This document shows, in pieces, positions 1-58,112 of a DNA stretch of 58,112 bases. The first letter of the stretch is position 1, and the number at the start of each line of letters is the position of its first letter. The stretch lies in the NCBI GenBank assembly GCA_014239275.1, contig JAAZZF010000001.1:1-58112 (forward strand), in the 5' to 3' direction. The notes under the pieces are model-generated. The model saw only the letters and a program-made list of their open reading frames with translations, was not told the DNA's origin and searched no databases. This stretch comes from Flavobacteriaceae bacterium. Its GTDB lineage: Bacteria; Bacteroidota; Bacteroidia; Flavobacteriales; Flavobacteriaceae. The position numbers and the translations under genes are program-made.

Positions 1-2
1 AT

Positions 3-119
3 AAAGTGCCGTATTCAAGATCAGTGAATGTACCATTTAATAATGTGAAATCTGGACTTTATATTCTGAAAGTAGATTCCAAAACAATTAAAAAATCAAT
101 TAAAGTAATTAGAGAATGA
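3..119 (+). CDS. C-terminal end of a secreted protein with a T9SS type A sorting domain (5' truncated by window edge)
   Basis: Frame 3 reads ...KVPYSRSVNVPFNNVKSGLYILKVDSKTIKKSIKVIRE*, the typical T9SS type A CTD (SGLYILKV...K.IK). Not in the supplied ORF track because it is partial. Confidence 0.75.
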   Translation, partial: KVPYSRSVNVPFNNVKSGLYILKVDSKTIKKSIKVIRE

Positions 120-823
120 AAAAGATATTAATCATATCGTTTTGTGTGTTTTTTCCTCTTTTGATTTCTTGTGGTGGAAGTGGTGGAGATGATGGCAATA
201 ATGGTGGAGGAAATGGAGGAGGAAACCCACCAGGTCCAGTTGCTCCAAAGCCTGCTACACTTTTAAAACCTGCAAATAATTCTGAATGTCTTGAGGTAGA
301 TGCTGTTAAGTTTGAATGGAACAAATCTGATAATACTACTTCATATACAATTGTTGTAAAGAATCTTTTAAATCAAGCTAGTATTTCACAAACAACTACT
401 TCTACAAATGTTGAAATAACTTTAACAAAGGGATTCCCTTATTCATGGTATGTCATTTCTACTAATACTGGTACAGCTACTGCAACTAGTGCAAAGTGGA
501 AATTTTATTTATCTGGAACTCCTCAAAAGAATCATGCCCCTTTTCCAGCTGAAATTGTTGCACCTAAACCTGGGGCAACAGTTAATTTAGGAGCGGTTCA
601 ATTATCATGGTCTTTTTCTGATGTAGATTCTGGAGATACCCATACATTTGATATTTATCTAGACCAAAAAGATGCCACTACTGTAAATGTTTCAAATTAT
701 GCAGCCACAAAAAAAACCGTTTCGGTTAATGATACAGGCACATACTATTGGAGGATAATTACAAAAGACAATCATGGGGCAACATCTGATTCTGGAGTGT
801 CTACTTTTGTAGTAATTGAATAA
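116..823 (+). CDS. Lipoprotein with Gly-rich linker and two fibronectin-III-like repeats
   Basis: Signal peptide plus lipobox (LLISCGGSGGDDGNNGGG), two repeats of the form 'P..LL.P.....W...D....Y'. Start overlaps the upstream stop (ATGA). Confidence 0.7.
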   Translation: MKKILIISFCVFFPLLISCGGSGGDDGNNGGGNGGGNPPGPVAPKPATLLKPANNSECLEVDAVKFEWNKSDNTTSYTIVVKNLLNQASISQTTTSTNVEITLTKGFPYSWYVISTNTGTATATSAKWKFYLSGTPQKNHAPFPAEIVAPKPGATVNLGAVQLSWSFSDVDSGDTHTFDIYLDQKDATTVNVSNYAATKKTVSVNDTGTYYWRIITKDNHGATSDSGVSTFVVIE

Positions 824-828
824 TAATT

Positions 829-1863
829 TTATTTAAAAAATTTCAATAAAGAATCTATTTGTTTTTCATTATTATAAAAATTAAAACTTACTCTTATTCC
901 ACTGCCTCTTCTTGAACAAATTATTTGATTTTTAATCAATTGTTGATACAATGAATCATCTCCTTTGAGATTAAATATATTTGAATGCTTCACTCTATTT
1001 TTAACTTGATAATCTAGAAGGTTATAATCAATAAATTTTTCCTTGGCATAATCTGCCAAAACATTTATTCTGTTTTCAATTTTATCAATTCCAAAGTCAG
1101 ATATCTTATTTATAGAAAATAATAAACTCCCAAAACTAAGTGTATCTAAATTTCCTGGTTCAAAAGTTCCATAAAGAAACTCTTCTATATTTGTATTATA
1201 ATTTTTGTTTATAAAATCTTTAATAAAATTCTTTTTAATTAATATAAATCCGTTACCGTAACCACTAAAAAGCCATTTATATCCACTAGAAATTAATATA
1301 TCTATAGCAGAATTATCAAAATCAAATAATTTTGTTCCACAAAATTGAGTTCCATCAGCAATAATCAAAAGTTTTGGAAATTTCTTTTTAATTTTTTTAA
1401 AAAAATCTAAATCTATATAAACTCCATTTAAATATTGAACTATAGATAAAGTCAAAACCTGAGGCTTATATTTTTCTATTTTTTTTAAAATTTTTTCTTC
1501 TAAGTCAAATGTATTTTCTACAAAGTCATGTTTAAATCTATTAGATTTTACTTGGTCTATAATTGATGGATAATCATTTTTAATTAGTAAAAATTTAAGA
1601 TTTGGATTTAAAATACTTAACAGTGAGTTAAAGCCAATTGAAAAGCTATTAGTTAAGAAAATATAGTTCTCATTACAATTAAAAAAATTACCTACTCCAT
1701 TTCTGACATTATCAATAAAATCATCATTATTTAACCTGAATTGACTTCCCATATGCAAAAACAAATTATCATGTTTTTCCCTCCAAGATAAAAGGTCTAG
1801 ACACATTCCTCCTGATCTTGCTGAATCAAAATATATATATTTTTCAGAAATTGGAAAATTCAT
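829..1863 (-). CDS. Aminotransferase class V-fold PLP-dependent enzyme
   Basis: PLP-Lys context SSGYKWLFSGYGNGFILIKK and overall class V pattern (NFPISEKYIYFDSARSGG). Confidence 0.75.
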   Translation of the reverse strand: MNFPISEKYIYFDSARSGGMCLDLLSWREKHDNLFLHMGSQFRLNNDDFIDNVRNGVGNFFNCNENYIFLTNSFSIGFNSLLSILNPNLKFLLIKNDYPSIIDQVKSNRFKHDFVENTFDLEEKILKKIEKYKPQVLTLSIVQYLNGVYIDLDFFKKIKKKFPKLLIIADGTQFCGTKLFDFDNSAIDILISSGYKWLFSGYGNGFILIKKNFIKDFINKNYNTNIEEFLYGTFEPGNLDTLSFGSLLFSINKISDFGIDKIENRINVLADYAKEKFIDYNLLDYQVKNRVKHSNIFNLKGDDSLYQQLIKNQIICSRRGSGIRVSFNFYNNEKQIDSLLKFFK

Positions 1864-1902
1864 ATTAAAAAGTTACAGAACAAATAATTTATTATAAAAT
1901 CT

Positions 1903-1910
1903 TACTTTTG
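1903..1910 (+). promoter_or_regulatory. Bacteroidota -7 element (TACTTTTG) for the 2TM-DHFR gene
   Basis: Matches TAnnTTTG; no clear -33 TTTG at the expected distance. Confidence 0.4.
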
Positions 1911-1931
1911 CCATTTAAGATTAAGCTCAAA

Positions 1932-2831
1932 ATGTTATTTAAAGGTAAAAGTAACGACAAAATTAACGAAGATCAAATCAATCTAGTAAAGACAGCTCAA
2001 AGAAGAATAAAACAGAAGAAAAGGTTGTTCTTTCATCTTTCTTTAATGTTTTTTGGAATTATATCTTTTCTTGCCATTAATTTATTATTTGGGTTTAAAG
2101 AAGAATTGCTTTTTTTTAATTACCCTTGGTCATATATGGCAAGTACCATTTGGATTTTATTATTCTTAATCCATACATATAATGTTTTTATTACAAATAG
2201 GTTTATGGGGAAAAATTGGGAAAAAGAGCAAATAAAAAAACTTGTTTCTAAACAAGAGTTAAAGATTGCTAAAATAAAAACAGAATATGAAAAGGAGGCA
2301 AGAATCAAAGCAGAGTCACAACTATTTAATCAAAAAAATTCTAGTAATTGTGTTACACTAATTGCAGCTGCTTCAGAGAATAATGTAATTGGAAATGAGA
2401 ATAAACTTATTTGGCATCTTCCAGATGATTTGAAACACTTTAAAGAACTCACTAAGGGACATTTTGTTATTATGGGAAGAAAAACTTTCGAATCTATGCC
2501 AAAAGCATTACCCAATAGAACCAATATAGTAATAACAAGAAAATTAGATTATATAGGTAAAGATGCAATTGTTGTAAATTCAATTCATGAAGCATTAGAA
2601 AGGGCTAGTGATGATAAACAACCTTTTATTATAGGTGGTGGAGAAATTTATAATCAAAGTATATTATTAGCCAATAGAATTGAATTAACAAGAGTTCATA
2701 CTGATTCTACAGGGGATACTCATTTCCCTGAAATTAACTATAAGTTATGGGAGGAAGCTAGTAGAGATCAAAGATTTAAGGACGATAAGCATAAATTTGA
2801 CTTCACTTTTATTAGGTACAATAAAAAATAA
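1932..2831 (+). CDS. folA: 2TM domain fused to dihydrofolate reductase
   Basis: N-terminal two-TM segment (RIKQKKRLFFHLSLMFFGIISFLAINLLF...WSYMASTIWILLFLIHTYNVF) followed by complete DHFR (VTLIAAASENNVIGNENKLIWHLPDDLKHFKELTKGHFVIMGRKTFESM...IIGGGEIYNQ). ORF track starts at TTG 1908, but that overlaps the -7 element, so ATG 1932 is more likely. Confidence 0.85.
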   Translation: MLFKGKSNDKINEDQINLVKTAQRRIKQKKRLFFHLSLMFFGIISFLAINLLFGFKEELLFFNYPWSYMASTIWILLFLIHTYNVFITNRFMGKNWEKEQIKKLVSKQELKIAKIKTEYEKEARIKAESQLFNQKNSSNCVTLIAAASENNVIGNENKLIWHLPDDLKHFKELTKGHFVIMGRKTFESMPKALPNRTNIVITRKLDYIGKDAIVVNSIHEALERASDDKQPFIIGGGEIYNQSILLANRIELTRVHTDSTGDTHFPEINYKLWEEASRDQRFKDDKHKFDFTFIRYNKK

Positions 2832-2834
2832 CAC

Positions 2835-3716
2835 ATGAAATCATACGTATTTCCTGGTCAGGGTTCACAATTTACTGGAATGTGTCATGACCTTTACGAA
2901 AAACACAATTCATTAAAAGAAATGTTTCAAAATGCTAAAGATATTTTAGGATTTGATATTTCTAAGATAATGTTTCACGGATCAAGTAATGATTTAGTAC
3001 AAACTAAAGTAACTCAACCTGCAATTTTTATTCATTCAATGGCAATATTAAAAGTGATAGAAAAATCTTTTAATCCAGCAATGGTAGCTGGGCATTCACT
3101 TGGTGAATTTTCTGCACTTGTTGCTGCAGGAGTATTAAGCTTTGAAGATGGCCTGAAACTTGTATCTATAAGAGCAAAAGCAATGCAAAGAGCATGTGAA
3201 AATACAAAAGGGACAATGGCAGCAATTCTTGGACTTGAGAATAATATAATTGAAAATGTATGCAAAAACATTATTGGTAATGTTGTTGCAGCAAATTATA
3301 ACTGTCCAGGACAAGTTGTAATTTCAGGAGAAATTAAAGCTGTTGAAGAAGCTTGTAGAATACTTACAGAAAAAGGAGCTAGAAGAGCATTAATTCTTCC
3401 TGTTGGAGGGGCATTTCATTCTGAGTTAATGAACGAAGCAAAGGAAGAACTTTCACAAGCAATTAATGAAGCTAAATTTAATGAACCTATTTGTCCCGTA
3501 TATCAAAATGTTAAGGGTATTGGAGAAACTTCTGTGATCTCTATAAAAGAAAATTTGGTCTCTCAGTTAACATCAACTGTTAGATGGACTCAAAGTATAA
3601 ATCAAATGATTGAAGATGGAGGTACTGAATTTATTGAAATTGGTCCTGGAAAAGTTCTTCAAGGGCTAATAAAAAAGATTAACAGAGATATCTTAGTAAG
3701 TGCTCCTCTATTTTAA
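2835..3716 (+). CDS. fabD: ACP S-malonyltransferase
   Basis: FPGQGSQFTGM; GHSLGEFSALVAAG active-site Ser motif. Confidence 0.95.
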   Translation: MKSYVFPGQGSQFTGMCHDLYEKHNSLKEMFQNAKDILGFDISKIMFHGSSNDLVQTKVTQPAIFIHSMAILKVIEKSFNPAMVAGHSLGEFSALVAAGVLSFEDGLKLVSIRAKAMQRACENTKGTMAAILGLENNIIENVCKNIIGNVVAANYNCPGQVVISGEIKAVEEACRILTEKGARRALILPVGGAFHSELMNEAKEELSQAINEAKFNEPICPVYQNVKGIGETSVISIKENLVSQLTSTVRWTQSINQMIEDGGTEFIEIGPGKVLQGLIKKINRDILVSAPLF

Positions 3717-4838
3717 AAATGTGTTAATTTTTTCACAGATAAAGCTAATTTGATCCAGTTCTAATTCAGAGTGCATAGGAAGCGATATAACTTGCTTAGT
3801 CAAAAGATTAGTATTTGAAAAATCCTCTTCATTATATCTAGAGTCTATATACGCTTTTTGTCTATGTAAAGGTATTGGGTAATAAATTCCAAAAGGAATA
3901 TTAAACTCTGATAAATAGTTAGCAAGATCGTCTCTTTTTTTATTCAAAACACGAATTGTATACTGGTGAAATACATGAAACTTTTCCTCTTCTTTAAATG
4001 AAGGAAGAATTATATTTGGATTCCCTTTTAAATTTTCAGAATATAATTTTGCAGATTTATTTCTGCTTGAATTATAATTATCTAAAAACTTTAATTTAAT
4101 ATCTAAAACAGATGCTTGAATGCTATCTAACCTAGAATTAACTCCAACTACATCATGATGGTATCTTTTATACATCCCATGATTAACTATTCCTCTAATT
4201 GTATGAGCTAAATCATCATTGTTTGTAAACAATGCTCCACCATCTCCATAACAGCCTAAATTCTTTGAAGGAAAAAAAGAAGTTGTTCCAATATCTCCTA
4301 TTGTTCCTGCCTTTATTTTATTTCCAGATGTAAATTGGTATTCTGAGCCAATTGCTTGAGCATTATCTTCAATTACAAAAAGATTATTTTGATTAGCTAT
4401 TTCCATTATCTCTTCCATATTGGCAGGTTGGCCAAATAAATGAACAGGAACTATTGCTTTTGTTTTTGATGTGATTGCTTTTTTTATCTCATTACAGTCA
4501 ATATTAAAAGTTTCCAAATCTACATCTACCAAAACAGGCGTTAAGTTTAATAAAGCTATTGTCTCTACAGTAGAAGCAAAAGTAAAATCTGCAGTTATAA
4601 CCTCATCTCCAGGTTTAAGATTTAATCCCATCATGGCTATTTGAAGAGCATCTGTTCCATTTGCACACGGAATAACATGTTTTACATCTAAATAATCCTC
4701 TAAATTTTTTTGAAAACTTTTTACAGATGGGCCATTTATAAAAGTAGCATCTTCAATCACATTTATTACTGAATTGTCTATTTTGTCTTTTAACTGCTTA
4801 TACTGGCTTTGTAAATCCACCATTTGTATTTTTTTCAT
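3708..4838 (-). CDS. DegT/DnrJ/EryC1/StrS family aminotransferase
   Basis: Sugar aminotransferase signature (ALQIAMMGLNLKPGDEVITADFTFASTVE; TTSFFPSKNLGCYGDGGALFTN). Confidence 0.92.
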   Translation of the reverse strand: MKKIQMVDLQSQYKQLKDKIDNSVINVIEDATFINGPSVKSFQKNLEDYLDVKHVIPCANGTDALQIAMMGLNLKPGDEVITADFTFASTVETIALLNLTPVLVDVDLETFNIDCNEIKKAITSKTKAIVPVHLFGQPANMEEIMEIANQNNLFVIEDNAQAIGSEYQFTSGNKIKAGTIGDIGTTSFFPSKNLGCYGDGGALFTNNDDLAHTIRGIVNHGMYKRYHHDVVGVNSRLDSIQASVLDIKLKFLDNYNSSRNKSAKLYSENLKGNPNIILPSFKEEEKFHVFHQYTIRVLNKKRDDLANYLSEFNIPFGIYYPIPLHRQKAYIDSRYNEEDFSNTNLLTKQVISLPMHSELELDQISFICEKINTFLK

Positions 4839-4926
4839 AAAATAGTTTTGTGCAAAAATAATAAAATGTAAAGCTTTAATATTAAATATATTTACAAAAT
4901 ACTACTTTAGTACAATTATATATAAA

Positions 4927-6168
4927 ATGGGTATCATTTATAACTTCTTTATTCAAACAATCAAAATTATTCTTCATTTTTTAAAATATTTTAATAGTAA
5001 TATTTACAAATTTTTTAATGAGAGAAAAGATGTTTTGAAAGATTTAGAATTTAATATTTCAAATAATGAAAAATACATATGGATTCATGTTGCTTCATTG
5101 GGAGAATATGAACAAGGCTTTCCTGTTTTTAATGAAATTAAATCTCTTTATAATGATCATAAAATAGTTATCTCTTTTTTCTCATCATCTGGTTATAATG
5201 TAAGAAAATTGAATCCAATAAGTGATCTGACAGTTTATTTACCAATTGATACTGAAAAAAATGCCAATAAATTTCTTGATTTATTAAACCCAAAAATGGT
5301 TTTTTTTGTAAAATATGAGTTTTGGCCTAATTTTTTAAAATCTTTAAAAAACAGAAATATACCTACATATCTAATAGCAGGAATTTTTAGAAAAAATCAT
5401 TGGTTTTTTAATTTTTATGGATTGTGGATGAAAAAATATTTAAAAGCATTTCATCATTTTTTTGTTCAAAATGAATCTTCAAAAAATATATTAATTAAAC
5501 AAAATTTTACTAATTGTACTGTAATGGGAGACTCTAGATATGATAGAGTCATAGATCTTCCAAATCAAAATAATGAAATTAGATACTTAAATGATTTTAA
5601 GGGAAATAAAAAGTGTTTTGTAGCTGGTAGTACTTGGGAAAAAGATGAAAGTTTAATCATAAAATTTATTAATTCGTATGAGAAAAATGATGTTTGTTTT
5701 ATAATAGCTCCACATCAGATAAATCTTAATAGAATTAATGAACTAAAACAATTAATTACAAAAAATACTATCTTAATGTCAGAATTAGCTAAATCTAATG
5801 CAATAAATCCTGAAGTTATAATTATTGATTCCATAGGAATATTAACAAAGGTTTATAGTTATGGTGATATTGCTTATGTTGGTGGTGGGATGGGAAATAC
5901 TGGCCTTCATAATACATTAGAGCCAGCAGTGTATAAAATTCCTATAATAATTGGAAATAATTTTGAAAAATTTCCAGAAGTTAAAGAGCTAATTGATTTA
6001 AAAGGAATGATTAGTATTAATAATATAAAATCTTTTACTAATGAGTTGAATGAACTTTTAAATTCAAATGAAAAAAGAGATCAAATGGGGAATATTAATT
6101 ATGATTATATAAATGCTAATCTTGGAGCTTGTGAAAAAGTAATAAACTATTTAAAAGAAAAAAAATGA
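4927..6168 (+). CDS. waaA: 3-deoxy-D-manno-octulosonic acid transferase
   Basis: KdtA pattern: IWIHVASLGEYEQGFPVFNEIK; FVKYEFWPNFL; YVGGGMGNTGLHNTLEPAVYKIPIIIGNNFEKFPE. Confidence 0.93.
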   Translation: MGIIYNFFIQTIKIILHFLKYFNSNIYKFFNERKDVLKDLEFNISNNEKYIWIHVASLGEYEQGFPVFNEIKSLYNDHKIVISFFSSSGYNVRKLNPISDLTVYLPIDTEKNANKFLDLLNPKMVFFVKYEFWPNFLKSLKNRNIPTYLIAGIFRKNHWFFNFYGLWMKKYLKAFHHFFVQNESSKNILIKQNFTNCTVMGDSRYDRVIDLPNQNNEIRYLNDFKGNKKCFVAGSTWEKDESLIIKFINSYEKNDVCFIIAPHQINLNRINELKQLITKNTILMSELAKSNAINPEVIIIDSIGILTKVYSYGDIAYVGGGMGNTGLHNTLEPAVYKIPIIIGNNFEKFPEVKELIDLKGMISINNIKSFTNELNELLNSNEKRDQMGNINYDYINANLGACEKVINYLKEKK

Positions 6169-6875
6169 AAAAAATATTTGTTTTAATTGTCTGTAATTTA
6201 TTTGCATTAAATATTAATGCACAAAGTTTTGTTGGAGCTTGGGAAAGAAATCATAGTTCAGAAAATGGAGAAAAATTAAAAAGTGTTGTAATTTTTTCAG
6301 ATGGATACCAGGTAATAAGTACATATGAAGCTAAAACGGGCAAATTCATTTATTCCAATGGAGGAACCTGGAAATTAACAGGAGACACTATGACTGAAAA
6401 AGTGGAATTTGACACTAATAATTCGGATCGTGTTGGATCAGAAGTAACTTTTAAGGTTGAAATTAGTGACTCTACAATGGCCATAGTTGGTAGTGACATG
6501 AAATTTAAAAGAATAGATAGTGGTAAACCTGGAAAACTTCATGGAGCTTGGTTAATGGCAGGAAGAGTAAGAGAGGGAAAAAAACAAATGAGAGATACTG
6601 ACAGACCAAGGAAAACCATGAAAATTTTATCTGGAACTAGATTTCAATGGATTGCTTATAATACAGAAACTAAACAATTTATGGGAACAGGAGGAGGAAC
6701 ATATACAACAATTAATGGTGAATATGTTGAGAACATAGAATTCTTTTCTAGAGATGATTCTAAAGCAGGTTTAAGTTTAAAATTTAACTATGAATTAACC
6801 AACAACGAATGGGATCATAAAGGATTTAGTAGCAAAGGCGATCCAATGCATGAAATTTGGGTTAAAAGAAAATAA
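6165..6875 (+). CDS. Secreted protein with two tandem lipocalin-like domains
   Basis: Signal peptide (KKIFVLIVCNLFALNINAQ); two homologous halves, each with (F/L)xGAW...GGTxxxxxxxxxExxEF. Confidence 0.6.
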   Translation: MKKIFVLIVCNLFALNINAQSFVGAWERNHSSENGEKLKSVVIFSDGYQVISTYEAKTGKFIYSNGGTWKLTGDTMTEKVEFDTNNSDRVGSEVTFKVEISDSTMAIVGSDMKFKRIDSGKPGKLHGAWLMAGRVREGKKQMRDTDRPRKTMKILSGTRFQWIAYNTETKQFMGTGGGTYTTINGEYVENIEFFSRDDSKAGLSLKFNYELTNNEWDHKGFSSKGDPMHEIWVKRK

Positions 6876-6876
6876 A

Positions 6877-6899
6877 AAACCCACATAAAGTGGGTTTTA
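6877..6899. terminator. Intrinsic bidirectional terminator between hypothetical CDS (+) and tRNA-Leu (-)
   Basis: Perfect hairpin AAAACCCAC-ataaa-GTGGGTTTT. Confidence 0.85.
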
Positions 6900-6900
6900 G

Positions 6901-6982
6901 TGCGGGTGAAGGGACTCGAACCCCCAAGCCGTAAAGCACTAGATCCTAAGTCTAGCGTGTCTACCAATTTCACCACACCCGC
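6901..6982 (-). tRNA. tRNA-Leu (anticodon TAG)
   Basis: Reverse complement GCGGGTGTGGTGAAATTGGTAGACACGCTAGACTTAGGATCTAGTGCTTTACGGCTTGGGGGTTCGAGTCCCTTCACCCGCA: acceptor GCGGGTG/CACCCGC, anticodon loop CTTAGGA, long variable arm, T-loop GGTTCGAGTCC. CCA not encoded. Confidence 0.95.
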
Positions 6983-6992
6983 AAAAAGGAAT

Positions 6993-7000
6993 CAAATATA
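6993..7000 (-). promoter_or_regulatory. Putative -7 element (TATATTTG) of tRNA-Leu promoter
   Basis: Matches TAnnTTTG about 10 nt upstream of the mature tRNA 5' end; -33 element is weak. Confidence 0.4.
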
Positions 7001-7079
7001 AGCAAGATTATTATAATATCCTTAAGCATTTCTCTATGTTAAAAAAGCATATTTAATTACATTTACACAAAAGGTTATT

Positions 7080-8477
7080 TTGGAAAAATTTAAGAATTAT
7101 ATTGAAAAAAATAAAGATCGTTTTTTAGATGAACTTTTTGAACTATTAAAGATTCCCTCTATAAGTGCTGTTTCAGAAAACAAATCTGATATTAGATCCG
7201 CTGCAAACCTAATAAGGGAGCACCTTTTGAAACTAGGTTTAAATAATTGTGAAATTTGTGAGACTAAGGGGCATCCCATTGTCTATGGAGAAAAAATAAT
7301 AGATTCTAGCCTCCCTACTGTACTTGTATATGGACATTATGATGTTCAGCCCGTTGACCCAATAGAGCTATGGGATAAAGATCCTTTTGAACCTTATATT
7401 AAAAAAACAAAAATTCATCCTGAGGGGGCTATTTTTGCTAGAGGAGCATGTGATGATAAAGGTCAAATGTTTATGCACGTAAAGGCTTTAGAAGTTATGC
7501 TAAAACATGATGGCATTCCTTGTAATGTAAAATTTATGATTGAGGGTGAAGAGGAAGTAGGTAGCGACAATCTTGAAATATTTGTAAAAAATAACAAAGA
7601 AAAACTTTCTAATGATATTATTTTAGTTTCTGATACTGGGATGATTAGTAAAAATATTCCATCAATTACTACAGGCCTAAGGGGTCTTTCTTATATGGAA
7701 GTAGAAATAACTGGACCGAATAGAGACTTACATTCTGGGCATTATGGTGGAACTGTGGCAAACCCAATAAATATGCTATCAAAGATGATAGCTTCTCTTC
7801 ATGATTCTAACAACAGAATTACTATTCCAGGTTTTTATGATAAAGTAGTTGAAGTTACAGAAGATGAAAGAAAAGAAACATGTTTAATTCCTTTTAATCT
7901 AGAGGAATTTAAAGATTCAATAGGAATTAATTCTGAATATGGTGAATTAGGTTATTCGACTATTGAAAGACAATCTATAAGACCAGCATTAGATGTTAAT
8001 GGGGTTTGGGGTGGATATATAGATGAAGGCTCAAAAACAGTATTACCAAGTAAAGCATTTGCCAAAATTTCTATGAGATTAGTTCCAAATCAAAACTGGA
8101 AAGAAATAAGTTCTCTTTTTACTAAACACATAAAAAATATAACTCCTAAAGGAGTTACTGTAAAAGTAAGAGAGCACCATGGAGGAGAGCCTTATGTTGC
8201 TCCTACAGACACTATTGGGTTTCAGGCTGCAAGTAATGCATATGAGGATGTTTTTAAATTAAAACCATTTGCAACTAAAGATGGTGGAAGTATTCCAATA
8301 ATAGCACTTTTTGAAAAGGAACTTAAAAGCAAAACTATTTTAATGGGATTTGGATTAGATAGTGATGCAATTCATTCTCCAAATGAACATTACGGTGTTT
8401 CAAATTTTCTTTTAGGAATAGAAACAATATCTAAATTTTATTATCAATTTTCAAAATTGTTTAATACTAACTCTTAG
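7080..8477 (+). CDS. M20 family dipeptidase/metallopeptidase (TTG start)
   Basis: VLVYGHYDVQPVDP, FARGACDDKGQMFMH, MIEGEEEVGSDN metal-binding motifs. Confidence 0.92.
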   Translation: MEKFKNYIEKNKDRFLDELFELLKIPSISAVSENKSDIRSAANLIREHLLKLGLNNCEICETKGHPIVYGEKIIDSSLPTVLVYGHYDVQPVDPIELWDKDPFEPYIKKTKIHPEGAIFARGACDDKGQMFMHVKALEVMLKHDGIPCNVKFMIEGEEEVGSDNLEIFVKNNKEKLSNDIILVSDTGMISKNIPSITTGLRGLSYMEVEITGPNRDLHSGHYGGTVANPINMLSKMIASLHDSNNRITIPGFYDKVVEVTEDERKETCLIPFNLEEFKDSIGINSEYGELGYSTIERQSIRPALDVNGVWGGYIDEGSKTVLPSKAFAKISMRLVPNQNWKEISSLFTKHIKNITPKGVTVKVREHHGGEPYVAPTDTIGFQAASNAYEDVFKLKPFATKDGGSIPIIALFEKELKSKTILMGFGLDSDAIHSPNEHYGVSNFLLGIETISKFYYQFSKLFNTNS

Positions 8478-9600
8478 AATTAATTATAAATAAATCTGAA
8501 GCAATTCGATCTGATAAAAATTTTCCATTAATTGTCGTAGTTACAATATTATTATTTTGAATTAAGTGGTTAGAATCAAAATATTTTTCTGATTTTTCAG
8601 TAAAATGTTTTTCAAATTTATATCCAAAATTATCTTTTAAATAATCTTTAGATACTCCCCATATAGTTCTTAATCCTGTCATTATATATTCATTGTACTT
8701 ATCTGTTTTTGTTAATTTTTCGCTCTCAAAAAAAATTTTATCACTATTAAGTGCTTTAACATATAAACTGTTGTTTGAAATATTCCAACTTCTTGAAATC
8801 CCATCAAAACTATGGGCTGAGGGGCCAATTCCTAAATAATTTTTTCTAAGCCAATATGCAGTGTTATTATTAGAGAAATAGCCTTTTTTTGCAAAACTTG
8901 ACAATTCATAATTAATATAATTATGACTTGTCAATTTGTTAAACATTAATTTATATTGATCAAAAACCATTTCTTCATCTAATAGTTTTACAATTCCTTT
9001 TTGAACATTTTTTTCAAGAACAGTATTGGGTTCTACAGTTAATGCGTATGCAGAAATATGATTAGTATTATATTCAATAGCCAAGTCTAAGTTTAATTCC
9101 CAATCTTTTAAATCCGCTTTCGGCATTCCATAAATTAAATCGATTGATATATTATCATAATAATTTTTTGCATTTTCAATACAATTTTTTGAATCGTTGG
9201 ATTTATGTGCACGATTCATCATTTTTAAATCATTATCTAGGAAAGATTGTACCCCAATACTTAATCTATTAATTTTTGTTTTAGATAATTCTTTCAACTT
9301 TAATTCTGATAAATCATCTGGATTTGCTTCTAATGTAATTTCTGGATATGAAGAAGTTTTAAAATTTTTGAAAACCATTTCAATTAATTTAAATATTTCT
9401 TCTGTTTCCAATAAAGATGGGGTTCCTCCTCCAAAATAAATAGTTTCAACTATACCATTATATTCTTTTGATCGAATATAGATTTCTTTTAGCATAGCTT
9501 CAATTATATCATTTTTATTTTTTAAAGAGGTTGAAAAATGAAAATTACAATAGTGACAAGCTTGTTTGCAAAAAGGTATATGAATATATATTCCTGCCAA
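8467..9600 (-). CDS. hemW: Radical SAM family heme chaperone HemW
   Basis: AGIYIHIPFCKQACHYCNFHFST (CxxxCxxC), TIYFGGGTPSLL, SIGVQSF. Confidence 0.93.
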   Translation of the reverse strand: MAGIYIHIPFCKQACHYCNFHFSTSLKNKNDIIEAMLKEIYIRSKEYNGIVETIYFGGGTPSLLETEEIFKLIEMVFKNFKTSSYPEITLEANPDDLSELKLKELSKTKINRLSIGVQSFLDNDLKMMNRAHKSNDSKNCIENAKNYYDNISIDLIYGMPKADLKDWELNLDLAIEYNTNHISAYALTVEPNTVLEKNVQKGIVKLLDEEMVFDQYKLMFNKLTSHNYINYELSSFAKKGYFSNNNTAYWLRKNYLGIGPSAHSFDGISRSWNISNNSLYVKALNSDKIFFESEKLTKTDKYNEYIMTGLRTIWGVSKDYLKDNFGYKFEKHFTEKSEKYFDSNHLIQNNNIVTTTINGKFLSDRIASDLFIINSKS

Positions 9601-9606
9601 TTTAAA

Positions 9607-10164
9607 TTATTTAAGCCTACTTGGATTTTTTTTTATAAAAGATTCCCATCCGCTATACTTAGATCCATAATTAATTTTATTAGAATTATAAAAATGGCAT
9701 ACTGCTGCTGCTAGGCCATCTGTTGAATCAAGATTTTTGGGCAACTCTTTAATAGATAATAAGCTCTGAAGCATTTTAGCAACTTGCTCTTTAGAAGCAT
9801 TTCCGTTTCCAGTTATTGCCATTTTTATTTTTTTAGGAGAATATTCTGTTATTGCAATTTCTCTTGAAAGACCTGCAGCCATAGCTACTCCCTGAGCTCT
9901 ACCTAATTTCAACATAGATTGTACATTTTTTCCAAAAAAAGGAGCTTCTATTGCAATTTCATCTGGTTTATGCTCGTCTATCAATTCAATTGTTCTTTCA
10001 AAAATGTGTTTAAGACGTAAGTAATGATCATCATATTTTTTTAATTTCAATTCATTTAATTGTAGAAATTTCATTTTTTTATCGATAACCTTAATCAATC
10101 CAAAACCCATAATTGTTGTTCCTGGGTCAATTCCTAATATTATCCTTTCTTTTTTTGATTCCAA
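9607..10164 (-). CDS. ruvC: Crossover junction endodeoxyribonuclease RuvC
   Basis: ILGIDPGTTIMGFGLI; IAIEAPFFGKNVQSMLKLGRAQGVAMAAG. Confidence 0.95.
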   Translation of the reverse strand: MESKKERIILGIDPGTTIMGFGLIKVIDKKMKFLQLNELKLKKYDDHYLRLKHIFERTIELIDEHKPDEIAIEAPFFGKNVQSMLKLGRAQGVAMAAGLSREIAITEYSPKKIKMAITGNGNASKEQVAKMLQSLLSIKELPKNLDSTDGLAAAVCHFYNSNKINYGSKYSGWESFIKKNPSRLK

Positions 10165-10174
10165 GACCTTTAAA

Positions 10175-10645
10175 TTAATTTGTTTTTATTATTAAAGGCA
10201 ATTCAAACCTTGAGTTTACCTCCACTCCAATATTCGTTTTAATTGCTGGTAATACATTTGACAAATTATTAATAGCATTATACAATATACTGTCAATTAA
10301 TGGAATTTGTTTTCGAACTTTCGAATTAATCTGACTATCATAGAGAGAAATTTTACCATCTTTATCAATTAAAATAGAAATTTTTAAAGTATCATTTAAA
10401 CTATTATTAACTTCAATTTGACTAAAATCAATATTGTCAAAAATAGATTTAGTCAATTTTTGCTGAAAACAAATATTCCTTTCCGATTCAGATTCAATTT
10501 GGTCACATGTAGTAATTGATGGAGGTTCGTCATTTTTATTCCATACCGTTATACTACTTGGAATTATAATTTGCTTTTGATTATAATCATTTTTACATCC
10601 CAACATTAATAAAATTATAAGAAAAAAATTTATTATTTTCATCAC
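10175..10645 (-). CDS. Small lipoprotein, hypothetical (possible TonB-C-like/energy transducer)
   Basis: Lipobox IILLMLGCKN; LKISILIDKDGKISLYDSQI is reminiscent of TonB C-terminal domains. Confidence 0.5.
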   Translation of the reverse strand: MMKIINFFLIILLMLGCKNDYNQKQIIIPSSITVWNKNDEPPSITTCDQIESESERNICFQQKLTKSIFDNIDFSQIEVNNSLNDTLKISILIDKDGKISLYDSQINSKVRKQIPLIDSILYNAINNLSNVLPAIKTNIGVEVNSRFELPLIIKTN

Positions 10646-10697
10646 ATATGTAAATTACAAAAAATTCATATTTATATATTACAATTTTATTTAATTC

Positions 10698-11189
10698 ATG
10701 GACATATTCTTATTAATAATTGGTTTATTATTTTGTATAATTGGTATAATTGGAAGTTTTATTCCTATTATTCCAGGTCCAATTACTAGCTGGATGGGTT
10801 TATTGCTTTTACATTTTACATCATTTGTTCCTATTGAAATTTATTTTCTTATAGGTAGTTTTTTAATTGCTATAACCGTTTTTATATTGGACTTAATAAT
10901 TCCTATAATTGGATTGAAAAAATTAGGTGGAACTAAAAAAGGGCTTGTAGGCGCTACTATTGGCTTGTTAATAGGCTTTTTTTTAGGACCTATTGGAATA
11001 TTAACTGGTCCATTTATAGGAGCTCTTTCGGGCGAATTAATGAATAATTTAAGCTATAAAAAAGCTATTAAAGCATCATTAGGAACATTAATTGGGTTTT
11101 TAGCAGGAATGGCAATGAAATTTACAGTATCATTTATTTTTTTGATAATATATATTCAAAAAGCATTATCATTTGGACATTATATTTAG
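10698..11189 (+). CDS. DUF456-family membrane protein
   Basis: Hydrophobic, Gly-rich: GLLFCIIGIIGSFIPIIPGPITSWMGLLLL; KLGGTKKGLVGATIGLLIGFFLGPIGI. Confidence 0.85.
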   Translation: MDIFLLIIGLLFCIIGIIGSFIPIIPGPITSWMGLLLLHFTSFVPIEIYFLIGSFLIAITVFILDLIIPIIGLKKLGGTKKGLVGATIGLLIGFFLGPIGILTGPFIGALSGELMNNLSYKKAIKASLGTLIGFLAGMAMKFTVSFIFLIIYIQKALSFGHYI

Positions 11190-11195
11190 ATTGTG

Positions 11196-13304
11196 TTAGT
11201 AATATGTAGATCTATTATCAATAATTTCAGCTGATTCTTTTACAGCTTGATATAAAGTGCTATTAACACTTGGTCTGGATGAAAGCAACAGTTGATTCTG
11301 ATATGATGAGTAAGTATCTAAACCACTTGATTTATCTTTTTTTGTGACTTTAATTTTATAAACACCATTTTCACCAATAATAAAATCTGAAATCTGGTCA
11401 ACCTTCAAACCAAATGCATGACCAACTAATAAAGGTTCTCTACCTGCACCACTAATTGTAGCATTTTTTTGATTTAATGCTAAAGCTTTTTTAATTTCAG
11501 TATTATTATTGTTCGCTAAATCCTCTAAAGACTTATTTTTTTTATTTTGTTTAATAATTAATTCTGCTTTCTTTTGATTTCTTACCTTAGGAACTGCGGT
11601 AAAAGTTACATCTTCTACAGATGAAAGTCCTTCTTCTCTTAAATCAGTAACTTGAGCTATTAAATAACCTCCATTAGAAAGATCAAATCTTTTATAAGAA
11701 TTTAATTCAACTTCTTCTGAAAATAACCATTGAACCAATCTTCTTTGATTAGTTAAGCCAGGCAAATTATCATCTAAAATTTTAATATTACTCACTGGTT
11801 TAATCTCATAATTATTTTCTTTAGCCAATTCATTTAGATTTTTATTTTTTGAAAGATTAATTTCAAATTTTGTAGCCAAATTAAAAGTTTTATCACTGGT
11901 GTTTTCTGATGGAATATTTTTAATAGCAATGGAAGCTAAAAGGACCAAGTCTTCTTTAGCTACTATATTTATAACATGAAAACCAAAATCTGTCTCAACA
12001 ACTCCAATAGTTCCTTCTTTTTTTGAAAATACAAAGTCATTAAAAGGCTTAACCATAGCACCTTCTTGGAAAAAACCTAAATCTCCACCACTTGATTTTG
12101 AAGGACCATCGGAAAATTCAAATGCTAATCCAGAAAAAGAATCAGGATTCTTTCTTACTAACTTTAGAATTCTATTGGCTTCTTTTCTAGCTTCTGATTT
12201 AGATCTAGTTATCTCAGGAGAGGCATTTTTAGAGCCTTTAAACGAAATTAAGATATGACTTGCTCTAATATTTCCCCCTTTTTTCTTGTCAAGCATCCTT
12301 GATATTTTAAAATATTCATCATCCAAATATGGGCCATAATTTTGACCTTTATTTAAGTTAAATAAAATATTGGCATCATTATTTGGCAAAGAACCTTTAG
12401 GAACATATATAGAATCGAATTTGATTTCAGAGTTCTGATTAATAAATTCCGTTAAATTTTTAGCAGTTAGCAAACTTGGAATAGTCTCTTCTTGTTTTGA
12501 AATATCATTATATTCTTTTTTTTCAACTAGAAAGCTTTCTAAAAAACTTTTAGTTTCATTTTCATCTTCAATTGAAGGTTTTTCCTCAAATAAAACATAC
12601 TCTATACTTCTAGAAGCATCAATTTTAAAATCAGTGTGATTTGATTTAATATATTTTTGAACATCAGAATTTTTAAGTTTTACCAAACTATCAGGGATAG
12701 AACTATAAGGAATTTGAACATATTCTATATCAACTCTATCATTTTGTAATAAATACTCGAATTCTCCATCTTTATAAGAAAAGTTAATACCAGATGATAT
12801 CAAATCAAAATAAATTTTTTCATTTGATTGACTTTGAAAAATAGATTCTTGTTTTTTCCATTGTTCGTAAGCATCTGGATTAGTTGTTTTATATTCAACA
12901 ATCAAATCAATAAACTTTTCTATTTCAAAAATTTTTGCATCATTTAAAAAACTAGGCTCAGAATTAAAACTTGGATTTTGCGATAAAATATACTCAAGAT
13001 GGTCTTTTCCTGAATCAACACCGCTTAATTCAAATTGATTTTTTAATATTAAGTTTCTAACCGTTTGATCCCAAACGCTATTGACGGCATTCATTCCAGA
13101 TAAATTATAAGATCTTTCTAAGAAATCTACTTGATTCCTAAATTCTTCAATTGACAAATCTTGATCATTTACCATCCCAATTGGATCTTGAGAAGTATAA
13201 CCTTTTCCATCAAAAACTCCAGAAATTACAAAAGCAAATAATGCCATTCCAATTACAGTAATCAAAACAACAGAATTTTTTCTAAGACTTCCTAAAATTG
13301 CCAT
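11196..13304 (-). CDS. Membrane-anchored peptidylprolyl isomerase (PpiD/SurA-like)
   Basis: N-terminal TM (NSVVLITVIGMALFAFVISG), SurA-N region, parvulin domain (IRASHILISFKGSKN...SGGDLGFFQEGAMVKPFNDFVF). Confidence 0.9.
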   Translation of the reverse strand: MAILGSLRKNSVVLITVIGMALFAFVISGVFDGKGYTSQDPIGMVNDQDLSIEEFRNQVDFLERSYNLSGMNAVNSVWDQTVRNLILKNQFELSGVDSGKDHLEYILSQNPSFNSEPSFLNDAKIFEIEKFIDLIVEYKTTNPDAYEQWKKQESIFQSQSNEKIYFDLISSGINFSYKDGEFEYLLQNDRVDIEYVQIPYSSIPDSLVKLKNSDVQKYIKSNHTDFKIDASRSIEYVLFEEKPSIEDENETKSFLESFLVEKKEYNDISKQEETIPSLLTAKNLTEFINQNSEIKFDSIYVPKGSLPNNDANILFNLNKGQNYGPYLDDEYFKISRMLDKKKGGNIRASHILISFKGSKNASPEITRSKSEARKEANRILKLVRKNPDSFSGLAFEFSDGPSKSSGGDLGFFQEGAMVKPFNDFVFSKKEGTIGVVETDFGFHVINIVAKEDLVLLASIAIKNIPSENTSDKTFNLATKFEINLSKNKNLNELAKENNYEIKPVSNIKILDDNLPGLTNQRRLVQWLFSEEVELNSYKRFDLSNGGYLIAQVTDLREEGLSSVEDVTFTAVPKVRNQKKAELIIKQNKKNKSLEDLANNNNTEIKKALALNQKNATISGAGREPLLVGHAFGLKVDQISDFIIGENGVYKIKVTKKDKSSGLDTYSSYQNQLLLSSRPSVNSTLYQAVKESAEIIDNRSTYY

Positions 13305-13372
13305 AATATTTTTTTTGTAGCAAACGAAAATACAATATCCTTATCAATTAAAAAAAAAGACCTGTATTTAAT

Positions 13373-14641
13373 TTAATTTAGGACTTTTAACTCTATAGTT
13401 TCAATTTTAGTATCAGTTACATCTCTAACTATAAATTCAAATGAAGAAATCTTAAGAACTTCTCCACTCTCAGGAATATCCTGTGTATTATGAACAATAA
13501 AACCACCTAAAGTTTCATATTGATCATTCTCCGGAATATTTAATTTATACTTGTCATTTAGATAATCTACCTCTAATCTTGCTGAAAAAAGAAATGAGTT
13601 AGAATTGATTTTCTTTTCTAAAAATTTAGTTAAATCATGTTCATCCTCAATTTCTCCAAACAATTCTTCAATTATATCCTCAATAGTAATAATTCCTGAA
13701 GTACCACCATATTCATCAATAACAACAGCAATACTAATTTGTTTTCTTGTTAGAAGGTTTAAAACATCATTAATTAGCATTGATTCAGGAATAAATTCTA
13801 CAGAATGAATAAATGATTTAATATTTTTTGGCTGGTTAAACATATCCTGTAAACTTATATAACCAACTATGTGATCAATATTTTCTCTGTGAATCAAAAT
13901 TTTAGATAATCCGTGTTCAATAAATTTATTTTTTATTTCAGATGAAAAACTATACCTGTCTACAGAAATAATTTCAGCTCTAGGAACCATAACTTCTCTA
14001 GCCCTTACATTAGAAAATTCCAAAGCATTTTGAAAAATTTGAATTTCTGAATCCATATTTTTTATTTGAGAATCATTGGCCAATTCTTCATTAATATAAT
14101 CTCCCAGTTCATCTTTACTGAAGACTATACGTATCTCATCTTCTTTAGTTTTAAAATATTTCCTTAAAACACTATTGGAAATATAATTTAATACATAGGT
14201 AATTGGACTAAGTAAAATATAAAAAACATAAGAAGGAAAAGACAGATATTTTAAGAATCTATTTGCATAAATTTGAAATAAAACTTTAGGTATAAATTCT
14301 GCTGTAATTAAAATCACAAAAGTTGAAATTATTGTTTGGTAAAATATATATATAAAATCTAAAGACTTGGAGCTGTCTATTTCAGGAAAAAGTAACTCAA
14401 GGATTAATTTTCCTGAAAAAAGGCCATATACAACTAATGCAATATTATTACCGAGTAGCATAGTTGCGATAAATTTTGATGGAGAATAAGTTATTTTTTT
14501 TAAAATATTAGAAAAAAATCCATTTTGTTTTTTTTCGATTTCTAAATAAATTTTATTTGAAGAAACATATGCGATCTCCATTCCAGAAAAGAAAGCTGAA
14601 AAAATAATTGAAATTAAGATAACGGCTATTTGTAAATCCAT
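13373..14641 (-). CDS. Hemolysin/CNNM-CorC family transporter with CBS domains (GldE-like)
   Basis: DUF21-type TM region (FSAFFSGMEIAYVSSNK), CBS pair (VRAREVMVPRAEIISVD), IDEYGGTSGIITIEDIIEELFGEIEDEHD. Confidence 0.88.
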   Translation of the reverse strand: MDLQIAVILISIIFSAFFSGMEIAYVSSNKIYLEIEKKQNGFFSNILKKITYSPSKFIATMLLGNNIALVVYGLFSGKLILELLFPEIDSSKSLDFIYIFYQTIISTFVILITAEFIPKVLFQIYANRFLKYLSFPSYVFYILLSPITYVLNYISNSVLRKYFKTKEDEIRIVFSKDELGDYINEELANDSQIKNMDSEIQIFQNALEFSNVRAREVMVPRAEIISVDRYSFSSEIKNKFIEHGLSKILIHRENIDHIVGYISLQDMFNQPKNIKSFIHSVEFIPESMLINDVLNLLTRKQISIAVVIDEYGGTSGIITIEDIIEELFGEIEDEHDLTKFLEKKINSNSFLFSARLEVDYLNDKYKLNIPENDQYETLGGFIVHNTQDIPESGEVLKISSFEFIVRDVTDTKIETIELKVLN

Positions 14642-14646
14642 TAAAT

Positions 14647-14835
14647 TTATTTATTTCTTTTTTCAAATTTTTTTCTATAGAATCTTCTAAAAAAAAACAT
14701 AAATAAAGACACCAAAGCAAAAATTAGTAAAATATTCTTCCTGTTAGGCTCATCATTTGATCCAAAAAAATAATCTGTTGAAGCAATAATAAAAATTAAT
14801 AAATAAACTATTTCTGATATTTTTCTAATTTTCAT
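14647..14835 (-). CDS. Small two-TM protein, hypothetical
   Basis: 62 aa with two hydrophobic segments between lptC and the CNNM gene; conserved-position small ORF. Confidence 0.55.
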   Translation of the reverse strand: MKIRKISEIVYLLIFIIASTDYFFGSNDEPNRKNILLIFALVSLFMFFFRRFYRKKFEKRNK

Positions 14836-15382
14836 TAATTAAAGTTTCGTTTTCTTCAACCATAACTTTACCATCCAATTCACCAGTATTAAATATAGTA
14901 AATGATCTATTTGCATCTAATCTTTTAGCAATAATATCATAATCTATATTTTTAAAACTAAATTTTTCTTCTGTAAAAAGCCATTCTTGTTCAGGATCCC
15001 AATAAAGTTGAGAGGTTTTTAATTCTGATCCATCATGAATATTAATAATAACATCCCCAACCAAATCAACAATATTAGTTTTGTTGTATGTAATAGCGTA
15101 ATTTGATGAAACTACAGTTGCATTTTTATTTTTATCAAAAAAAGTAATTTCTATTCCATTTGGAAATTCAGAGTATGGAAATTCTTGATTTGTAAAATCT
15201 TTATTTATTGGAGATGTTAATACCGCCTTAACTTTAGCTGAATCAGTATAGATTAATTTTATATTTTCAGCAATTCCGATAGGAATATTATCATAATTAT
15301 TAATATTTTTTATTTCCTGAAAATTGTCTTCACAAGAAAAAAAACAAAAAATAATTAAAATGAAGAATTTAAACCAATTCAT
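14825..15382 (-). CDS. lptC: LPS export ABC transporter periplasmic protein LptC-like lipoprotein
   Basis: Lipobox FCFFSCEDN; LptC-like pattern (ITFFDKNKNATVVSSNYAITYNKTNIVDLVGDVIINIHDGSELKTSQLYWDPEQEWLFTEEKF). Confidence 0.85.
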   Translation of the reverse strand: MNWFKFFILIIFCFFSCEDNFQEIKNINNYDNIPIGIAENIKLIYTDSAKVKAVLTSPINKDFTNQEFPYSEFPNGIEITFFDKNKNATVVSSNYAITYNKTNIVDLVGDVIINIHDGSELKTSQLYWDPEQEWLFTEEKFSFKNIDYDIIAKRLDANRSFTIFNTGELDGKVMVEENETLINEN

Positions 15383-15385
15383 TAT

Positions 15386-16771
15386 TTAAAGGGAAGGAAC
15401 TGTAATACTTTTACCAATCCAACATTTTATAGAAATAGTTTGACCAGATCTTCCTTCAGTAAAAATATCTGTTTTGGATGGAGCTCTCCCTTCATAACTT
15501 ACAGCTGTTTTCTTAGCAGTTCTTCTAACAGATGCATCTACGGCTGCTGCCTTTCTAGCTTCTTTTGCAGCTAACCAATATATCGCTCTTTTTTCAAATT
15601 GAGTATTACCACAGTTATTAGCACTTGCAGCATATAGATTAGCAATTAATAAATATGCTCTTCCAGCAGAAGGTTGAAACTTAAGTGCTTTATTTGCATA
15701 GCTTCTTGATTTACTATATTGTCTTGACTTTTTAAATTTTAAAGCAATTTTATATAATGTCTTAGCTTTTTTAAGATTATCGGTTTCTAATTCAATAGAC
15801 TCATTATAATATTGAATTGCAGTTTTAGAATCACCCTTCTTATCATTTAACAAGCCTAAATAATAAGCAGAATTAGCAGAAGGGTTTAATTCGTGCAAAG
15901 CCTCTACTAATTCAACAAATAATGGATCATCTGAACAATCTTTACTGTCCATTCTACTTGCTGCTCTGTTTAACCAAACTGAATTTGACTTAAATTTATC
16001 GAAATTCTTTCTATATAAAGGAATTAAATTTTCACATGTAGATTCTTTAGCAATTATAGCATTTAAATTATTCAAATAAGTTGAACAAGCTATCATGTTT
16101 ACTTCATAAACTCTTTTATTTTTAGCCTCCCTACTTGATAGTGGGTCATCATTTTCTTCTTTTTTTATAAGTGCATCTAACTTAGAAGTATAAACATCCA
16201 TTTCTAATTCAAATTTTTCAGTCAATTCTTCATATTTTTCAAATAATGATTCTAAAGAAACAGATGAGTTTCCAGCTTTGTAAAGGTTAAAATAAATTTT
16301 AAAGTAATTGTATAAACCTTTTGGAGAAGTAAAACTTCCTGGATCTATTTTAAATGCTTCATCATAAACATCATAAATCTCCTTAGGATCAGTTAGCTTA
16401 TAATCTAGCATAGATTGTGCTTTAATTGCTAGGATTTTACCTGTTTGTTGCTTCCCAGATTTTAATTTTGAAAAATATTTTAACCATTCATCATAAAGGT
16501 CTAAAAGATCTTCTTCATATTGATCTTTATCATTCCCTTGACTATTTTTAATATAAAACTTTAAAATTCTTTCTCCATAAACATATATTGCAGAATTAAT
16601 GTCAGGACATTCACCTCTTACTTTAAGCCAAGGTTCATACGCAGCATCATAATTTTTAACTTTTGCATACTCTGCAAATATTGAAAGGTTAGAAAAACAT
16701 TCTTCCTTAGATTGACTATAGCAGTTTAAGTTAAAAAATATTAATAAACAATAGATGACTAAATTTTTCAT
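15386..16771 (-). CDS. Tetratricopeptide-repeat secreted protein
   Basis: Signal peptide and TPR-like repeats (SAYYLGLLNDKKGDSKTAIQYYNESIELE; SRSYANKALKFQPSAGRAYLLIANLYA). Confidence 0.8.
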   Translation of the reverse strand: MKNLVIYCLLIFFNLNCYSQSKEECFSNLSIFAEYAKVKNYDAAYEPWLKVRGECPDINSAIYVYGERILKFYIKNSQGNDKDQYEEDLLDLYDEWLKYFSKLKSGKQQTGKILAIKAQSMLDYKLTDPKEIYDVYDEAFKIDPGSFTSPKGLYNYFKIYFNLYKAGNSSVSLESLFEKYEELTEKFELEMDVYTSKLDALIKKEENDDPLSSREAKNKRVYEVNMIACSTYLNNLNAIIAKESTCENLIPLYRKNFDKFKSNSVWLNRAASRMDSKDCSDDPLFVELVEALHELNPSANSAYYLGLLNDKKGDSKTAIQYYNESIELETDNLKKAKTLYKIALKFKKSRQYSKSRSYANKALKFQPSAGRAYLLIANLYAASANNCGNTQFEKRAIYWLAAKEARKAAAVDASVRRTAKKTAVSYEGRAPSKTDIFTEGRSGQTISIKCWIGKSITVPSL

Positions 16772-16852
16772 TATTATATTATAAAAATCAAACTTAATAT
16801 TTGATTATTAGACATTTACATTCAATATTACTCAAAAATGAAGCCAAATTTA

Positions 16853-18109
16853 TCAATTATACTTGTTTTTTACAAACCAGCGATCATTTAAAGTCAATCC
16901 TAATCTAACACTAAAGAATTTTTCCTTAATCAATCCAGCATTTGTTGTCCCTCTTTTTCCAACTTCAAAACCAAAATTAATATTTTGAAAACCTTGAAAT
17001 GGTAAGCCTAATCCAAAGTTTATTCCATATTCATTAATAGATTGATTCTGAATATGAAGGCCTGTTTTTTCTATTCTCATTCCAACTCTATAAACAATCC
17101 TACTAAAATAGCTTGTAAAAGAATCATAATTTGGAATAAAAAACCCTCCTAATGAAATCTTTGAAGCTTCCTTATATTCAACATTTTTTAAATTGAATAA
17201 TTTATTTTCAAATCCACCTCCATTAGTTTTAGTATAATCAAATCCAACAAACCATTTTGTTTCTTTCCCAACTCCTAAGCCAAAGGAATTCGAAGCAGGA
17301 ATAGTAATTTTTGTTTCATTTAAATTTAAAGCTGTTAAATCAATTTCTTGACTGTCTCCTCCAAAAGATCCATCTCCAGGAATTGTATATAAAATTTGAG
17401 AATTTTTTGACGAAAGTTTTGAATGGGGCTTAAAGATGTAACTTGCATGTAAAGTCAAATCATTTGAAATTTTTTCTCTAAAAAGAGTTGAATAAACAAA
17501 ATTAACTCCACTAAGTGAAGAGTTGCTTTCAACTTTTGTATATAATTCTATGCCTTCTAAAATCCTTGAATTAGAATGTTCTAAAGTTCCAAATTCATAA
17601 TTTGCAGAAATTCCAAGTCTTATTTTTTTAAAAGCTTTAAATCCAAAAGTTAGAAATGCTGTATTAACTCCTCCATTACCCTCATATCTATCAATTTGTT
17701 TAGGAGATTTAGATTCATCTGTACTTTGTAAAAGATAACCAACAGATGATTTAGGAATAATTCCAAAACCAAAAACAAGATGATTTGTAGGTACTGTAAC
17801 TGCTAGATAATTAACGTTGGCAGTGCTCGTATTTTCATTTGAATTCTCTGAACTTAATCTAGAGCTGTTATAATCAACTCCAACTGAATAATTAACAAGT
17901 TCAATTTCAGAGTATGCTGCTGGATTTGTAAGGTTTAAATGAATACTATCACTGTAAACATTTAATCCTCCCATAGATCTATTTTCAATAGTCCCTTTAA
18001 AAGTGTTTTCTCCAATACCATAAAAAGAATAAGGTGATAGACTTCCAGATTGACTAAAAACAATTGATGTTGTAAAAATTAAAAAAATAGCTTGAATATA
18101 TTTTTTCAT
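16853..18109 (-). CDS. Outer-membrane beta-barrel protein
   Basis: Signal peptide plus SLSPYSFYGIGENTFKG...RSMGGLNVYSDSIHLNLTNPAAYS and alternating beta-strand pattern. Confidence 0.75.
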   Translation of the reverse strand: MKKYIQAIFLIFTTSIVFSQSGSLSPYSFYGIGENTFKGTIENRSMGGLNVYSDSIHLNLTNPAAYSEIELVNYSVGVDYNSSRLSSENSNENTSTANVNYLAVTVPTNHLVFGFGIIPKSSVGYLLQSTDESKSPKQIDRYEGNGGVNTAFLTFGFKAFKKIRLGISANYEFGTLEHSNSRILEGIELYTKVESNSSLSGVNFVYSTLFREKISNDLTLHASYIFKPHSKLSSKNSQILYTIPGDGSFGGDSQEIDLTALNLNETKITIPASNSFGLGVGKETKWFVGFDYTKTNGGGFENKLFNLKNVEYKEASKISLGGFFIPNYDSFTSYFSRIVYRVGMRIEKTGLHIQNQSINEYGINFGLGLPFQGFQNINFGFEVGKRGTTNAGLIKEKFFSVRLGLTLNDRWFVKNKYN

Positions 18110-18831
18110 TATTTTTTATTCAATTCAATTAAAAAGTTGAGTCCCAATATGAGAAAATTTGAATTCGCAAAGATGCTATTTTTTATCCTATTGAACAAGA
18201 ATTTAGAATCTCCCCCTGTTAAAATTATCCTAATTTCTTTAAACTGACTTTTATATTTATCTATAGCACTATTTAACTCCCCTACAATTCCATTAATTAT
18301 ACCTGAATGAATTGAATCTTCAGTGTTTCTTCCAATAAAATAATCAATTTCTTTAGGGTTTATTAATGGAAGATTCGCAGTATATCTATTTAAAGATTTA
18401 TATCTCATGCTTAAACCAGGTGAAATACTACCTCCAAGATACTCGTTTTTACTATTTAAAAAATCAAAAGTTATACACGAACCTAAATCAATTAATAAAA
18501 CATTTTCTTTAGGATATTCTTTAGAAGCATTACTAACAAGAGCTATTCTGTCTTTTCCTAAAGTATTTTTAGTTTGATAACAATTTTTAAATGGAACTTT
18601 AAGGGATGAATTAAATTTAATTAAGTTAGTTTTATTAGATAATAATTCTATTAATTTATTGTTAGATTCTGAAACATTTGAAGCTATTGAATGAGTAATA
18701 GGGGTTTTATCTAAAATTGATTTAATATTTGAATAATATTCCCGATTAAATTCATAATAATTAATAAGATTATTATTTTTAAAAATACCTGCTTTTAAAA
18801 AGCTATTACCTATATCTAGGGCTAAATTCAA
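18109..18831 (-). CDS. coaX: Type III pantothenate kinase
   Basis: LALDIGNSFLKAGIF; GKDRIALVSNA; VLLIDLGSCITFDF; GGSISPGLSMRYKSL; ILTGGDS. Confidence 0.95.
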   Translation of the reverse strand: MNLALDIGNSFLKAGIFKNNNLINYYEFNREYYSNIKSILDKTPITHSIASNVSESNNKLIELLSNKTNLIKFNSSLKVPFKNCYQTKNTLGKDRIALVSNASKEYPKENVLLIDLGSCITFDFLNSKNEYLGGSISPGLSMRYKSLNRYTANLPLINPKEIDYFIGRNTEDSIHSGIINGIVGELNSAIDKYKSQFKEIRIILTGGDSKFLFNRIKNSIFANSNFLILGLNFLIELNKK

Positions 18832-18879
18832 ATGCTCATTATTAAATGGTAAAAATACACAAGATTTTTTACATGATTT

Positions 18880-18910
18880 TTTGTTGCTCTAATAAAACAA
18901 ATTATATTTG
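18880..18910 (+). promoter_or_regulatory. Bacteroidota sigma-A promoter of tRNA-Phe: TTTG-N19-TATATTTG
   Basis: TTTG at 18880-18883, exactly 19-nt spacer, TATATTTG at 18903-18910; tRNA starts at 18932. Confidence 0.8.
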
Positions 18911-18931
18911 CTCATCTAAAAAACTAGCTAT

Positions 18932-19004
18932 GGTACCTTAGCTCAGTTGGTAGAGCAAAGGACTGAAAATCCTTGTGTCCGCAGTTCGATTCTGCGAGGT
19001 ACCA
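18932..19004 (+). tRNA. tRNA-Phe (anticodon GAA)
   Basis: GGTACCTTAGCTCAGTTGGTAGAGCAAAGGACTGAAAATCCTTGTGTCCGCAGTTCGATTCTGCGAGGTACCA; complete cloverleaf, anticodon loop CTGAAAA. Confidence 0.97.
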
Positions 19005-19006
19005 CA

Positions 19007-19043
19007 TAAAAACCCTATTTAAAAAACAAAATAGGGTTTTTTA
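19007..19043. terminator. Intrinsic terminator after tRNA-Phe
   Basis: Hairpin AAAAACCCTATTT...AAATAGGGTTTTTT with a T-run. Confidence 0.85.
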
Positions 19044-19047
19044 TTTT

Positions 19048-19752
19048 CTATGAAATAAGATTTCCTTCTTTATCCCAAATAGCAGTATCATTTCTCTTAG
19101 ATTGATCTATGCATTTATCCAACCAATCTTTATCATATGATAGCCCATACTGATCTAATATGTTTTGAGGAACACCATCCCAAACATTTGGAGTATTTCC
19201 TTTATATCCTAATTCCTTAATGCCAACTTCTGACGTAAAATAACCAGTCATAGTCAAGTTTCTTAATAAATTAAACCATTGCACAGGTTCAGGAAGATCA
19301 TTCATGTTTTTGTTTGGATCATAATAGGCAATTTCATCTAATATTTCTTTCTGTGAGGAATTATTAATATCTACAAATAAATTATTAAATCTATTTTTGC
19401 TTTCATTATTAATCCATGAGAGCCCTTTCCTTAGAGGTTCTTGATATGATGGAATATCTTTTGCCATAAATTCTATTAATTGAACAACTTCAGCTTCTTT
19501 AATTGATCCAAAATCATTTGGGGGTAGGATTAAGTTACATAATTTGTCTAAAGTTAGTAGCTCATCATTTGAAAAAAACTCTTGTTCAAAGAGTTTGTCA
19601 TCATAAAGTTTTTCTTCAGGTGTTCTTCCATATTCATATCTTGTAAGAGATCTTGCAATTTTTTCTCTTGACACATCATAACATGATTCAAGAAAAATAC
19701 TTGCACCAAATGATGCTAAAGTCATATTTTTAATTGAATCTCTTCTTTTCAT
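19048..19752 (-). CDS. Gluconate 2-dehydrogenase subunit 3 family protein
   Basis: Tat-like N-terminus (MKRRDSIKNMTLASFGAS); FFSNDELLTLDKLCNLILPPNDFGSIKEAEVVQLIEFM; located beside a GMC oxidoreductase. Confidence 0.88.
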   Translation of the reverse strand: MKRRDSIKNMTLASFGASIFLESCYDVSREKIARSLTRYEYGRTPEEKLYDDKLFEQEFFSNDELLTLDKLCNLILPPNDFGSIKEAEVVQLIEFMAKDIPSYQEPLRKGLSWINNESKNRFNNLFVDINNSSQKEILDEIAYYDPNKNMNDLPEPVQWFNLLRNLTMTGYFTSEVGIKELGYKGNTPNVWDGVPQNILDQYGLSYDKDWLDKCIDQSKRNDTAIWDKEGNLIS

Positions 19753-19755
19753 TTT

Positions 19756-21477
19756 CTAAAAATTTTGTTTTTTAAATTGGTCTATTATATATTCTGAGCT
19801 TCTCCAAGCTAGAGCCATAATTGTCCAAGTAGGATTTTTGTCAGCTTGTGATACAAAAGGTCCCGCATCAACTACAAATATATTAGAGACATCATGAAGC
19901 TGTTCAAATTGATTAACAACAGAATTTTTAGAATCCTTTCCCATTCTAGTTGTTCCTACCTCATGTATTATCCATCCTGGATCATTTATGCCATAATTAG
20001 ATTCTTTACCAGGCTTGCCCCATAATGGAATTCCTCCCATGTTATGGATTATCTCTTCAAAAGTATCTTGCATATGCTTAGCCTGCTTTATCTCGTTATC
20101 TGTCCATTTGTAATTAAATCTGAGAACTGGAACTCCATATTTATCAACTTTTTTAGGATCTATTTCACAATAATTAGTTTTTTGAGCTATGGACTCTCCT
20201 CTTCCTGACAAACCTATTGTTGATCCATAATATTTTTTCATATCAGACCTTAAAATATCTCCGTATCCCCCAGCCTTTTTTAATCCAAAAAATTTATTAA
20301 AACTATTTATATTAAACCCTGTTCCATAAGATGGTGCACCCAATCCTCCCCAAACTTCTATATGATATCCTCTTGCAAAATCTAATTTTTTATTGTCAAG
20401 CCACCATGGAGAATATACATGCATTCCTCCTACACCATCTTCATTATAAATCTTTCTATCTATTAATTCTGGAATAAATGCCATCATATCACCACCCGTA
20501 GAATCATGTAAATACTTTCCAATTAAATCACTGGTATTTCCCAATCCATTTGGATGTTGTTTAGATTTAGAATTCAATAGAATTCGAGCAGAACTACATG
20601 CAGAAGCAGCTAAGACAACAACTTTTCCTTTTAATTTATATTCTTTATTATCTGTTTTATCAATATAAGATACACCAGTTGCTTTGCCTTCCTCATTTGT
20701 AGTGACTGTCCTTACCATAGCATTAAGAAACATATCAATTTGACCTCCTGATTTTTGAGCTGGAAATATTAAACAAGAACCTGATGAAAAATCTGCGTAT
20801 GCCATACAACTCCTAGCACATTGATTACAATAAAAACAAACTCCTCTTTGATCATTAATTCTTTTAGTTAAAATTGACAATCTAGAGGGGATTACTTTAA
20901 CATTACTTTTTCTAGCTCCTTTCATGTAAAAAAGTTCGTGGAGTCTCGGTTTGGGAGGCGGAAGAAAAAATCCATCAGGATCATTTGACAAATTTTCCTT
21001 ACTGCCAAAAACACCAATTAATTTATCCACTTTATCGTAATAAGGCTTAACATCTTGATAAGTAATTGGCCAATCATCACCAAATCCATCAATAGATTTT
21101 TTTCTAAAATCATCAGGTCCAAACCTTAGCGATATTCTTCCCCAATGGTTAGTCCTCCCTCCTAACATTCTAGATCTAAACCATTTGAATTGAGTGTCTC
21201 CTACTTGAGAATATGGTTCTCCTTCTATTTCCCATCCGCCATATGCTTGATCAAAATCTCCGAAAAATCTAGTTGTTCCTCCACCACGTCTTGGAGATTC
21301 ATATGGCCATTTCATTTGAGTCATTTGGTCTGGGTTGGCAGGATCATAAAATGGACCTGCTTCAACAATAGCTATAGATAATCCTGCTTCTGATAAAATT
21401 TTAGTTGCCATTCCTCCACCAGCACCAGATCCAACTATTATAACATCATATTCATTGGGATTCTCTTTTATCTGCAT
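19756..21477 (-). CDS. GMC (glucose-methanol-choline) family oxidoreductase
   Basis: FAD motif YDVIIVGSGAGGGMATKILSEAGLSIAIVEAGP; HEVGTTRMGKDSKNSVVNQFEQLHDVSNIFVVDAGPFVSQADKNPTWTIMALAWRSSEYI. Confidence 0.93.
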   Translation of the reverse strand: MQIKENPNEYDVIIVGSGAGGGMATKILSEAGLSIAIVEAGPFYDPANPDQMTQMKWPYESPRRGGGTTRFFGDFDQAYGGWEIEGEPYSQVGDTQFKWFRSRMLGGRTNHWGRISLRFGPDDFRKKSIDGFGDDWPITYQDVKPYYDKVDKLIGVFGSKENLSNDPDGFFLPPPKPRLHELFYMKGARKSNVKVIPSRLSILTKRINDQRGVCFYCNQCARSCMAYADFSSGSCLIFPAQKSGGQIDMFLNAMVRTVTTNEEGKATGVSYIDKTDNKEYKLKGKVVVLAASACSSARILLNSKSKQHPNGLGNTSDLIGKYLHDSTGGDMMAFIPELIDRKIYNEDGVGGMHVYSPWWLDNKKLDFARGYHIEVWGGLGAPSYGTGFNINSFNKFFGLKKAGGYGDILRSDMKKYYGSTIGLSGRGESIAQKTNYCEIDPKKVDKYGVPVLRFNYKWTDNEIKQAKHMQDTFEEIIHNMGGIPLWGKPGKESNYGINDPGWIIHEVGTTRMGKDSKNSVVNQFEQLHDVSNIFVVDAGPFVSQADKNPTWTIMALAWRSSEYIIDQFKKQNF

Positions 21478-21556
21478 ATAATTTAATTAGTTAGAGATAT
21501 AAAACATTATAAACTTATATAATCTATTGTCTTTTTTGAAAGTTAATTTAAATAAA

Positions 21557-22312
21557 TTATAATTCTAATATTCTAATATTCCTAAATGAAATCACGCCAG
21601 GGTGATCTTGAATAGATATTTTACCTGTTTTAAATTTTCCAAAATCACAATTATGCCAAGGTTTTTGATCACAATTATTAAATTTAGTTGGAGCTACCAT
21701 TGCATCCCATTCTTCTCCGCTTAATGGAAAATTAACTATTTCTTCACCATTGTGAACTACCACTCCTTTGTTAGAATTATGATCTATTGTAATATCATAA
21801 GTATTCCATTCACCTGCAGGTTTTGTAACCCACTTAGAAGGAGCAATCATTCCATATAAAGCACCTGCTTGTGTTAAAGGTCCATCCGGCATCTCAGGGT
21901 CTAAAATTTGAATTTCAGGTCCAGTTACAAAAGGAAATTCATATTTCATATCCTCTTTAACTCCCCAAAAAAATCCACTATTAGACCTAGGACTTACTTT
22001 CCATTCTAAATGGATTTTAAAGTTTGTATAATCCTTATCACTTACTAAACTTTTATCACCCTTTCCCTTTGCATTAGCAGATGTGAAAGTTAAAACCCCA
22101 TTATTGATATCCCATCCTGACTTTTTTCCATCATCTTGAAAATAATGCCACCCTTCCATTGTATTTTCTTGAATTAAAGAAACCCAGTCATTACTTGGGG
22201 AGGATTCCATCAGATTTTCAAGAGGAATAGCTTTAATCTGTTTTTTAGAATTGTTATTGCAACTTAAAATAAAAAAAGAAGTAATAATTAATAAGCAATT
22301 TATTGTTTTCAT
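21557..22312 (-). CDS. DUF1080 / 3-keto-disaccharide hydrolase domain lipoprotein
   Basis: Lipobox FILSCNNN; DUF1080 pattern (FKIHLEWKVSPRSNSGFFWGV...PEIQILD...GALYGMIAP...GEWNTYDITIDHNSNKGVVVHNGEEIV). Confidence 0.9.
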   Translation of the reverse strand: MKTINCLLIITSFFILSCNNNSKKQIKAIPLENLMESSPSNDWVSLIQENTMEGWHYFQDDGKKSGWDINNGVLTFTSANAKGKGDKSLVSDKDYTNFKIHLEWKVSPRSNSGFFWGVKEDMKYEFPFVTGPEIQILDPEMPDGPLTQAGALYGMIAPSKWVTKPAGEWNTYDITIDHNSNKGVVVHNGEEIVNFPLSGEEWDAMVAPTKFNNCDQKPWHNCDFGKFKTGKISIQDHPGVISFRNIRILEL

Positions 22313-22390
22313 AGAACTAATATATTTATATAACGATAAGATAATTAAAAATTTATACCAAACATAAAATAATTTCTTTTAAAAAATTTT

Positions 22391-23821
22391 TTATAAATCC
22401 CAACCAGGTCTCCTCACTCTTCCCACAAATTTATTTGCTAAATCAAAATTTGTAATTCTAGTATTTTCTCCATCCCAAAGAAGTTTTTTTCTACCTATAA
22501 AATCTGTTCCATCTTTAATCATGTAGCTCCTTAAAGCTATATTCCCTATTAAAACTGTTTCTGTGAAAGGTCCTGCATATTCAATTGGTGCTGTTAACTT
22601 TTTATATTCTTTACTTCCATAACCTCCTTTAATTGCATCAATCCATTCTTTATGATGAATGTGATCTAATCCATTATTTTTATTATATATTTTATCAGTA
22701 TTTAAATGCAATGTTTTTTTGCCTTTTCTATATAATTTTGGGTTTAATCCATAAACTCCTGAACTAATAACTCCCTCTTTTCCTATTATTAATACCCCAT
22801 TTGTATTCCCTTTTTCACCCAAATAATCTTCTGCAGGTATAACTTCAGGTCTAGGTGGAATAATCCCGCCATCCATCCAAACTAGCTCTAAATCAGAGTT
22901 GGTTTTATTGTTTTTTTTAAAATGAAGAGTTACAAGTGATGCTGCCGGAGGACCTTCAGGATAATAATTTGGACTCCACATTTTTTCATAAATCTTAGCA
23001 ACACTACATTCAACATCTTTAGGATAACCTAAATTTAAAGCTTTAACAGGTAAATCTAGAATATGACAACCCATGTCTCCAAGTGCTCCAGTTCCATAGT
23101 TCCACCATCCTCTCCAATTAAAAGGATGAAATTCTGGTCTGTAAGCCATTTCCTTAGCAGGCCCCAACCATAAATCCCATTCTAAATCTTCAGGTTTACT
23201 AGCAGAGGGTTCTGGCATTTTAAAACCTTGCGGCCAAACGGGTCTATCTGTCCATGCATAAACTTTATTAATGTCACCAATTTTTTTTGTGTCTATCCAT
23301 TCCTTAACTCTTTCAACTCCAATACAGGAACCTCCCTGATTACCCATTTGAGTTATGACCTTATTTTTCTTTGCAGTAATGGTTAACTGTCTGGCTTCTT
23401 CTATATTATGAGTTAGAGGTTTTTGAATATAAACATGGAGACCTTTATTCATAGCCCTATTTCCAATCACTCCATGTGTATGATCTGGTGTGCTAATTGT
23501 AACAGCATCTAAATCTTTCTCTTTATCTAGAAGTTCATTAAAATCAACATAAAATTTAGCATTAGGATACTTTTTTCTAGATTGAATTACTCCATGTTTC
23601 CCTAATGGATGTACATCACATAAAGCAACAACTCTTTCTTTTGACGCCCAAGATTCTCTTATATCTGAACCTTTTCCTCCAGCTCCTATAGCACCAATAT
23701 TTAATTGATCGCTTGGCGCAACAAACCCAACTCCACCTAAAACATTTCTTGGAACTATAAAAATTCCTGAACCAATAAGCGAAGATTTTTTAATAAAATT
23801 TCTTCTAGACTTTTTCTTCAT
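22391..23821 (-). CDS. Gfo/Idh/MocA family oxidoreductase with Tat signal
   Basis: SRRNFIKKSSLIGSG twin-arginine signal; GAIGAGGKG..., VALCDVHP; AVTISTPDHTHGVIGNRAMNKGLHVYIQKPLTHNIEEARQL. Confidence 0.93.
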   Translation of the reverse strand: MKKKSRRNFIKKSSLIGSGIFIVPRNVLGGVGFVAPSDQLNIGAIGAGGKGSDIRESWASKERVVALCDVHPLGKHGVIQSRKKYPNAKFYVDFNELLDKEKDLDAVTISTPDHTHGVIGNRAMNKGLHVYIQKPLTHNIEEARQLTITAKKNKVITQMGNQGGSCIGVERVKEWIDTKKIGDINKVYAWTDRPVWPQGFKMPEPSASKPEDLEWDLWLGPAKEMAYRPEFHPFNWRGWWNYGTGALGDMGCHILDLPVKALNLGYPKDVECSVAKIYEKMWSPNYYPEGPPAASLVTLHFKKNNKTNSDLELVWMDGGIIPPRPEVIPAEDYLGEKGNTNGVLIIGKEGVISSGVYGLNPKLYRKGKKTLHLNTDKIYNKNNGLDHIHHKEWIDAIKGGYGSKEYKKLTAPIEYAGPFTETVLIGNIALRSYMIKDGTDFIGRKKLLWDGENTRITNFDLANKFVGRVRRPGWDL

Positions 23822-23846
23822 TTTTTTATTTAAAATTTTAAATTAT

Positions 23847-23876
23847 AAAAATTAGCATTTTAAGGTGAATGACAAA
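23847..23876 (-). promoter_or_regulatory. Putative promoter of Gfo/Idh/MocA gene: TTTG-N18-TAATTTTT
   Basis: Near match to TTTG-N19-TAnnTTTG, spacer one nt short. Confidence 0.35.
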
Positions 23877-23938
23877 TTCAAAAAAACAAATTTAATGTTA
23901 ATTATAAATTCCATAAATTGGAATTTAATTCATTTATT

Positions 23939-24655
23939 ATGAAAAAAATAATTTTCATGTTATTATTTAGTATAATAACACAAAATTTTATTTATTCTCA
24001 ATCTTTAGAAGATAAAAATGTTTTAGTTGTTTGGGGAGGTTATAAACCACATCAACCAAAACTTTTTGCAAAAAATATAATAAACTGGTTAAAAAAAGAA
24101 AAGGCAAATATTCATGAATCTAACAATTTAAATGTTTATTCAAATTATGACTCTTTGATAAAGTTTGATTTAATAATACAATCTGTAACCATGATGAACC
24201 TTTCCTCTAAACAAGAAAAAAACTTGACAAATGCTGTAAAAAATGGCGTAGGGATTGCAGGGTCTCACGGAGGACTTGGAGATTCATTTAGAAACAATAC
24301 TGCCTATCAATTTATGATTGGCGGGCAATTTGTAGAACACCCTGGAGGCAAAGTAAATTTTAAAGTAAGAATGTTGAAAGATCCATTAACAAAAGGCCTT
24401 AATGATTTTGAAATTTTTAGTGAACAATATTATTTGCACTACGACCCCAATATTAAAATATTGGCTACAACTAAATATGATGGGAATACTTATCCATGGA
24501 TAAAAGATGTTGTTATGCCTGTTGCTTGGAAAAAAATGTATGGAAAAGGAAAGGTGTTTTATATTTCAATCGGACACGATCCAAATGAATTTGTTGAATA
24601 CCCTGAGGGATGGAAACTGTTAACCAGAGGTTTTGAATGGGCTAGTAAAAACTAA
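23939..24655 (+). CDS. ThuA domain-containing secreted protein
   Basis: VLVVWGGYKPHQPKLFAKNIINWLKKE; GIAGSHGGLGDSFRNNTAYQFMIGGQFVEHPGG; GKVFYISIGHDPNEF. ATG 23939 gives a clean signal peptide, so the ORF-track start at 23918 is less likely. Confidence 0.88.
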   Translation: MKKIIFMLLFSIITQNFIYSQSLEDKNVLVVWGGYKPHQPKLFAKNIINWLKKEKANIHESNNLNVYSNYDSLIKFDLIIQSVTMMNLSSKQEKNLTNAVKNGVGIAGSHGGLGDSFRNNTAYQFMIGGQFVEHPGGKVNFKVRMLKDPLTKGLNDFEIFSEQYYLHYDPNIKILATTKYDGNTYPWIKDVVMPVAWKKMYGKGKVFYISIGHDPNEFVEYPEGWKLLTRGFEWASKN

Positions 24656-25365
24656 AAACTTTTTAAGTTAATTAACTCTTGTTTTGTAATATTCCTCCAT
24701 TGTCCGCGAGATAAATCTTTTTTGGTAAAATTTGAAAAGAGAACTCTATCAAGTGATATTATTTTATAGTTAAAATCTAATAAAAGTTTTTCTAAATCTT
24801 TAATATTATGGATAGATAGTTCTATGCCAATTTCATTTTTATTTGCCCCATCTACATAATTAATTGATTTAATTTTCAATTTATCGTTAAAATCTAAATC
24901 TTTGATATTCTTTAAATCTTTTTGCAAAAAATCAACATCTAGTTTTAAATGAAAAATTTGATTTATCAGATTCTTTTTTGCATTTATTTGAATTACAAAT
25001 TCAGTGTCATTTGAGAGAATAATAAGTCCAGTATGATTTTCTTTTAAAAAATCTAAAGACATTATTCTATTTTCTTCTTTAATAGAAGACAAAAGAGAAA
25101 AAACAGTTTTGGAATTTTTTTTTGTGGAAATACAATGAAACCCTTTTGGTTTATTTAAAATAATATACTGCATTTTAACAGGAAATACTTTTCTTCCATC
25201 TAACTTCACACTATCCTTTAAAGACACCTTAGAGCCTAATCGAACAATAATTTTATCGTTTACTGATACTCTACCTTGACTTATGTAATCATCTGCTTGT
25301 CTTCTGTTACAAAAGCCTGAATTTGAGATAAATTTGTTTAATCTAATTGTATTTTGGGTTGTCAT
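24652..25365 (-). CDS. S4-domain RluB/E/F-type pseudouridine synthase homolog, probably degenerate
   Basis: S4 domain IRLNKFISNSGFCNRRQADDYISQGRVSVND; ILNKPKGFHC; C-terminal RGQWRNITKQEL. The GRLD catalytic motif is not preserved (DFLKENHTGLIILSND). Confidence 0.75.
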   Translation of the reverse strand: MTTQNTIRLNKFISNSGFCNRRQADDYISQGRVSVNDKIIVRLGSKVSLKDSVKLDGRKVFPVKMQYIILNKPKGFHCISTKKNSKTVFSLLSSIKEENRIMSLDFLKENHTGLIILSNDTEFVIQINAKKNLINQIFHLKLDVDFLQKDLKNIKDLDFNDKLKIKSINYVDGANKNEIGIELSIHNIKDLEKLLLDFNYKIISLDRVLFSNFTKKDLSRGQWRNITKQELINLKSF

Positions 25366-25375
25366 AATTTAAGAA

Positions 25376-26260
25376 TCAAAATCCGTGCAAGATAATACTA
25401 AAAAGCCCTATAATAATTAAGACTTTTAAAGAATTGTGTAATGTTTCATAATATTTATTATCATTAAATTTCCATAATAAATAAAGAAATGGAAAGAAAA
25501 ATGGTATTGAAAAAAAATAGAAATAAACCATTAAAGAAATGTCGTAATTTATAATTAAATTAAAACAAATTGCTATTACTAAAAGAACATAAATTGTTAT
25601 ATAACTTTTGGTCAATTTGTCACCATATATTACTGGGATGGTAAGGTAATTCATTGTAAAGTCTCCTTTTAAATTTTTTAAATCCTTTATTAATTCCTTA
25701 ATTAATATCACAAAAAAAAGAAACGAAGCATGTGTAATTATTTCCATTGAAAAATTCTTATAATAAAGACTAATCGCAAAGAATGGAGCAATAACTAATA
25801 GTACTGAAAAAAAATTTCCAATAAATGGATATTTACTTATTTTAATAGAATAGATAAAAATTCCTAATATGTAAAAACTAAAGAAAAGCAATGCTTTAAA
25901 AGAAACTAGAGCAGAAAAAATCAATGCGAGAATATTTAAAAAAACATAAACAAATAATTTTGTCCTGCCAGAAATTTCTTTTTCCAAAATAGTTTTTAGT
26001 GGTCTGTTTATTAAATCCTTATCCGAATCATAAAAATTATTAATTATATATCCAGCTGATATAGAAGATGAAGAAGAAAGAGCTATAAACCATATATTAT
26101 AATCTAATATAACAGAAATAACATAATTGGAATTCGAAAAAATAAATATTGAAGAAACTAATTGAGCGAATATCATGAATATGACATTGTAGCCCCTTAC
26201 TACAGAAAATAAGCTCAATATTTTTATTAAAATTTTCTTGTTGAAAAAAGAAAAAGACAT
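25376..26260 (-). CDS. UbiA family prenyltransferase (geranylgeranylglycerol-phosphate geranylgeranyltransferase-like)
   Basis: Multi-TM; first Asp-rich motif NNFYDSDKDLINRP; second motif KELIKDLKNLKGDFTM.NYLTIPVIYG. Confidence 0.87.
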   Translation of the reverse strand: MSFSFFNKKILIKILSLFSVVRGYNVIFMIFAQLVSSIFIFSNSNYVISVILDYNIWFIALSSSSSISAGYIINNFYDSDKDLINRPLKTILEKEISGRTKLFVYVFLNILALIFSALVSFKALLFFSFYILGIFIYSIKISKYPFIGNFFSVLLVIAPFFAISLYYKNFSMEIITHASFLFFVILIKELIKDLKNLKGDFTMNYLTIPVIYGDKLTKSYITIYVLLVIAICFNLIINYDISLMVYFYFFSIPFFFPFLYLLWKFNDNKYYETLHNSLKVLIIIGLFSIILHGF

Positions 26261-26265
26261 TGAAA

Positions 26266-27195
26266 TTAAAAATTATAGACGACCTCTAGTTTATAATCTT
26301 TCAATGCAGATTTTGCTTTTTTAAAATCTTCAGAGAAACCTAAAATATAACCACCACCTCCAGATCCACATAATTTTAAAAAATAGTCATTTGATTCAAT
26401 ACCTTTAGCCCAAATATTGTGGAAATTTTTTGGGATCATAGGCTTAAAATTATCTAGAACAACTTTTGATAAATTTCTAATATCTAAAAAAAGTGATTTA
26501 AAATTTCCTTCTAAAAAATTATCAACACAAGAATCCGTAATTCTAATAAAATCTTCTCGAATTATTTTACTATAATTTTTATTTTTCATAGAGTTAAAAA
26601 AAATATCTACCATAGGAGCAGTTTCACTAGACTTACCACTATCTAATAAAAAAACAGTTCCTTTTCCTGTCGAAGATTGAAATGGGATTCCAGTTGTTTC
26701 AATTTGATTTTTTGAACGAATTAATATTGGTAAACTCAGGTAGCTATTTAATGGATCTAGTCCAGAAGATTTACCATGAAAATGAGATTCCATTTTAGAA
26801 AAAATATTTTTCAAAATTATAATTTTGTCTTTGGTTAAATTTTCCAAAACAGTAATCTTATTTTCTGCATAACGGTCATAGAAGGCTGCGACTAAAGCAC
26901 CACTACTTCCTATTCCATATCCTTGGGGAATTGTGCTGTCAAAGTACATTCCTTTTGAAAGATCATCATTCATTTTATTAAAATCAAAAAGAACAATCGA
27001 ATTATCTATTTTCAATAAATAATCTCTAAAAATTGAAAGATTTTCGTTTGATTCCTTTACAATCTCAATTCTTAAATCTCCTAACTTTAATCCTCCTTTA
27101 TAAAAATTATAGGGAATTGAAAGTCCTTTAGAGTTTTTTATAATACCATACTCGCCAAACAATAAAATCTTTGAATAGAATAAAGGCGCGCTCAT
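26266..27195 (-). CDS. GHMP kinase, mevalonate kinase-like
   Basis: SKILLFGEYGIIKNSKGLSIP; IPQGYGIGSSGALVAAFYDRY; KLCGSGGGGYILGF; next to mvaD. Confidence 0.85.
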   Translation of the reverse strand: MSAPLFYSKILLFGEYGIIKNSKGLSIPYNFYKGGLKLGDLRIEIVKESNENLSIFRDYLLKIDNSIVLFDFNKMNDDLSKGMYFDSTIPQGYGIGSSGALVAAFYDRYAENKITVLENLTKDKIIILKNIFSKMESHFHGKSSGLDPLNSYLSLPILIRSKNQIETTGIPFQSSTGKGTVFLLDSGKSSETAPMVDIFFNSMKNKNYSKIIREDFIRITDSCVDNFLEGNFKSLFLDIRNLSKVVLDNFKPMIPKNFHNIWAKGIESNDYFLKLCGSGGGGYILGFSEDFKKAKSALKDYKLEVVYNF

Positions 27196-27204
27196 TTTAT
27201 AAAA

Positions 27205-28278
27205 TTACAATTTTAATGGTCCAATCCCAATCATGTCATTTATAAATTGTCCTGATTCACAAAATTTGATTAATTTATTTCTGATAAATTCCTGAATAGG
27301 ATCATATTCTTTTTTTGGATAAATCAAATGAATATTTGCTCCAGCATCTAAAGTGAAGCATATTTTTGAATCATTTTCTTTTCTATATTTCCAAATTAAA
27401 TTTATAATTTTTATAGTATTAGGTTTAAGTAATATATAATATGGATCTGAAGTCATCATCATAGCATGAAGAGATAAAGCTTCTAATTCAACTACTTTAA
27501 TAAACATATCATAATCACCCCTTTCTAATGCGTTTTTTAGATTTTTTAAACTAATTTTAACTTGGTTCAAACGATCATTTGAGAAACTATGACCTTCCAT
27601 TAAATGATGACCCATTGTACTGGAAACTTCTTTTTTTTCTTTATCAACAATTAAAACTGTATCACAAATTTCCTTATAAACATCATGAATTTTATTTGGA
27701 TAATTCATTGCATATAAATCACTACTAAAATCAAAAAAGTCTGATCTTCCCCATATAGAAAAAAACCCTAAAATACTTCTACATGCACTTCCTGAACCAA
27801 GTCTTGCAATAAAAGAAGCTTTTTTTAAAAAAAACTTATCATCAATGGATGGGTTTAATTCCTTCTCGATATCCATTATACAGAGAGATAATGCACTATA
27901 TGAAGAAGCTGATGAAGCAATTCCACTGCTATGTGGAAAAGAATTCCTAGACTCAATTTTTAATTCAAGATTTGATAGATAAGGACAATATTTTTCAATC
28001 TTGATAAAAAATTGTCTTAATTTCTTTTCAAAACTAGGATTGTTTTCTCCCTCAAACAAAAAACTAAATTCTAGCTTGCTAACTTTTTTAGTTTGATATG
28101 AAATTTTTGTTTGAGTAAAACAATTTTTCAATGTAATACTTATCGACGGGTTTAATGGAATCTGGTTATTTTTTTTGCCCCAATATTTTATTAATGCAAT
28201 ATTACTGGGAGATCTCCATTCAGAGGCACCACTAATAGTTTGAAAATTGTTTGAATTAAATATAAAATCATTTATCAT
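27205..28278 (-). CDS. mvaD: Diphosphomevalonate decarboxylase
   Basis: WRSPSNIALIKYWGKKNNQIPLNPSISITL; FPHSSGIASSASSYSALSLC; GSGSACRSILGFFSIWG; FTLDAGANIHLIYP. Confidence 0.95.
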   Translation of the reverse strand: MINDFIFNSNNFQTISGASEWRSPSNIALIKYWGKKNNQIPLNPSISITLKNCFTQTKISYQTKKVSKLEFSFLFEGENNPSFEKKLRQFFIKIEKYCPYLSNLELKIESRNSFPHSSGIASSASSYSALSLCIMDIEKELNPSIDDKFFLKKASFIARLGSGSACRSILGFFSIWGRSDFFDFSSDLYAMNYPNKIHDVYKEICDTVLIVDKEKKEVSSTMGHHLMEGHSFSNDRLNQVKISLKNLKNALERGDYDMFIKVVELEALSLHAMMMTSDPYYILLKPNTIKIINLIWKYRKENDSKICFTLDAGANIHLIYPKKEYDPIQEFIRNKLIKFCESGQFINDMIGIGPLKL

Positions 28279-29333
28279 TCTATTGACTTTATAGTTGAAC
28301 CTTCATATTTTCGTTTAGAACCATCAAAACCTTCAATTCCAGTAACTGTTGTATATCTTAAAATATTTTTTTTATTAGGGTAAATAATTTTAAAAGCAGC
28401 TTGACACATTAGAGTGGCTTCATGAAAACCACATAAAATTAATTTTAATTTACCTGGATATGTATTTATATCTCCAATTGCAAAAATTCCCGGAATATTT
28501 GTTTGATAATCTAAAGCATTATTAACACAAATTGAATTTTTTCTTATTTCAAGGCCCCAATTTGATATTTTATCCAATTTGGGAATTAAACCAAATAGGG
28601 GAATAAAAAAATCTGTGTTCATTTCTTTTTCTTCATCATTTATTTTTATTCTGACACTTTCTAATTTTTTTTCTCCTCTTAACCCAATTACTTCTCCAGG
28701 TGTAATAACATCAATTAAAAAATTATTTTTTAATTTTTGAACTTTTTCAATTGAATCAAAAGCACCTCTGAATTCTGTTCTTCTATGAACTAATGTGACT
28801 TTTCTTGTAATTTTTTGTAATTCAATAGTCCAATCTAATGCAGAATCCCCACCACCAGAAATTATAATATTTTTATTTTTAAATACTTTTGTATCTTTAA
28901 TCATATACTCTACTCCATTTCCTTCATATTTATTTATGTTCTTTATATGAGGTTTCCTTGGATCAAAACTTCCAAGTCCTCCAGCAATAGCAATAACTTT
29001 TGCATTATGAATAGTTCCCTTATCAGTTATCACATTAAATGAGCCATCTTTTTGTTTTTCTAAATCTTTAGCAGACTCAGATAAAGTATAACCTGGTTTA
29101 AATGGCTTAATTTGTTGTAATAAATTATTTATAAGTTTTCCAGCTAAAATTTCAGGAATAGCTGGAATATCAAAAATTGGTTTTTTTGGATATATTTCTG
29201 CACATTGTCCTCCAGGTTTTGCTAATGCATCAATTATATGACATTTTAAACCTAATAAGCCCGCTTCAAAAACTGTAAACAAACCTGTGGGACCTCCCCC
29301 AATGATTAAAATGTCCGTTTTGATTATTTTCAT
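28275..29333 (-). CDS. Ferredoxin--NADP+ reductase / TrxB-like FAD-dependent oxidoreductase
   Basis: TDILIIGGGPTGLFTVFEAGLLGLKCHIIDALAKPGGQCAEIYPKKPIFDIPA; IISGGGDSALDWTIEL; no CxxC. Confidence 0.88.
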   Translation of the reverse strand: MKIIKTDILIIGGGPTGLFTVFEAGLLGLKCHIIDALAKPGGQCAEIYPKKPIFDIPAIPEILAGKLINNLLQQIKPFKPGYTLSESAKDLEKQKDGSFNVITDKGTIHNAKVIAIAGGLGSFDPRKPHIKNINKYEGNGVEYMIKDTKVFKNKNIIISGGGDSALDWTIELQKITRKVTLVHRRTEFRGAFDSIEKVQKLKNNFLIDVITPGEVIGLRGEKKLESVRIKINDEEKEMNTDFFIPLFGLIPKLDKISNWGLEIRKNSICVNNALDYQTNIPGIFAIGDINTYPGKLKLILCGFHEATLMCQAAFKIIYPNKKNILRYTTVTGIEGFDGSKRKYEGSTIKSIE

Positions 29334-29337
29334 TTAT

Positions 29338-29574
29338 CTATTCTACACTAATAACTTTTTTAATTTGAGGAGCATGTTTTTTAATGGTCATCTCTACCCC
29401 ATTTTTTAAAGTCATCTGGTTTACAGTACAACTAACGCAATTCCCCATTAATTGAACCTTAACAATATTATCTTTAATTGATAATAGAGCTATGTCTCCA
29501 CCATCAGATAAAAGAAAAGGCCTTATTTCTTCTAATGCAGATTCTACTTTTTTTGTTAATAAATTTTTATTCAT
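29338..29574 (-). CDS. NifU C-terminal domain Fe-S scaffold protein
   Basis: ALEEIRPFLLSDGGDIALL...VQLMGNCVSCTVNQMTLKNGVE (CxxC). Confidence 0.93.
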   Translation of the reverse strand: MNKNLLTKKVESALEEIRPFLLSDGGDIALLSIKDNIVKVQLMGNCVSCTVNQMTLKNGVEMTIKKHAPQIKKVISVE

Positions 29575-29579
29575 AATAA

Positions 29580-30716
29580 TTATTTTATAGCTGAGCAGCC
29601 TGACATGGTTCTTATTTTTACAACTTCAGTTGGTGGAAGTTTTTTATTTCGTAATAATAGCTCAGAAATCATATTTTTTGTTATTGTATTAAAAGCATTC
29701 TCAATAATTGAGTTCTTTTGAAGAGAAGCGGGTCTGCCTATATCGCCAGCTTCTCTAATACTCTGAATTAAAGGCACTTCACCTAAAAAAGGAACTTTTA
29801 AATCAATTGATAAATTTTTTGCACCTTCCTTTCCAAATAAATAATATTTATTTTTTGGTAATTCTTTAGGAGTAAAATAAGCCATATTTTCTATAATTCC
29901 CAAAACTGGAACATTTATATTTTTTTGCTTAAACATTGAAACACCTTTTCTTGCATCAACAAGAGCTACATTTTGTGGAGTACTAACTACGACAGATCCT
30001 GAAATTGGCAATGATTGCATGATACTTAAATGAATATCACCAGTTCCGGGAGGCAAGTCTATTAATAAAAAATCTAAGGTTCCCCAATCCGAATCAAATA
30101 TCATTTGTTTTAATGCTTTAGAGGCCATTGGTCCTCTCCAAATTACTGCTTGATCAACTTTTGTAAAAAATCCAATAGATAAAATTTTAACACCAAAATT
30201 TTCTATGGGCTTCATTTTAGATTTGCCATTAATTTTCACAGCAAGAGGTTTATCTTGTGCTACATCAAACATGAGGGGAATTGAAGGGCCATAAATATCA
30301 GCATCTAAAATTCCTACAGAAAAACCCATTTTATTCAAAGTAATTGCCAAATTGGCTGTAACTGTTGATTTTCCAACACCACCTTTCCCTGATGAAACTG
30401 CTATTATATTATTAACATTTTCTAAAACTTCATTCTCATTAAAAATAGTTTCATTTAATATTCTAGCAACTTTAAAATTAATTTTTATTTCAAAATTTTG
30501 TTTGTATTGAGAAATAATGGCATTCTTAATTAAAGATTTTATATAATTTTTTGATTGTAATGTAGGATTTGTGATTTCTAAATCAATAATAATTTCTTTA
30601 TCAAAAACTACAACATTAATAACTGAATTATTTGATATAATATCTAATTTTTCGCCTTTAAGATGAACAGTTTTTAAAAGAGATGAAATTTTATCTTTTG
30701 TTGGTTTCAAAATCAA
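29580..30716 (-). CDS. Mrp/NBP35 (ApbC) family Fe-S carrier ATPase
   Basis: IIAVSSGKGGVGKSTVTANLAITL; FLLIDLPPGTGDIHLS; VVSTPQNVALVDARKGVSMF. Confidence 0.95.
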   Translation of the reverse strand: MILKPTKDKISSLLKTVHLKGEKLDIISNNSVINVVVFDKEIIIDLEITNPTLQSKNYIKSLIKNAIISQYKQNFEIKINFKVARILNETIFNENEVLENVNNIIAVSSGKGGVGKSTVTANLAITLNKMGFSVGILDADIYGPSIPLMFDVAQDKPLAVKINGKSKMKPIENFGVKILSIGFFTKVDQAVIWRGPMASKALKQMIFDSDWGTLDFLLIDLPPGTGDIHLSIMQSLPISGSVVVSTPQNVALVDARKGVSMFKQKNINVPVLGIIENMAYFTPKELPKNKYYLFGKEGAKNLSIDLKVPFLGEVPLIQSIREAGDIGRPASLQKNSIIENAFNTITKNMISELLLRNKKLPPTEVVKIRTMSGCSAIK

Positions 30717-30753
30717 ATTAATTTTAATTGCAAATATAAGCTTATGAATACAA

Positions 30754-31089
30754 TTATTTTAATTCAAATGATGGGTCCCAAAAAATATTTATAAAATTTA
30801 CAATCTTATCATTTTTAATTTCAATACCCTCACTTTCTAATAATTGCTTCATCAGATTATTACCAAAAAAATGATTTTTACCACTTAAAAGTCCTATTCT
30901 ATTAACAACTCTATGTGATGGTATATCTTTAATAACGTGAGAAGCATTCATAGCCCAGCCAACAACTCGTGCACTTTTTTTAGTTCCTAAATAATTTGCT
31001 ATTGCACCATACGTCGAAACCCTTCCATAGGGTATTTTATTAACTACAGAATATACCTTTTTAAAAAAATCTGATTTTTTTTTAGTCAT
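30754..31089 (-). CDS. MGMT family alkyltransferase-like (ATL) protein lacking the alkyl-acceptor Cys
   Basis: VYSVVNKIPYGRVSTYGAIANYLGTKKSARVVGWAMNAS...IPSHRVVNRIGLLSGKNHF; PSHR in place of PCHR. Confidence 0.9.
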   Translation of the reverse strand: MTKKKSDFFKKVYSVVNKIPYGRVSTYGAIANYLGTKKSARVVGWAMNASHVIKDIPSHRVVNRIGLLSGKNHFFGNNLMKQLLESEGIEIKNDKIVNFINIFWDPSFELK

Positions 31090-31768
31090 TTTTATAATTA
31101 AAACTAAAACTTAAATAAGAGATATTTTTATTCTCTTCTAAAAATAATTTTTCATAATGAGTTTTAATATCTAGAACCTCCATAGGTGCATTATTGTTCT
31201 TATAGATATCATGATTAGAAAATAGAGGCTTAATATTTGAATTTTCTAATAAACCTAATGTATATCCGTGAAGAAATTCACTATCAGTTTTAAGGTGAAT
31301 TACACCATTTTTATTTAAGATTTTTTTATAAAGTTCTAAAAAAACAGGGTTTATTAAACGATGTTTTCTTCTTTGAAACTTTATTTGAGGGTCTGGAAAA
31401 GTTAACCAAATTTCATGAATTTCATCATTTCCAAAAACATATTCAAGCAATTCAATTTGCGTTCTTAAAAAAACTACATTTTCTAATTTTTCATCTATTG
31501 CGGTTTTTGCTCCTTTCCAAAATCTTGCTCCTTTGATATCTATTCCTATATAGTTTTTATTAGGATTTAGTTTAGCTAAATTAACTGTATATTCACCTTT
31601 TCCACATCCAAGTTCTATAATTATTGGGTTATTATTTTTAAAATATAAGGAATTCCATTTGCCTTTTAGTTTAAAAAAATTTGAAATTAATTTTTTTCTA
31701 TTTGGCTGAATTACATTTGAAAAACTTTCGTTTTCTATGAATTTTTTTAATTTATTTTTACTTCCCAA
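31082..31768 (-). CDS. trmB: tRNA (guanosine(46)-N7)-methyltransferase
   Basis: IIELGCGKGEYTVNLAKLNPNKNYIGIDIKGARFWKGAK; IWLTFPDPQIKFQRRKHRLINPVFLELY. Confidence 0.95.
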   Translation of the reverse strand: MGSKNKLKKFIENESFSNVIQPNRKKLISNFFKLKGKWNSLYFKNNNPIIIELGCGKGEYTVNLAKLNPNKNYIGIDIKGARFWKGAKTAIDEKLENVVFLRTQIELLEYVFGNDEIHEIWLTFPDPQIKFQRRKHRLINPVFLELYKKILNKNGVIHLKTDSEFLHGYTLGLLENSNIKPLFSNHDIYKNNNAPMEVLDIKTHYEKLFLEENKNISYLSFSFNYKND

Positions 31769-31806
31769 CTAATAATTATTTAAGAATAAAACAAACTTAA
31801 AAATAA

Positions 31807-32859
31807 TTAATTTGATTTTTCTAAAGTAAAGGAAAATTCAGAACCTACACCATAATCACTTTCTACATATAGCTTTTCATTATGAGCATCTACTATATGC
31901 TTAACAATTGCTAGGCCTAAACCAGAGCCTCCCGTTATTCTGTTACCTGAATTATCTACTCTATAAAATCTTTCAAAAAGTCTATTAAAATGAATTTTTT
32001 GAATACCACTACCATTATCAGTAATTCTAATGATGATTTTATTTTCAGTAATGCTTTCAATTGTAACTTCAGAAGTTCCAGATTCTTTTCCATATTTAAC
32101 GGAATTCTCTATTAAGTTTGTTAAAACTTGATGAATTTTTTCTTGGTCAGCAATAACATTAACTGATTTAAATTTTGAGTCCAAGGAAAAAGAAATTCCT
32201 TTTTTATTAGCTTGAATTTCTAACATTTCAAAAACATTATTTACTAATGAAATAATATTAAAAGTTGATTTTTCTAATTTTAAATCGTCAGACTCAAGCT
32301 TTGTTATTAAGTCTAGATCTTTGACAATAAAGATCAACCTTTCTATTGATTTTTCAGCAATTTTAAGATACTTTAAATTAACATTTTTATCTTTTAAGGC
32401 GCCATCAATTAGAGTTAACAAATAGCTTTGTGATGTAAATAAAGGGGTTTTCAACTCATGTGCTAAATTTCCAATAAAATCTCTTCTGAAATTTTCTTTT
32501 TCCTTCATCGATTTAATTTCGGTCTGACTTTCTTTTGAGAACCTCTTAAGTTGCTCAACTAATTCGCCCATGTTAGTTGAAACTAAAACATCCTCTGTTT
32601 CTTGCTGATTAGGCACTAAATCATTGTATAAGTTTCTTATTTTTTTAAATACAAAAGATTCTAAATAAAAATAAATTATAAAAAAATAAAGGGTAAATAA
32701 CATAATTGTCAAAATCAATAATTCTACTACGTTATTAACCAATAATAATGATATATTAGAACTATATGCATTAAACAAATAAATTGCTATTAGGGTAATA
32801 ACAGATAATATAATTGACAATACAAGAGCCTGAAGCTTAGATTTATTGAATGATGGCAT
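31807..32859 (-). CDS. Sensor histidine kinase (PhoR-like)
   Basis: Two N-terminal TMs; NLAHELKTPLFTSQSY H-box; ITDNGSGIQKIHFNRLFERFYR; GGSGLGLAIVKHIV. Confidence 0.92.
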   Translation of the reverse strand: MPSFNKSKLQALVLSIILSVITLIAIYLFNAYSSNISLLLVNNVVELLILTIMLFTLYFFIIYFYLESFVFKKIRNLYNDLVPNQQETEDVLVSTNMGELVEQLKRFSKESQTEIKSMKEKENFRRDFIGNLAHELKTPLFTSQSYLLTLIDGALKDKNVNLKYLKIAEKSIERLIFIVKDLDLITKLESDDLKLEKSTFNIISLVNNVFEMLEIQANKKGISFSLDSKFKSVNVIADQEKIHQVLTNLIENSVKYGKESGTSEVTIESITENKIIIRITDNGSGIQKIHFNRLFERFYRVDNSGNRITGGSGLGLAIVKHIVDAHNEKLYVESDYGVGSEFSFTLEKSN

Positions 32860-32863
32860 AAAG

Positions 32864-33562
32864 TCATTGAGTGAACTTATAGCCCACCCCTTTTATAGTT
32901 TTAAAATACGAATCTCCGATTTTTTCTCTTAATTTTCTAATATGAACATCAATTGTTCTGTCACCGACTATTACTTGAGAACCCCATACACTATTCATGA
33001 TTTCATCACGAGTGAAAACTTTTCCTGGTTTAGAAGCTAAAAGAAATAATAATTCGAATTGTTTTCTAGGGAGAGTTAAATCTTGTTTATCTTTTACAAT
33101 TTTATATTCATTTCTGTCTATAACCAAATTATCCATCTCTAATTTTAGAGTTTTATTTTTTCCATAATTTATTCTCTTTAAAATTGAGGCAATTTTTTTT
33201 AATAAAATTTTAGGTTTTACAGGTTTTGAAATATAGTCATCTCCACCAGCATCAAAAGCTGCTATTTGAGTAAAGTCTTCACTTCTAGCACTTAAAAAAA
33301 TTATCATAGTATTATCTAACGAAGGAATTCCCTTGATTTGAGAACAGGCTTCAATTCCATCCATTTCTGGCATCATGATATCTAATAAAATAATTTGTGG
33401 AATAAATAATTTGGCTTTTTTAATTGCTTCCTTTCCATTAGCAGCACTCTTAACTTCATATCCAGCTAAAGAAAGGTTATACCTTAAAATTTCTACAATA
33501 TCAGGATCATCATCGACAACTAAAATCTTAGGAAGAATAGACATTTCAATAATTTTATTCAA
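32864..33562 (-). CDS. OmpR/PhoB-family response regulator
   Basis: ILVVDDDPDIVEILRYNLSLAGYEV; LLDIMMPEMDGIE; winged helix GKVFTRDEIMNSVWG...VDVHIRKLREKIG. Confidence 0.94.
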   Translation of the reverse strand: MNKIIEMSILPKILVVDDDPDIVEILRYNLSLAGYEVKSAANGKEAIKKAKLFIPQIILLDIMMPEMDGIEACSQIKGIPSLDNTMIIFLSARSEDFTQIAAFDAGGDDYISKPVKPKILLKKIASILKRINYGKNKTLKLEMDNLVIDRNEYKIVKDKQDLTLPRKQFELLFLLASKPGKVFTRDEIMNSVWGSQVIVGDRTIDVHIRKLREKIGDSYFKTIKGVGYKFTQ

Positions 33563-33651
33563 AATTAATTATAATTATATTTTAAATATATTACTCAACA
33601 ATAAGTTAATAAAAGCTCAAAATTAAATTTACAACGTAATTTAATAGTGTA

Positions 33652-34644
33652 TTGATTAAATTTGAAATTAAAAATTTGAATCCATTTAAAATTAAATCTG
33701 AATTAGACTTTAAATCAAAGGCGATTGCTTTATTTAAAAAGCAATACAATAATAATTTAGTTTATAATCAATACTGTAAGTTATTGAAAATAAAATCAAC
33801 AGAAGTTAAAGAATTAAATCATATTCCATTTTTACCAATTCAGTTTTTTAAAACTCATAAAATTGTTTCTAATAAAAATAAAATTTCACATATTTTTAAA
33901 AGTAGCGGAACAGAAGGAAATAAAAGTATAAACTATGTCTCTAATATTGATAATTATATTAAAAGTTTTAGAAGATGTTTTGAAATGTTTTATGGTCAAA
34001 TAAAAAATTATGTTTTTTTAGGGCTTCTACCTTCTTATATAGAACAAAAAAATTCTTCCCTTGTTTTTATGGTTGATAATTTTATTAAAACATCTAATCA
34101 TAACGAAAGTGAATTTTACTTAGATGACTATAAAAAATTATTCTCCGTTTTAAAAAAGGCAAGAAACGAAAAGAAAAAAATAATTCTTTTTGGGGTTAGT
34201 TACGCTTTACTAGATTTTGCTAAAAAATATCCTATTACAATAAAAGATTCAATTGTTATTGAAACTGGAGGAATGAAAGGAAGAAAAAAGGAAATAACTA
34301 GAGATGAGCTTCATTTTAATCTAAAAAAAGGGTTTGGCACAAAACATGTTCACTCAGAGTATGGGATGACAGAATTATTCTCTCAAGCTTATTCTTTTAA
34401 AAATGGAAAGTTTCAGAATCCACCTTGGATGAAAACACTTATAAGAGATATAAACAATCCTCTAATGGTTTCAATTATTGGCAAAGGGGCTATAAATATA
34501 ATTGACCTTGCAAACGAACATTCTTGTGCTTTTATAGCTACTGATGATATGGGAGAAGTTTTTAAAAATCAATCTTATACAGTAAGTGGAAGACTTACCG
34601 AAACTGAAATAAGAGGTTGTAACTTAATGTTTAATTACAATTAG
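33652..34644 (+). CDS. LuxE-family acyl transferase/acyl-protein synthetase-like protein (TTG start)
   Basis: IPFLPIQFFKTHKIVS...HIFKSSGTEGNKSINYVSN; IETGGMKGRKKEITRDELH; HSEYGMTELFSQAYS. Confidence 0.82.
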   Translation: MIKFEIKNLNPFKIKSELDFKSKAIALFKKQYNNNLVYNQYCKLLKIKSTEVKELNHIPFLPIQFFKTHKIVSNKNKISHIFKSSGTEGNKSINYVSNIDNYIKSFRRCFEMFYGQIKNYVFLGLLPSYIEQKNSSLVFMVDNFIKTSNHNESEFYLDDYKKLFSVLKKARNEKKKIILFGVSYALLDFAKKYPITIKDSIVIETGGMKGRKKEITRDELHFNLKKGFGTKHVHSEYGMTELFSQAYSFKNGKFQNPPWMKTLIRDINNPLMVSIIGKGAINIIDLANEHSCAFIATDDMGEVFKNQSYTVSGRLTETEIRGCNLMFNYN

Positions 34645-35919
34645 AAAATAATTCTTTTTTCCTCTTTGTGCTAAAATGTATTTATCACATATCAAATTTG
34701 ATATTGATAATCTATCCGTATCCTTTATTTTATCCTTATTAATTGAAATAGAATTTTCTTTAATAGCTCTGTTAATTTCTGATTTTGAGGATAGAAACCC
34801 TGCTTTATAAAGAAATTCTTGAATAATTGGATTAGTATTTAGATATTTTAAAGATACTTTAGTCTGGGGAACACCAGAAAAAACATCTAAAAAAGTCTTT
34901 TCATCTAATAAACTTAGGTCATTAGATGTTGATTTTCCAAACAAAATATTAGATGCAATAATTGCCTTTTCTAAATCATCATCAGAATGAACTAGTCTAG
35001 TCAAGTCTGAAGCAATTATTTTTTGTAATGATCTATGATGGGGGTTTTTCTTGTGTTCTTTTATAAATTTTTGAATTTCCTCTTTAGAATAAAAAGTAAA
35101 TATTTTAATGTACTTAATAGCATCATCATCAGTAATGTTAAACCAATATTGATAAAATTTGTATGGGGATGTTCTGTTTTTATCAAGCCAAACATTACCC
35201 TCCTCCGTTTTTCCAAATTTAGTGCCGTCAGTCTTAGTAATTAAAGGGCATGTTAAAGCAAAAACCTTTTTGCCTGTTTTTTTCCTAATTAACTCCGTTC
35301 CACTTGTAATGTTTCCCCATTGGTCACTTCCTCCCATTTGAAGAATACAATCTTGGTTTTTGAATAAATGATAAAAATCATAAGCCTGTATAATTTGATA
35401 TGTAAATTCTGTGAAAGACATGCCTTCTTTTGAGTCTTTACTCAGTCTCTTTTTAACAGAATCCTTAGCAACCATGTAATTTACAGTCAAGTGTTTTCCA
35501 ATATCTCTTATAAAATCTATAAGCTTAATACTTTTAAACCAATCGTTATTATTACAAATAGCAGCAGCATTTTTATCTTTTGAATCAAAATTTAAAAATT
35601 TTGTAAGCTGAGATTTTATTCCATTAATGTTTTTTTCTAGATCAGCCTCACTTAATAAATTTCTTTCAGCCGATTTTCCAGATGGATCTCCTATCATTCC
35701 AGTTGCACCGCCTATTAAGACTATAGGTTTATGTCCTGATTTCTGGAAATGCATTAATATTAAGATCTGTACAAGACTTCCTATATGCAGTGAATCAGCT
35801 GTAGGATCAAAACCAATATAACCTGATGATGAACTTTCTAATAATTTTTCTTCACATCCAGGAATAATGTCTTGAAGCATTCCCCTCCAACGTAGTTCAT
35901 TAATAAAGTTCTTTGACAT
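34624..35919 (-). CDS. tyrS: Tyrosine--tRNA ligase
   Basis: YIGFDPTADSLHIGSLVQI; GGSDQWGNITSGTELIRK; TKTDGTKFGKTEEGNVWLD; C-terminal S4 domain. Confidence 0.97.
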   Translation of the reverse strand: MSKNFINELRWRGMLQDIIPGCEEKLLESSSSGYIGFDPTADSLHIGSLVQILILMHFQKSGHKPIVLIGGATGMIGDPSGKSAERNLLSEADLEKNINGIKSQLTKFLNFDSKDKNAAAICNNNDWFKSIKLIDFIRDIGKHLTVNYMVAKDSVKKRLSKDSKEGMSFTEFTYQIIQAYDFYHLFKNQDCILQMGGSDQWGNITSGTELIRKKTGKKVFALTCPLITKTDGTKFGKTEEGNVWLDKNRTSPYKFYQYWFNITDDDAIKYIKIFTFYSKEEIQKFIKEHKKNPHHRSLQKIIASDLTRLVHSDDDLEKAIIASNILFGKSTSNDLSLLDEKTFLDVFSGVPQTKVSLKYLNTNPIIQEFLYKAGFLSSKSEINRAIKENSISINKDKIKDTDRLSISNLICDKYILAQRGKKNYFLIVIKH

Positions 35920-35992
35920 AATACAAATTTTAACAAATATATACCTCTAAAATAAAAGAAAAAAGTAATTCAAAAAATAGTACATTAGAGTT

Positions 35993-36994
35993 ATGATTTT
36001 AGTAACAGGCGGAACAGGTCTAGTTGGGTGTCATTTATTATTTTTACTAGTAAACAATAATAAAAAAGTTTTAGCCCTAAAAAGAAAGAGCAGCAATTTA
36101 GAAAATGTAAAAAAAGTTTTTTCTTCATACTCTAAAAATCACAAGGAATTATTTAATAAAATAAATTGGATAGATGGAGATATTAATGATTTAGAAAGTC
36201 TTTCAATTGCTTTTAAAAATATCAACGAAGTATATCATTGTGCAGCATTCATTTCCTTTGATAAAAAAGATTTGAAATCTATGCAAAAAATAAATATTGA
36301 AGGAACTGCTAATATAATTAACTGCGCTTTAGATTTTAAAATTCAAAAATTATGTTACGTTAGTACAGTCGCTGCAATTGGTTTAAGCACAAGTAAATTT
36401 ACTGATGAAAATACTGAATGGATAGATAGTAAAAATCCATATGCTCAAACAAAAAAAAGTGCAGAAATGGAAGTCTGGAGAGGTATATCAGAAGGTTTAA
36501 ATGCTGTGATTGTAAATCCCGGGGTAATAGTTGGAAGTGGTTTTTGGAAAAGAGGAAGCGGAGCTTTTTTTACTCAAATAAGTAGAGGAATGAATTATTA
36601 TCCTATGGGGAAAACTGGTTTTATTTGTGTTAAAGATGTTGTTAAAATAATGTATGAACTAATGGAAAAAAATATATTTTCTGAAAGATTCATTCTGGTG
36701 GCTGAAAATTGGTCTTTCAAAGAATTTTTTACAAAAGTAAGTCTCTCTTTAAATCTAAATCCTCCAAAGAAACAAGCTGGAAAGATTTTGATGGAAATAG
36801 CTCTTATATATGATTTTATTGTAAGTAAAATAAAAGGAAAAAGAAGAAGATTAAATAGAGCTTCTATAGAATCATCTAATTCTTCTACTCATTATTCTAA
36901 CTCTAAAATTTCATCAAAAATTAATTACAATTTTAAAAAAATTGAGAAATCAATTGAAGAAACTTGTTTAATATTTAAAAATCAATTTAATTGA
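35993..36994 (+). CDS. NAD-dependent epimerase/dehydratase family protein
   Basis: ILVTGGTGLVGCHLLFLLV; VYHCAAFISF; NPYAQTKKSAEMEVW. Confidence 0.9.
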   Translation: MILVTGGTGLVGCHLLFLLVNNNKKVLALKRKSSNLENVKKVFSSYSKNHKELFNKINWIDGDINDLESLSIAFKNINEVYHCAAFISFDKKDLKSMQKINIEGTANIINCALDFKIQKLCYVSTVAAIGLSTSKFTDENTEWIDSKNPYAQTKKSAEMEVWRGISEGLNAVIVNPGVIVGSGFWKRGSGAFFTQISRGMNYYPMGKTGFICVKDVVKIMYELMEKNIFSERFILVAENWSFKEFFTKVSLSLNLNPPKKQAGKILMEIALIYDFIVSKIKGKRRRLNRASIESSNSSTHYSNSKISSKINYNFKKIEKSIEETCLIFKNQFN

Positions 36995-37370
36995 AATTTT
37001 TTAATGAATCTATTCTTTTTTTAGTATGAATTTCCAAATCTTTAGAGAGAGAATCTTTCAGAAGTTTTAACTTTATTTCTAGTTTTGAATATATTCTTAA
37101 ATATAGCTTAGGATTTGACGCATAATAAAAATTACTTTCAGAAAAAATTGTCGAATCAATTTTATGCTTTTTAAATAGTAATGTATCCTTAATATTGTAA
37201 TAATTTAATTCAGATCTATTTCTAAAAGCTCTACTTGAATTAATTATATTAATATCAAATAAAAAGTTTACCATTTGTTCCTCAGACATTAAGTTTTGAG
37301 GTACGTTCTTTTCTTTATTACTACATGAAAATAGTGTTGTTAAGACTAACAGGATAATTGTTTTTTTCAT
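36987..37370 (-). CDS. DUF4296 domain lipoprotein
   Basis: Lipobox TLFSCSNKE; PQNLMSEEQMVNFLFDINIINSSRAF pattern; adjacent to dihydroorotase. Confidence 0.8.
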   Translation of the reverse strand: MKKTIILLVLTTLFSCSNKEKNVPQNLMSEEQMVNFLFDINIINSSRAFRNRSELNYYNIKDTLLFKKHKIDSTIFSESNFYYASNPKLYLRIYSKLEIKLKLLKDSLSKDLEIHTKKRIDSLKNFN

Positions 37371-38704
37371 CTGTTAAATATTAATTTTTTACCATGTAAC
37401 ACTGGATCAAACTTTCCATTATTATATGCCAACTTACCATTAATAAAAGTATGTGTGACTTTTGAATCAAATACATAATTTTCAAATGGTGACCAATTGC
37501 ATTTATATAGAATATTATTTTTTTCCACTTTCCAAGACTTATTTAAATCAATTAATACTAAATCTGCAAAATACCCCTTTCTAATATATCCCCTATTTTT
37601 AATTTGAAATAAATCAGCAGGATTATGACACATTTTAGTTACAATTTTTTCTAAAGTAATTTTATTATTAAAATAATGCTGTATCATTGAAACTAATCCA
37701 TGTTGAATTAGTGGTCCACCTGATGGACATTCCAAATATTTTTTTGATTTTTCTTCAATTGTATGTGGAGCATGATCAGTTGCAATTACATCTATTTTAT
37801 CATTATTCAAAGCTTCCCATAGCGCTTCTCTATCATGTTTTGTCTTTATAGCTGGATTCCATTTTATTAATGATTGTTTTTCATTATAATCTTCATCAGA
37901 AAACCATAAATGATGAATACATACTTCTGAAGTAATTTTTTTATCTTTTAAATAGATATCATTCCTAAATAAAAGAGATTCGCTTTTAGTAGATAAATGA
38001 AAAACATGAAGTCTAGCTCCAGTCTGTTTTGCCAATTTTATAATTTTTATTGTTGATTCTAAACAAGCTTCTTCAGATCTAATTTTAGGGTGGTATTTAA
38101 AAGGAATATCATTTCCATACTTAGATTTATAATGATTTAAATTTTTATTTATAATTTTTTCATCTTCACTGTGTACTGCAATTAAAAGATCTGTTTTTTC
38201 AAAAATTTCTTTTAGTACATTTTGATCATCAACTAACATATTTCCAGTTGATGAACCTAAAAACAGTTTTAATGCAGCTACATTTTTAGTATCTAGTTTT
38301 TTAATTTCTTCAATGTTATCATTTGTTCCGCCAAACATAAAAGAGTAATTAGCATATGAATTATTTTTAGCTATTTCAAATTTATTATCAAGATCATTAA
38401 TCGTTGTGGTTTGTGGAATTGTATTTGGCATCTCAATAAAAGATGTGACCCCTCCAGCTATTGCTGCCTTTGATTCTGAATTAATAGTAGCTTTATGAGT
38501 TAATCCTGGCTCTCTAAAATGCACTTGATCATCAATTACACCAGGAATTAAAACTTTATTACTTGCATCTATTAATTTGTATTGACTTTCAAATGGAATA
38601 TTGTGTGCTATATCACTTATAAAATCTCCTTTTATTAAAATATCAGATTTAAATATTTTACCTTCATTAATTATCTTAGCATTTTTTATCAATATATCTG
38701 ACAT
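37367..38704 (-). CDS. pyrC: Dihydroorotase
   Basis: VLIPGVIDDQVHFREPGLTHKATINSESKAAIAGGVTSFIEMPNT; DVIATDHAPHTIEEK. Confidence 0.92.
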   Translation of the reverse strand: MSDILIKNAKIINEGKIFKSDILIKGDFISDIAHNIPFESQYKLIDASNKVLIPGVIDDQVHFREPGLTHKATINSESKAAIAGGVTSFIEMPNTIPQTTTINDLDNKFEIAKNNSYANYSFMFGGTNDNIEEIKKLDTKNVAALKLFLGSSTGNMLVDDQNVLKEIFEKTDLLIAVHSEDEKIINKNLNHYKSKYGNDIPFKYHPKIRSEEACLESTIKIIKLAKQTGARLHVFHLSTKSESLLFRNDIYLKDKKITSEVCIHHLWFSDEDYNEKQSLIKWNPAIKTKHDREALWEALNNDKIDVIATDHAPHTIEEKSKKYLECPSGGPLIQHGLVSMIQHYFNNKITLEKIVTKMCHNPADLFQIKNRGYIRKGYFADLVLIDLNKSWKVEKNNILYKCNWSPFENYVFDSKVTHTFINGKLAYNNGKFDPVLHGKKLIFNR

Positions 38705-39441
38705 TATTTTTTGTTGTTTTTATAAAAGTAACTTAAGATTTTTAATTTAATTAATCCAAAAACAGCTTCAAATATTATATTTCCATTCATTTTAGATTCC
38801 CCATGAATTCTATCTTTAAAAATTATTGGAATTTCCAAGATTCTAAAGTTATTTTTATAAGCCTTAAACTTTAGTTCTATTTGATATGCATAACCATTAA
38901 AAAGAATTGATTTTAAATCAATTTTATGTAAAACTTCTTTTTTGTAACCAACAAAACCAGCAGTTGCATCATAAACAGGTAAGCCAGTTATTATTCTTGA
39001 ATAAACAGAAGCACCATATGAAAGTATTATTCTACTTAATGGCCAATTAATAACATTTATTCCTTTAACATATCTTGATCCAATAATAACATCACAATTT
39101 GAATTATCAAGTTCATTTTGCATTCTAACTAAGTCTTCTGGATTATGAGATAGATCTGCATCCATTTCAAAAATATAATTGTAATCCCTATCTAAGGCCC
39201 AATTAAACCCATGTGTATAGGCCTTTCCCAAGCCTTCTTTTTTAATTCTAGATTCCAAAAAAATTCTCGTTTTATATGTATTAGTATATTCATTAACAAC
39301 TTTAGCAGTTCCATCAGGTGAATTATCATCAACGATTAATACATGAAAAAAAACCGATAGATTTATAATTTTGTTTAAAAGAATAGAAATATTCTCAAAT
39401 TCATTATAAGTAGGGATAATAACTATAGATTTAGACATCAT
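38704..39441 (-). CDS. Polyprenol monophosphomannose synthase-like family 2 glycosyltransferase
   Basis: SIVIIPTYNEFENISILLNKI; ILIVDDNSPDGTAKV...; IFEMDADLSHNPEDL; VIGSRYVKG. Confidence 0.92.
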   Translation of the reverse strand: MMSKSIVIIPTYNEFENISILLNKIINLSVFFHVLIVDDNSPDGTAKVVNEYTNTYKTRIFLESRIKKEGLGKAYTHGFNWALDRDYNYIFEMDADLSHNPEDLVRMQNELDNSNCDVIIGSRYVKGINVINWPLSRIILSYGASVYSRIITGLPVYDATAGFVGYKKEVLHKIDLKSILFNGYAYQIELKFKAYKNNFRILEIPIIFKDRIHGESKMNGNIIFEAVFGLIKLKILSYFYKNNKK

Positions 39442-39555
39442 TATATTTTATACAAAAATACAGTTTTAATAAAGTAATAAATATACTTTCAATTCAATAG
39501 ACTAAAATAATGCTAATTTTGAATTGTGAATGGATTAATTTTTTAATTATAATTT

Positions 39556-40185
39556 ATGGAAGATTGGATAAAAATTCTAATAATTATATCAACTTTTTTA
39601 ATTCTTTGGGCAAGAATAATAGGTGGAGAAAAAATTCAATATTTAATTAGATTTTGGAATATACATAGATATTTTATTTATAAATCAGGTTATACAATAC
39701 CTATTTTTAATAGCGTAAATATTTTATTTTTTTTCTTAAGAATTACACTTTTTTCAATTTTTATATCTATATACTTTTTCCCTGAAAAATTTTCAGAGTT
39801 TCAATTATATAATTTTTTTATTATTTCTGGATTAATCACAATCTATATTTGTTTAAAATTTTCAATTGAAAAAATTTTATCAATAATACTAAATTATAGA
39901 AACCATTTAATTGAAATTAACAGATACAGAATTGGATTTAAAAACCTTATTGTAGTTCATTTATACTTTTATTTACTCTTACTAATTTTTAATTCAATTT
40001 CATATAATTTAACAATATTAATAAGCTTTGTATTATTTTTTAATTATCTATTATTTTCTTCATATTATATCTATAAAAAATCTTTCAATAGAACCTATAA
40101 ATATCTATTTTATTTTATTTTGTACCTTTGCACGTTCGAAATAGCACCAGCATTTTTTTTATTCTGGTATGCATTTAAATTTTGA
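39556..40185 (+). CDS. DUF4271 family membrane protein
   Basis: Multi-TM, hydrophobic, immediately upstream of hemD as usual in Bacteroidota. Confidence 0.75.
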   Translation: MEDWIKILIIISTFLILWARIIGGEKIQYLIRFWNIHRYFIYKSGYTIPIFNSVNILFFFLRITLFSIFISIYFFPEKFSEFQLYNFFIISGLITIYICLKFSIEKILSIILNYRNHLIEINRYRIGFKNLIVVHLYFYLLLLIFNSISYNLTILISFVLFFNYLLFSSYYIYKKSFNRTYKYLFYFILYLCTFEIAPAFFLFWYAFKF

Positions 40186-40190
40186 ATTAT

Positions 40191-40937
40191 ATGAAGGTAA
40201 AATCTATTTTAGTTTCTCAACCAAGTCCAACAATTGAAAATTCACCTTATTATCAATTAAAAACTAAAAGAAAAGTAAAAATTGATTTCATCCCTTTTAT
40301 CCATGTTGAAGGAGTTAGTGCCAGGGAAGTTCGTCAACAAAAAATTGATTTATCTAAATTTTCAGCTATTATATTAACCAGCAGGAATGCAATAGATCAT
40401 TTTTTTAGAGTGGCTGAAGAAATGAGGTTTCCAATTCCTAATGCTCTTAAATACTTTTGCTTATCAGAGGCTGTAGCATTCTATTTGCAGAAATATGTTG
40501 TTTACAGAAAAAGAAAAATTTATGTGGGTACCAGAACCTTTGATGACTTATCATTGCAAATAGCCAAATATAATGAAGAAAGTTATTTGATTCCTTGTTC
40601 TAATGCATTATCCCCAGTTATTCCTAAAAAATTGAATGATCTAGGTGTCAAATGGGTTCAGGGCACTTTTTATAAGACAGTTATTAGTGATCTTTCTAGT
40701 TTAAAAAATGTTTACTACGATGTTTTAGTTTTCTTCAGTCCTTCAGGAATAGAATCTTTATTTTCAAATTTTCCCGATTTTCAACAAAATGACACTAGAA
40801 TAGCAGCCTACGGAAATTCAACAGTGAAAGCAGCTAAAGATGCAGGGTTAAGGATTGATATTTCTGCACCTGCTCCAAAAGTTTCATCAATGTCTAGAGC
40901 ATTAGACATCTATATAGAAAAAGTTAATAAAAAATAG
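40191..40937 (+). CDS. hemD: Uroporphyrinogen-III synthase
   Basis: VKSILVSQPSPTIENSPYYQLK...FIPFIHVEGVSAREVRQQKIDLSKFSAIILTSRNAIDHFF; VFFSPSGIESLF. ATG 40191 preferred over TTG 40182. Confidence 0.9.
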   Translation: MKVKSILVSQPSPTIENSPYYQLKTKRKVKIDFIPFIHVEGVSAREVRQQKIDLSKFSAIILTSRNAIDHFFRVAEEMRFPIPNALKYFCLSEAVAFYLQKYVVYRKRKIYVGTRTFDDLSLQIAKYNEESYLIPCSNALSPVIPKKLNDLGVKWVQGTFYKTVISDLSSLKNVYYDVLVFFSPSGIESLFSNFPDFQQNDTRIAAYGNSTVKAAKDAGLRIDISAPAPKVSSMSRALDIYIEKVNKK

Positions 40938-40949
40938 ACTTTCCTTAAT

Positions 40950-41495
40950 CTACAATCTACTTTTAAAGGTTTTAATAAATTTATCAAAATCTTCTTGAGA
41001 TGTTATCGATTTATATTTATCCTTTTTAAAAAGCTCTAGATATATTTCAAGCTGCTTAGGAATTAAATAGCCTCTTATAGGAGTAATTAAATTCATCTTG
41101 TCATCAAAAAAAAGAGTGGTAGGATATGCATTTATTCCTAAAAATTGAGTGAACTGATGAGATGAATTCCTTGTCTGAGATTTACTTTCATCATATCGAA
41201 TATTTTCAAACTTTCTTCCCATAAAATTTATTTCCTCATTACCCTCTCCATTAAATTTTACAGCATAATAATGTTTATTAATATAACCTGCAATAAACTT
41301 ATTCTGAAAAGTATTTTTTTCCATTAATTTACAAGGACCACACCAATTAGTGTAAACATCCATGATTATATTTTTTGGTAAAGTTTTTTGAGCTTCCATA
41401 GCTTTCTCAAAACTGATCCAATTAATTTCTTGTGAAAAATTAACAAAAAACCCTAAAAAAAATATCAAAAATAAACTGCTATTTAATTTAAACAT
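40950..41495 (-). CDS. Secreted thioredoxin-family protein
   Basis: Signal peptide; IIMDVYTNWCGPCKLMEKNTF (WCGPC). Confidence 0.9.
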   Translation of the reverse strand: MFKLNSSLFLIFFLGFFVNFSQEINWISFEKAMEAQKTLPKNIIMDVYTNWCGPCKLMEKNTFQNKFIAGYINKHYYAVKFNGEGNEEINFMGRKFENIRYDESKSQTRNSSHQFTQFLGINAYPTTLFFDDKMNLITPIRGYLIPKQLEIYLELFKKDKYKSITSQEDFDKFIKTFKSRL

Positions 41496-41512
41496 TAGAA
41501 AAATAATAAAAA

Positions 41513-43015
41513 TTATTCTGCATTATGAACAAGTCTTTTTAATGGTTTTAAAATTAATATAACTAAAAGACCAAAAATTGAGCAGAAAATTGTTATTCCA
41601 GTAAATGTCCAATAATCTCCCACTTCACTGGCATTTTCGCCAATTATTCCAGCAACTTTATTACCTAGACCAGTAGCAGCAAAATAAGCTCCCATCATAA
41701 AAGCACCCCAACGTGCTGGAGCTAACTTAGTTATAAAAGAAAGAGCTACAGGAGAGGCACATAACTCTCCAATTGTATGAAAAAAGTAAGCCAATACTAA
41801 CCAATACATAGCTGATTTTTTTATAATTTCTCCTGAAGAATCATAAGTAACTTCATTTGAAGCAATAGACATAAAGAAAAAACCAAATCCCATAATAATT
41901 ACACCTAAAGCCATTTTAAAAAGTGAAGAATGTTCATATCCTGATTTTTTCCACCAAATCCAGAAAGAGCCAACTAAAGTTGCAAAAATTAAAATAAAAG
42001 TTGCATTAACAGACTGAAACCAACTGGCAGGAACCATAAAAGATCCTAGAGCTAAATCTGTTTTTTGAGATGCATATAAATTCATTAAACCTCCTGCTTG
42101 TTCAAACGATCCCCAAAAAACTATAACTATTAAAAATGCTAAGTAAGTAACTATTATTCTATCTTTTTCTATCTTATTTCCATCATTATATACTACAATT
42201 GCAAATCCAACAGCAAATGCAATTCCAATTAAAAGCAAACCATAATCCCAAACTCCATTTAATCCTAAGTATAACCCAATAATCGCAGTTAGAGAAAACC
42301 CTAATAAAGAATTAGTTTTTTTAAAAATCTGTAAAAACAAATTGTCTGATTTCTTATTATTTGAAGTTTCTAATTCAACCTTATTTCCAACATGAACTAA
42401 ATATTTTTGTCCCTTCCAATAACCTAATTGTCCAATAGCCATTCCAATGCCTGCTAATCCAAAACCATAATGCCAATTATAAGTTTCACCAATATATCCT
42501 ACAAGAAGAGCGGAAACAGCAGCACCAATATTAATTCCCATATAAAATATATAAAACCCCATGTCTCTTTTATTATGATCCGTTTTACTGTAAAGTCCAC
42601 CTACCATGGTAGAAATATTCCCCTTTAAGCATCCAACCCCCAAAACAATAAATGTCAATCCTGTATAAAATGCCCATAGAGCCTCCACTGCTAAAATTCC
42701 GTGTCCAAAACACAATAAAAGTCCACCAATCATAACTGACTTCTTTTGACCCAAATACCTGTCTGCTAAAATTCCTCCTGGTATTGTTGCCAAGTAAACA
42801 AACATGGTGTACCATCCATACAACTCAAGAGCTGATCTATCACTCCAGCCCAATCCAGGGTTTACTCCAGATGTTTCTGAAACTAAATAAAGAACAAGTA
42901 TTGCTCTCATACCATAATAACTAAAGCGTTCCCAAAGTTCTGTAAAGAAGAGATAAAAAAGGCCTATTGGATGTCCAAGAAATGTTTTCTGCAGTAATTC
43001 ATTTTGATCATTCAT
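41513..43015 (-). CDS. POT family peptide MFS transporter
   Basis: GHPIGLFYLFFTELWERFSYYGMRAILVLYL; GGILADRYLGQKKSVMIGG. Confidence 0.94.
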   Translation of the reverse strand: MNDQNELLQKTFLGHPIGLFYLFFTELWERFSYYGMRAILVLYLVSETSGVNPGLGWSDRSALELYGWYTMFVYLATIPGGILADRYLGQKKSVMIGGLLLCFGHGILAVEALWAFYTGLTFIVLGVGCLKGNISTMVGGLYSKTDHNKRDMGFYIFYMGINIGAAVSALLVGYIGETYNWHYGFGLAGIGMAIGQLGYWKGQKYLVHVGNKVELETSNNKKSDNLFLQIFKKTNSLLGFSLTAIIGLYLGLNGVWDYGLLLIGIAFAVGFAIVVYNDGNKIEKDRIIVTYLAFLIVIVFWGSFEQAGGLMNLYASQKTDLALGSFMVPASWFQSVNATFILIFATLVGSFWIWWKKSGYEHSSLFKMALGVIIMGFGFFFMSIASNEVTYDSSGEIIKKSAMYWLVLAYFFHTIGELCASPVALSFITKLAPARWGAFMMGAYFAATGLGNKVAGIIGENASEVGDYWTFTGITIFCSIFGLLVILILKPLKRLVHNAE

Positions 43016-43021
43016 ATATTA

Positions 43022-43648
43022 TTATTTTAATTTAATTATTTTTTTTCCGTGATAATATTTTCCTTGAATTAAAGAATGTAATTCATTAATATTTTTATAT
43101 GTAATTCCACCTGCATTAATTATTTCAAAATTATCTGGGACTAAATCTAACATTTTTTTTAAAGTTTTCGTTGCATCTATTGCAAAAGTCTTGCCTCCAG
43201 ATGATAAAACTCCATTTATATTTTTGTTTTTTAACAATAATAAAAGGGAATTAAGTACAGAATCTGTCTTATCAATTGATTTGTGAATAATAACATTTAA
43301 AGGTTTCGCTATTTCTGACAATAAATTAATTTGATTCATATTAAAATTTGAATCTTCATTCAAACAACCTAAAACAACCCCATCAACCCCTAATTCTTTG
43401 CAATAATTAATATCTTCAATCATCCTTTGAATATCTTCTTCAGAATATATAAAAGAAGGGTGTTTAGGTCTAATCATTACTCTAATTGGAATACTCAAAT
43501 TTGAAAACACTTTCTTAATTAGTTTTTTATTAGGGGTCAAACCGTCAAGATCAAGTCTTGCACATAGTTCAATTCTATTTGCGCCTTTTTTTTCAGCATT
43601 AACTGCATTTAAAAATGAGTCAACACATACTTCTTTAATAATTTGCAT
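43022..43648 (-). CDS. cutC: Copper homeostasis protein CutC family
   Basis: EVCVDSFLNAVNAEKKGANRIELCARLDLDGLTPN; IRVMIRPK...GVDGVVLGCL; GVLSSGG. Confidence 0.93.
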   Translation of the reverse strand: MQIIKEVCVDSFLNAVNAEKKGANRIELCARLDLDGLTPNKKLIKKVFSNLSIPIRVMIRPKHPSFIYSEEDIQRMIEDINYCKELGVDGVVLGCLNEDSNFNMNQINLLSEIAKPLNVIIHKSIDKTDSVLNSLLLLLKNKNINGVLSSGGKTFAIDATKTLKKMLDLVPDNFEIINAGGITYKNINELHSLIQGKYYHGKKIIKLK

Positions 43649-43660
43649 ATGAGAATATAT

Positions 43661-45562
43661 CTAAAAGTAGTGTCTTTTAAAAGTCTCTATAGCTGAGTAG
43701 TCCGACATCCCTAAATCCCGAAAGTCTTTAGCAATTGCTCTATCTCTATCTTCTGTTCTAACCCAAAACTCCCTATTATCATCTCCCTGAAACATTACAT
43801 TATCTTTTTGAGTTTGATGGTAAAAAATAGCTTTTCTTTTTTTCAAAACTTGGTTAGGACTCATAGGAATAGACATATCTATTTCATGAATTTCCCATTC
43901 ATGCCAAGCTCCTCTATAAAGCCAAACCCAACAGTTTTTCATAAAACTTTTTTTCTTAATACTTTTCAATACATCAAAAAGAATGTCCAGGCAAACTTTA
44001 TGAGTTCCATGTGGGTCAGCAAGATCACCGGCAGCATAAATTTGGTGAGGTTTTATCTTAGAAATTACACTTATCATAATGTCTAAGTCTAAACTTGAAG
44101 GTGCAGATTTTTTTACAGTTCCTGTTTCATAAAATGGAAGTCTTAAAAAATGTACATTAGAATCAGGAATTCCTATAAATCTAGTAGCTGCAAAAGATTC
44201 TTTTTCTCTTATTAAAGTTGCTATGTTTCTTATCTCTTTATTTTCTAAAACTTCATTACTATTTTTTAAAATTTCAATTAATTCATTATATTTCTTTTTA
44301 GCATTTTTAGAAGTGTCCGAATAAACCTCTAAAAACTTAAGAACGTCAGAATTGTTTACAGCAATGTTGCCAGAAGTTTGATAAGCGACATGTACTTCAT
44401 GACCTTGTGAAACCAATCTTTCAAAAGTACCTCCCATAGAAATTACATCATCATCAGGATGAGGACTAAAAATTATAATTCTTTTCTTAGTAGGATTAGC
44501 TCTTTCAGGCCTATATTTATCATCTGCATTCGGCTTTCCTCCTGGCCAACCAGTAATGGTTCTAGAAATTTTATTAAAAACTTCTAAATTGATGTCGTAG
44601 GGAGATTGATGAATCAGTAATTCTGACAAATTATTTTCATTATAATCAGACTCTGTCAAATTCAAAATTGACTTATTAGTGTTTTTACAAAGCCAAACCA
44701 CTGCCTTTGATTTTAACTCTTTAGTCCATATACAAGAACCTACTTTCCAAGGTGATCTAATCCTTGTCAAATTAAAGGCTGAAGTTCTATCCAAAACAAA
44801 TGTTACATTTTTATGGTTTTGTAAAAAACTCGCCGGAATATTTGTATCTACCTTTCCTTCAATTGCTTTTTTAATTGCCTCTGCCTTATTTTGCCCCCAA
44901 GCTAAAAGAACCACTCTTTTAGATTTTCTAATAGTATTAATTCCCATTGTAATTGCCCTTGTAGGAACATTTTCAATTCCATAAAAACCTTTTCTTGCAT
45001 CATTTCTTGTAATATAATCAAGATGAACCATTCTTGTTAATGAACTATAATTTGAACCAGGTTCATTAAATCCAATATGACCAGTTCTTCCAATACCTAA
45101 AAGCTGAAAGTCAATTCCCCCTAATTTTTTAATCTTATTCTCATATTTATTACAATGATTGTTAATTTTATCTAAATCCAATTCACCATTTGGAATATTA
45201 ATATTCTCCAATTTAATATCAATGTGAGAAAACAAATGAAGATGCATAAAATGATGGTAACTTTGTATATCAACATTTTTCATTGGAAAATATTCATCCA
45301 AATTAAATGTAATAACATTTGAAAAACTAAGCCCCTCTTCTTTATGTAATCTTACAAGTTCCTCATAAACCGAAATTGGGGAAGAACCTGTAGCTAAGCC
45401 TAAAATACAATTCTTGTTTTCTTTTTGTTTTTTTCTAATTAAAATTGCTATTTCATTTGCAACTATTTTTGATGCTTGTTTGGATTCATCAAAAATTACA
45501 CTGTGAATTTTTTCAAATCTAGTTTCCTCTAAAGTTCCAGGTGATTTATAATTAATTATCAT
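43661..45562 (-). CDS. nagB: Glucosamine-6-phosphate deaminase with C-terminal PIG-L deacetylase-like domain
   Basis: N-terminal NagB (CILGLATGSSPISVYEEL; FNLDEYFPM; GIGRTGHIGFNEPGS) and C-terminal PIG-L motif RIIIFSPHPDDDVISMGGTFERL. Confidence 0.93.
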   Translation of the reverse strand: MIINYKSPGTLEETRFEKIHSVIFDESKQASKIVANEIAILIRKKQKENKNCILGLATGSSPISVYEELVRLHKEEGLSFSNVITFNLDEYFPMKNVDIQSYHHFMHLHLFSHIDIKLENINIPNGELDLDKINNHCNKYENKIKKLGGIDFQLLGIGRTGHIGFNEPGSNYSSLTRMVHLDYITRNDARKGFYGIENVPTRAITMGINTIRKSKRVVLLAWGQNKAEAIKKAIEGKVDTNIPASFLQNHKNVTFVLDRTSAFNLTRIRSPWKVGSCIWTKELKSKAVVWLCKNTNKSILNLTESDYNENNLSELLIHQSPYDINLEVFNKISRTITGWPGGKPNADDKYRPERANPTKKRIIIFSPHPDDDVISMGGTFERLVSQGHEVHVAYQTSGNIAVNNSDVLKFLEVYSDTSKNAKKKYNELIEILKNSNEVLENKEIRNIATLIREKESFAATRFIGIPDSNVHFLRLPFYETGTVKKSAPSSLDLDIMISVISKIKPHQIYAAGDLADPHGTHKVCLDILFDVLKSIKKKSFMKNCWVWLYRGAWHEWEIHEIDMSIPMSPNQVLKKRKAIFYHQTQKDNVMFQGDDNREFWVRTEDRDRAIAKDFRDLGMSDYSAIETFKRHYF

Positions 45563-45565
45563 TTG

Positions 45566-47374
45566 TCAATTTAGTTTATTTAATTTTTTCCAACTATTTT
45601 TTAATAAGATAGCAAAAACAAGAGCAATAATTAAAAAACAAATTCCATTATTTACTTCTCCATAAATAAAATAACCTGTTGAGAATAATATAGAGTATAT
45701 AGCAAAACATCCAAATAACATACATATTATTCCAAGTGGAACTGACCATGTTTTATCACTTTTATTATTAAAAGAAATATCTTTTTTTAAAGCTTCTAAT
45801 CTAATTTTCTCCCATCCAGGGCCCCCTGGATTGGTTTTTTTACAAAAATCAATTAAGGCTTCTATTGAATCTGGTTTAGTTAAAAAAGTAACAATTACCC
45901 ACACGACTGTAGTAAATATGACAACCACAGGAAACTTATAATAAGATTCTAAAATTCCTGAATCAGAAAATAATAAAGGCCCTAAACTTGTAAAATTTAA
46001 TATTATCGATACAAATCCTGAAACAAACATTGCTGTAATTTCACTCCAAGCATTTATTCTCCACCAAAACCATCTTAAAATAAAAATTAAGCCTGTTCCT
46101 GCTCCAAACATTAAAATAACATCAAATAACTGTAAAGCATTTGTTAATAATAATGCGAAAACAGCACTTAGAAGAAATAATGTTACTGTTGAAATTCTTC
46201 CAATGTTTACAAGTTCTTTTTCAGATGCATCTTTTTTAATCTGTTGCTTATAAAAATCATTCACAATATAAGATGATCCCCAATTAAGATGTGTAGAAAT
46301 AGTTGACATATATGCTGCTACAAGTGAGGCAATCACCAATCCTAATAATCCAGAAGGGAGCATAGTTAGCATAGCAGGATATGCTAAATCGTGGCCTAGT
46401 TTATCTTCAGAAATATTAGGAAATGCCTCTTGAATACTTGCTAAATCAGGAAAAACTATTAGTGAAGCTAAAGCGACAATTATCCATGGCCAAGGTCTAA
46501 GCGCATAATGCATTACATTAAAGAAAAACGTAGCTCCTATTGCGTGATTTTCATCTTTTGCAGCTAACATTCTTTGAGCAATATATCCTCCACCTCCTGG
46601 TTCAGCCCCAGGATACCATGAGCTCCACCATTGCACAGCAAGAGGAACAATTAGTAGTGGAATATAGATGTCTGGATCATCCAAACTTGGTGTCATAGAT
46701 AACATATCGTTTGGGGTTTTAGCAATTAGATTAACCATTCCACCAACTTCAGGGAGGTTAACTAAATAATATGCTGCTCCTATTGATCCCGCCATAGCTG
46801 CAAAGAATAAAATAAAATCTGTGTATACTACTCCTTTAAAACCACCAACTGTACTAAAAATAACAGTTATAGTCCCTGCATAAAGAATAGTATCCATTGG
46901 AGAGAGGCCAAGCATTATTTCGCCAATTTTAATTGCAGCTAGAGTTACTCCAGACATAGCCATAACATTAAAAATAACCCCAAGATATATAGCTCTAAAT
47001 CCTCTTAAAAATTTACCTCCCCAACCACTATATCTCAATTCATAAAATTCCATATCAGTAGCAACATTTGATCTTCTCCACAACTTAGCATAAACAAAAA
47101 CTGTCAACAATCCTGTTAGTAAAAATGCCCACCAAACCCAATTTCCAGAAACTCCATTTGTTCTAACAATATCAGTAACAAGATTTGGTGTATCAGTTGA
47201 AAAAGTTGTAGCTACCATAGAAATTCCTAATAGCCACCAAGGCATATTTCTCCCAGAGAGAAAATATTCAGTTGAACTTGAGGAAGACTTTTTCGAAACT
47301 AAAAATCCTATAATTAATGTAATTGAAAAAAAACATAATATTATAGCATAATCAAATGATGATAACTCAATCAT
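45566..47374 (-). CDS. Sodium:solute symporter family transporter
   Basis: STEYFLSGRNMPWWLLGISMVATTFSTDTPNLV; multi-TM SSS pattern. Confidence 0.94.
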   Translation of the reverse strand: MIELSSFDYAIILCFFSITLIIGFLVSKKSSSSSTEYFLSGRNMPWWLLGISMVATTFSTDTPNLVTDIVRTNGVSGNWVWWAFLLTGLLTVFVYAKLWRRSNVATDMEFYELRYSGWGGKFLRGFRAIYLGVIFNVMAMSGVTLAAIKIGEIMLGLSPMDTILYAGTITVIFSTVGGFKGVVYTDFILFFAAMAGSIGAAYYLVNLPEVGGMVNLIAKTPNDMLSMTPSLDDPDIYIPLLIVPLAVQWWSSWYPGAEPGGGGYIAQRMLAAKDENHAIGATFFFNVMHYALRPWPWIIVALASLIVFPDLASIQEAFPNISEDKLGHDLAYPAMLTMLPSGLLGLVIASLVAAYMSTISTHLNWGSSYIVNDFYKQQIKKDASEKELVNIGRISTVTLFLLSAVFALLLTNALQLFDVILMFGAGTGLIFILRWFWWRINAWSEITAMFVSGFVSIILNFTSLGPLLFSDSGILESYYKFPVVVIFTTVVWVIVTFLTKPDSIEALIDFCKKTNPGGPGWEKIRLEALKKDISFNNKSDKTWSVPLGIICMLFGCFAIYSILFSTGYFIYGEVNNGICFLIIALVFAILLKNSWKKLNKLN

Positions 47375-47436
47375 AAAATTGATTTTTTTTAAAAATAAGA
47401 CAATCTAGTTAAAATGTAATAAAAAAATCAAGAATA

Positions 47437-48279
47437 TTATTTTAGATATTTATAAATCTCCATTATATCTTTTTTAGAAGTCAGATCCAATACATTTTCA
47501 AAAACAGGAATACCCAAAATGTTTTTATTTTTTTTTAAAATCATTTGTTTTAAAACATCTGGAATCTCTTTTTCATTTCTTTTTTTGTTGATGGGACAGT
47601 TTTTAAAAAAAGAAAAGCTGTCTTCACCATGAAATTTAAACAGATTCATACTAACCCTAATTTTTCCCAAACTATCAAGAGATTTATTAATTATTGATTT
47701 ATTAGGTTTTTCAATAATATCAATTAATAAATTTTCTTTATCCAATTTAGCAATTGAAAACGAAGAAATTCTTTCTTTTGGGAACTTTAAACCATCTCTA
47801 TCGTAAGCAATAAATGCATTCTTTGATTTTGTAGATTTAATTTTTTTTAAAGATTCTATTGAGTATAAATTATCCCCATTACAAACACAAAAAGATTGAG
47901 ATTTTAAATTAGGATACTGTTCCATTGTCTGAAAAATTGCATCTGCAGTTCCCAAAGGTTTACTTCGATTAGTTTGTAAATATTGAATAGAAAATTTTAC
48001 ATTACACTTTTTTAAATCAATTTTTAAAAGGTCTTTAAAATTATCTCTAAAATAATGTGCATTTTCACCTGTGACTATATATATATTATTAAACCCTGAT
48101 TTAATCATGTTAGAAATAGAATAACTAATAAATGGCTTTGATTCCGTTCCAAACTCAATTAAAACTTTGCTTTTAGAATTAGCAGATTCTATTTGACTTT
48201 CTGTTAAAATAGTTGAATCAACAGAGGCCTTCATCCTTGATGAAGCGCCTGCTGCCATTATAATTATTGAATTTGTCAT
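47437..48279 (-). CDS. NTP-transferase domain sugar nucleotidyltransferase-like protein
   Basis: SIIIMAAGASSRM...KVLIEFGTESKPFISYSI; LGTADAIFQTMEQYP; CVCNGDNLYS. Confidence 0.87.
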   Translation of the reverse strand: MTNSIIIMAAGASSRMKASVDSTILTESQIESANSKSKVLIEFGTESKPFISYSISNMIKSGFNNIYIVTGENAHYFRDNFKDLLKIDLKKCNVKFSIQYLQTNRSKPLGTADAIFQTMEQYPNLKSQSFCVCNGDNLYSIESLKKIKSTKSKNAFIAYDRDGLKFPKERISSFSIAKLDKENLLIDIIEKPNKSIINKSLDSLGKIRVSMNLFKFHGEDSFSFFKNCPINKKRNEKEIPDVLKQMILKKNKNILGIPVFENVLDLTSKKDIMEIYKYLK

Positions 48280-48353
48280 TATTATTTTAATCTTTAAAAG
48301 CTAGAAGCTGCTTTAGTTCCGACTTTAAACAACCTTTTATTAAATAAACATTT

Positions 48354-49871
48354 TTATTCTAAGGAAGGAATTATAAAATTATCTAAATAAGGTGTCGAGT
48401 GGGCTTCTTTTAAATACTCTTCCAATTCAGAAACAACTTCCGGAAATTTTGAAGATAGATCATTAAGTTCTTTAGAATCTATAGATAAATCAAAAAGTTT
48501 AAGTTTAGATTTTTCCTTAAATAAATTCTTTTTAAGACCTTTCCACTTCCCCATTCTAATTGCCTGTAATCCTCCATTTGCTGGGAACTCCCAATACAAA
48601 TATTTATGTTTTTTTTGTTTCTGCCCTTTTAATTCAGGATAAAAACTAATACCATCGGTTTGAATTGGCGACTCAATACTAGCCACATCAAGAGCTGTTT
48701 CAAAAAAATCATAAAATGCGGAAATATGATCTGAAGAGGTTCCTGGTTCAATTTCATTTGGCCAACTTGCTATCATGGGAACCCTTATTCCTCCCTCATT
48801 CACACTTCCTTTCATCGTATTCCTGGAATTAACAAAAATTCCTGTACTGTTAAAAAATTCATAATCCACCTGTGGAACATGAGTAGGACCATTATCACTA
48901 GTAAAAATTATTAAGGTGTTTTCATACTCACCAATTTCCTTAAGTTTAGCAATAATTTCTCCAACTTGCTCGTCTAAATAAGAAATCATAGCAGCATAAG
49001 TGGCTCTTGGTGTCCTATTGGGGTAATATGATCTTCCAACATAAGGTTCCTCTTTACCAAACTTTTCGTTGTAATATTTAACCCAACCTTCAGGAGCTTG
49101 TAAAGGTAAATGTGGAAGAGGCGAAGCATAATAAAGAAAAAATGTATTCTTTTTATTTTGCTCAATAAAACTCAGAGCCTCATTGTGCATTAATGTAGGG
49201 GCATAATCGCTTTGATTATATTTCTTGTAGGATTCTTGATTATAAGGGTCTTTATCATCAAGAGTTTCATTCTTATTAACAATGTAATTATTTAGAATAT
49301 GTCTGTTTTCATTTCTCCATAAGTGAGTTGGATATAAAGTATGTGCTTGTCTTTGACAGTTATATCCATAAAAAAAATCAAAACCTTTTTTGTTTGGAAT
49401 ACTGTTTGTCATAGGTGCTCCTAAACCCCATTTTCCTACCATACCGGTTTTATAACCATTATCATTTAAAACTTTAGCAACTGTAACTATAGAATCTAAC
49501 AAAGGTCTTTGACCTTCTAAATTGGGATCATCAAACATTGCTTGAAAACTCCAAACATCCCCCCTCTCACTCCATTCGCCATTAGCTCTAATATGAGTAT
49601 TTCCCATATGCATTCCAGTCATCAATACACTTCTTGCTGGCGCACAAACTGGAGCTCCACTATAATGATTAGTGAATAACATTCCTGTTTTAGCCAAATT
49701 ATCAATATTAGGAGTTTCAATAAATTTTTGGCCATATACTCCAACCTCTCCATAGCCTAGGTCATCAGCTAAAATATATATAATATTAGGTTTTTCATTT
49801 TTGCTGTTTTCACATCCAAAAAAAGAAAAAATCAATAAGAAGAATAATACAGAATTAGTAAGAGATCTCAT
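48354..49871 (-). CDS. Type I (Cys-type) sulfatase lipoprotein
   Basis: Lipobox IFSFFGCENS; NIIYILADDLGYGEVGVYG; CAPARSVLMTG (CxPxR). Internal ATG 49871 gives the signal peptide, so the ORF-track start at 49931 is probably too long. Confidence 0.92.
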   Translation of the reverse strand: MRSLTNSVLFFLLIFSFFGCENSKNEKPNIIYILADDLGYGEVGVYGQKFIETPNIDNLAKTGMLFTNHYSGAPVCAPARSVLMTGMHMGNTHIRANGEWSERGDVWSFQAMFDDPNLEGQRPLLDSIVTVAKVLNDNGYKTGMVGKWGLGAPMTNSIPNKKGFDFFYGYNCQRQAHTLYPTHLWRNENRHILNNYIVNKNETLDDKDPYNQESYKKYNQSDYAPTLMHNEALSFIEQNKKNTFFLYYASPLPHLPLQAPEGWVKYYNEKFGKEEPYVGRSYYPNRTPRATYAAMISYLDEQVGEIIAKLKEIGEYENTLIIFTSDNGPTHVPQVDYEFFNSTGIFVNSRNTMKGSVNEGGIRVPMIASWPNEIEPGTSSDHISAFYDFFETALDVASIESPIQTDGISFYPELKGQKQKKHKYLYWEFPANGGLQAIRMGKWKGLKKNLFKEKSKLKLFDLSIDSKELNDLSSKFPEVVSELEEYLKEAHSTPYLDNFIIPSLE

Positions 49872-49948
49872 ATAATTATTTTTATAGTTGATCATAAAGA
49901 TCGTAAAAATAAAGAAACTCATCTTCATCAATTAAATAACACAATGAT

Positions 49949-49956
49949 TATCTTTG
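49949..49956 (+). promoter_or_regulatory. -7 element (TATCTTTG) directly upstream of HMG-CoA reductase GTG start
   Basis: Exact TAnnTTTG match 4 nt before the GTG at 49961; no TTTG at -33. Confidence 0.5.
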
Positions 49957-49960
49957 TATA

Positions 49961-51301
49961 GTGAAAAAACAAAAATCCAATAATAAAATTGATGGTTTTT
50001 CTAAATTATCTAAGCAAGAGAAAATAGCTTGGATTAATAGCACATATTTTCATAATAAAAAAAAATCTTATAATCTACTTAAACAATATTGGAATAGTGA
50101 TTTAAATCTACAAAGAATTCACGATGAATTTGCTGAAAATACAATTTCAAATTTTATACTTCCACTTGGAGTAGCACCAAATTTTTTAATTGATGGAATC
50201 GATTATACAATTCCAATGGCAATTGAAGAAAGCTCTGTAGTCGCTGCAGCTTGCAAAGCAGCTAAGTTCTGGAGGAAAAGAGGAGGCTTTAAAACAAAGA
50301 TTATAAATTTTAAAAAAACTGGACAAGTACATTTTATTTTTGATGGAAATAAAGAAACTCTAAACAATTTTTTTAATACAATAAAACCTAAACTATTGAA
50401 AGATTGTGAAAAGATTAGTCATAACATGACTAAAAGAGGGGGTGGAATTTTAAACATTGAACTTTTAGATAAAACAAAAGATATTGAAAATTATTTTCAA
50501 ATAGAAGCTACGTTTGATACAGCAGATTCTATGGGAGCCAATTTTATTAATTCTTGTTTAGAACAATTTGCTAAATCTATAAAAAAAGAAGCTAACTCAT
50601 TTGATTCTTTTTCAAATACTGAAAAAAATATTGAAATTATAATGAGTATATTTTCAAATTATGTTCCAGACTGCCTAGTTAGAGCAGAAGTTAGTTGTCC
50701 TATTAAGGATCTAGGTATTCATAAAAATTTAAGCGCAAATAATTTCGCAATAAAATTCAATCAAGCAATTAATATTGCAAAAACTCAAAAAGTTAGAGCA
50801 GTAACTCATAATAAAGGAATTATGAATGGCGTAGATGCTGTAATTATTGCAACTGGAAATGATTTTAGAGCTATTGAAGCAGGGGTACATGCTTATGCAT
50901 CAAAAGATGGTTATTACAAAAGTCTTTCTGATGTAAATATTAAGAATGGTATTTTTAATTTTTGGATTGAATTACCCATTTCACTTGGAACAGTAGGGGG
51001 AATTACTAATCTTCATCCTTTAGTAAAATGGTCACTAAATCTTTTAAAAAATCCCTCCGGTAAGGAATTAATGAAAATTATTGCTGTTGCTGGTCTTGCA
51101 CAAAATTTTGGAGCTCTAAAATCTTTAATTACTTCAGGAATTCAAAAAGGACATATGAAAATGCATTTGATAAATATTTTAAATTCTCTAGAAGCTTCGA
51201 ATAGTGAAAAAAAACATTTAATAACTCATTTCAAATCAAATCTTGTTTCTTTTAATTCAGTAGAAAAAGAGTTGTCAAATATTAGAAAAAATGGACTTTA
51301 A
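49961..51301 (+). CDS. Hydroxymethylglutaryl-CoA reductase, class II (GTG start)
   Basis: GFSKLSKQEKIAWI; NFILPLGVAPNFLIDGIDYTIPMAIEESSVVAAACKAAKFW; FDTADSMGANFIN; GTVGGITNLHPLVK. Confidence 0.94.
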   Translation: MKKQKSNNKIDGFSKLSKQEKIAWINSTYFHNKKKSYNLLKQYWNSDLNLQRIHDEFAENTISNFILPLGVAPNFLIDGIDYTIPMAIEESSVVAAACKAAKFWRKRGGFKTKIINFKKTGQVHFIFDGNKETLNNFFNTIKPKLLKDCEKISHNMTKRGGGILNIELLDKTKDIENYFQIEATFDTADSMGANFINSCLEQFAKSIKKEANSFDSFSNTEKNIEIIMSIFSNYVPDCLVRAEVSCPIKDLGIHKNLSANNFAIKFNQAINIAKTQKVRAVTHNKGIMNGVDAVIIATGNDFRAIEAGVHAYASKDGYYKSLSDVNIKNGIFNFWIELPISLGTVGGITNLHPLVKWSLNLLKNPSGKELMKIIAVAGLAQNFGALKSLITSGIQKGHMKMHLINILNSLEASNSEKKHLITHFKSNLVSFNSVEKELSNIRKNGL

Positions 51302-52193
51302 AACTACTAGCTCAGGAAAAATACTAATGACTTCTGAATATGTAGTGTTAAAAGGAGCTTTGGCTTTAGCAATTCCTACAAGATTTAAACAATCATTAAT
51401 TTTTATTAAAAAAAAATCCAATAAATTGATTTGGAAAAGTTATGATTCAAAAAACAAAATTTGGTTTAATTGTGAATTTAATCTATCAAATCTTCATTTT
51501 ACTAATAGTAGCAATAGTAAAAAAGGAAAGGTTTTACAATCGATTTTATTATCAGCAAAAAAAATGAATTCATCTTTTTTATCAAGTGATTCTGGAGGAA
51601 TAGTTAAAACTAAACTTGATTTTCCAAATGATTGGGGTTTAGGCAGCTCTTCAACTTTAATAAACAATATTGCAAATTGGGCTAAAATTGATCCTTATAA
51701 ATTACTTTGGTCCAATTATAAAGGAAGTGGATATGATATTGCTTGTGCTAAAAGTAAAACTCCATTACTTTATAAACTAGAAAATAGCTTGCCAATAATT
51801 CAGGAGACTTCTTTTAAACCAGTTTTTTCAGACAATTTATTTTTTATTCATTTAAATAAAAAACAAGAAACAAATAATCAAATTAAAATTTTTAATGCTA
51901 AAAAAATTTCTTCTAATGTCATACTGGCCTTTTCTCAATTGACGAAAAAGTTTATTTCTTCAAATAATCTAATTGAATTTCAGAGTTGCATAAAAAAACA
52001 TGAATTACTTCTTTCAAAAGAACTTAAAACAAAGCCTATTAAAGAAATTTTATTTAAAGATTACAAGGGTGAGATTAAAAGTTTAGGTGCTTGGGGTGGA
52101 GATTTTATTTTAGCTGCTGGACCTATAGACTCTCCATCTTATTTTACTAAAAAAGGGTTTAAAACAATAATTCATTTTAAAAAAATGTTTTAA
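51291..52193 (+). CDS. GYDIA family GHMP kinase
   Basis: SGKILMTSEYVVLKGALALAIPTR; DWGLGSSSTLINNIANWA; GSGYDIACAKSKTP; overlaps HMGR 3' end. Confidence 0.93.
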   Translation: MDFKTTSSGKILMTSEYVVLKGALALAIPTRFKQSLIFIKKKSNKLIWKSYDSKNKIWFNCEFNLSNLHFTNSSNSKKGKVLQSILLSAKKMNSSFLSSDSGGIVKTKLDFPNDWGLGSSSTLINNIANWAKIDPYKLLWSNYKGSGYDIACAKSKTPLLYKLENSLPIIQETSFKPVFSDNLFFIHLNKKQETNNQIKIFNAKKISSNVILAFSQLTKKFISSNNLIEFQSCIKKHELLLSKELKTKPIKEILFKDYKGEIKSLGAWGGDFILAAGPIDSPSYFTKKGFKTIIHFKKMF

Positions 52194-52202
52194 AAAATGA
52201 GT

Positions 52203-52220
52203 TTGGCATGATTAATGCAA
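52203..52220 (+). promoter_or_regulatory. Sigma-54 (RpoN) -24/-12 promoter TTGGCATG-N4-ATGCAA
   Basis: TTGGCATGATTAATGCAA: GG at 52205-52206 and GC at 52217-52218 with the required 10-nt spacing; only two mismatches to TTGGCACG-N4-TTGCA. Confidence 0.65.
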
Positions 52221-52229
52221 CACTATTAA

Positions 52230-52297
52230 TACATAATATTTTTGGTTAGTTGTTGTTAAAACACCTCCGAGTTCTAAAACCGGGGGTGTTTTTTTTT
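52230..52297 (+). ncRNA. Candidate sigma-54-dependent small RNA (~68 nt) ending in an intrinsic terminator
   Basis: Predicted +1 12 nt after the -12 C; no ORF; terminator hairpin at 52258-52297; convergent intergenic location. Confidence 0.45.
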
Positions 52298-52298
52298 A
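52258..52298 (+). terminator. Strong intrinsic terminator
   Basis: AAACACCTCCG-agttctaaaac-CGGGGGTGTTT followed by T(8+); 11-bp stem with one G.U. Confidence 0.9.
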
Positions 52299-53396
52299 AG
52301 ACTTCACATCCATTACAGTTCTAAATCCAGTATGCATTGAACTTGAGTCTGGAGTGCTTTTCATTCTCATAGAATTTCGAAAACCACTACAATAAGAATC
52401 ATTACATAAAAAACTTCCGCCTCTCATAACTTTTTTTGGGCTATAAGGTTCCATAGGATCATAACTATTTTTTGGACCTTTAGGATTAATAGCCAATTTT
52501 TCTGAACTCATGTTGTAGTAATCTGAATGATACCAATCAGAACACCACTCCCAAACATTTCCGCCAAGATCATAAAATCCAAATCCATTGGGCTGAAAAG
52601 ATTTAACTGGAGCAGTGTAGTAAAACTTGTCTTTCATTTTATTATTTGAAGGAAATTTTCCCTCCCAAATATTAGCTTTTAATATGCCTTCATATACTGG
52701 TTCATTTCCCCAACTATATATATTGTTTATTAAACCCCCTCTTGATGCATATTCAAATTCTGCTTCCGTAGGCAATCTTTTACCTGTCCATTTACAGTAT
52801 GCAATTGCATCATCCCAACTAATATGAACTACAGGATGATTTCCCTTATTTTTTATATTACTATTTTTTCCAAAAGGACTTCTCCAATTGGTCTTTTTTT
52901 CCAACCTCCACCATTGAGTGTAATCGTTCAAATTTGTAACTTCAGTTTCATAAAAAATTAATGAGGCTGGCGACAATAAGCTATCATGAGGTTTTGGTGT
53001 TCCAGGAGGTACTATTTTTTTAATTTCATTCCAATCTATTGCCTTTTCAGCAGTTGTTATGTATCCTGTTGCATCTACAAATTCTTTAAATTGATCATTT
53101 GTAACTTCCGTTTCATCCATCCAAAATGAATTTACTATAACTTTATGTTTTGGAAACTCATCTTGTTTTGCCTCATTATTATCTCCACCCATTTCAAACT
53201 CTCCACCTTTAACAAAGATCATCCCATTAGTATTTCCAGATAAGGCAATTTCAATGTCATATGAATTTTCTGATAAATTTCTTGTGATAGTATTGCTTGG
53301 CATGCAACTATGATCTGATGACGCTTTAGGTTTTTTTGTAATTGTATCACAAGAAAAATAACATAAAAGAGAAAAAATAATAATTCTATGTTTCAT
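52296..53396 (-). CDS. Formylglycine-generating enzyme (SUMF1) family lipoprotein
   Basis: Lipobox SLLCYFSCDT; MIFVKGGEFEMGGDNNEAKQDEFPKHKVIVNSFWMDETEVTNDQF; RGGSFLCNDSYCSGFRNSMRMKSTPDSSSMHTGFR. Confidence 0.92.
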   Translation of the reverse strand: MKHRIIIFSLLCYFSCDTITKKPKASSDHSCMPSNTITRNLSENSYDIEIALSGNTNGMIFVKGGEFEMGGDNNEAKQDEFPKHKVIVNSFWMDETEVTNDQFKEFVDATGYITTAEKAIDWNEIKKIVPPGTPKPHDSLLSPASLIFYETEVTNLNDYTQWWRLEKKTNWRSPFGKNSNIKNKGNHPVVHISWDDAIAYCKWTGKRLPTEAEFEYASRGGLINNIYSWGNEPVYEGILKANIWEGKFPSNNKMKDKFYYTAPVKSFQPNGFGFYDLGGNVWEWCSDWYHSDYYNMSSEKLAINPKGPKNSYDPMEPYSPKKVMRGGSFLCNDSYCSGFRNSMRMKSTPDSSSMHTGFRTVMDVKS

Positions 53397-53534
53397 TTAG
53401 GATTCTTTTATTAATTAAAAATAGTTGATTTGTTTTTAAATTTATAAATATTGATCTTTTTTTAATGTATTAAATGATTTAAAAAAAACTAAATTGTGGT
53501 TGAACTAAAATAATAATTAAATACTTTTATAATT

Positions 53535-53786
53535 ATGAATAAAAAACTCGCTCAACAATATTGGAAAGAAAACTTAAAATACCTGGTGATATTATTATCA
53601 ATTTGGTTTACAGTTTCATTTGGATTTGGAATTTTATTAATTGATGAATTAAATCAAATTAAGATAGCTGGATTTAAGTTAGGCTTTTGGTTTGCTCAGC
53701 AAGGCTCTATTTATGTATTTGTATTACTAATATTTGTGTATATATCTCTAATGAATAGGTTAGACAAAAAATATAATATAAAGTAA
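53535..53786 (+). CDS. DUF4212 domain protein (sodium/substrate symporter small subunit)
   Basis: AQQYWKENLKYLVILLSIWFTVSFGFGILLIDELNQIKIAGFKLGFWFAQQGSIYVFVLLIFVYISLMNRLDKKY. Confidence 0.93.
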   Translation: MNKKLAQQYWKENLKYLVILLSIWFTVSFGFGILLIDELNQIKIAGFKLGFWFAQQGSIYVFVLLIFVYISLMNRLDKKYNIK

Positions 53787-53791
53787 TTATT

Positions 53792-55462
53792 ATGACTTTA
53801 CAACTTTGGATATGGCTAATGATCGGGTTAACTTTTTCACTATATATAGGAATAGCCTTTTGGTCTAAAGCAGGATCAACAAAAGATTTCTATGTGGCTG
53901 GTGCCGGAGTATCGCCAATAGCAAATGGAATGGCAACTGCAGCAGATTGGATGTCTGCTGCTTCTTTTATTTCAATGGCTGGGCTAATATCTTTTATGGG
54001 ATATGATGGATCAGTTTTTTTAATGGGTTGGACAGGTGGATATGTTTTATTAGCTCTGCTTTTAGCGCCTTATTTAAGAAAATTTGGGAAATTTACTGTT
54101 CCTGATTTTATAGGTGATAGATATTACTCTAATACTGCAAGATTAGTTGCAGTTTTATGTGCATTAATTATATCATTTACTTACGTAGCAGGGCAAATGA
54201 GAGGCGTAGGCTTGGTTTTTTCACGTTACTTAGAAGTAGATATTAATACTGGTGTTGTAATTGGAATGGCAATAGTATTATTTTATGCCGTATTGGGAGG
54301 AATGAAGGGGATTACATATACCCAAGTTGCACAATATTGTGTATTAATTTTTGCTTTCATGGTCCCGGCTATTTTTATTTCTATTCAAATGACTGGTAAT
54401 CCAATTCCTCAACTTGGTTTTGGTTCCCAAGGTGCTGATGGGATTTATCTTTTAGATAAACTCGATGGTCTAAGTATGGAGTTAGGTTTTCACGAATACA
54501 CATCAGGATCCAAATCTATGTTGGATGTATTTTTTATAACAGCTGCACTTATGGTTGGAACAGCAGGGCTTCCACATGTAATCGTGAGATTTTTTACAGT
54601 TAAAAAAGTTAGTGATGCTAGAAAGTCTGCTGGTTGGGCACTTCTATTTATTGCTATTTTATATACTACTGCACCAGCAATAGCAGTATTTGCTAGAACT
54701 AATTTAATTGAAACAGTTAGTGAAAAAAAATATGATGAATTGCCTGGTTGGTTTGACAATTGGGAAAAAACAGGTTTATTAACTTTTGATGATAAAAATA
54801 AAGATGGTATAGTACAATATGTAGCTGATCCACAAATAAATGAACTTACTATTGATAGAGATATAATGGTAATGGCAAATCCTGAAATAGCGGAATTGCC
54901 AAATTGGGTAATTGCTCTTTTAGCAGCAGGTGCCTTAGCTGCTGCACTCTCAACCGCAGCAGGTCTACTTTTAGTAATTTCATCTTCAATATCGCACGAT
55001 CTAATAAAAAAAATAATTAAACCTGACGTTTCTGAAAAAGGTGAACTAATTGCTGCTAGAATTTCTGCCTTTTTTGCAGTTATTATGGCTGGATATTTTG
55101 GAATTAATCCTCCTGGTTTTGTTGCCGCAGTTGTAGCACTGGCTTTTGGTCTAGCTGCCGCTTCTTTTTTTCCCGCTATTGTAATGGGTATTTTCTATAA
55201 AAGAATGAATAAGGAAGGAGCAGTTGCAGGAATGTCAACTGGACTTTTACTTATGCTTTTTTATATGACAAAATTTAAATTTGGATGGTTTGGTGGTGGA
55301 ACAAGTGAAGATTGGTGGTTTGGAATATCTCCTGAAGGTTTTGGTACTTTTGCAATGTTAACTAATTTTATAGTTTCACTTATTGTTTGTCATATAACAA
55401 GTGATCCTCCAAAAGAAATACAAGATTTAGTTGAAAAAATAAGAATACCTTCAACAGAATAA
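53792..55462 (+). CDS. Sodium:solute symporter large subunit (ActP-like)
   Basis: STKDFYVAGAGVSPIANGMATAADWMSAASFISMAGLISFMGYDG; paired with DUF4212. Confidence 0.94.
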   Translation: MTLQLWIWLMIGLTFSLYIGIAFWSKAGSTKDFYVAGAGVSPIANGMATAADWMSAASFISMAGLISFMGYDGSVFLMGWTGGYVLLALLLAPYLRKFGKFTVPDFIGDRYYSNTARLVAVLCALIISFTYVAGQMRGVGLVFSRYLEVDINTGVVIGMAIVLFYAVLGGMKGITYTQVAQYCVLIFAFMVPAIFISIQMTGNPIPQLGFGSQGADGIYLLDKLDGLSMELGFHEYTSGSKSMLDVFFITAALMVGTAGLPHVIVRFFTVKKVSDARKSAGWALLFIAILYTTAPAIAVFARTNLIETVSEKKYDELPGWFDNWEKTGLLTFDDKNKDGIVQYVADPQINELTIDRDIMVMANPEIAELPNWVIALLAAGALAAALSTAAGLLLVISSSISHDLIKKIIKPDVSEKGELIAARISAFFAVIMAGYFGINPPGFVAAVVALAFGLAAASFFPAIVMGIFYKRMNKEGAVAGMSTGLLLMLFYMTKFKFGWFGGGTSEDWWFGISPEGFGTFAMLTNFIVSLIVCHITSDPPKEIQDLVEKIRIPSTE

Positions 55463-55469
55463 GAGGTTT

Positions 55470-56636
55470 ATGACAAGAATAAATTTGGTTAATCCGTCAG
55501 AATTAAAAGACCAACATCTTATAGCAGAGTATAGAGAAATAACTATGATTCCAGCAGCACTAAATCGTACATTAAATAGTAAAATTGGTTTAAGGAGAGA
55601 AAAAATAAGCAAAAAATATACTCTTAATTCAGGTCATGTATATTTCTTTTATGATAAAGGAGAGTATCTATACAATAGATATCAAGATATTATAAGAGAG
55701 ATGAAAAATAGAGGATTTAAACCTGATATTAACAGAAAATTTCCAACTAGAATTTTTATAGATAATAATTTATACAATGATTGGATGCCAACTCTAAATG
55801 ATTTAAAAATAATAAGGAAAAGGATATCAGAGAAAATTGCTATGAAACCAAGTTGGTATAATAAAACCAAAAGTATTATTACAAAACCTTTAATATTAAT
55901 GTTCTTCTTTTTAAACACATTAAGTTCTCAAAATTTAGATTTATTTGAAAAAGAAATTTTTATTCAAGGAAAAGACACTCTAAATTACAGAGTTTTAAAG
56001 CCTCAAAATTATGATTCAGAAAAAAGTTATCCTTTACATCTTTTTTTACATGGAGCTGGAGAAAGAGGAAACGATAATGAATTACAACTTGTTCACGGAG
56101 CTAAATTATTTTTAAAAAAAGAAAATAGAGAAAAATATAAGTCTTGGGTAATTTTTCCGCAATCTCCTAAAAATGATTGGTGGGGAGGTTATTATTCTCC
56201 TTATGAATATGATTATCAAGTTGAAAAATCTGATGCTCTAGGTTTAGTTATTAAGCTCATGGATCATTTAGTTAATCGTAAAGATGTTGATAAAGATAAA
56301 GTATATATAAGCGGATTATCCATGGGAGGTTTAGGAACTTTTTCAATACTAAATCAAAGGCCTAATATGTTCGCTGCTGCAACTCCAATTTGTGGTGATG
56401 GTGACCCTAATTCAGTCGATAATTTTGCAAAAAAAGTTAATATTTGGATTTTTCATGGCTCTGCAGATAAAGTTGTTCATCCAAATCAATCATTAAAAAT
56501 GGCTCAAGCCATAATTAATGCTGGAGGAAATCCAAAAGTTACCATTTATGAAAATGTAGAACATAATAGTTGGGATGTAGCTTTTGCAGAAAAAGATTTT
56601 TTAAAATGGATACACTCAAAAACTAAAAAAAATTAA
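55470..56636 (+). CDS. Fusion: endonuclease V/DenV-type pyrimidine dimer DNA glycosylase + secreted esterase/phospholipase (alpha/beta hydrolase)
   Basis: N-terminus MTRINLVNPSELKDQHLIAEYREITMIPAALNR...HVYFFYDKGEYL...EKIAMKPSWY (full-length DenV-like); then hydrophobic LILMFFFLNTLSSQ and esterase YPLHLFLHGAGERGNDNELQ...VYISGLSMGGLGTFSIL...VEHNSWDVAF. Confidence 0.88.
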   Translation: MTRINLVNPSELKDQHLIAEYREITMIPAALNRTLNSKIGLRREKISKKYTLNSGHVYFFYDKGEYLYNRYQDIIREMKNRGFKPDINRKFPTRIFIDNNLYNDWMPTLNDLKIIRKRISEKIAMKPSWYNKTKSIITKPLILMFFFLNTLSSQNLDLFEKEIFIQGKDTLNYRVLKPQNYDSEKSYPLHLFLHGAGERGNDNELQLVHGAKLFLKKENREKYKSWVIFPQSPKNDWWGGYYSPYEYDYQVEKSDALGLVIKLMDHLVNRKDVDKDKVYISGLSMGGLGTFSILNQRPNMFAAATPICGDGDPNSVDNFAKKVNIWIFHGSADKVVHPNQSLKMAQAIINAGGNPKVTIYENVEHNSWDVAFAEKDFLKWIHSKTKKN

Positions 56637-56640
56637 TAAA

Positions 56641-57351
56641 ATGAATCTAAAAAAATTAACATTTCTAATATTAATACTAAATTTTATTATGGACAATAAT
56701 TACTCACAGGATATAAATATAGCTGGAGGTGGGAATTTACAGGATTGGGCTAATTTAAATAAATATCAAAAAAACAATAAAGAATTAAAGAAAATAATTG
56801 AACCTAATAGAGTAGTCTTTATGGGGAATTCCATTACAGAAGGATGGAGTTTTTTTAATAAAAAATTTTTTATTGAAAATCCTTTTGTAAATAGAGGAAT
56901 TAGTGGTCAAACTACTCCACAAATGTTAATTAGATTTAAATCTGATGTTGTAAACTTATCCCCTAAGAGTGTTGTAATTTTGGCTGGCATAAACGATATA
57001 GCAGGAAATACTGGACCAATTTCGATTGAAAATTCTGCTGAAAATATAATTTCTATGGCTGAAATTGCACTGGCTAACAATATTAGTGTTTTTATATGTT
57101 CTACACTTCCAGCATTAGATTTTCCTTGGTCACCTGGATTAAATCCTGCATCAAAAGTGATTAAACTTAATAAGATTTTGAAAGATTACTGCAAAAAAAA
57201 TAATCTCAAATATGTTGATTATTATTCATTTATGTCCGATGAAAATGGAGGCTTAAAAGTTCCTGAATATACTTCAGCTGATGATCTAGTTCATCCAAAT
57301 AAAGCAGGGTATAATGTTATGGAAAAAATTATTTTAAAAGCTTTAAAATAA
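56641..57351 (+). CDS. SGNH/GDSL hydrolase family secreted protein
   Basis: VVFMGNSITEGWSFFNKKF; NRGISGQTTPQMLIRF; VVILAGINDIAGNTG; DDLVHPNKAGYNVM. Confidence 0.93.
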   Translation: MNLKKLTFLILILNFIMDNNYSQDINIAGGGNLQDWANLNKYQKNNKELKKIIEPNRVVFMGNSITEGWSFFNKKFFIENPFVNRGISGQTTPQMLIRFKSDVVNLSPKSVVILAGINDIAGNTGPISIENSAENIISMAEIALANNISVFICSTLPALDFPWSPGLNPASKVIKLNKILKDYCKKNNLKYVDYYSFMSDENGGLKVPEYTSADDLVHPNKAGYNVMEKIILKALK

Positions 57352-57408
57352 ACTCTAATTAGATTCAAATATTTAATTAAAAAAAAAAAATTATACCTTT
57401 AAATTATT

Positions 57409-58112
57409 GTGGACAATAATTTAAAAAAATATAGGTTGCTTGGATATTTTATTATTCCATTTGTAGCAGCATTATTATTCAAAGGTTTATCTAGTATTCC
57501 TAATGAGAATACGACTGTAATTTCCAAAGAGGATAGTGCTTTCTCAAATTCTAATTTTTCCAATGAAGAAATAAACTTAGTTGATTTTAATTTTGATGTA
57601 AAACCAATTCTTTCAGATAAATGTTATGCTTGCCATGGTCCAGATGAAAAGGCAAGAAAAGCCAATTTAAGACTTGATATTGAAGATGGATTTTATGCTT
57701 CTTTAAAAGACAGTGAAAGTCATTTTATTGTAAATAGGAATAATCCAAATGAAAGTGAAATTCTTAAAAGAATAAATAGTGAAAAAATTGATTATTTGAT
57801 GCCGCCACCTGATTCTAATTTAATACTTTCAGAAAAAGAAAAAAATATTTTGAAAAAATGGATTGATCAAGGTGGAAAATGGGAAAAACATTGGTCATAT
57901 AATAAACCTAAGCTATCCGAAATTCCTTCAACTATTTTTGAGGATTGGACTTCAAATGAAATAGATTATTTTATAGCAAAAAATTTAGAATTAAAAGGAT
58001 TAGAGCCTTCCGAAATGGAAAAAAAAGAAATTTTATTGCGTAGAGTTTCTTTTGATCTTATAGGTCTTCCTCCAACCATCGTAGAGATAGACTCTTTTTT
58101 ATTAGACAAATC
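57409..58112 (+). CDS. N-terminal part of PSD1/DUF1549-DUF1553 protein with planctomycete-type cytochrome c domain (3' truncated by window edge; GTG start)
   Basis: Open frame from GTG 57409 to window end: ...FNFDVKPILSDKCYACHGPDEKARKANLRLDIEDGFY...EWTSNEIDYFIAKNLELKGLEPSEMEKKEILLRRVSFDLIGLPPT. CxxCH heme motif. Absent from ORF track. Confidence 0.87.
   Translation, partial: MDNNLKKYRLLGYFIIPFVAALLFKGLSSIPNENTTVISKEDSAFSNSNFSNEEINLVDFNFDVKPILSDKCYACHGPDEKARKANLRLDIEDGFYASLKDSESHFIVNRNNPNESEILKRINSEKIDYLMPPPDSNLILSEKEKNILKKWIDQGGKWEKHWSYNKPKLSEIPSTIFEDWTSNEIDYFIAKNLELKGLEPSEMEKKEILLRRVSFDLIGLPPTIVEIDSFLLDK

Follow-up and report, generated by a model that had tools for sequence, protein, structure and literature searches.

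The window analysed here, the whole stretch of 58,112 nucleotides from a Flavobacteriaceae bacterium (contig JAAZZF010000001.1), contains near its end two convergent genes, a + strand gene for a GHMP-type kinase without a Pfam match (the GYDIA kinase of the earlier note, end at 52193) and a - strand gene for an FGE-domain lipoprotein (end at 52296). The open reading frame list of the window holds no frame of at least 60 amino acids between them, in line with the earlier claim that the gap carries no + strand reading frame. A short putative peptide in the region (TTG GTT AGT TGT TGT TAA) was rejected, because its frame is lost in three related loci (L005, L008 and L055). It should also be noted that a sulfatase gene (48354-49931, - strand) lies near the lipoprotein gene (52296-53396, - strand), the FGE domain of which is of the sulfatase-activating type, with genes for HMG-CoA reductase and the GHMP-type kinase in between. 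The following features were assigned to the gap:

52203..52219, + strand: sigma-54 (-24/-12) promoter TTGGCATGATTAATGCA, read from the sequence, conserved in the genus, with rpoN and enhancer-binding proteins present in the genome
52231, + strand: predicted transcription start, an A, 25 nt past the -24 G, placed by promoter geometry; conservation starts here
52231..52257, + strand: 5' core ACAUAAUAUUUUUGGUUAGUUGUUGUU, candidate seed or protein-binding site, mostly single-stranded, nearly invariant in 21 loci and related to the family core UUUGGUUGGUUAGUU
52258..52297, + strand: intrinsic terminator, stem 52258-52269 / 52281-52292 plus a small inner stem, then a T-run, based on the fold, the homologues and covariation

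The promoter lies 9 nt past the stop codon of the kinase gene. Direct reading of TTGGCATGATTAATGCA bears out the description given earlier, i.e. a GG (52205-52206) and a GC (52217-52218) separated by 10 nt and two mismatches to TTGGCACG-N4-TTGCA. Taken alone, such a match in a single sequence would prove little, and it is not striking in the window, which contains 15 promoter matches with one mismatch versus 8.9 expected. The predicted RNA gene (52231-52297, about 67 nt) folds into one strong terminator hairpin of -19.7 kcal/mol (z about -3 to -3.5). The earlier note had described an 11-bp stem-loop with a T-run about 28 nt after the start; the hairpin and the T-run are indeed present, beginning at 52258, 27 nt past the predicted start, but the stem is larger, with 15 bp and one bulge. 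A consensus terminator scan of the window did not list this hairpin, probably because the bulged stem and the long loop fall outside the rules of the scan. As the FGE-like gene ends at 52296, its stop codon and the 3' end of the RNA overlap. A hairpin also forms when the - strand is folded, with a short T-run, and the element may additionally serve as terminator of the convergent gene.

Comparison with related genomes was performed after minus-strand loci had been reverse-complemented. The kinase is present in 21 of 22 genomes of the genus (window genome included), with identities down to 53%, and in 21/21 genomes it is followed by the unit of promoter, core and terminator. In these 21 loci TTTGGCA(C/T)G is invariant (promoter consensus TTTGGCACGATTAATGYA) and the 27-nt 5' core ACATAATATTTTTGGTTAGTTGTTGTT nearly so, whereas the nucleotides between promoter and start are variable. 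The spacer is 2 nt shorter in two genomes and 5 or 9 nt longer in other genera, yet the predicted start is always an A. The -24/-12 box is kept in 24 loci including the relatives, with the exception of one locus (L056) that has GG in place of G(C/T) at -12. A strong hairpin was found in all 24 homologues in the form of 21 distinct stems, which always pair and are followed by U's. Covariation analysis yielded 30 cells with two-sided changes versus 9.5 after shuffling, and a score of 0.64 versus 0.24; as the arms were trimmed by hand from the folds, their 100% pairing is partly by construction, and it is the two-sided changes that constitute the evidence. Thus, the stem sequence diverges while core and promoter are kept, which indicates a sequence constraint on the latter two and a purely structural constraint on the hairpin, and the conserved 5' core should therefore be the acting part of the RNA. 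A weak 5' hairpin within the core, proposed by RNAalifold, was without covariation support and was rejected. The earlier note had suggested an alignment across relatives to look for the -24/-12 dinucleotides and the hairpin, and both are kept in 21/21 loci of the genus.

The FGE gene was not detected beside the unit in four loci (L010, L019, L021 and L023), and the unit is therefore independent of this neighbour. Outside of the genus, the unit is located at the kinase/FGE locus in one genus (g151), while in another (g43) it lies away from the kinase, and is flanked by a thioredoxin gene on one side and a sensor-type gene on the other. When GTDB species were scanned for promoter plus core, 21 contigs were obtained, all from uncultured assemblies, labelled Flavobacteriaceae, Flavobacteriales, Cryomorphaceae (including BACL29 MAG-121220-bin8) or Bacteroidetes. 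The persistence of the unit without a detected FGE gene and at an unrelated locus supports, at the level of sequence comparison, the earlier proposal of a stand-alone RpoN-dependent sRNA. It also bears on the reading that the hairpin is just a bidirectional terminator common to the kinase and FGE genes and that the promoter match arose by chance; the convergent orientation of these genes and the - strand fold with its short T-run would fit, but the terminator sequence varies whereas promoter and core are invariant, so that this reading is already contradicted by the comparative data and is given almost no weight.

Transcription from a housekeeping sigma-A promoter was also considered, since TATTTTTG at 52237-52244 corresponds to the Bacteroidota -7 box TAnnTTTG and would place the RNA start near 52251. 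This 8-mer fits the motif of PMC9723704 and is invariant in the genus; however, the sole upstream TTTG is 31 nt off and thus too far away for a -33 box, conservation runs on beyond the box, and in the wider family TAnnTTTG is lost whereas the -24/-12 elements are kept, which makes a sigma-A transcript extremely improbable.

The earlier note had pointed to rpoN and an enhancer-binding protein as a check of the proposed promoter. Profile searches revealed rpoN (168 bits) and two enhancer-binding proteins (about 228 bits each) in the genome. One is encoded in the order miaB-EBP-lptE on a contig that also bears secG-groESL, and the other, of the response-regulator type, adjoins an mscS-like gene; the names of these neighbours, and of the genes with sigma-54 sites, were taken from sequence inspection. 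Genome-wide, the sigma-54 pattern occurs at 17 sites versus 3 for a mirror-image control, one of them 47 nt before groES and others before genes for an OmpA-like lipoprotein and a small lipoprotein. An unbiased screen covered 385 ortholog pairs taken from two further species; lon, dnaK and a gene for a TonB-type receptor were among the genes preceded by the best conserved sites, and site scores of 18-20 were reached by 7 of the 385 pairs and by none in the mirrored control. The sites predicted in this genus at groESL, lon and dnaK match the measured sigma-54 regulon of Flavobacterium psychrophilum, which comprises GroESL, Lon, DnaK, GrpE, HtpG, Skp, ClpB and the putative sRNA Rfp36 (PMC9723704), and according to a computational survey the sigma-54 targets of Flavobacteriia include chaperone genes (PMC12316311). 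Together, the comparison with relatives (21/21) and the genome-wide motif excess make the window promoter secure as a predicted site. A search for a shared inverted-repeat enhancer-binding site upstream yielded no convincing candidate; the AT-rich dyads seen in the loci of the genus were rejected, as they fall within the related 3' ends of the kinase genes.

A model of promoter plus RNA retrieved distant relatives bearing the core TTTTTTGGTTGGTTAGTT. The exact 15-mer TTTGGTTGGTTAGTT is present in 203 of 400 Flavobacteriaceae genomes and in 137 of 237 genera, often in 2-5 copies, and the reversed 15-mer is rare. Model R3 matched 273 of the 400 genomes at E<=0.01, but many of its weak matches are plain terminators, and for this reason the prevalence given here relies on the exact 15-mer and its control alone. 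Two core lineages were distinguished, GGUUGGUUAGUU and GGUUAGUUGUUG. The exact 15-mer is absent from the window copy; in a local alignment, the window core UUUUUGGUUAGUUGUUG differs from it by one substitution and one indel in the common stretch, and cores intermediate between the window and the family type were found at L055, L209 and L236. The GGUUGGUUAGUU family is defined by its core motif, a terminator immediately behind this motif and control by sigma-54, and the window copy has a related core, the terminator and the promoter. Judged by its sequence, the window sRNA is a divergent member of an undescribed and widespread sigma-54 RNA family, and the designation 'orphan' used earlier was wrong, as it is one of many members tied to the sigma-54 regulon. 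Rfam 15 searched at the gathering score gave no family match in the window or in 10 relatives, and the core string was not found in the bacterial sRNA papers of the literature searched.

A hairpin follows the core in 102 of 102 distinct copies read, part of which are biased because they were retrieved by a model that contains the promoter. Among the copies picked by the 15-mer only, an own sigma-54 site (score >=18, <=110 nt upstream) was found in 20 of 40, whereas shuffles predict 0.1; the remaining copies mostly occur in 3' UTRs, and 16 of them are no more than 40 nt away from a stop codon. Where the start of the host gene of a 3'-UTR copy was available, a sigma-54 promoter preceded it (14 of 14, versus 1.5% in shuffles and 17 of 1489 genes of a natural control); 31 host genes were tested, 17 of which, mostly on short loci where an internal ATG had been used, were set aside by judgement because the fetched DNA probably falls short of the true start. 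Host genes include those for SR-rich secreted proteins without a Pfam match, for fasciclins and for a DUF2383 protein, and further 3'-UTR copies are located behind stress genes such as clpB and the gene for a Dps-like ferritin. One genus (g7; L268, L324, L325) has tandem copies, in which a new -24/-12 element directly follows the preceding terminator.

These 3'-UTR copies raise the possibility that the window element acts solely in cis, in the stability or processing of the kinase mRNA, and has no role in trans. A read-through kinase mRNA would share the window terminator, and many family members are 3' UTRs; nevertheless, a sigma-54 promoter of its own separates the core from the kinase stop codon, and copies that have moved are kept without the kinase, so that a pure cis element is regarded as very improbable.

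Several further elements were encountered during these searches. Outside of the genus, the RNA-only model R1 mainly picked up a terminator 3' of an apparent mscL gene; these matches lack a sigma-54 box and were counted as false positives. In other Flavobacteriaceae (L054, L057-L068, L071-L077, L080; many genera), TGTTAAATAAATAACA..TGTTATTTGTTGTTAAAAAGCC plus a terminator lies directly 3' of this gene and looks like a conserved 3' UTR devoid of the sigma-54 box. A longer class of sigma-54 RNAs of about 110 nt (L337-L339, L341, L344, L346, L347, L349, L350, L353, L354, L364, L367) carries another conserved stretch, GTTTATTGAGTGGTTACTTTAAACTT, on the 5' side of the core, which may be a second functional site. 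At L209, L210, L217, L229 and L233-L235, a -24/-12-like sequence, TTCGGCACGAAANRTGA, resides inside the last codons of the gene for an SR-rich protein, 45-56 nt before the core. Finally, a locus from another family of the order (L216, reverse strand, about 1500-1630) has a clean sigma-54 site, TTTGGCACGGTATTTGAT, a non-coding stretch of about 100 nt and a strong terminator; it lacks the family core and is possibly another sigma-54 sRNA.

Comparative sequence analysis thus establishes the promoter, the core, the terminator, the family and its link to the sigma-54 regulon. We are fairly confident that the window carries a free-standing gene for an sRNA of about 67 nt, which would be transcribed by sigma-54 polymerase, aided by an enhancer-binding protein, up to the gene's own intrinsic terminator, and the core of which would act by mRNA pairing in a stress response. 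Protein or envelope stress would activate an enhancer-binding protein, and sigma-54 polymerase would then co-induce chaperones and proteases together with the core-bearing RNAs. The core would act in trans by base-pairing with mRNAs, most likely those of envelope proteins, as suggested by RybB/MicA and FopS, and pairing would lower translation of the targets. RybB/MicA have this effect in the sigma-E response of enteric bacteria, but in the present case Hfq would not be involved. The steps of base-pairing and repression of outer membrane proteins rest on analogy. A search of 22 genomes of the genus found no Hfq above the cut-off, which speaks against Hfq-dependence, and we infer an Hfq-independent RNA arm of the sigma-54 protein and envelope stress response.

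The invariant 5' core makes the antisense seed proposed in the earlier note plausible, but no target rose above chance. Near-perfect complements in 22 genomes included none that was conserved and did not exceed the control, duplex energies around 783 starts of one genome and in the 385 ortholog pairs were not above those of shuffled RNAs, and neither TonB receptors, only 5 of which were testable, nor secreted-like genes were enriched. The lack of targets in these screens makes a serious rival of the view that the core is a protein-binding module, which would tag or stabilise sigma-54 stress mRNAs in their 3' UTRs, while the free RNAs would be decoys that titrate the same RNA-binding protein, in a CsrB-like logic. 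An unchanged 15-mer in 137 genera, its presence on unrelated mRNAs of one regulon, the G/U-rich and largely single-stranded nature of the core, and the result of the Hfq search would all be in agreement with such a module, and the Bacteroides RRM protein RbpB binds short sRNAs (PMC11697453). However, no binding protein was identified here and an invariant core is equally expected of a seed with many targets, and we thus consider the protein-binding reading possible but rather unlikely.

The family of the window sRNA probably represents a regulon-wide RNA module, in which one core plus terminator ends both free sigma-54 sRNAs and the 3' UTRs of many sigma-54 stress mRNAs throughout the Flavobacteriaceae, so that the onset of sigma-54 activity would flood the cell with a common regulatory RNA signal, without Hfq. 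Sigma-54 governs a protein-quality and envelope stress regulon in this family of bacteria, and a short core conserved in 137 genera offers a handle on the post-transcriptional arm of this regulon and on regulation without Hfq. Free sRNAs and 3'-UTR copies of one module provide a natural comparison, and knowledge of this RNA family, which is absent from Rfam 15, would allow its annotation in genomes from marine and soil bacteria.

Several known systems share some of these properties. CpxQ and MicL are sRNAs that derive from the 3' UTRs of mRNAs induced by stress. The present family is similar in that candidate regulatory RNAs, which may be released by processing, are located at the 3' ends of putative stress mRNAs, and it differs in that one core is common to the 3' UTRs of several unrelated mRNAs and to free genes, all tied to sigma-54. 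Qrr, GlmY/GlmZ and CrcZ are sigma-54-dependent sRNAs of Proteobacteria with a sigma-54 promoter and an enhancer-binding protein. They resemble the window RNA in its predicted mode of expression, and differ from it in sequence, phylum, regulon and probably the partner protein. Stress sRNAs derived from 3' UTRs are treated in a review (PMC9438474), and the sigma-54-dependent GlmY in PMC6075780. RybB and MicA, sigma-E sRNAs of enteric bacteria (PMC1804206), are likewise short terminated RNAs under an alternative sigma factor of the envelope/protein stress response, beside chaperones and proteases; in contrast, the window RNA has a predicted sigma-54 promoter, Hfq was not found in its genus and no sequence relation was detected. 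FopS/GibS of Bacteroides thetaiotaomicron (PMC11697453), from the same phylum, are multicopy RNAs of about 65-70 nt with a conserved single-stranded 5' end plus terminator and no classical RNA chaperone; FopS, which targets susC mRNAs, has housekeeping sigma-ABfr promoters, whereas the window family has sigma-54 promoters. Lastly, compared by description only, Rfp36 of F. psychrophilum (PMC9723704, Table 2) is alike in being a putative regulatory RNA of the same bacterial family that is preceded by a sigma-54 motif, in its case a measured one (SM4).
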